Virus record (IMG/VR): IMGVR_UViG_3300034061_001919
Location: 1-30,752 of that record
DNA: 30,752 bases
Direction: 5' to 3' (one strand)
From: a virus
The notes beneath the pieces were generated by a model. That model searched no databases, was not told the DNA's origin, and was given only the letters and a program-made list of their open reading frames with translations. The position numbers were made by a program, and so were the translations under genes. Position 1 is the stretch's first letter, and every line of letters begins with the position of its first letter. Positions 1-30,752 of this stretch are shown here, piece after piece.

Positions 1-885
1 GGATAAACTACTATATTGTGATGTCACTGATTTATAAGTCTGTTTAAGTCTATAGCCAATATACGGATATTTTGTACCTGAAGTTCCTAAATTTGCGGTT
101 GTTGAGTTTTGAACACCAACGGTTGAATAAAGTCCATTTAATGCTCCTTCGGTTGATACTTGACTACATAACATATCAAAGTATCCTGAACCAACACCTA
201 CTTGTCTTATTTCATACCTAATTGGTTGATTTGGTGATGACATATAAACGGTAGGTATATTGTTTGCTGCAGTATAGTCTAAAAAATAAAATGTTTGACC
301 AGATAATACCATTCCAAACCTCATCCTACCAACACCTAACCATTGATAATCTACTGTCATTAGATTTGTGTTACTCCAATCAAAATTGTTTACATCAAAG
401 TCTGTATTATTCCAAGTTGTTGTATCGGCACTATAAGTGCAAGAACCACTTAAATATATATTAAATGTTATTGCACTTGTTACACCATTACTTTCTAAAA
501 AGAACCCATCAAATACCGAATTGTACGTGGATGCCGTTGTTGATGTGAAACATCCAATTCGTTTAATTATATTTGTTTCTATTTGGAAGTTTGAAAAACT
601 ACCTTCAAATAGTTGACTTTTACCTGGTTGATAAATTGGGTGTGTTTTTGTTTGTCTAATAACTAAATCGTTATTTGCTGATGTTGACATTCTAACTCTC
701 GCATACTGTTGATTGAATATTGATGTTGCAGTACCTGCAGTTACTTCACTAATTTGTAATGGATTTTTATCGTAAACGTGTTTTATATCCAAAAGATTTG
801 TGACAGCAGCGGTTCTTAATCTTCCAAATGCGTCCATATTTGGACCGTCTGCATATTTTACTGAATTATTAAAAATAAATGACAT
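1..885 (-). CDS. Phage virion structural protein, partial (3' end beyond window)
   Basis: I translated this frame by hand: an ATG at 885-883 opens 295 codons that run without a stop to base 1, so the gene's 3' end lies outside the window. The ATG sits one base after the stop codon of the preceding fibre gene. The N-terminal part reads DAFGRLRT (residues 18-25), then RQTKTHPIYQPGKSQLFEGSF (about 77-97, with the YQPGKSQ core), then RIGCF (109-113) and DGFFLES (126-132). I recognise this order of motifs (AFGRLR, YQPGKS, RRIG.F, FFE) from uncharacterised virion or tail-associated proteins of marine and other large tailed phages; no biochemical role is known to me. Its place after the fibre gene fits a structural role. 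Confidence is high that it is coding, moderate for virion protein, low for any exact role. Confidence 0.75.
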   Translation of the reverse strand, partial: MSFIFNNSVKYADGPNMDAFGRLRTAAVTNLLDIKHVYDKNPLQISEVTAGTATSIFNQQYARVRMSTSANNDLVIRQTKTHPIYQPGKSQLFEGSFSNFQIETNIIKRIGCFTSTTASTYNSVFDGFFLESNGVTSAITFNIYLSGSCTYSADTTTWNNTDFDVNNFDWSNTNLMTVDYQWLGVGRMRFGMVLSGQTFYFLDYTAANNIPTVYMSSPNQPIRYEIRQVGVGSGYFDMLCSQVSTEGALNGLYSTVGVQNSTTANLGTSGTKYPYIGYRLKQTYKSVTSQYSSLS

Positions 886-886
886 C

Positions 887-3800
887 TTATATAATATACC
901 AATTTCCGTTTCTTACCATAACGGTAAGAGACATATAGTTTATATTCATATCAACGTATGAATTCCCGTCTATCAATCCTGATGTGGGCGTTAATCTTAT
1001 TCTGTAACTTCCTGAAGTTCCTGCCTCATCTTTAATGATTAGATAATAACCATCTCTTGATGTTGTTGATGGTAATGTTAAATCAACGTTTGATGAACCA
1101 CTAACCCCCCAATATGAATAATCCCAAGTTAATGTTTGTGAACTTGTAATTGCCGAAGTAGCATAATTGAGTGGTTGTGAAATATTTCTTGTTTTTACAA
1201 CACCCGTTGATGTGTCTCTAACCAAAAAGTTGTCATTTGTGGTATCTGTTTCAGGTATATCTTGTAATGCCAAATAATTTGTATGGAATGTGGCGGCAGA
1301 TACAGAAAAAACACCAGCTCCAACCGCAGATGAAAAATCGTGTGTTATTGTATTTCCTGAACCATTCAAAATGGTTCCCCAACAAGCCGATGTGGTATTA
1401 TTATAACCACCACCAATATGAGAATAATCACATAAAGTTGTATTTTCTCTACCACCGACAACCACAGAATAACCTCTTAATGTTGCCGAAGCGGTATTTG
1501 ATGAACCACCACCAATAAATGTATACGCTCTATCTGTTGTGTTACCTGAACCGCCAACAACACTTGAGTATTGTTGTACAACAGTATTAAATTCACCACC
1601 TAATATTGATGCGTAACTACAACGAGTTAAGTTAAATGCACCTCCTCCTACAATATTTCTTTGTCCTTCACTTGTATTGGACTGTCCCCCAAGAATAGAT
1701 GAACTATTTCCTATGACTTTATTATTAAAACCCCCGACAGCAATTGAATATGCCGATGTTGTTGTGTTTAAAAGTCCGCCCGAAATAACAGAAAAATTTG
1801 ATGATGTACTGTTTCTACATCCTCCACCTAAAAATGAATTTTGTGATGTAATTGTATTACATTCACCACCACCAACAATACTAGAACACCCAACAACAGT
1901 ATTACCACTTCCTCCAACAATTGATGAATAATCACCACAAGCAGTATTGTTATAACCACTACCAATTAAAGCTCCGATACCATTATTTTTATTTTGTAGT
2001 CCTCCACCAACAAACGAATAAAGATTTGATGCGGTATTACTTCTACCACCACTTACGGTTGAATAGCACCCACTTGCTGTGTTAAGTGATCCACCACCTA
2101 CGGTTGAGTGATTACAACTTGATGCGTTACAATAACCACCACTTACGGTTGATATTAAACCGCTTGATGTATTTTCAAGACCACCTCCTACGGTTGAAGA
2201 GAAACTACTTGATTCGTTACAATAACCACCACTTACGGTTGAATTATTACCGATTGATCTGTTTAAAAATCCTCCACCAACAAATGAATATCTACCGCTT
2301 GATGTGTTATTAATACCTCCACTTACGGTTGAACCATTTAAACTTGATGTGTTAGAGACACCTCCACCAATTGTTTGTCCAAATCTGTTAGTACCTAATA
2401 TGGAATTTGACGATCCACCACCTATAGTGTTAAAACCAACAATAGTACCATTTTCAAAATTATTAGCGCCACCATTAATTGTCCCATATCTACCCAAAGA
2501 TATGTTATCAAACCCACCTCCAATAGCAGAATAAACACCACTAACAGTATTACCAGTTCCTCCCAATATAGACGAAAAATCATTTAATATTGTATTATAT
2601 GTTCCACCACCAATTATTGATGAACTTCCTGAACTAGTGTTATTTGTTCCACCTCCAATAGTTTGTCCTCCTTTTGTCGTACCTAGTAGTGAATTAGAAT
2701 TTCCCCCACCAATTGTGTTACACCCAACAATTGTTCCGTTTTCAAAATTACACCTTCCACCAACGATAGTTGCTTGTAAACCTAATGAAGTATTACCAAA
2801 TCCGCCGACAATTATTGATTGTGTACCGGAGATTACATTAGAATTACCCGCACCTATATAACCATCGGTGCTTGTTGAGGTATTACAACTACCACCACCA
2901 ATTGATGACTGATCAGCCAAATTTACATTTAATTTACCACCAACAATATACGATCCACATCCTCCGCCCGATGTGTTACAACAACCACCAACAATAACAC
3001 TATAATCTGTTGTTGTTGTATTAAAATCCCCATTACCAATTATATTACTAACACCTATTGCAGTATTAAATGTGCCTCCTATTATGTTTGAGTGGTTGTT
3101 TACACTAGTATTAGATAATCCTCCAACAATTATAGAGTATGCTCCGTTTGATGTGTTATCACATCCAGAACCAATAAATGAGTAAAATCCTGAATTAGTA
3201 TTACATATCCCTCCACCGATGAATGAATAACACCCACTAATTGTGTTTCCTGATCCTCCAACGATTGAGCTATATTGTGAGGTTATTTCGTTATCACATC
3301 CACCGCCTATTACGGAGTGATTATTTGTTATTTGATTTATCTCTCCTCCTACTATTGCTGAATGTGCGGATAATATCTTATTTCCAATACCACCCCCAAC
3401 AAAAGATAACCCACTTGCGGTATTTTGATATCCACCACTTACGGTGGCGTCCGCATTTAAGTTTACATTATATCTACCCCCACTAATCGTTGATCCCAAA
3501 CATAAACTCGTATTATAAGTTCCACCACCAACTGAAGAGTAATCTCCTGATGATGTATTAAAGTACCCTCCCGATATTGTTGACGCTTTACATAATGATG
3601 TATTATAACCCCCACCAACAACTGAAGAATATAACGCCGATGATGTGTTACATATACCTCCCCCTACTGAAGAATAATCACCAGAAGCCTCATTATCATT
3701 TCCACATCTTTCAACGGAACCAATACCCGAACTTAAAACCATCACGGAAGTTCCTCCTGTTAACGATCCGATTATTTGTTGGAATGTCGCCTTATATGAT

Positions 3801-3904
3801 GATCCTGCGGGGTTTCCTTGTGAAACATCAAAAGGATCAACTACGTGAAAATAATCCGTTAAATTAACTCCTGTTGCAGATGGTTGATCAGTTAAAAATG
3901 CCAT
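887..3904 (-). CDS. Tail fibre/adhesin with YadA-head-like beta-roll repeats (1005 aa)
   Basis: A probable receptor-binding fibre. Residues 1-60 form a non-repetitive N-terminal part with HVVDPFDVSQGNPAGSSYK (20-38), a motif I associate with the virion-attachment end of fibre proteins in T4-like phages. Residues 80-860 are about 52 tandem units of mostly 15 residues with the pattern (I/V)xGGGxxNTxSGxYSx. This matches the Hep_Hag/YadA head repeat, which in trimeric adhesins folds as a left-handed beta-roll. Residues 861-1005 are a non-repetitive C-terminal domain opening with GVFSVSAATFHTNYL, the usual exit from such a roll, and closing in a beta-rich domain that may be the tip. Cysteines are unusually common in the roll. 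The start follows an A-rich stretch (AAAAAAGAAT) without a GGAGG motif. A TATTTATA element lies 14 bases upstream. Trimeric state and receptor are inferred. Confidence 0.88.
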   Translation of the reverse strand: MAFLTDQPSATGVNLTDYFHVVDPFDVSQGNPAGSSYKATFQQIIGSLTGGTSVMVLSSGIGSVERCGNDNEASGDYSSVGGGICNTSSALYSSVVGGGYNTSLCKASTISGGYFNTSSGDYSSVGGGTYNTSLCLGSTISGGRYNVNLNADATVSGGYQNTASGLSFVGGGIGNKILSAHSAIVGGEINQITNNHSVIGGGCDNEITSQYSSIVGGSGNTISGCYSFIGGGICNTNSGFYSFIGSGCDNTSNGAYSIIVGGLSNTSVNNHSNIIGGTFNTAIGVSNIIGNGDFNTTTTDYSVIVGGCCNTSGGGCGSYIVGGKLNVNLADQSSIGGGSCNTSTSTDGYIGAGNSNVISGTQSIIVGGFGNTSLGLQATIVGGRCNFENGTIVGCNTIGGGNSNSLLGTTKGGQTIGGGTNNTSSGSSSIIGGGTYNTILNDFSSILGGTGNTVSGVYSAIGGGFDNISLGRYGTINGGANNFENGTIVGFNTIGGGSSNSILGTNRFGQTIGGGVSNTSSLNGSTVSGGINNTSSGRYSFVGGGFLNRSIGNNSTVSGGYCNESSSFSSTVGGGLENTSSGLISTVSGGYCNASSCNHSTVGGGSLNTASGCYSTVSGGRSNTASNLYSFVGGGLQNKNNGIGALIGSGYNNTACGDYSSIVGGSGNTVVGCSSIVGGGECNTITSQNSFLGGGCRNSTSSNFSVISGGLLNTTTSAYSIAVGGFNNKVIGNSSSILGGQSNTSEGQRNIVGGGAFNLTRCSYASILGGEFNTVVQQYSSVVGGSGNTTDRAYTFIGGGSSNTASATLRGYSVVVGGRENTTLCDYSHIGGGYNNTTSACWGTILNGSGNTITHDFSSAVGAGVFSVSAATFHTNYLALQDIPETDTTNDNFLVRDTSTGVVKTRNISQPLNYATSAITSSQTLTWDYSYWGVSGSSNVDLTLPSTTSRDGYYLIIKDEAGTSGSYRIRLTPTSGLIDGNSYVDMNINYMSLTVMVRNGNWYII
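1325..3667 (-). repeat. Array of about 52 degenerate 45-bp (15-residue) fibre repeats
   Basis: This is the coding array inside the 1005-aa fibre. Each unit encodes (I/V)xGGGxxNTxSGxYS and is recognised on the plus strand by recurring ccacc(a/t)cc blocks. Most units are 45 bp, with some at 42, 48 or 54 bp. Two 54-bp unit pairs encoding NFENGTIVGxNT followed by IGGGxSNSxLGT occur at about 2361-2474 and 2650-2763, offset by 288 bp, which points to an internal block duplication. It is a protein-coding repeat, not a CRISPR array or satellite. Confidence 0.88.
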
Positions 3905-3918
3905 TATTCTTTTTTATA

Positions 3919-3926
3919 TATAAATA
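3919..3926 (-). promoter_or_regulatory. TATTTATA element, candidate late promoter box
   Basis: TATTTATA read on the coding strand, 14 bases upstream of the fibre ATG at 3904, in the 34-base gap after the 100-aa gene. The same 8-mer occurs in the gaps upstream of three other genes in the window. A role as a phage late promoter is inferred from recurrence and position only. Confidence 0.35.
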
Positions 3927-3938
3927 CACTTTAATTCA

Positions 3939-4241
3939 TTATTGGAACTGATAAATGTCATAATCCATAAAGAAGAAGAAATCACCATCTTGAAATTGTT
4001 TTCCTTTAGGTGGTATTTCAACACAATTTAATATTACAAATTTTTCACAAAGTGGGTTAATAATTTTAACCCCTATTGAAGGTGCAGTATCAAAAGGCGT
4101 GGGTAAAGTTATAATCACTTGTGGTGGAATATTGGTATTTACCGTAGACACTAACACACAAGAATTACCATATACATTACATATGTAAATTTGATATGGT
4201 GTGGTTATTCCTGTTACATTACTTATTACTAATTGTGTCAT
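3939..4241 (-). CDS. Small tail-associated protein sharing a C-terminal tail with its neighbour (100 aa)
   Basis: A short beta-rich protein of unknown function. The N-terminal 75 residues contain TTPYQIYICNVYGNSC and a regular alternation of hydrophobic residues with four cysteines (C21, C28, C65, C73), suggesting a small beta-sandwich. Residues 83-100 (FQDGDFFFFMDYDIYQFQ) align without gaps to the last 18 residues of the upstream 749-aa adhesin (FQDDVEFVFMDDINYVFQ), 10 of 18 identical. Its ATG overlaps the stop of the 749-aa gene by one base (TAATG), so translation is probably coupled. I infer a shared docking or assembly tail in two neighbouring tail-tip proteins. Coding status is well supported by the overlap arrangement and the conserved tail; the function is not known. 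Confidence 0.72.
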   Translation of the reverse strand: MTQLVISNVTGITTPYQIYICNVYGNSCVLVSTVNTNIPPQVIITLPTPFDTAPSIGVKIINPLCEKFVILNCVEIPPKGKQFQDGDFFFFMDYDIYQFQ

Positions 4242-6490
4242 TATTGAAATACATAATTTATATCATCCATAAATACAAACTCTACGTCATCTTGGAAAAC
4301 TTTTGTATCCCCTCCACAGAAAACACAAGAAATGTCATAATTTATGATTAGATTTATTATAACATTAGAATCGTCTAATTGTGTTTCCACGTTAATTTGA
4401 CAATCTGTCCCACCAGTTATACATCCACTTTTAATTGTTATTTCATTAGTTTCTATATTTGTTATAACACTAGTGATACCACTAAATGAATACAATAAAT
4501 TTTTAATCGCAATAGTCCATTCATTGTCTGTTGGGTAATCATTTAAACCGGTGGATGTGTAAAATACGTTTTGTTGATTAACACCGTCAATTGTAATGTC
4601 TACAGTGAATGTTGCAGAATTTAAAATACAACCTGTGTCTCCACTCGTTAAGTCAAAATATCCCTCATTAAACATTTGTAAGACACCTCTTCTTCCTGAA
4701 ATCCCACTATTTACAAAGTTGGATGAACATACGTTATAAGTTTCAAAACTACTATAATATGTTGTCCCAACTAATGTTGTTTGTTTTGTAAAAGTACAAC
4801 CACTCGCATCAATAACCTCTAATGTGTATGTTCCCGCAGTTAAACCTGTAACAGTTGTTCCTGTTTGCCCATTCACGTTTGGACTCCAATTGTATGTGAA
4901 TGGTGGCACACCACTACTTATCATTGTAGTTATTTCACCATCACTACCAAGTGTCGGTTGGTTAACAAAAAAATCAAAATAAACACCAGCAGAACCATTA
5001 ACAAAGACAGTATCTGTTTGACTACATCCTCCTGCATCAGTAACAGTAATATTGTAAAATCCAGATGGTAAATTATTATATGTGGTAATAAACCCCGGTG
5101 CGTATCCCTCAACTTGGTATGTATATGGTAAAGTTCCTCCTGAAGACGCTAGTATTTGTACAATACCATTGTTTAACCCACAAGTGGTACCTGTAACATT
5201 TGTTGTTATAGTAAACAAATTAGTGTTTGATAATGTTGTTGTCCCTGTGAACGTACAAGTTCCATTAGTTATAAAAATGGTATAGTCTCCCGATGTAAGC
5301 GCTGGTGATGTATAACTAGTTCCTTGTGTAACCGTATCTACAGTAACTCCCGATGAATTAACTAAACTATAAACATAGGTACCAGAATTTGACCCTCCAT
5401 CTAACTCAATAAAAATTTGCCCGTCATTGTTGTTACAATTTGAGTTTTGAGTGGTAATTGATGCAATTCCAAACCCATTTGGTGTGATTAAACTAATATT
5501 TGATGTTGCAACACAAAGACCCGCATCGGTTACATTTACATAAAATATCCCTGATGACAACCCACTAAAAGTATAAGAACTATCAAAAGTTATTCCAACC
5601 GTTCCATTTGATCCAGAGAAATAAAATGGTGCGGTTCCTCCTGTTATTTGTACATCAACCACACCGTTGTTTGTAAAACAAGCAGGTGAAACAGTTGTAA
5701 ATCCGACAATTCCCACAGGTGGTACATCCTGAACAATAATATTACTTATCGTTTTAGCACACCCGTTACTGTCAGTTACTGTAACAGTATATGCTCCGTC
5801 TGTAAGTCCTGTAACAGTAGAACCAGTTTGTCCATTTGCATTTGAACTCCAACTATACGTATATGGTGGTGTTCCAGTTTGTCCCGTAACAAATATCTTA
5901 CCTAAACCTTCAGACGTAACACAACTGCCGTCTTTGATTACATAAACACCATAATCTAATGTTGTTGATGATTTAACAATACAGGTTTCACTTTTACCTG
6001 TACATCCCCCACCATCATTACCAACAACATAATAAGTTCCCGCAGAAAGGGATTGGAAATCATAACTACCAAATAGGGTATTACCGCTTGTTATATATCC
6101 GTTAGTTGTCTCATAAAGAAAAACCTCACCATTACCATAATCAACGGAAAATGTTGCGGTGAGCGAACCATTATCAAACCCACAAGTTGTACTTGTTGTT
6201 GATGTAATACTTAAACAACTACCAGTAGATATGTTAAAATTAACAAGTATTGTTGATGCGGTTAAACACGAATCTTGTATTTCTAAACTATATGACCCAC
6301 CACTTAAACCACTAAAATAATAAGAAGTTGTTGTCGCAGAAGTTGGTAGTAATCCTGATGAAGATATTTCAGTCACCGAAAATGGTGGTGATGTACTACC
6401 AGTTATATCAAATGATATAACCCCGGAGTTTGTATTACTACAATCACCACTCAAAAAGTAATTATATATAAATGGCGTTCCGCAACTCAT
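4241..6490 (-). CDS. Adhesin with SprB-type repeats (749 aa)
   Basis: A large, Ser/Thr/Gly-rich beta protein made of about seven modules of roughly 80-95 residues (residues about 15-575). Two modules (207-244 and 528-565) are near-textbook SprB repeats: PPYTYSWSSNANGQTG...VTGLTDGAYTVTVTDSNGC and PPFTYNWSPNVNGQTG...VTGLTAGTYTLEVIDASGC, each ending in a conserved Gly-Cys. SprB repeats are known from cell-surface gliding adhesins and other large secreted proteins of Bacteroidota. Residues about 626-721 form a different module that resembles the C-terminus of the preceding 1000-aa protein. The last 18 residues resemble those of the next gene product. Start and stop both overlap neighbours by one base (TAATG). 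Probable role: tail-tip or fibre adhesin that contacts the cell surface or its glycans. No signal peptide or type IX secretion signal is seen, which fits a virion protein. Confidence 0.82.
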   Translation of the reverse strand: MSCGTPFIYNYFLSGDCSNTNSGVISFDITGSTSPPFSVTEISSSGLLPTSATTTSYYFSGLSGGSYSLEIQDSCLTASTILVNFNISTGSCLSITSTTSTTCGFDNGSLTATFSVDYGNGEVFLYETTNGYITSGNTLFGSYDFQSLSAGTYYVVGNDGGGCTGKSETCIVKSSTTLDYGVYVIKDGSCVTSEGLGKIFVTGQTGTPPYTYSWSSNANGQTGSTVTGLTDGAYTVTVTDSNGCAKTISNIIVQDVPPVGIVGFTTVSPACFTNNGVVDVQITGGTAPFYFSGSNGTVGITFDSSYTFSGLSSGIFYVNVTDAGLCVATSNISLITPNGFGIASITTQNSNCNNNDGQIFIELDGGSNSGTYVYSLVNSSGVTVDTVTQGTSYTSPALTSGDYTIFITNGTCTFTGTTTLSNTNLFTITTNVTGTTCGLNNGIVQILASSGGTLPYTYQVEGYAPGFITTYNNLPSGFYNITVTDAGGCSQTDTVFVNGSAGVYFDFFVNQPTLGSDGEITTMISSGVPPFTYNWSPNVNGQTGTTVTGLTAGTYTLEVIDASGCTFTKQTTLVGTTYYSSFETYNVCSSNFVNSGISGRRGVLQMFNEGYFDLTSGDTGCILNSATFTVDITIDGVNQQNVFYTSTGLNDYPTDNEWTIAIKNLLYSFSGITSVITNIETNEITIKSGCITGGTDCQINVETQLDDSNVIINLIINYDISCVFCGGDTKVFQDDVEFVFMDDINYVFQ
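4766..6448 (-). repeat. SprB-like repeat region of the 749-aa adhesin
   Basis: About seven diverged modules. Each contains a Cys-Gly/Asn-x-Asn-(D/N)-G-x-(I/V/L) entry (CGFDNGSL at 103-110, CFTNNGVV at 271-278, CNNNDGQI at 352-359, CGLNNGIV at 437-444) and a G-x-Y-x-(I/V)-x-(V/I)-x-D-x-x-G-C exit. Nucleotide identity between units is low, so this is an old, diverged protein repeat and not a recent DNA duplication. Confidence 0.7.
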
Positions 6491-9400
6491 TAATTACATA
6501 AAAGATTAAAGTTTATCCCCACATTCAGTTCAAATGTTTGCTCAACACCTAAAGGAATACAGTTATTATTATATATTGTTAAAGTATCGTTTTCATTTAA
6601 AATATAACTCAATCCGTAATCTTGTAAATCAACGAAACTGGATGTAATCGCGCTAACCCATTGTGTTTCTGTAGGTATTGATAATACGTTATTGTACCCA
6701 ACTCCGTTGAAGAATGGATAACTTATAATGTCGGTACCATTAAAATTTACATTCACGTACCAAGTAGTTTGTAAACTATTTAAATTACAATCATTAAACC
6801 CTAAACCATTTGTTTCTAAGAATGAATTAAGTGTAAACCCAAAAAGAGACGCAAAAGATTCAACAACAGGATTTGATTGCCAAGGATATACAGGACAATT
6901 TGTTGTTTGTATTGGACAATCATAAGCAAATAATTGTCCAACTAATAAACAAGGGTTACAAGGTACAAGTACTAACTGACAACCCATTTGTCTTCTCCAC
7001 ACAAACTTTTGTCTGTGGAATATTGAATTTTCATACTTTGTTCCTGCATTCCATATGGTAGTTGCTGGAACCATTTGTTCAACAAGTCTAATCCAATAAT
7101 CTCCAATACCATTGATATAATCTATCATAGTTTGGTATTTGAAGTTGTCGTTTTGTATTCCGGCAAGTTCTTGAGATTCTAAATATTTCCAATAAATTGA
7201 TTGTAATGTTGGGTATCCACCTGTTTTACCATCGGTAATAAATTGTCTGTTCCTGACATTTATCATATTATGCCAAAAAGTTTGTGCAAATTCAAAAAAA
7301 GTTTTTTGTTTCGGTTTTGGTATTATTTCCGTCCAATCAATACCCCCCCTTGATGGGTAAGGTGGATTTGGATTTGGATTACAATATGTTGGTTCAACGT
7401 AATTTAATCCTTGCTCTGGTATTGGGAAATTATACTGTCTTGACATATACCAAACATCATATAACAATCCTTGCGCAGGATTCATAAAAATATCAACGTT
7501 TTTTACATTAAGAACCAATTTATCATCACCCACCGTATAATAGGCATTAAACCCCGCATCTGAATTTTGTCTTAATACACTTTGACTATCTACCCAACTT
7601 TTTTTATTGTCCATAGTTTTTCTTAACTTGAACCCTATACCCATATATGGGAATTGTCTGTACTTTTGGAGATACTCTTCACCATAGTTAAACGGTAAAA
7701 GTGTTGTTTGATAATTTGGGTTTTGTCCTGTAAAAGTATTCAAATCGTTATTTACCTCCGCAGGCATTCTATGTTGTGGGGTGGATTCAATCCACCCTCC
7801 ACCTATTTGGAAATAGTAACTACCTGAGTCTGTTGGCATGCTTGGAAATCCAAAACTATCAATGGGATAATCGGATCTACTAACACTAACATCTTGTACT
7901 GTAACACTTGTTGTAAATCCAGTATACTGTACTCCCATAATTGAGAATATATCTGTCGTATCTAAAATTGGTGTAAATTGACTATAAGTACCTCCTGTTA
8001 GTAATGAGTATTGTTGTTCAAATTGAGATAAATTAATTTTTTGATCAGCAATATATACATACTCATTAAAATCGGTTAATGCCTCTGGCGCCCCAATTAA
8101 TCTTAATAACAATTCAATAGATTTTCTAGTTCCTTTTGATTTAAAAAGATATGCCGAATTTAATATTAAATTTCTATAATACTGATAATTTAATTCTTCA
8201 GGCGTTTGTCCTTTTGACAAACCAGTAAATGTGTTTTCACCACTACTAAAAACCGAACTTAAAAGTTCTTCATTAGATATAGGGGATATATTGTCTTTCC
8301 ATCCTAATGTTTGTGCTAAATTTTTTAGTAATTGTGATGGTATATCGTTTTTTACAGTATAGTGAACTGAATTCATATATGCTAAGGCACCTATAAATTT
8401 CTTTGTTTCATCAAAACTTCTACCATAAATTTGTAATATTTTTTCTATCTTTTGGTCTTGAGTGTCAAACTCTTTTAATGCACCCGCAGTTAAAAATCTT
8501 GATAACAAATTAGTCCTATATTCATCTAAATCTTCAGATATCTGGTTTAATTTTAATAAATATTGTTCAAACTCACTACCAACAATAGCTAAATTCCAAG
8601 TACCATTAATTGGAAATCTAGCAGTTTTAACGGTAAGTGTATAACCCCCATTCTCATTTTCAATCGGAGTATTAAAGTATGCAGTATACTTTGGTGTTAT
8701 GTTTCTATTTAAAAGAAAATTTTCAACTTCATCAAAATCTTCATTAAAAACTTTATTAACATAATAATCCGTAGGTCTTATTATGATTGTATCAGAACTA
8801 TATGATTGCCCACTAAATAGATTACCTTCAACATATAATTTTAATGTCGTATCTGTATCTGTAACAGGTATTAATGTATTGATTTGATAAACGTTTTCAT
8901 TAACAAAAACACCATACTTTGGGTACTCCGCGGTAATATCTCTTAATGGTGAAACGGGAAATTCTCTAACTCTAATATTCCTAGCAGCACTTGTTGTATA
9001 ATCAATCTCAAGTGGGTTTCTTATTGCAACAAGAGGTATTTCAAAATATGTTTCATTCTCAATACTATTATATTGTATGTTAATCGCAGTTTTTGTTGGT
9101 GCATACTGTAATGTATTTTTATAGATTTCTAAAGCGGCAGGAAAATAATTAATTATTTTTGTAACCGATGTTGATATTCTTTTAGATAACGAACCATAAG
9201 TTGTAAAATTAGTTATTTCACTTAAATCAAAATTAGGATATACCTGAAAGTTTTTGGCAACCAATAACTTAGATTGTTCAATACTATCAATATTTAATGT
9301 ACTTAAAGATATTGGATCAGAAAAAGAACCTATGGTAAACGTTCTATTTACCTTTTCTGTGACATTTGTGGTAAACTCAAAATTAGCTTGTGTAAGACCA

Positions 9401-9492
9401 CCACCAGCAACTAACTGAAAACCAACTAAATTATCAGAAAAAGTACCTTCTCCGCTGGCTTGTGGAGGACAAGTATATTTTGTAACCGCCAT
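6490..9492 (-). CDS. Large baseplate/tail protein with P2 gpI-like segment (1000 aa)
   Basis: A probable baseplate or tail-tip structural protein. The middle part (about residues 330-500) holds a helical region with YRNLILNSAYLFKSKGTRKSIELLLRLIGAPE, including the KGT...LL.LIG pattern seen in tail protein I (P2 gpI) type baseplate proteins, preceded by a long region rich in charged helices (EYRTNLLSRFLTAGALKEFDTQDQ). The N-terminal 300 residues are beta-rich. The C-terminal 92 residues (909-1000) form a separate module resembling part of the next protein (626-721 of the 749-aa adhesin). I suggest the helical part anchors to the baseplate and the C-terminal module faces the adhesins. The ATG overlaps the upstream stop by one base and the gene has the same overlap at its own end. 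The gpI relation is by motif impression, not alignment. Confidence 0.65.
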   Translation of the reverse strand: MAVTKYTCPPQASGEGTFSDNLVGFQLVAGGGLTQANFEFTTNVTEKVNRTFTIGSFSDPISLSTLNIDSIEQSKLLVAKNFQVYPNFDLSEITNFTTYGSLSKRISTSVTKIINYFPAALEIYKNTLQYAPTKTAINIQYNSIENETYFEIPLVAIRNPLEIDYTTSAARNIRVREFPVSPLRDITAEYPKYGVFVNENVYQINTLIPVTDTDTTLKLYVEGNLFSGQSYSSDTIIIRPTDYYVNKVFNEDFDEVENFLLNRNITPKYTAYFNTPIENENGGYTLTVKTARFPINGTWNLAIVGSEFEQYLLKLNQISEDLDEYRTNLLSRFLTAGALKEFDTQDQKIEKILQIYGRSFDETKKFIGALAYMNSVHYTVKNDIPSQLLKNLAQTLGWKDNISPISNEELLSSVFSSGENTFTGLSKGQTPEELNYQYYRNLILNSAYLFKSKGTRKSIELLLRLIGAPEALTDFNEYVYIADQKINLSQFEQQYSLLTGGTYSQFTPILDTTDIFSIMGVQYTGFTTSVTVQDVSVSRSDYPIDSFGFPSMPTDSGSYYFQIGGGWIESTPQHRMPAEVNNDLNTFTGQNPNYQTTLLPFNYGEEYLQKYRQFPYMGIGFKLRKTMDNKKSWVDSQSVLRQNSDAGFNAYYTVGDDKLVLNVKNVDIFMNPAQGLLYDVWYMSRQYNFPIPEQGLNYVEPTYCNPNPNPPYPSRGGIDWTEIIPKPKQKTFFEFAQTFWHNMINVRNRQFITDGKTGGYPTLQSIYWKYLESQELAGIQNDNFKYQTMIDYINGIGDYWIRLVEQMVPATTIWNAGTKYENSIFHRQKFVWRRQMGCQLVLVPCNPCLLVGQLFAYDCPIQTTNCPVYPWQSNPVVESFASLFGFTLNSFLETNGLGFNDCNLNSLQTTWYVNVNFNGTDIISYPFFNGVGYNNVLSIPTETQWVSAITSSFVDLQDYGLSYILNENDTLTIYNNNCIPLGVEQTFELNVGINFNLLCN

Positions 9493-10400
9493 TATCCTGT
9501 TATGTTTGTAAAGTTTTTAGTAAAATCAATATTATTACCTCTATCTTGTCTAACTTCATATAAAAGTTCATTAAATTGATCTCTTACTTCATATAAGTTG
9601 TATTGTTTGTATATGTTATTGTTACTATCGTAAATCGTGTAAATACCATCATCAATGGATTTAGTTTGATTTCCATAAAGAGCAATTGCTAATGTTGATA
9701 TATCGTGTTCAACTATTTCAATTTCAGTAGTTATTGGATTAAAAAATGTGTTTGACACAATAATATCTTGGTTTGGTTGTCCAATAAACGGTGTTGCGTT
9801 TGGTTTGTTGGTTGGTGACGATGACGGTGATAGGGTACAAAACACTAAATTTGTAACTCCTTCAGTGTATCTATATCTAATAGATTTTTGTGAAGTATTT
9901 GTTAGATTTTGAATAACCGGCTCACAATAAAAAGATGAGGTAATCATTCTAAAGAAATTAGGTATTTTTGTTCCGTCTGAATTCAAATATTCTACTCTAA
10001 AACCAATGAGTCCCTGATTTACAAATTTATTTCTAAACTGTGTCGGAACATTGTTAACGTCAATAACAATACCTTTAACGTTAGGTAATGCCGAAAGTAT
10101 ACCACAGTCCGTAATTCGTGTTCTTATTTCTGCGGGTCTTATATATAATGTATAAATCCCCAATCTATTAAATTGTTCTGCAGGTAATTTTAGGTTGTAT
10201 AAACCACCTAATATTTCAATATCCGCATTACCACCTGTTTCATTGTTATTAAAATATGGACGTAAAATAGTTTTAGCATCCAATTTAGTTAAAACGAAAT
10301 TGTCAGTATCATCCCTACTTGGGGTATAATTTAATATTATATCCACATCGTCGGGACTTACATCGGCTGGTCTAATTGTTCCGTAACTACCTGTTGCCAC
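9492..10400 (-). CDS. Uncharacterised virion/tail protein (302 aa), GTG start
   Basis: I do not recognise this protein. It begins MATGSYGTIRPADVSPDDVDIIL and is a soluble, mixed alpha/beta sequence with no membrane segment. The C-terminal part (residues about 245-290) has two related short stretches, YNLYEVRDQ and LLYEVRQD, in a beta-rich run. The start codon is GTG (10400-10398): an in-frame TAA lies a few codons upstream and no ATG follows in the first 60 codons. It overlaps the 1000-aa gene by one base (TAATG). Its place inside the structural block suggests a baseplate or tail connector, but nothing more specific can be claimed. Confidence 0.6.
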   Translation of the reverse strand: MATGSYGTIRPADVSPDDVDIILNYTPSRDDTDNFVLTKLDAKTILRPYFNNNETGGNADIEILGGLYNLKLPAEQFNRLGIYTLYIRPAEIRTRITDCGILSALPNVKGIVIDVNNVPTQFRNKFVNQGLIGFRVEYLNSDGTKIPNFFRMITSSFYCEPVIQNLTNTSQKSIRYRYTEGVTNLVFCTLSPSSSPTNKPNATPFIGQPNQDIIVSNTFFNPITTEIEIVEHDISTLAIALYGNQTKSIDDGIYTIYDSNNNIYKQYNLYEVRDQFNELLYEVRQDRGNNIDFTKNFTNITG

Positions 10401-10436
10401 TATTATTAATTTTTAAATTTTGTTTATAGGTTTAAA

Positions 10437-10444
10437 TATAAATA
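10437..10444 (-). promoter_or_regulatory. TATTTATA element, candidate late promoter box
   Basis: TATTTATA on the coding strand in the 51-base gap between the 390-aa and 302-aa genes, 36 bases upstream of the GTG start. This is the largest break in the otherwise overlapping run from 14176 to 4241, which makes an internal promoter here plausible. No experimental basis. Confidence 0.35.
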
Positions 10445-10451
10445 CTTAAAA

Positions 10452-11624
10452 TCATTGTTTTTCAACATTAAAAAAACCGTACCCATACTTAACCAAGTCA
10501 CCAACATTATCTACTTCACCCAATCTTTCTATATATTCTAATGCAGACATTTTACCTCTTTCAATGAACACATCCGACTGTACTTCAGGTTGATCAATAA
10601 CATTTATCAATCCTTCATTTTTTGTAATAGCAGATAATATTAAATCATCTTGTGTAAATCCTGAAGATTGTATTACATATAATGTTGTTCCATCAGGATA
10701 ATCATAATAATCAATTCCATTAATTGTATAGGAAACGTATGTATTACCAGAATCGGGACCCCAATAAGTCCCCACACTATTTGAAGTACCAGTAACTTGT
10801 ACTCCGACTTTGAACTTTCCTTCGGCTAACAATAGTTTTGGTCCAAATTGTGCTAAGTCGTTAACTGACGACTGAGTATAACCTGTGATAATAAAAGGTG
10901 TTTGAGTGTAATTATAACTAAAAAAGTCATCAATATCCGTATCTGAATCACCACTAAAGATATATTCATAATTTATAGGTGTTGCACTCCAATTCCCATT
11001 AAAAGATGTGAATGTTGCAACACCATACGGATCTAAATTTGGGACAAATACAAAAGGTACCGTTACCGTTTTACTTACTTGAGATATACCCCAAGGGGAT
11101 GTTGCGGTAATAGTAATCGTATATTGATTATTCCCTAAAGGATAATTATGTACAAGTGGTGATGTTCCCGTAATCGTTTGAATTGTGGATCCATCACCCC
11201 AATTAATTTTAAATGTTGTCACACTTAAAAACTTTTTTAGTTCAGTGTCAGAAGTATTATAAACAGTGTAGGTGTATGGGCTCCCTGTTGTTGACGTAAA
11301 AATGAAATTAGTCACTACATCCTTTTGTAGAATGGCACCATCAAAAACAGAATAATAACCATAATCAACCGCAGTTTGGGTAAATAGCAACGGGATTGTT
11401 AATCCAGTCATTATTGATGTTCCTCCAGATGCTCCTGATAAGACATATGTCATACCTGTATAAACTCCCGTGGTTCCTGATACAGTATTTTCAGTAATCG
11501 CAGTGATTGGGCAACAAGGGTCAACATCATAAGTTATGTCAATACCCTCAACATAATTAACGGTTATTAAGTCTGACTTAATATTTTCTGGCGATATTTT
11601 AAAATAGTATTTTTGTTCAATCAT
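10452..11624 (-). CDS. Virion protein with PKD-like domain (390 aa)
   Basis: A beta-rich structural protein. Residues about 118-190 carry a PKD-like immunoglobulin fold signature: INWGDGST (140-147), HNYPLGNNQYTITITATSPWG (159-179 region) and a closing SKTVTVP strand. PKD domains are common in surface and extracellular proteins and often mediate protein or carbohydrate contacts. The C-terminus (MSALEYIERLGEVDNVGDLVKYGYGFFN) is helical and may be the assembly end. There are adjacent cysteines at residues 37-38. The gene starts one base after the 272-aa gene's stop. I infer an adhesive or connector component of the tail; the exact location in the virion is unknown. Confidence 0.68.
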   Translation of the reverse strand: MIEQKYYFKISPENIKSDLITVNYVEGIDITYDVDPCCPITAITENTVSGTTGVYTGMTYVLSGASGGTSIMTGLTIPLLFTQTAVDYGYYSVFDGAILQKDVVTNFIFTSTTGSPYTYTVYNTSDTELKKFLSVTTFKINWGDGSTIQTITGTSPLVHNYPLGNNQYTITITATSPWGISQVSKTVTVPFVFVPNLDPYGVATFTSFNGNWSATPINYEYIFSGDSDTDIDDFFSYNYTQTPFIITGYTQSSVNDLAQFGPKLLLAEGKFKVGVQVTGTSNSVGTYWGPDSGNTYVSYTINGIDYYDYPDGTTLYVIQSSGFTQDDLILSAITKNEGLINVIDQPEVQSDVFIERGKMSALEYIERLGEVDNVGDLVKYGYGFFNVEKQ

Positions 11625-11625
11625 A

Positions 11626-12444
11626 TTAAATAGGATTTACGTATTCATACCAAGTTATTGGTTGTTGTTCTCTACCTACTCGTATAAAATTATTTGTCGG
11701 TCTAAACACTCTATATGTCTTATTTGTATAATCTAATCTAACTCTATAATAAAAATAATCATCACCATTGAAGGTGTATGGACTTGGTATTTGAAACTGT
11801 GGTGTGTTAACCATTGTAATATATGTTCCAGTTCTACCATTAAAAAATTTAGCCGACATATAAAATTGATTAATGTCAATATAATTTTGTTTTCTTAACC
11901 AGTAGATGAAAAATCCTTCTTTATCTCCGATATAGTCTAACCTCATTCTTGGTGTTTTCACATCTACATTACCTAATGAAAGTGAAATTGACGTACTCTC
12001 GGTAAATCCTTGTTGTACAGGTAGTATTATTGTGAAATAATTTTTTTGACTTGTTGGCTCTGGCGTATCGTAGAAATCCAATTTAAAAAATGACTTTGTA
12101 AATGGTTTACTAAAATAATACAACTCTTGTCCCGTAAACCCAACCGCCTCATAATCACTAACATAATTACTTATATTTGCAGTTGGTACATTAGCAGGAT
12201 TACCACTATAAAAAAAGAAATTATAATTAATTGACGTTTTTTCATTACCCATTCGTATATAGGTATCGTGCGAAAATCTACTAACCTCAAAATCATTCGC
12301 CGCACCAATTATCTCCTCTAAAATTGTTTTTTCGTATTCATCAACACTATCATCCCTACCACTGAAATCCCACTTCATTTCTATTGGAATATCAATTTGT
12401 TTGTCAAGTGTTGATCTTACTATTTTATATTTATTCACAGTCAT
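11626..12444 (-). CDS. Uncharacterised virion protein (272 aa)
   Basis: Not recognised. The sequence is rich in aromatic residues and short beta strands (for example YFYYRVRLDYTNKTYRVFRP near the C-terminus), has no cysteine, no signal peptide and no membrane segment. It overlaps the 3' end of the 581-aa gene by 14 bases and is followed after one base by the PKD-domain gene, so it is in the same transcription unit and probably translationally coupled. A structural role in the baseplate or tail is inferred from position only. Confidence 0.6.
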   Translation of the reverse strand: MTVNKYKIVRSTLDKQIDIPIEMKWDFSGRDDSVDEYEKTILEEIIGAANDFEVSRFSHDTYIRMGNEKTSINYNFFFYSGNPANVPTANISNYVSDYEAVGFTGQELYYFSKPFTKSFFKLDFYDTPEPTSQKNYFTIILPVQQGFTESTSISLSLGNVDVKTPRMRLDYIGDKEGFFIYWLRKQNYIDINQFYMSAKFFNGRTGTYITMVNTPQFQIPSPYTFNGDDYFYYRVRLDYTNKTYRVFRPTNNFIRVGREQQPITWYEYVNPI

Positions 12445-14176
12445 CTATTGTTGGTTCTGCAATGTCGTTTATGAATTCATTTCCTGTTTGACTACCTTCA
12501 GGTATTAACCTAAATACAATATTTGTAAACGGGTAATGTTTTCCGTTTATAAATGGGAAATCAACACCAAGATTATCTCCATCAATGTACCCATAAGGAT
12601 AAAGATCTCTCCATCTAAAACTATTTGATAGGTTTGAATAGAACGCATAATTCGGTATTCCCACAATTTGTTGTGCGTCCCCCTCTTCAATGTAATCAGA
12701 AAATACTCTAATCCTGATTGGGTTATGTGGTTTATAATAATACCCTAATTGATTAGTTGGGTTTATTGTTGTTCCTGTTAACGCAAACCAAGCAGGATTA
12801 AACGTTATTTTATGGTGTTTTACTGAAATAACCCTTTCAAGTTGTTCATATGAATTAAACTCACAAAAATCTCCATCAACAACATCCCCAACTTGTAAGT
12901 CTCTTTGGTAAACGAAGGGTCCTGCAGGAGGTGTAGTTTGACTAAAATAAAATTCTGTTGGTATTGTACTATTTGATAAACTATTGTTAATGTCCCACCA
13001 AGGTGATGGATTATTATTATACAACGGAAGATTAAATTCATAACCCTCTTTTAGTGGGTTTGTCCAACCAAAATAACCTTTCCAAATTGTGGTGAAAAAC
13101 AATTCTGAAACCGGTCTTTTTTGATTATCTATTAAAACATTAATATCTATATCTTCATTAAACGATAGGGTATACGCCTGACTTCCTTCTTTTATTGATG
13201 TTCTTGATAAGTTGTTGGGTGTTAAAACCGCAGGTTCTGTTTTACTATCACTGTTAAAAATATTTTGTTCAAATCCAGCTTTAGTTAAAATATAATCTGA
13301 TACGTTTGTTAATATTCTATGTCGTCTAACATAGTATGTTGACGTAGTTTCACCCGAATTTGTAATATCAATAACTCTTTTAAATGTTCCCGTAACTCCT
13401 TGATTAAAGGTGGTACCTGTATATCCAATATTATCAATGTTAAAAATATATTCTTCACTACCATACCCTTCACTACCTAAACTAGTAACCGGAAAAAATG
13501 TTTCACCAAAATAATCAAAAGACAACTGAACATATTCCCCAACATTTAACCCGTGTGGGGAAACACATCTAAAGGATATATCCCTTGAGTTGTTATTGTT
13601 TCCAACACTAATAATAAATGGTATCCCATCAGATGCCGTCCAAACCCAAGAAGCAGATGTTTCTTGATCTATAGCCTGTAATTGTTTATTAAAGACATTA
13701 TCATACGCATAACTCATATAATGAGTCCAATTATATTTTGTACTATTCTTGTTAACAAACGTTATGTGATTATTTGGTGGTATAGTATATCCTGCGGTAT
13801 TATTATCAGTTCTAATAAAATCAAATTCAAAATATTGCGGATAACCATCCCACGGCAATGAAGGATTTGTTGTTGCACTTATGGCGTTATTAATAGCATT
13901 GGCATAAAATAAATTATTTCTAAATGGTCTATATGAAACTGAACCAACATATTGATTTTTAAATATAAAACTATATTTACAAACAGGTCTAAAAATGTTT
14001 GATTTTTCTCTCTCATCAATAAAAACTTGTTGTAAACTTAAATTAACACTACGATCAAATTCAACGTTTTCTCTTTGTGTCTGTTCTAATGTAATTTTAG
14101 AAGACAACAAAGTATTCGGAGATGTTTTATATCTCAACGAACCTAATACTATTCTTGTTTCATCATCAATTCCCAT
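12431..14176 (-). CDS. Probable baseplate-associated protein (581 aa), gp8 position
   Basis: No family recognised from sequence. It is a long, mainly beta protein without membrane segments, with aromatic-rich stretches (PSLPWDGYPQYFEFDF; SNSFRWRDLYPYGYIDGDNLG). Its ATG overlaps the stop of the 1751-aa gene by one base. In phage T4 the wedge genes run 25-6-7-8; here gp25- and gp6-like genes are followed by the 1751-aa gene and then this one, so by position it corresponds to gp8. T4 gp8 is about 334 residues and I see no clear sequence match, so this is a synteny guess only. Confidence 0.55.
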   Translation of the reverse strand: MGIDDETRIVLGSLRYKTSPNTLLSSKITLEQTQRENVEFDRSVNLSLQQVFIDEREKSNIFRPVCKYSFIFKNQYVGSVSYRPFRNNLFYANAINNAISATTNPSLPWDGYPQYFEFDFIRTDNNTAGYTIPPNNHITFVNKNSTKYNWTHYMSYAYDNVFNKQLQAIDQETSASWVWTASDGIPFIISVGNNNNSRDISFRCVSPHGLNVGEYVQLSFDYFGETFFPVTSLGSEGYGSEEYIFNIDNIGYTGTTFNQGVTGTFKRVIDITNSGETTSTYYVRRHRILTNVSDYILTKAGFEQNIFNSDSKTEPAVLTPNNLSRTSIKEGSQAYTLSFNEDIDINVLIDNQKRPVSELFFTTIWKGYFGWTNPLKEGYEFNLPLYNNNPSPWWDINNSLSNSTIPTEFYFSQTTPPAGPFVYQRDLQVGDVVDGDFCEFNSYEQLERVISVKHHKITFNPAWFALTGTTINPTNQLGYYYKPHNPIRIRVFSDYIEEGDAQQIVGIPNYAFYSNLSNSFRWRDLYPYGYIDGDNLGVDFPFINGKHYPFTNIVFRLIPEGSQTGNEFINDIAEPTIDDCE

Positions 14177-17100
14177 TAGTCTAATTCGGTATCTATATAT
14201 ATTTTTATAAATCTATTTATTGCTGTTTTTCCATTCTTTAATCCAAAATAGAAATGATACGGAGCACCAACAATAAATGATGCAAATCCTGGAGTATTGT
14301 TAAATGCCGATAGTAAAGTCACAGGAGGGACATCACCAATAGTGTCTTCTGGTGGTGTTGGGTTAAAGTTGGTTATGAACCCATAATATATATTTGGAAA
14401 AGTTTGGGACATTTGGTTAGTTTTAAAATAAGGACTTGTTACCGCATCTAAATCTTGATAACCTGACACATAAAAGCCATTTGGTAATGATCCAGTCACC
14501 CAATCATTTTTTTCACTACCAAAAATATTATTGGTTTGTTGTATTTTCCATCTATACATTGGTACATCCTGTGTTTTTGGGTATCCGTAATAACTCTGTA
14601 ATGGTACTGTTGTGGCAAATGAATATATATTAAAACCTGGAGATAATGCCCTTCTGTTTCTATATTCTTCTTGTGTTGTGTTATAAAATATACCAAAAAC
14701 AGGATCTCCATTAGTATTGTATGAACTTATCCAAACATATTCATCAGGATAATTACCACCAATAAATGGTGTTACCTGATACTCTGAGTTTATTGAAAAC
14801 GCTTGTGCAATATCCCCATCAATTCTATCTCCCGTCCTTGAAAAGAATTGTTCAACACTTGCATTATTTACGGATAAAACCTGTTGTAAGAATGTTGAAT
14901 TGATTATCCTTGATATAATTGCTAATTGTAATACATCTGAACTGTCTTGGTATGAGGTACTCTTATATGTATTACCTAAATATTTACCACTAAAATCAGG
15001 ATCATTACAGATAAAACTTATAAATTCATCTCTATTCCCCATATCTAAAATAGTGGTCGGGAACATAATTTGTCTAACATTTTGTGAATCGTCAGATGTG
15101 GATATACCTAACAAATTTGTCAAAAAATTATCTGGTGACGGTGGTGGTGCCCCAATAAACTTATTAGATGTTGCGTCGTAAGGTGAACTTCTATAATAAA
15201 AATTGTTACTTATATCATTAAAAACAACCAATTTATCACAATAATTATAATTTGGTACACCAAAAATATTAAATGTTGTTTGTTTATTAAATGATGGCAT
15301 ATATAACGAGCCGTTTAACCAATTGTTTTGGAACATATGTCCGAAGACTCCTCTACACGCACCAAATATAATTCTAAATCTAGTTCTCCATTCTGCCAAA
15401 TACTGAATATCATCTTTAATTGTTTTTATTAATTTATCATCAACAAAATAATAACATCCTCCATTAACTCTTTTATTCTGATTATTATCCCCAGTCTGAT
15501 TAAATGTACAAGGATCGGCAACTTCAAAATCATTACCAACACCTTGGTAACACTTTAATGGAACCATACCTTCACAACTAAAACTATTAACTATTGTTGC
15601 GGTATTTCCTGTACCTAAATCACCAAAAGCATCAATATCATTTAACCCTTGAACTCCGCCAATAGCAGCACTAAAGTTAACAATTTGTCCTTCTTCATCT
15701 ATAGAATAGAATGAAAAATTATTATTTTGATGTAGCGGGAATGAATTATATCCTACAGTATCTAAAACATCTGAAGTTGGTAATCTATCAGATCTAAATA
15801 TTAGTCGTTGACTTGGATTAATGTTTGTTGATATCGGGGTATAACCGTTGTTATTTAGGTTATATGCCGGAGCATAACATCTAGCGTATGGTGGTTGTAC
15901 CAAATTGAATACTGGTTGTCCAATTAACGCACCAGAACCTCCATCATAACAAGTATATAGAGGCGAATTCGTTACAGTAAATGAACCACCATCAACTCTA
16001 CCAATAAACTCAGTTAAAATTCCTGATGTCACTGTTGACTTCCATCTAAAAACTTGATTAGTAGAGTTACCATTGTTTATATATAAATTAGAATCAACCC
16101 AATTACCTATTGTTATTGTATCATACGCTCCGTGAACATAATTAAATGTTGATTTATCGGTTGAGGTATAATACCTTGGTGAATCCGTTGTAAACGCACT
16201 AAAAGCGGAAACATCAACAGTGAATCCTATTGGTTGGTGAAATAGATTAATATTTCCATTTGATGTTGCCAAACTATGACTTTCAGGTGTTTGTTGGTCT
16301 TGATAATAAGTCGGGTTACCTGAATTTTGTTGTATTGGTATGTTAAGATGATAATTTCCGGTTACTGTTATTGTATTTGTTGGTCTACCAAATAATTCCG
16401 ATAAATCATATTTAATTTCTTGTTTTTCAGTATATGGGTCAACACCTCTTGTTAATATTAATAATTCTTGATTTTGATAATCATTAAACCAATACCAAGG
16501 TGGTGTGTGTGACCCAGGAGTATTACTTATGTATGATATTTTATTACCATAAAAATATTTCCACAAAACACCACCACTAATAACACTAGTCGGTCCCGTA
16601 GTGGCTAAAGGTAAATATGGTGATGTTGACGATGTAAGTTGATTCCACGTATATCCTGTTACTACTTGGAAGTATTCAATACCAGATCGATATAAATATT
16701 GTTTTTCACTTTCATTACTTACTACCGTTATGTTTGATGTAATGTTATTACCATTACCATCCATATAGGTTAATGGTACGGTATATGTTCCATTACCAAG
16801 TGTTGTTCCTGTTATCGCATTTCCACTAAATTGGTTAACAGTACCACCTGACACATTCGGGTCATTAGTACTTAAAGGGTTAGTAAACGCAATAATTTTT
16901 CCTTCTAACTGACTTATGGTACCTGGATCAACCAAAACAATTAATGATAAATCCTGATAAGAATTACCTCCATTACCTAATGTTGTGGAACCAACAATAG
17001 AAGGGTTTGGTGTTACTGTAATTCTGTTTCTAGCGGTATTATCAAAGTATCTAGGTCTAATGTTCGCCAAATTCATTGACTGTGCCAACGTTAAACCGTC

Positions 17101-19431
17101 TCCAAATCTTTTAAAAAATGTTCCTGATGTCGCAGATGCCCCACCTGGACCTAATTCCTCCCACAATGGTACTTTATAATATGTTCTAGCAGGATTAGCA
17201 ATACCCGCGAAAAGTTGTTGTGATCCTTGATCCCAAAGTGTTTGGTCAGCGCCACTAATAGTTCCACCACAAGGATTAATACTTGGTGATAATGTCCACT
17301 GAGAATAATTACCAATAGTGTTTAAATCACTTAATAATGATTGGTTAATACTTAATGCCGCAGCACTTAATGATATTGCAATAGTATTTACTGTATTTAA
17401 ACTCTCATCAGGACAAGAACACACTTCACAATCAGGATAAGTCATCATAGGTAATCCTAATCTCTTAAATGGATTTTCATCACTCATAGGTGCAATCACT
17501 TCTTTTTTACACTCAAGATTACCACCTAAAGAGTTAATCGCTTTACACGCACTATAAACAATACCATTAACCAAATCCGCAATGAAATTTACAACTTCAA
17601 CAACGATTGGATATATCAACGCAAGTACGTGATTAACAATTATTATCACAACTATCATTGGTGACACAATTGTTAATAACAATGAAAATAAAAAGAAGAT
17701 GAAATCAAAATTCCTTTGTAGATCGTTTACTGGTAATTTATTGTTTTCGCTTTGGCAAGCCCTATCTGTTATTTCTTTTATCCCTAAATGTCTTGATCTA
17801 TTACTACCACATTTAAACCTATCAATAAATCCACTAATCGTGTAAACTTTATTATAATTAAATTCGTAAAACGTATCTTCACAATTAATCGCTTCTTGTT
17901 TGTTTGCATAATCATCCCAATCTAAACTAAAAGCATACGATTTTAATACCTCAAAATATGGTTGAGCAAAAAACGTAAAATTGAACAACATAGGTTGAGT
18001 ATTATCTATTGGAATGGCGGATATTGTAACTGTATTTACGACATTGGGTAATGGCACACTTTCAGTTCCCCCATAATAAGGAATACCATTAATTGAGATA
18101 CTAACTTGTTGTGTGTTTGTGTAACTATTTAAAATAAATCCTCCCTTGTTTAGGATAAAACTATCTGTTGTAAAACCTGTTGCTATTGGTATATCAAATG
18201 TTTGCGAAAAAGCGTCAGGATTAAATGGGTCGGTATTAGGTAAATTATCGTTCCACCCATACTCTTTAACATTTGGAACCAAATAATTCCCCCTCATAAA
18301 GTTATTTTGTAAACCTTGCTCGTTTTGCCATTTTATCTTAAATCTATATCTACCTTTTGTTGGTATCCCAATTGTTGGATCGTTAGATAAAACTTGTTCC
18401 CCAAATTCATTTGTTGTAACATAATCCAAATTCATAGGGACATTTACTAACCATACACCATCACTATCAATTAACTTACCATCTTCCTCTAACCTATATT
18501 GTTCTAATATTGGGTCACCATTTTGATCAGTATTTATTGTTTGTCTGATTGCTAAAATTTGTCCAGGACCAGCAATCAAATCACACATATTACCTGTGTT
18601 TATCTTTGGTTTGCAACTTTTTTTAACAGAATCTTCATCAGGTGTTGAGAATATTGATCCCATAAAAACCGATGTGGGTTGTATATTAACATTTGCGGAA
18701 CCTGTCAAATCAAAATCAACTCTTGTTATCCCTAATAAACAAATTTCAGGCTCCCCCCATAATGGTTGTACCTCAACAATTTTATTTAGACTAATAATTT
18801 GTGGTAACTCTCTAAGATTTGTTGATGATTTAAACTTATTACCATCAACTTGTGATTCTGTTGCTAATCCAGAATTTATTAAATCTTGTGGTGATAAAGA
18901 AAAACACCCAATATCTGATAAGTCAACATCCATAACCACAGTTTGTGTCCCTGTAGGAACACCAAATATCATATAATCACCACTTTCATTTGTTTTTACG
19001 GTAAATTTATAATATTTGTCATAGACTTCAATTAACGGATCGTATGTTAAAACATCTTCTCTCGTTGGGAACGTCCCTGTTGCGGCGTGACTTGGGTATG
19101 ATTTTGTATACGGTAATAAATTATATCTATACCCATCCTCATTTAAATCATCTAATGAACTATATGGATATAGTTCAGATATGATTGGATTATTTTCGTC
19201 TTCATCACTAATTGGAATAAAAATGGATACTTTTGCGTTTGGAACTCCGAATCCTCCGTTAACTAAAACTCTACCAACAACAACACCATAATCAGAACAA
19301 ACTCTGGTGTAAATGTCACTTTGGAGTATTTTAAGTGATAAAATCTCCAAGTATTCAAAATCCTGATCTAATTGTATTTTAATTGACTTATCAACCCCTG
19401 GTTGGGTTCTTATTCTATATGATTTTGGCAT
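14176..19431 (-). CDS. Giant baseplate/tail protein (1751 aa), gp7 position, with internal hydrophobic segment
   Basis: The largest protein of the window, placed directly after the gp6-like wedge gene where T4 has gp7 (1032 aa). Residues about 48-170 resemble a carboxypeptidase-regulatory-like (transthyretin-type) beta-sandwich: GVVVGRVLVNGGFGVPNAKVSIF, then the typical TNESGDYMIFGVPTGTQTVVM. Residues 576-628 are strongly hydrophobic (FIFFLFSLLLTIVSPMIVVIIIVN and onward), long enough for two membrane-spanning helices. A cysteine cluster follows (C629, C641, C668, C671, C673), which might bind metal. The remaining 1000 residues are beta-rich with no family I know. Upstream is a 72-base gap with a TATTTATC element. 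The wedge role is inferred from gene order; the hydrophobic hairpin and transthyretin-like domain are not features of T4 gp7. Confidence 0.6.
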   Translation of the reverse strand: MPKSYRIRTQPGVDKSIKIQLDQDFEYLEILSLKILQSDIYTRVCSDYGVVVGRVLVNGGFGVPNAKVSIFIPISDEDENNPIISELYPYSSLDDLNEDGYRYNLLPYTKSYPSHAATGTFPTREDVLTYDPLIEVYDKYYKFTVKTNESGDYMIFGVPTGTQTVVMDVDLSDIGCFSLSPQDLINSGLATESQVDGNKFKSSTNLRELPQIISLNKIVEVQPLWGEPEICLLGITRVDFDLTGSANVNIQPTSVFMGSIFSTPDEDSVKKSCKPKINTGNMCDLIAGPGQILAIRQTINTDQNGDPILEQYRLEEDGKLIDSDGVWLVNVPMNLDYVTTNEFGEQVLSNDPTIGIPTKGRYRFKIKWQNEQGLQNNFMRGNYLVPNVKEYGWNDNLPNTDPFNPDAFSQTFDIPIATGFTTDSFILNKGGFILNSYTNTQQVSISINGIPYYGGTESVPLPNVVNTVTISAIPIDNTQPMLFNFTFFAQPYFEVLKSYAFSLDWDDYANKQEAINCEDTFYEFNYNKVYTISGFIDRFKCGSNRSRHLGIKEITDRACQSENNKLPVNDLQRNFDFIFFLFSLLLTIVSPMIVVIIIVNHVLALIYPIVVEVVNFIADLVNGIVYSACKAINSLGGNLECKKEVIAPMSDENPFKRLGLPMMTYPDCEVCSCPDESLNTVNTIAISLSAAALSINQSLLSDLNTIGNYSQWTLSPSINPCGGTISGADQTLWDQGSQQLFAGIANPARTYYKVPLWEELGPGGASATSGTFFKRFGDGLTLAQSMNLANIRPRYFDNTARNRITVTPNPSIVGSTTLGNGGNSYQDLSLIVLVDPGTISQLEGKIIAFTNPLSTNDPNVSGGTVNQFSGNAITGTTLGNGTYTVPLTYMDGNGNNITSNITVVSNESEKQYLYRSGIEYFQVVTGYTWNQLTSSTSPYLPLATTGPTSVISGGVLWKYFYGNKISYISNTPGSHTPPWYWFNDYQNQELLILTRGVDPYTEKQEIKYDLSELFGRPTNTITVTGNYHLNIPIQQNSGNPTYYQDQQTPESHSLATSNGNINLFHQPIGFTVDVSAFSAFTTDSPRYYTSTDKSTFNYVHGAYDTITIGNWVDSNLYINNGNSTNQVFRWKSTVTSGILTEFIGRVDGGSFTVTNSPLYTCYDGGSGALIGQPVFNLVQPPYARCYAPAYNLNNNGYTPISTNINPSQRLIFRSDRLPTSDVLDTVGYNSFPLHQNNNFSFYSIDEEGQIVNFSAAIGGVQGLNDIDAFGDLGTGNTATIVNSFSCEGMVPLKCYQGVGNDFEVADPCTFNQTGDNNQNKRVNGGCYYFVDDKLIKTIKDDIQYLAEWRTRFRIIFGACRGVFGHMFQNNWLNGSLYMPSFNKQTTFNIFGVPNYNYCDKLVVFNDISNNFYYRSSPYDATSNKFIGAPPPSPDNFLTNLLGISTSDDSQNVRQIMFPTTILDMGNRDEFISFICNDPDFSGKYLGNTYKSTSYQDSSDVLQLAIISRIINSTFLQQVLSVNNASVEQFFSRTGDRIDGDIAQAFSINSEYQVTPFIGGNYPDEYVWISSYNTNGDPVFGIFYNTTQEEYRNRRALSPGFNIYSFATTVPLQSYYGYPKTQDVPMYRWKIQQTNNIFGSEKNDWVTGSLPNGFYVSGYQDLDAVTSPYFKTNQMSQTFPNIYYGFITNFNPTPPEDTIGDVPPVTLLSAFNNTPGFASFIVGAPYHFYFGLKNGKTAINRFIKIYIDTELD

Positions 19432-19446
19432 TAAATTCTTTTTTTG

Positions 19447-19453
19447 ATAAATA
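19447..19453 (-). promoter_or_regulatory. TATTTAT element upstream of the 1751-aa gene
   Basis: TATTTATC on the coding strand, 15 bases before the ATG at 19431, in a 72-base A/T-rich gap. It matches the first seven bases of the TATTTATA element found upstream of other structural genes. I saw no clear terminator hairpin in the gap. Confidence 0.3.
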
Positions 19454-19503
19454 GTTTATTTCCTATTTTCAAAAAATAATTCTTTTATCCTAAAAATAAA
19501 TCA

Positions 19504-21342
19504 TCAAGAGAAATTGACCGTCTTCAAATTAAGAACCCTCACATTAATGTCCTTATTTGGTAATCTTACTTGGTATATTTGTGTTGGTTCCGCAAATATG
19601 GTATCCGCAATTAAACCAATTTCTCTTGTTACCGGATCTGAATATGCTTGTGACGTTTGGGAAGAAGAGTATTGACCTCCTACATTATTAATAAATGACA
19701 TATCAGATATACTAATCACCCCGTTTTCATTCTGTATTTGTCTTCTTAATTCTGACACATAAACATTTTCACCCATTTGTCTTTGTAATGGACTAAAATA
19801 GTTGGTAATAATATCAATTATTTTTGTAACAACAGAACCTTGATTTTGACTAGCATCTAAAACAACATCAACATTAACACTTAAATCAATTACATTAGCA
19901 GACTCTATAGAAATATAATCATTTATCATCCTATAATTTGATAGGTAATTAGCAACATTATTTTTTAAAGTATTTGATACAACTTCAGTTAACTTACCAT
20001 TTGAGTCGTATGATAACATCTTGATTTTTATTTTATTATTTTCTTCAGTAATTGCTACTTTACCAGGCGCACCGAATTGTGATGGCATATTTCTTAATAT
20101 AGATTCATAATCATTTATCGTAACCGCTCTATTTTGTGCCGCAAAATTAAATGATACATATTGTCTAACTTCTTCTGTTGTTGGGGCGTTTGCACCTCCA
20201 ATCGCTGCGGTAACGTTATTACATGCTAATGAATTAACTACGGTTGTGTTTATTGATTCTGAAGGACCATTAACAAAAAATGAAACGGTTCCAATTTGAT
20301 TAATAATATTAATACCCAAATTTGTTGCTTGCCCACCTCCAACTCTATACTGAACAAATAATGTTGAGTTTGATTTTAATGCCGACCCTAACGCTAAATT
20401 ATTGATGTATTTACTTAAATCTAACGTATAACCGTCTCTTGCAAAATCTCTTAATTGCTCATCGGCAGAAACATTACCACCACCAAATGTCATCTTTAAA
20501 TAACCTTCAGGTGTGTATTCACTTATGAATTTACTATCCGTTGTAATGTACTTACCTACCTTAATACCAGGTTGATCCGAAACCTTTGTTGGATCTTCAA
20601 TAAAGACTCTGTTTTCCGCTAAAGCAGGAACTTCATACCATCTATTTTCAATACCTAAAAATTCTTGTGGTGGTGGAACATTACTATACTGTGTACCGTC
20701 TTTTAAAAGAACACTTGTTATTCCTAATACATTTTTTTCAGGTAAAAATAATTCAAAAAATGGTTTAACATCGTTTGGTGTTATAGTTCTTTTAAACACC
20801 TTTGTAAATCCATTAACCACAACTTCTCTCTTAACAATAGTGTAATTTAACAATCTACCACTACCATCAAAATTTGGTATTTTTAATCTATTTGGGGAAC
20901 CTTCGGCATTAACCGCAGATGCAAAATCAATATCATAAACAGTTTCAAACGGTTGTCCTGCACCATTAACTTGTGAACCTCTCCTCAATATACCACAATA
21001 CCTTAAGTCTTCCCTATCTCCAAACGCAGGTACGGTAATTGCAAAATCAACTAACGCAACAGAAGGTCTTTGTCCCGGTATTTTTAAACCATAGGTTCTG
21101 GCGATATTATATATTGATGATTTTTGTTGTGCATATTGTAATACCGTTTCTTGAATGCTTCTATCAATATTAAAGTGTAGATTGTCTGTTACAGCAGCAT
21201 TTAAATCCAAAAATACAGAGAAAACCCCCGCATCGTTAAAATTCTGAACTAATTCGGGGTAATAAGTTCTGGTAAAATTGATTAACTCGGTTCTAATCCC
21301 TTGAAAATCTCTTGTGGTGTATGAAATTTTTTTATTAGCCAT
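19504..21342 (-). CDS. Baseplate wedge subunit, T4 gp6-like (612 aa)
   Basis: Homologous in pattern to the gp6/gpJ family of contractile-tail baseplates, the wedge subunit that forms the iris-like ring around the central hub. The N-terminus (YTTRDFQGIRTELINFTRTYYPELVQNFNDAG, then DLNAAVTDNLHFNIDRSIQETVLQYA) is the typical family opening. A later segment (TTEEVRQYVSFNFAAQNRAVTINDYESILRNMP) is the conserved helical part of J-like proteins, and the ISIESANVIDLSVNVDVVLD strand set follows. Length is close to T4 gp6 (660 aa). It starts five bases after the gp25-like gene's stop, the same order as in T4 (25 then 6). The start ATG lacks a GGAGG-type ribosome binding site. Confidence 0.87.
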   Translation of the reverse strand: MANKKISYTTRDFQGIRTELINFTRTYYPELVQNFNDAGVFSVFLDLNAAVTDNLHFNIDRSIQETVLQYAQQKSSIYNIARTYGLKIPGQRPSVALVDFAITVPAFGDREDLRYCGILRRGSQVNGAGQPFETVYDIDFASAVNAEGSPNRLKIPNFDGSGRLLNYTIVKREVVVNGFTKVFKRTITPNDVKPFFELFLPEKNVLGITSVLLKDGTQYSNVPPPQEFLGIENRWYEVPALAENRVFIEDPTKVSDQPGIKVGKYITTDSKFISEYTPEGYLKMTFGGGNVSADEQLRDFARDGYTLDLSKYINNLALGSALKSNSTLFVQYRVGGGQATNLGINIINQIGTVSFFVNGPSESINTTVVNSLACNNVTAAIGGANAPTTEEVRQYVSFNFAAQNRAVTINDYESILRNMPSQFGAPGKVAITEENNKIKIKMLSYDSNGKLTEVVSNTLKNNVANYLSNYRMINDYISIESANVIDLSVNVDVVLDASQNQGSVVTKIIDIITNYFSPLQRQMGENVYVSELRRQIQNENGVISISDMSFINNVGGQYSSSQTSQAYSDPVTREIGLIADTIFAEPTQIYQVRLPNKDINVRVLNLKTVNFS

Positions 21343-21347
21343 ATCTA

Positions 21348-21806
21348 TTATACATTAATAATTACGAAGTCACTGGCATCAAATGCGGAATTAGTATTTC
21401 TATAATCTATTCTAATCCTTGCGGTATGTTCAAGTTGTGAAATATTATTAACAGTAAATTCTCTTTTTCCTTCACCGTTAATATATGTTCCCCTACTTTC
21501 TTCATCCATAGAAGCGTCAGTTATTTTTATGTTTGTAATTGTAATTCCAGGTAAATAAGTTTCAACAGATTGTCTAATTTCATCTTCAATTTGACTAAAA
21601 GTTGGACCGTCTAATGGTTCAAAAATATATTCATATAATCTACTACCAAAATCAGGCAAAAAATATCTAGTACCTTTACGACTTAAAAGTAAATGAACTA
21701 AATTAGTCCTTATTTCCTCTTCGGTACTATCAGAACAATCTAAATATTTTCCAACGTATGAATCAAGAAATGGAAAATTTATACCATATGTTACTCCGTT
21801 TGCCAT
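21348..21806 (-). CDS. Baseplate wedge subunit, T4 gp25-like (152 aa)
   Basis: A gp25/gpW-family protein, the small wedge subunit that binds gp6 and primes sheath polymerisation. Conserved features are GINFPF (8-13), EEEIRTNLVHLLLSRKGTRYFLPDFGSRLYEYIFEP (29-64; the R-K-G-x-R...P-x-F-G-S-x-L pattern is diagnostic), and a C-terminal beta strand ending TARIRIDYRN. Length is near T4 gp25 (132 aa). It is the first gene of the morphogenesis block, separated from the replication block by a hairpin terminator, and it is preceded by two TATTTAT elements. Confidence 0.9.
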   Translation of the reverse strand: MANGVTYGINFPFLDSYVGKYLDCSDSTEEEIRTNLVHLLLSRKGTRYFLPDFGSRLYEYIFEPLDGPTFSQIEDEIRQSVETYLPGITITNIKITDASMDEESRGTYINGEGKREFTVNNISQLEHTARIRIDYRNTNSAFDASDFVIINV

Positions 21807-21811
21807 ATCTA

Positions 21812-21844
21812 ATAAATATAATATTGGTATATTTTATATAAATA
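21812..21844 (-). promoter_or_regulatory. Two TATTTAT(A) elements upstream of the gp25-like gene
   Basis: One perfect TATTTATA at 21837-21844 and a second TATTTAT at 21812-21818 (6 bases before the ATG), both read on the coding strand. They fill the gap between the terminator hairpin and the first structural gene, which is where a late promoter would be needed if the terminator is efficient. The region is very A/T-rich, so chance matches are possible. Confidence 0.38.
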
Positions 21845-21875
21845 AAAAAAATCACTACTTTCGTAGTGATTTTTT
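21844..21875 (-). terminator. Intrinsic terminator after the replication block
   Basis: ATCACTAC (21851-21858), loop TTTC, GTAGTGAT (21863-21870): a perfect 8-bp stem flanked by A7 on one side and T5 on the other, so it can end transcription on the minus strand and potentially on either strand. The stop codon of the 75-aa gene (21855-21857) lies inside the stem. Confidence 0.85.
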
Positions 21876-22082
21876 AAAGGTTTTATTACCTTTTTGATAG
21901 AGAGGTTCGTAAGGACAATTTTTACATCTATTTCCACAACAACTTCCTCTTTTAATATGGTAAGATTCACTCATAACAATATTACCGTTTTCATCCTTAT
22001 AAAAATCAGGCTCAGGAGACTTTTTTGTTGTCTCCTGAACATATAGTTGTTGAACCCAATCATTTGATGCTGAACGTATCAT
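21855..22082 (-). CDS. Small cysteine-cluster protein, DUF5522-like (75 aa)
   Basis: The C-terminal half contains YHIKRGSCCGNRCKNCPYEP (residues 41-60), with four cysteines in a CC-x3-C-x2-C arrangement followed by Pro-Tyr. I recognise this as the signature of DUF5522, a short family of unknown function common in Bacteroidota, where the motif reads roughly RGYCCxNGCRHCPY. It probably binds a metal ion, by the spacing, but that is inferred. The gene is last in the replication block; its stop codon lies within the terminator stem. Presence of a host-type small protein beside the ribonucleotide reductase suggests acquisition from a bacteroidete, or a long-standing phage copy. Confidence 0.75.
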   Translation of the reverse strand: MIRSASNDWVQQLYVQETTKKSPEPDFYKDENGNIVMSESYHIKRGSCCGNRCKNCPYEPLYQKGNKTFKKSLRK

Positions 22083-22083
22083 A

Positions 22084-22167
22084 CTACCCGTTTTGTTTTC
22101 TTAAATTGTAAAATGCTAATAGTACTTGATAAGTTAATGTTATATTATTTCCCCAAGTAACTTTCAT
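22084..22167 (-). CDS. Possible 27-aa microprotein between nrdJ and the DUF5522-like gene
   Basis: An ATG at 22167-22165, two bases after the reductase stop, opens 27 codons (MKVTWGNNITLTYQVLLAFYNLRKQNG) ending in TAG at 22084-22086, one base before the next ATG. It fills the 87-base gap almost exactly, giving the same tight spacing as the other genes of this operon. The middle (LTYQVLLAFYNL) is amphipathic or weakly hydrophobic. No homology is recognised. It may simply be a chance ORF in a spacer, but the fit to both neighbours favours translation. Confidence 0.45.
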   Translation of the reverse strand: MKVTWGNNITLTYQVLLAFYNLRKQNG

Positions 22168-22169
22168 AA

Positions 22170-24029
22170 TTACACAATTTCACAAGCTCCACCAGCACAA
22201 GCCACTTCACCACGAAGGTCGGTGTTATCTTGTAACTCAATAACTTTTGTCAAATCAACGTCTTTTAGTGTTGAGAGAAGTTTTTCAAAATCTTCTTGAG
22301 TACAGTCTTCAAAAGGGGCTTGTGTGTAAGTTCCACCGTTGTAGGGTAATACGGACAATCCGTTGTAAAATTTACGATTTTTCCACATCCAGTCACCAAC
22401 TAGCTCCCACTCATCTTCCTTAATTGACACTGTAGCTGAAACGTTGTGTGTATTTTGTCCACCTCTGTGTCCAGGACGAATCCATTCTTGTGAAACTTTT
22501 TTAACACGTTCCAACATTTGGAATACTGATTCGTGACGAAGGATTGAACCTTCTGGTGATTTTTGTGGTATTGTAATTACCGCGGTATCGTGTGGACGGA
22601 AGAACTCATCTTCAACAAGTTCGGGGTGATTGATTGCAAGATAAGTATAAATTGCTTCATTCTTTCCAACACGAATTCTTCTTAAATAATAATCATTATG
22701 CCAAGCGTGAATTCCTGATGAAGTTCCCAATACAAGTGATGATGTTCCTGATGGTTTAACTGTTGTTGTTCTTGCGGCTTTGTTAATTCCGATTAAATTA
22801 GCAACTCTTTCGTTTTCTTCTTTAACCGCCTGTGCTGCCTCCTTCATATCATAACCTAAAACAACACCCGAACCAATACCTGTCATACCAACACCAATAA
22901 GCGCATCTTTTTCAGTTGTTCTTTTCCAAACATCACGAAGATAATGGAAGTCGGTGTACCCCGCCTGTAATGTTCCAATAAACGCAGCACCTTTAACTCT
23001 TGTTTCAAAATCTTCTTGTGACACAATATCTGATGCGTTTACCTCACAAAGATTACAGAACTGATAAGGTCTTAGTCCGATTTCACAACAAGGGTTTGTT
23101 CCCCAATCTTTATCATTAGATAGATAAATCCCTGGTTCACCTGCTCCTGACAATTCAATTCTTTTCCACAAATCCATAAAGTATTCTTGTGTTACTTTGT
23201 GACGAAGAAGAACCGCTGAATTGTTTGCTCTACCTCTTTGTGGATTTTGTTCCCACCAATTTCCTGACTTACAAGAAATCATTTCATCATCATCAGCCGA
23301 GAACAATGAAATAAGTGCTGCTCTACGAATACCACCAGCAAGAACCGCATCCGCGATATGACAAGTAATGTCGTGAGCTTCAATTGGTGTTAATTTTTCA
23401 CCATCTTCTTTGTTTTCCAACACTTTTGTGATGTTATGAATACAATCTTTAAGTGGTTGAGGACCTGGTGCCTTTCCACCTGATGTTACAAGAAGAGCAC
23501 CTTTATGACGAATATCAGAGAAATCAAATACAGGTGTTGACGATTTGGAACCCATATATGATTCTATCAATACTTTAATTGCATCTGCCCAACCTTCAAT
23601 TGAATCTCCGATGAGATATCTTCTTGTTCTGTTAGGGTTTGGTTTTTTGATTTCAGGTAGTTTATCTACGTGGTGTTTTTGAACTGAAAATCCTACACCA
23701 GTACCTCCCAATAATAGGAACATTGTTTCAGAAAACGCGTCTGTATGATCGATTGGTAGATAAGCACAATTGTAGACTCTGTTTGGTGAAATCTCAATTG
23801 GTTTACCTCCAAATTGTAAGGACCTCATTGATGGTAAAATTTTCTTATCATATACCATCTTATAAACTTCCTCAATTTCATTTTTGATTTGAGGGTATTT
23901 CTTTTGGTGCATTTCTTTGTTTCTTGTCACCAACTCTTCCCAAGTTTCCCTTCTATTTAGTTCGGGAATAAATTTAGCGTATTTCATATACACCGTAATA
24001 TCACTCAATATTTTTTGTGAAATATCCAT
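22170..24029 (-). CDS. nrdJ: Adenosylcobalamin-dependent class II ribonucleotide reductase (619 aa)
   Basis: Reduces ribonucleotides to deoxyribonucleotides for phage DNA synthesis. It matches the monomeric class II type (Lactobacillus leichmannii RTPR): C88 in NRVYNCAYLP is the first redox cysteine, C314 in TNPCCEIG the thiyl-radical cysteine, E316 the catalytic glutamate, C325 in FCNLCEVN the second redox cysteine, and the C-terminal pair C611/C616 (CAGGACEIV) the thiol-exchange cysteines. The spacings 314-316-325 and 611-616 equal 408-410-419 and 731-736 of RTPR. TTVKPSGTSSLVLGTSSGIHA (about 437-457) is the phosphate-binding loop region. At 619 residues it is shorter than RTPR (739). No NrdB or NrdG partner is present, as expected. 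It follows the helicase gene after an 18-base gap. The triphosphate preference is inferred from the family. Confidence 0.93.
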   Translation of the reverse strand: MDISQKILSDITVYMKYAKFIPELNRRETWEELVTRNKEMHQKKYPQIKNEIEEVYKMVYDKKILPSMRSLQFGGKPIEISPNRVYNCAYLPIDHTDAFSETMFLLLGGTGVGFSVQKHHVDKLPEIKKPNPNRTRRYLIGDSIEGWADAIKVLIESYMGSKSSTPVFDFSDIRHKGALLVTSGGKAPGPQPLKDCIHNITKVLENKEDGEKLTPIEAHDITCHIADAVLAGGIRRAALISLFSADDDEMISCKSGNWWEQNPQRGRANNSAVLLRHKVTQEYFMDLWKRIELSGAGEPGIYLSNDKDWGTNPCCEIGLRPYQFCNLCEVNASDIVSQEDFETRVKGAAFIGTLQAGYTDFHYLRDVWKRTTEKDALIGVGMTGIGSGVVLGYDMKEAAQAVKEENERVANLIGINKAARTTTVKPSGTSSLVLGTSSGIHAWHNDYYLRRIRVGKNEAIYTYLAINHPELVEDEFFRPHDTAVITIPQKSPEGSILRHESVFQMLERVKKVSQEWIRPGHRGGQNTHNVSATVSIKEDEWELVGDWMWKNRKFYNGLSVLPYNGGTYTQAPFEDCTQEDFEKLLSTLKDVDLTKVIELQDNTDLRGEVACAGGACEIV

Positions 24030-24047
24030 TTTTATTAAATTTTAGAA

Positions 24048-25430
24048 TTAATTATTATTTTGTTCTTTTTGCTTTCTTCTTTCCATAAGTTCTTTAACTC
24101 TTTGACGTTGTCTTTCTTCTTTTTGTTCTTCAACACCCAAGAATGTCATTGAGCTTTCGGTATCAATTTCTAACATACCATTATCAAACTTACAATTTTC
24201 AAATACGATACCATCATCTCCTATTCTTGATTTTGTGATGGCGATTGTTGCTAATTTCATTTCTTTTTGTTGTAATGTTTTAGCAACAGAGATAATAACG
24301 TGTCCCACTTGTGCTTTCTTGATTGAACCCCCCATTTGATCGGTTGTTACAACTTCGGCAGATATTGAATTTCTATTTCCTTGTGTTGCTGTCCATCCTA
24401 CAAGGTTTAATTCGTGACACATTGCTTCAAATCCTCTCATTACCGAACCCTCACTTTTCCATTCATCACCCAAATTTTTATCTGGAACGACACAATCGAT
24501 GTAATCTAACAACACCATATCAATTTTTGTTCCATCAGCAATCATTTTTCTGATTTGGTTTTTAATTTGGTTCATAGTTACCGTATCGGATGGTAATTTT
24601 TTAAGGATTAATTCATTTGGCATTGTTGTTTTGATTTCATTAACCTTATTCATAACAAGTTCTTTTTTGTCTGACAATTCGTCAGGGTGAATCTTTGTCC
24701 AAAGTGTAAAATGTTTCCTTTGGATTATCTTCGGGTTGTCTTCAAAAAAGATTTGTAGAACATTGTATCCCAAGTTGAATGCGTGGTTTGATATCTTTGT
24801 TAAAAGGGTTGATTTTCCAACCCCTGTTGGTGCCAAAACAACACCTATTTCTCCTTTTGCCAAACCTCCTTTAAGGAGTCTATCAATACCAGGGATTCCC
24901 ATCGGGATAGGATGTCTGAAATCATCATCCAATACCTGATCCAAGTTACTAAAGACATTCAACATACTTGTGTCTTTCTCTCCTACTTGGAGTGCCTCTC
25001 TAAACATTTCTTCAATGGTGTCATAGTTTTCAAACTCACCACCGTCAACGATTTTTTGGGCCTTATTCATTACTTTAATAACCTCTTCTTGTTTACAAAA
25101 CTTAAGAGCCTTTTCTTGGACAAATTCCCCCCCATCAATAGGTGCATCCTTGATTTTCTTAATCATATCCAAAACAATCTTGGATGCCATTTCTTGTTGT
25201 AATTCCGATTTTGTAACTTGCTCTAACGTGTCAAAGGAAGGAGTGTGGTTATACTTTTTATAGTACTCCTTAACCATCTGAATAATAATTTTAAAATACT
25301 TATTTTCAAAATAACTCGGAGAAATTACATCAATAATTGATTGAGAAAAATCTTTGTCCACGATAATTTGATTCAATAATTGAATCTGAAAATTGTTACC
25401 TAAATAGTCAAAATTTTTATTCGTCGCCAT
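24048..25430 (-). CDS. Replicative DNA helicase, DnaB/T4 gp41-like (460 aa)
   Basis: A ring helicase of the DnaB/gp41 family that unwinds the replication fork. The N-terminal helical domain (about 1-150) is followed by a RecA-type core. Numbered from the start chosen here: GVVLAPTGVGKSTLL with Walker A APTGVGKST at 200-208 (K206), Walker B MVLLDYID at 305-312 (D309), and GGSIKKAQVGHVIISVAKT late in the core. A charged, Gln/Arg-rich tail (QKEERQRQRVKELMERRKQKEQ) ends the protein. I chose the ATG at 25430 (MATNKNF) because it gives the usual family N-terminus and is preceded by an A-rich stretch. An upstream in-frame ATG at 25466 would add 12 residues and overlap the previous stop as ATGA; this cannot be excluded. 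Same cluster as uvsX and the 5' nuclease. Confidence 0.9.
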   Translation of the reverse strand: MATNKNFDYLGNNFQIQLLNQIIVDKDFSQSIIDVISPSYFENKYFKIIIQMVKEYYKKYNHTPSFDTLEQVTKSELQQEMASKIVLDMIKKIKDAPIDGGEFVQEKALKFCKQEEVIKVMNKAQKIVDGGEFENYDTIEEMFREALQVGEKDTSMLNVFSNLDQVLDDDFRHPIPMGIPGIDRLLKGGLAKGEIGVVLAPTGVGKSTLLTKISNHAFNLGYNVLQIFFEDNPKIIQRKHFTLWTKIHPDELSDKKELVMNKVNEIKTTMPNELILKKLPSDTVTMNQIKNQIRKMIADGTKIDMVLLDYIDCVVPDKNLGDEWKSEGSVMRGFEAMCHELNLVGWTATQGNRNSISAEVVTTDQMGGSIKKAQVGHVIISVAKTLQQKEMKLATIAITKSRIGDDGIVFENCKFDNGMLEIDTESSMTFLGVEEQKEERQRQRVKELMERRKQKEQNNN

Positions 25431-25452
25431 ACTTTTTTTCTCTCTTGTAAAG

Positions 25453-25459
25453 ATAAATA
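25453..25459 (-). promoter_or_regulatory. TATTTAT element upstream of the helicase
   Basis: TATTTATC on the coding strand, 22 bases upstream of the preferred helicase ATG (25430), partly over the end of the 149-aa gene's spacer. It is the only copy seen in front of a replication gene, so it may be a chance match in A/T-rich DNA. Confidence 0.2.
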
Positions 25460-25462
25460 CTA

Positions 25463-25912
25463 TCAAGCCAGTTTAAATCCAGCGTATTCAAAATTAAATT
25501 TTTTACCTGAAAAAATGTCAGTTAATTCAGATAGTATACCTTTTAGTTGTGGGCGTAGATCCACAGTATATCTTACCTTTGGTGGGTACAATTTTGCATC
25601 AAACACTCTATGACAAATTGTCATATCTCCAATCTTAATTATGAGATTAAAATTCTCATCACCATCGGTATTTGATGTGTTTAGAATGTCAGGATTTTCC
25701 TGAATTTCATATTGATTATCCATCATATAGACAATGGTTCTCATTTTTAAATCCCTTTGGATTTTGTTACAAAGATCTGTAATATATTCATACAGATTTG
25801 TTGATGTTCTAGATTTTGGATTGAACCCTCTAACATTAAAGAACCTTTGAACGATAATGTTTTCGTTACACTTTAAAAGGAATTCAACTTTTGTGAAATC
25901 TTGCTCTTTCAT
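25463..25912 (-). CDS. Uncharacterised protein in the replication cluster (149 aa)
   Basis: I do not recognise this family. It is a soluble, mixed alpha/beta sequence with TVEF-like beta start (FTKVEFLLKCNENIIVQRFFNVRGFNP), a helix (NLYEYITDLCNKIQRDLK), and a distinctive CHRVFDAKLYPPKVRYTVDLRP segment (residues about 101-122) that looks conserved and basic. It lies four bases after the 5' nuclease and overlaps or abuts the helicase start, so it is co-expressed with the replisome genes. A replisome accessory role (for example, loader or DNA-binding factor) is possible by position only; it does not resemble T4 gp59 or gp61 to my eye. Confidence 0.65.
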   Translation of the reverse strand: MKEQDFTKVEFLLKCNENIIVQRFFNVRGFNPKSRTSTNLYEYITDLCNKIQRDLKMRTIVYMMDNQYEIQENPDILNTSNTDGDENFNLIIKIGDMTICHRVFDAKLYPPKVRYTVDLRPQLKGILSELTDIFSGKKFNFEYAGFKLA

Positions 25913-25916
25913 AATT

Positions 25917-26921
25917 TTACTTTTTGTTTTTGTAATTTGACTTTTCTTTTCTTGTTAATTTTAAAAATGGTTTCAAAAAATTTACCCACGCATCGTCTCC
26001 TTTTGGTAGAAACTTGAAGAACCCGTCTTCCATCATCATTTTAATTAGATTCCTATATCCTCTACCATCAGGATCTAAACTTTCCGAATAATATAGTTTA
26101 ACATATTCCTTTCCTTCATCACTTATCATTGGTGTTCCCAAATCTACTAATTTTTCGTTAATTAAAAAGAATGTTTCCCCTAATATTCCTTCTTTTGTTT
26201 TACCTTCAATAATATTTTTAAGAACTACACTACTTTTTTCTTCTATAAGTTCCTTACTTCTTGTTAAAATATCCGTAAAAGAAATTTCATTTTCAAGTAT
26301 TTCAGGAAACAATTTAACTAATGTTTTTTCACCTAATAATGATATCCCATCAATATTATCTGATGTATCACCAGCCAAAATTTTAAATGTTTTAATATTA
26401 AAATGCGGAATTTCAAATACCTTTAGTTTAATTTTATCACCATTTTTATAATACTTTTTTTGTTTTGGTGAATAAATGTTAACTTTTTCTGATATTAATT
26501 GTGTTAAATCTTTGTCACTTGAAAATATTGTTTTTATTTCATCTCCCGATATTTGACAATAATATGCTATCAAGTCATCCGCTTCCGAATTTTCAACTTC
26601 AATTTGTCTAACAAACATCTCTTCAAGATATTGTTTAACTCTATTTTTTTGTTTTACAAATGAATATACTTGTTCTTCATCGGATGGTGATTTCCTGTTC
26701 ATCTTATATTTTGGGTATATAAGTTTTCTTTGTGATGAATTACCATCACCATCCCAAAATACGACAACCTTATTGTAGTTTGTTTCTTCAAGAAATTTTC
26801 GTAAGGTATTTAGAAAATGCCAAATACCCCCGACGTGTTCATTTTTGTTAAAAAAATCTTTAACTCCGTGAAACCCTATTTTTAATAAGTTATTACCATC
26901 AACAACTAATGTGTTAGTCAT
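25917..26921 (-). CDS. 5'-3' exonuclease / RNase H, FEN-like (334 aa)
   Basis: A 5' nuclease of the T4 RNase H / FEN-1 / polymerase I 5'-nuclease family, which removes RNA primers and flaps during lagging-strand synthesis. The acidic metal-binding residues are in place: D8 (VVDGNN), D57 and D59 (FWDGDG), E113-D115-D116 (SEADD), D136 and D138 (SSDKD), and D185 and D188 (GDTSDNIDGI), the last within the helix-three-turn-helix DNA-binding part (DNIDGISLLGEKTLVKLFP). The basic IYPKYKMNRK segment (68-77) is the usual arch-side motif. Length is close to T4 Rnh (305 aa). It lies 31 bases after uvsX. The C-terminal tail is Lys-rich (TRKEKSNYKNKK). Confidence 0.88.
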   Translation of the reverse strand: MTNTLVVDGNNLLKIGFHGVKDFFNKNEHVGGIWHFLNTLRKFLEETNYNKVVVFWDGDGNSSQRKLIYPKYKMNRKSPSDEEQVYSFVKQKNRVKQYLEEMFVRQIEVENSEADDLIAYYCQISGDEIKTIFSSDKDLTQLISEKVNIYSPKQKKYYKNGDKIKLKVFEIPHFNIKTFKILAGDTSDNIDGISLLGEKTLVKLFPEILENEISFTDILTRSKELIEEKSSVVLKNIIEGKTKEGILGETFFLINEKLVDLGTPMISDEGKEYVKLYYSESLDPDGRGYRNLIKMMMEDGFFKFLPKGDDAWVNFLKPFLKLTRKEKSNYKNKK

Positions 26922-26952
26922 TTAAATTTTTCTTAATTGATTCTACAATTTG

Positions 26953-27933
26953 TTACTCGTCTTCTTCTTTGGTTTCATCTAACGTATAATTAGCATCTCC
27001 CAATTTTTCAACCCAATAATCTGAATATTCTTTTTTGTATTTGTCCAATGATTCTTTAGTGTCTGCAATATAACCTTGTGGAACCGCAATAATCTTACCG
27101 TCTTTATAACCTAACCCATTTACGTGATTCTTCAGGATTGATATTTTTGTTCTAATCGCAAATGATATCTTCCTACCATTTTTAACCGCATCTATATGAC
27201 TAATACCCGCCTTCTTTTGGTTACCAAACAAAAACACTAATGAGGATGCTAACCATAATGCCTCACCTCCCTTAGCTTTGATTTCAGGTTGTCCAAATGG
27301 ATTATCGGGTAATAGAACCCAAGGTTGATTTAATACAACTAAAGTGTTGTAATACGGATATTCTTCTTTTTTAGATTTAGATATTCTTGAATGGATTCCC
27401 ATTCCAATTTTATCCGCTAAAACTTTTGCGTTGTGCATACCACCACCTTTTCCATCAAATGTCATTTGACAAGGAATACTCCCAATACTATCCCAAAGGA
27501 ATAATAAATTATAAGGGATGTCACCTTTTTCTTGTGCGTCTAATATATCGTTAATAAAATCTGTTGCTTGTTCTATAACATCAAAAGAATCATTAAATAT
27601 GAACATACCATCATATTCACCGTGTTCGTTCAGTTCCGCTTCCAACCCTAATTCAATTGCGTGACTCCATGACCATTTCTTTTCAGTTATAATAAAAACA
27701 GGTAAGTGTCCTTTCTTTTGTGCATCTGCCGCGGCAAGAATCATTGCAGTTGTTTTTGATGTATTTGAGTGTCCCAAAAACATATTAATACCACCCATAA
27801 CAGGTCCAGGTAATCCACAAGACTCCAAAAACGCCTCACCACAATTATAATAACTTTCGGGTTTGTATTTTGTTTTTGTTGAGAATTTACCTTTTATAGT
27901 ATCTAATGATATTTCTTTTTTCTTAATTGCCAT
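26953..27933 (-). CDS. uvsX: UvsX-type RecA-like recombinase (326 aa)
   Basis: A strand-exchange ATPase for recombination-dependent replication and repair. The core has a divergent Walker A, GHSNTSKTT (54-62, K60), in which the glycine before lysine is replaced by serine; T4 UvsX likewise departs from consensus there (GPSKSFKS). Walker B is NLLFLWDSIGS (142-152, D148). The GGGMHNAKVLADK segment and LVVLNQPW strand follow the RecA-core order, and KAKGGEALWLASSLVFLF (about 224-241) is the L2-region equivalent. It is shorter than T4 UvsX (391 aa) and ends in an acidic tail (LDETKEEDE). The gene follows a terminator hairpin by about 24 bases, so it is expressed by read-through from gp32 or from a promoter I could not identify. 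Confidence 0.9.
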   Translation of the reverse strand: MAIKKKEISLDTIKGKFSTKTKYKPESYYNCGEAFLESCGLPGPVMGGINMFLGHSNTSKTTAMILAAADAQKKGHLPVFIITEKKWSWSHAIELGLEAELNEHGEYDGMFIFNDSFDVIEQATDFINDILDAQEKGDIPYNLLFLWDSIGSIPCQMTFDGKGGGMHNAKVLADKIGMGIHSRISKSKKEEYPYYNTLVVLNQPWVLLPDNPFGQPEIKAKGGEALWLASSLVFLFGNQKKAGISHIDAVKNGRKISFAIRTKISILKNHVNGLGYKDGKIIAVPQGYIADTKESLDKYKKEYSDYWVEKLGDANYTLDETKEEDE

Positions 27934-27957
27934 AATGATTTTATTTTAAATAAAGAT

Positions 27958-27990
27958 AAAAAAAGGTAGTGACTTTGTAAATCACTACCT
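27958..27990 (-). terminator. Intrinsic terminator between gp32-like gene and uvsX
   Basis: On the coding strand AGGTAGTGA (27990-27982), nine-base loop, TCACTACCT (27972-27964), then seven T residues (27964-27958). This is a 9-bp perfect stem with U-tract. It would set a higher transcript level for the single-strand binding protein than for the downstream replication genes. Confidence 0.88.
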
Positions 27991-28009
27991 CCGAATTTTG
28001 GAACCTTTT

Positions 28010-28873
28010 TTAGAAAGGTAATTCTTCATCTACCTCCTCATTTACTTGAGGGTCTTCAACCTTGGTTTCTTGTTTTTTAGAACCACCAATTGATACTTCA
28101 GAAATTTCGTTATTACCATAAACGTAACCACCTTTTTCAGAATCCCATTTTGGAGTTTCTCCACGAGCAATCGCTTCAAGATATTCTACAGGTTTCTTTG
28201 AGTAAACATCTTCCCAAGTTAACTCGTCTCCAACCCAAGTTGCCATAGTATCCTCATCTTCGTGAATTGGTGTTGGATCATCATACATAACTGTTTGGAT
28301 TACGGTGTAGAAAGCTCCTTTAGGTGTTTTTGCCTTTGTAAGTTCAAGGATGAGGTCTCTACCTTTATCAGGATCGGTTATATCACCTTTCGCTTTCCAA
28401 ATTGGAATAATTTTGTCCAAGATACCTTCTTGTTTGTAGTTGTGCTTGAACCTCCAAAACTTAACCCCGTCTTGTTCGTTATCACGATCAATTACTTTTA
28501 CAATATAAAACTTACGTGCTTTGTATTGTTTTGCCAATTCTTTGTCAGAATCTCTACCAGTTGACATTAGTTCGTCATACACATCATTGAGTGGTGAACG
28601 CTCATTGTCATTTTTTCCTGGATCATAAAACTTTTGCCATTTACCGTCTACTTGTACTTCGTGAAACCATACCTCTTTGAATGGGGATGTTCCGTCAGTT
28701 GTTGGTAAAATTCTGATTCTTTTTTGTGCTTGTTTCTCGTTATCTCTGAGAATTGCCGCAAAATATTTCTTCATCCTTTCGTCTTGTGACATTTTTGAAG
28801 TAGAGGATGAACTACTTTGGGTTGATTGCTCGTACTGAGCCAAAACCGCATCTAAAACATTGTTTGTCGCCAT
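28010..28873 (-). CDS. Single-stranded DNA-binding protein, T4 gp32-like (287 aa)
   Basis: Coats single-stranded DNA at the fork and coordinates replication proteins. It has the gp32 layout: a basic/Ser-rich N-terminal region (SSSSSTSKMSQDERMKKYF, for cooperative binding), an OB-fold core with RIRILPTTDGTSPFKEVWFHEVQVDGKWQKFYDP (53-85), the ARKFYIVKVIDRDNEQDGVKFWRFKHNYKQEGILDKI region (119-155), and an acidic C-terminal tail ending DEELPF, like the protein-interaction tips of SSBs. Length is near T4 gp32 (301 aa). The zinc-binding cysteines of T4 gp32 are absent: there is no cysteine in the protein. The gene has its own sigma70-like promoter and a terminator on each side, which suits a product needed in large amounts. 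Confidence 0.85.
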   Translation of the reverse strand: MATNNVLDAVLAQYEQSTQSSSSSTSKMSQDERMKKYFAAILRDNEKQAQKRIRILPTTDGTSPFKEVWFHEVQVDGKWQKFYDPGKNDNERSPLNDVYDELMSTGRDSDKELAKQYKARKFYIVKVIDRDNEQDGVKFWRFKHNYKQEGILDKIIPIWKAKGDITDPDKGRDLILELTKAKTPKGAFYTVIQTVMYDDPTPIHEDEDTMATWVGDELTWEDVYSKKPVEYLEAIARGETPKWDSEKGGYVYGNNEISEVSIGGSKKQETKVEDPQVNEEVDEELPF

Positions 28874-28904
28874 ATATTTGTGTTATTAAAAGTTTACAAT
28901 AGAA

Positions 28905-28933
28905 AGTATATAATAAAAAAGTGTCGCAGTCAA
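28905..28933 (-). promoter_or_regulatory. Sigma70-like promoter for the gp32-like gene
   Basis: On the coding strand: TTGACT (28933-28928), 17-base spacer, TATACT (28910-28905). This differs from the TTGACA-N17-TATAAT consensus by one base in each box. The predicted start site is near 28898, giving a leader of about 25 bases before the ATG at 28873. It lies just after the upstream hairpin terminator. Bacteroidota housekeeping promoters usually prefer TAnnTTTG near -7, which this only partly resembles. Confidence 0.6.
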
Positions 28934-28942
28934 TATGTATTC

Positions 28943-28981
28943 AAAAATTTTGAGAAGGACATTGGTGTCCCTCTCAAAATT
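28943..28981 (-). terminator. Intrinsic terminator after the 225-aa gene
   Basis: Two 16-base arms (28946-28961 and 28966-28981) pair with one mismatch around a 4-base loop, followed on the coding strand by T5. The arms are TGTCC...AATTTTGAGA type with an outer A/T-rich part. The stop codon of the 225-aa gene (28980-28982) overlaps the outer stem. Strong terminator, separating region A from the replication block. Confidence 0.9.
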
Positions 28982-29657
28982 AAGGCATCATATCTTCGTC
29001 ATCAAAAGTATCAAAAGTTGTTTTAATTTCTTTAGGTGAAAAATCTTCCACTTCATCAGTCGTTAAAACATATTCATTCTTGCCCGATTTTTCCATCTCT
29101 TCCATTTTGTCTTCAAAAAAATCAGACAATTTTTGTTTAAACGGTCCTGAATCTAAACTTCTTAATTCTAATTTTTCTTCAGGTGTTTTTGGGCGATATT
29201 TTTCAAATTTTTGTTCAAGTGAATTAACAGCATCAATCAATCCATCCATTTCTTTAAGTTTAGATTCTAAACTCTCCAATTGTCCAAATAGTTGATTAAA
29301 ATATTCTTCTTGTTTTTGTTCTATATTTTTTTGTGAATCTACCAAATCAGTAATCTCCAATTCTTCTTTGTCTTCTTCATCTTTACCAACTTCTTCTACA
29401 TCGGGGTCTGTCGCAACATCCACAGGTGCTGGAGTTTCGCCTTCTGCAGGTGGTGCAGGTGGTGCGGGTGCTCCTGCCGCATCTCCAGGAGGTGGAGGTA
29501 ACGCTCCTGCTGCATCTCCAGGAGGTGGGGGTAACGCTCCTGCTGCCAGATCTTCTGGCGGTGGGGGTAATGCTCCTGCCGCGTCTTGTTCAAAAATATA
29601 ATTGTTAATTGAGTTATATCTTTTTATTTCTTCAATTATTTTTTTATCAATTTTCAT
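28980..29657 (-). CDS. Acidic coiled-coil protein with Pro/Ala repeat linker (225 aa)
   Basis: Three parts: a basic amphipathic N-terminal helix (MKIDKKIIEEIKRYNSINNYIFEQ), a Pro/Ala/Gly linker of three AAGALPPPP units plus a degenerate fourth (25-70), and a highly acidic C-terminal part with a coiled coil (about 105-155: DSQKNIEQKQEEYFNQLFGQLESLESKLKEMDGLIDAVNSLEQKFEKY). No cysteine and no known enzyme motif. Small acidic coiled-coil proteins with flexible linkers are found among prohead core or scaffold proteins of T4-like phages, but I see no specific match, so this is a suggestion only. It starts three bases after the 74-aa gene and is ended by a strong terminator. The linker is a local G/C-rich island in an A/T-rich genome. 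Confidence 0.7.
   Translation of the reverse strand: MKIDKKIIEEIKRYNSINNYIFEQDAAGALPPPPEDLAAGALPPPPGDAAGALPPPPGDAAGAPAPPAPPAEGETPAPVDVATDPDVEEVGKDEEDKEELEITDLVDSQKNIEQKQEEYFNQLFGQLESLESKLKEMDGLIDAVNSLEQKFEKYRPKTPEEKLELRSLDSGPFKQKLSDFFEDKMEEMEKSGKNEYVLTTDEVEDFSPKEIKTTFDTFDDEDMMP
29448..29585 (-). repeat. 33-bp tandem repeats encoding DAAGALPPPPG
   Basis: Encodes D-A-A-G-A-L-P-P-P-P-(E/G) (residues 25-35, 36-47 with one extra Leu, 48-58) and a degenerate Pro/Ala unit (59-70). Nucleotide copies are close to identical, so the repeat is likely to change copy number between relatives. A plus-strand Gly/Ala-rich reading of the same DNA is a shadow. Confidence 0.8.
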
Positions 29658-29660
29658 AAT

Positions 29661-29885
29661 TTACCCATTTAAAAGTTGTTTAATACCTGTTTTGGTTTCT
29701 ACTTGTACTTTTCTATTCATATTGACAGTATTGTCAACTCTTTCAATAAGTCCGTCTTTCATTCTGATTGTGTAACAGTCACCTGTATCTAAATCACATA
29801 CTTCTTTAAACCCATTACCCGCATCTTTTTCTGACACTCTTGTATTTTTACCAAGATAGTTATCTAAAATCATTTTTACGCTCAT
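29661..29885 (-). CDS. Small protein of unknown function (74 aa)
   Basis: MSVKMILDNYLGKNTRVSEKD..., a short, charged, soluble sequence with two cysteines (C30, C37) in EVCDLDTGDCYTIRMKDG, which looks like a beta hairpin. No family recognised. It is followed by the 225-aa gene after three bases and preceded by a TATTTATA element 13 bases upstream, so it is a plausible first gene of a small late operon. Coding status is supported by the tight spacing and the upstream element; the function is unknown. Confidence 0.6.
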   Translation of the reverse strand: MSVKMILDNYLGKNTRVSEKDAGNGFKEVCDLDTGDCYTIRMKDGLIERVDNTVNMNRKVQVETKTGIKQLLNG

Positions 29886-29898
29886 AATATTATTTTAT

Positions 29899-29906
29899 TA
29901 TAAATA
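29899..29906 (-). promoter_or_regulatory. TATTTATA element, candidate late promoter box
   Basis: TATTTATA on the coding strand, 13 bases upstream of the ATG at 29885, in the 39-base gap after the 267-aa gene. Spacing is nearly the same as before the 1005-aa fibre gene (14 bases). Confidence 0.35.
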
Positions 29907-29924
29907 TATTCAAGTTGATAAAAA

Positions 29925-30728
29925 TTACAAACTAAATGTAATTGTAAAATTTTGTTTTTGTTCCGTTCTTTCAGTATCAATAGATCCGTCACTTAATACA
30001 GGTATTGATGTTATTTCAAATTTCAATTCATACTGTCCTGGGGTTGTACAATTTACTACTGTTTGAATATCCGCAGCCTCCATAACTAATTGTTTATTTC
30101 CTTGTATTTTATAGTTACTCAAATCAACGTTAGTAACTTGTGTACAGGTACCTGAACCTTTACCGCTTACTAGATTTGCAGTACCTATCTTCCAAAGAGA
30201 TTCTGAGTCTAAGAAGAAGAACTGTACATAATTTAATAATCCTGTTGTTTGATTATACGATATAAATTTCTTAAGAGGTTCTTTAATAACTACTACCTCC
30301 GATGGTGATGGTACAATTCCAGATTGATCAACATATTCCACAAAAGATTCTTTCATCTTTTTTTCAATAAATTTTTTATCCTGTGGTAATAATTTATCAT
30401 ATAAAACATCATTCTTTGTTGGGTAGTCATTCATAAAGAACTTTGTGTATATCTTACCATATCTAGCGTTTTTTGCAAGTGAGCTTGTTAAACCAACACC
30501 ATATGACTTAAACACCTCTGTTTGACTTCCGTATTTTGATATCATAAATTTCACGTAATTAGTGAAGGTATCAAAAGTCGCGATTGGTATATTTAGAGTT
30601 GCCGAACAAAAATATTTTGTTGTCATAAATCCAGATAAACCTTCGCCAAATGGTTTTGTTAATGGAATTAATGAGTAATTATTACCATTCGTTGTAAAAA
30701 CACCAATAGGGGATAAAACTACACTCAT
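29925..30728 (-). CDS. Uncharacterised protein, probably structural (267 aa)
   Basis: No family recognised. A mixed alpha/beta protein with a helical centre (DKLLPQDKKFIEKKMKESFVEYVDQSG) and a beta-rich C-terminal half ending YELKFEITSIPVL...NFTITFSL. Cysteines are few (CTQVTN and NCTTPGQYELKFEI). No membrane segment or signal peptide. The ATG at 30728-30726 lies 24 bases from the window edge, so its upstream context is mostly unseen; an in-frame extension upstream is not supported. The strand-rich C-terminus and position next to other non-replication genes suggest a virion component, but this is weak. Confidence 0.58.
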   Translation of the reverse strand: MSVVLSPIGVFTTNGNNYSLIPLTKPFGEGLSGFMTTKYFCSATLNIPIATFDTFTNYVKFMISKYGSQTEVFKSYGVGLTSSLAKNARYGKIYTKFFMNDYPTKNDVLYDKLLPQDKKFIEKKMKESFVEYVDQSGIVPSPSEVVVIKEPLKKFISYNQTTGLLNYVQFFFLDSESLWKIGTANLVSGKGSGTCTQVTNVDLSNYKIQGNKQLVMEAADIQTVVNCTTPGQYELKFEITSIPVLSDGSIDTERTEQKQNFTITFSL

Positions 30729-30752
30729 TACTGAATATATAAAACCACCAAT

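Follow-up and report, generated by a model that had tools for sequence, protein, structure and literature searches.

A conserved hydrophobic insert, a candidate membrane-active arm, in a large baseplate-cassette protein of uncultured phages

Introduction

Contractile baseplates have an inter-subunit helical core bundle in common (PMC10457771, PMC6300606), and the baseplates of T6SS dock on a membrane complex (PMC6300606). The megatron protein of RcGTA and roseophage R4C contains an iris/penetration domain that is proposed to insert in the outer membrane (PMC7296036, PMC10276861). The tape-measure proteins of R4C and TP901-1 carry transmembrane segments that are thought to form an inner-membrane channel. 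Pore-forming colicins keep a non-amphipathic helical hairpin within a soluble protein until it contacts a membrane. The GenBank entry of T4 gp7 notes that its 'C-terminus is predicted integral membrane domain'.

Here we analyse a 30,752-base virus record (IMG/VR IMGVR_UViG_3300034061_001919), referred to as the window, which encodes a 1751-aa protein with a strongly hydrophobic segment. This segment is present in all relatives examined, is non-amphipathic and stands between invariant cysteines, and the gene has a fixed place in a baseplate cassette.

Results

The 1751-aa protein is encoded next to a gp6-like gene

The following genes of the window define the cassette around the protein:

21348-21806, minus strand: gp25-like baseplate wedge protein (152 aa; PHROG 261, E 3e-16)
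19504-21342, minus strand: gp6-like / Baseplate_J protein (612 aa; PHROG 219, E 5e-24; PF04865, E 3e-8)
14176-19431, minus strand: 1751-aa protein, next after the gp6-like gene
12431-14176, minus strand: 581-aa protein, whose gene comes next after the 1751-aa homologue in nearly all homologous loci

The gp6-like gene is the upstream operon neighbour of the 1751-aa gene, which follows the gp25-like and gp6-like genes and adjoins the latter as the genes of the wedge proteins T4 gp7 and TssG do. Loci that extend far enough share the order gp25-like, gp6-like, 1751-aa protein and then proteins of 581, 272, 390, 302 and 1000 aa. The reading frame of the 1751-aa protein is intact in homologues, with lengths of about 1591-1971 aa where complete. 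Pfam and PHROG searches gave no significant family match for the 581-aa protein, and family searches with the downstream neighbours of the 1751-aa gene gave no match that would place them. The 302-aa protein (9492-10400, minus strand, GTG start) is among the best conserved in the cassette (81% median best-segment identity, 97 loci), keeps its length of 302 aa unchanged in several distant members and has no Pfam or PHROG match.

Several other genes of the window deserve mention. A 749-aa protein (4241-6490, minus strand) contains SprB repeats (PF13573, E 4e-8), as does its homologue in a 304-kb contig. SprB repeats in a tail-region gene suggest a Bacteroidota host, because that lineage is where the repeat is known, or mimicry of a gliding adhesin. 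Just before the gp25-like gene, a terminator-like hairpin with a T-run (21844-21869) overlaps a 75-aa ORF (21855-22082, minus strand) that contains CCGNRCKNCPY and is a member of DUF5522 (E 1e-16). Between the replication and baseplate genes lies a B12-dependent (class II) ribonucleotide reductase (22170-24029, minus strand) with 69% identity to the enzyme of Microcystis phage Mel-JY01.

The family has no match in Pfam, PHROG or PDB sequences

Five scans of IMG/VR yielded at least 299 sequences including the window's own, and the family is larger. The homologues come from uncultured phages, and conservation was counted over the 180 distinct listed sequences that cover the region. Queries with the window protein and with two distant family members found no homologues in 50,697 phage records; in 84,980 bacterial and archaeal genomes, none were confirmed. 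The window protein has no match among Pfam, PHROG or PDB sequence entries, and the family represents abundant putative tail proteins outside the coverage of these collections.

The initial annotation had treated the protein as a counterpart of T4 gp7. Comparison by hhalign with T4 gp6, gp7, gp8, gp9, gp10 and gp53 revealed no homology; for gp7 the probability was 0.1, in a comparison of a 115-sequence family profile with the single T4 sequence that has limited sensitivity. Nor did hhalign detect homology to the large proteins that Flavobacterium phage immuto, Microcystis phage Mel-JY01 and LR756508 encode after gp6, and these proteins have no comparable hydrophobic segment (Kyte-Doolittle maxima 1.11-1.39). 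Foldseek searches of both monomer part-models described below (pTM 0.45 and 0.55) returned no gp7-like fold, of which a helix-turn-helix core-bundle motif and a trifurcation domain would be the marks. The equivalence with gp7 is one of gene position, without detectable homology, and the idea that an N-terminal transthyretin-like domain marks a departure from gp7 is moot, since nothing but their place in the gene order was found to link the two proteins.

Each of the family's 11 large contigs has a sheath-family match, in 8 of them over the curated cut-off, which indicates that the tails are contractile. One of the matching ORFs (L162 15683-19255; contig G001 210682-214254) is unusually long for a sheath gene, at about 1190 codons (aa); at the same position, the open frames of nine other large contigs run to 1066-1281 aa and that of one to 406 aa. 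None of the 11 large contigs contains psbA, a sign of cyanophages. The lineage is widespread, uncultured and contractile-tailed, and some of its contigs approach 300 kb.

A hydrophobic segment is kept in every homologue examined

The features of the 1751-aa protein used below are:

18922-19290, minus strand: N-terminal beta domain (residues ~48-170), possibly carboxypeptidase-regulatory (transthyretin)-like, a weak resemblance
17722-17940, minus strand: conserved approach to the insert (residues 498-570), with low AlphaFold2 confidence at 528-574
17881-17883, minus strand: Cys517, in 180/180 homologues
17755-17757, minus strand: Cys559, just ahead of the insert, in 180/180 homologues
17602-17703, minus strand: hydrophobic core of the insert (residues 577-610), 34-35 residues long and charge-free across the family
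17629-17631, minus strand: His601, inside the hydrophobic segment, in 179/180 homologues
17530-17703, minus strand: single continuous helix (residues 577-634) predicted by AlphaFold2, block pLDDT ~65-81
17509-17547, minus strand: Cys629-Cys641 pair, limited to near relatives and not a family motif
17413-17430, minus strand: C-x2-C-x-C (residues 668-673), which follows the insert and is part of the motif LPM.(S/T)YP(D/E)C..C.C
14179-15795, minus strand: conserved C-terminal part (residues ~1213-1751), without fold match

The initial annotation had reported a hydrophobic segment at 17548-17706, corresponding to residues 576-628. We confirmed it: the 19-residue Kyte-Doolittle maximum of the window protein is 2.91, at residues 581-599, against a best value of 1.30 outside the region. 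When the protein was shuffled 3000 times, the maxima averaged 1.85 (s.d. 0.27, highest 3.04), indicating that composition alone seldom yields such a stretch. No other ORF of the window exceeds 1.56. In a 304-kb relative, we scanned 80 kb surrounding the structural genes as four 20-kb pieces, with border-crossing ORFs read in pieces; there the homologue is the sole ORF above 1.8 (3.05; next 1.77).

All 180 homologues keep the segment, and in all of them it is more hydrophobic than any other place in the same protein, with Kyte-Doolittle maxima of 2.02-3.45 (median 2.76) inside and a median of 1.34 (largest 2.07) in the rest. Charged residues occupy 0.6% of cells in columns 577-589 and 0.8% in columns 592-610, compared with 14.5% and 17.0% in two control stretches of the same protein, and 85% of cells in these columns hold aliphatic or aromatic residues. 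Where hydrophobicity peaks, the hydrophobic moment is low (median 0.16), which means that the segment lacks a polar, amphipathic face, and a flat Hessa-type sum with approximate scale values is below 0 in 83%. To compare like with like, we matched columns that are at least 85% hydrophobic inside the segment with such columns elsewhere in residues 45-900. Mean entropy is 1.99 bits inside (n=23) vs 0.92 bits elsewhere (n=169; Mann-Whitney p ~9e-9). Conservation is weakly periodic in helix A of the segment (p 0.02) and shows no periodicity in helix B. This pattern, charge-free and non-amphipathic with drifting identity and retained hydrophobicity, would be expected of a lipid-facing helix, and a loosely constrained buried surface could also give rise to it. 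Membrane helices often end in Trp and Lys/Arg. Here the helix end carries Trp607 in 73 of 115 sequences and Lys or Arg at 611 in 118 of 180.

The segment is framed by conserved residues. C231, C283, C517, C559, P567, D570, C668 and C671 are invariant in 180/180 homologues, and H601 and C45 (179/180 each) and C673 (175/180) are nearly so; thus the survey, which could have exposed a lack of conservation, instead found the segment together with C668 and C671 in every sequence. Outside the insert the family is highly conserved, and the approach to it, residues 500-570, has a mean column entropy of 1.32 bits. A cysteine cluster had been noted at 629-673. Its residues are where they were placed and its C668-x2-C671-x-C673 part is conserved; we rejected C629-x11-C641 as part of the motif, with C641 in 6 of 115 homologues and column 629 mostly L. 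Other invariant or near-invariant cysteines are C45, C231, C273 and C283, joined in the C-terminal part by those at 1286, 1294, 1308, 1326, 1359 and 1398. Together, the cysteines across the protein may form a disulfide or metal network.

The length of the insert varies around a fixed core. The stretch 577-610 has 34 residues in 164 homologues and 35 in 16, and D570 and C668 are 61-152 residues apart. Of the 180 homologues, 162 have a further hydrophobic 19-mer in the interval 611-661 and 18, including the window protein, are without it, so the number of hydrophobic helices varies within the family. A constant number of spans, as expected of an integral membrane protein with defined topology, is not what the family displays (162/180 vs 18/180). 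In two homologues, L154 and L302, the insert after residue 610 is very short, with 12 and 27 residues to the P661 region, respectively; these would be the minimal forms of the insert. Within the core, 40 of 115 homologues have proline at 591 and 48 have it at 592, i.e., up to 88 sequences, and R or K is at 590 in 20% of this 115-sequence alignment. Two membrane spans in the window protein, as initially proposed, are not borne out: the conserved part, with 34-35 residues, is short for two spans and in the family usually interrupted by proline at 591/592, and the structural model has one helix at 577-634.

The segment is predicted as a long helix or helical hairpin

We modelled two overlapping monomer parts with AlphaFold2, a design with which burial by partner subunits stays compatible. 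The model of window residues 1-1190 (78 aligned sequences; mean pLDDT 72.6, pTM 0.45) has one helix at 577-634 between low-confidence flanks, 528-574 and 662-696, and pLDDT falls below 50 at 528-557 and 560-574. For a relative in which the further hydrophobic segment is present (L049), the part matching residues 560 to the end (mean pLDDT 76.9, pTM 0.55) was predicted to contain helices 18-76 (59 residues) and 81-111 (31 residues) with block pLDDT of ~83-95, that is, a confident long helical hairpin. Judged by secondary structure and confidence, neither model puts the segment into an ordinary soluble core, the outcome that would have counted against the initial proposal. The conserved yet low-confidence approach 528-574 probably folds on a partner. 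As modelled, the 1751-aa protein has a beta-rich architecture into which one helical element is inserted.

Foldseek with the hairpin-bearing L049 half gave no match at E <= 0.001 in the PDB or the viral library. The N-terminal part has weak Foldseek matches to pilin and teneurin-type beta domains; one N-terminal match at 8e-4 had TM-scores of 0.07 and 0.12 and was rejected as chance. A transthyretin-like domain, initially assigned to the N-terminus, gains weak backing from Pfam CarboxypepD_reg, which matches 5 of the 24 members searched with E no better than 0.002, and finds none in the window protein itself, which has no Pfam match to this family.

Discussion

The hydrophobic segment is real, universal among the 180 listed homologues of its family, and unusual. 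As its function we tentatively favour, at somewhat below even probability, a membrane-active helical arm that would be sequestered in the assembled baseplate and insert into the host membrane on rearrangement, in preference to a fully buried structural bundle. The hydrophobic helical arm would be an insertion in a large protein that is produced along with the gp25-like and gp6-like baseplate proteins. It would leave and re-enter this protein between conserved cysteine stretches (C517 and C559 before, C668/C671/C673 after), and the cysteines, through metal binding or disulfides, may hold its base together. The 1751-aa protein would be present in virions, and neighbouring baseplate subunits would shelter the arm from water in the finished particle with its extended tail. 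Rearrangement of the baseplate, the putative trigger, would expose the arm, which would then enter the lipid of the host membrane, and His601 may have a role in its function. The initial annotation had already suggested such release on contraction; it may take place, and we put it forward as a proposal.

Several lines of evidence are consistent with a membrane-active arm. They comprise the retention of the segment in 180/180 homologues, its charge-free columns, its high drift in identity and the Trp607 and Lys/Arg611 helix end, as well as its standing as the sole ORF above 1.8 in 80 kb of the 304-kb relative and the contractile tails. The predicted structure, a long helix or helical hairpin and not a soluble-core fold, also points this way, as does the analogy with the outer-membrane-inserting baseplate helices proposed for RcGTA and roseophage R4C. 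Other observations argue against it. With a varying number of helices, no single membrane topology would suit the whole family, and the conserved 34-35 residues exceed what one crossing needs yet fall short of two. A constant length and an almost invariant histidine would also be expected of a packed element, and T4 gp7, which is in the soluble wedge, has a segment with a Kyte-Doolittle value of 2.07.

Much of the same data would also fit two other readings, an anchor for assembly and an inter-subunit bundle that is buried completely. The latter, which we consider quite possible if less probable than a membrane-active arm, would enclose the arm between baseplate subunits as a hydrophobic bundle that holds the wedge or ring and never meets lipid. 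It would comprise several copies, or one copy with partner helices, in a role comparable to the (gp6)2-gp7 core bundle. It explains the fixed 34-35 residue length of 577-610 and His601 (179/180) better than a membrane arm does, and the conserved, low-confidence flanks suggest folding on a partner. Precedents would be the gp7 segment (2.07), hydrophobic despite its soluble wedge membership, and the inter-subunit helical core bundle common to contractile baseplates (PMC10457771, PMC6300606). However, a bundle accounts less well for the drifting identity and the optional helix: 34 residues without a polar face vary in identity far more than other hydrophobic positions, and an insert length of 61-152 residues with an optional further helix is odd for a packed lattice element.

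An anchor for assembly only, which would hold the nascent protein at the inner membrane while the wedge or hub is assembled and then be folded away, without a role in infection, seems improbable to us. Segments as hydrophobic as this one normally engage the membrane insertion machinery while the protein is still being made, and the docking of T6SS baseplates on a membrane complex (PMC6300606) offers a parallel. Yet if each of the variable helices were a span, the C-terminal 1080 residues would lie on differing sides of the membrane, and these phages give no independent sign of membrane-coupled assembly. The lack of homology to any known tail protein might also suit a membrane protein of the infected cell, such as a lysis or exclusion factor, that is encoded in the tail operon. 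We regard this as very unlikely, given the fixed position of the gene, flanked in nearly all loci by the gp6-like gene and further conserved members of the cassette, a size and beta-rich architecture typical of tail proteins, and the high conservation outside the insert.

For the favoured membrane-active arm, the nearest functional precedents would be the iris/penetration domain of RcGTA and R4C and tape-measure proteins with transmembrane segments. The megatron, a distal-tail protein, resembles our protein, whose putative distal-tail location follows from gene order, in having a hydrophobic helical part, which in our protein has the hydrophobicity and composition of a possible membrane span. 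In the megatron this part is closed off before infection, and our protein may have a comparable sequestered state. The megatron is, however, a central tail-tip protein of non-contractile tails with an N-terminal hydrophobic part, whereas the 1751-aa protein would carry an internal arm flanked by invariant cysteines and is a gp6 neighbour in a contractile tail. No PDB sequence match and no Foldseek match at E <= 0.001 for the hairpin half linked it to the megatron or hub proteins. Tape measures lie within the tube and are long and helical throughout their description, in contrast to the beta-rich 1751-aa protein with its one helical insert. T4 gp7 resembles it as a large protein encoded directly after gp6 with one moderately hydrophobic segment (886-904, 2.07); it differs in length (1032 vs 1751 aa), in a weaker and shorter segment near the C-terminus and in having no comparable cysteine arrangement. 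Colicins bury their hairpin in a helix bundle of their own, and the AlphaFold2 models of our family are without such a bundle.

It is not settled how contractile phages pass tightly through the envelope of bacteria around the tip of the tube. With a triggered, membrane-inserting arm in a wedge-region protein, anchoring in the host envelope or opening it on sheath contraction would be a task of the baseplate too, in addition to the hub or tape measure; we consider this reading doubtful at present. If true, such an arm would add a new contact, open to testing, between the baseplate and lipid, found in every relative examined of a common phage group.
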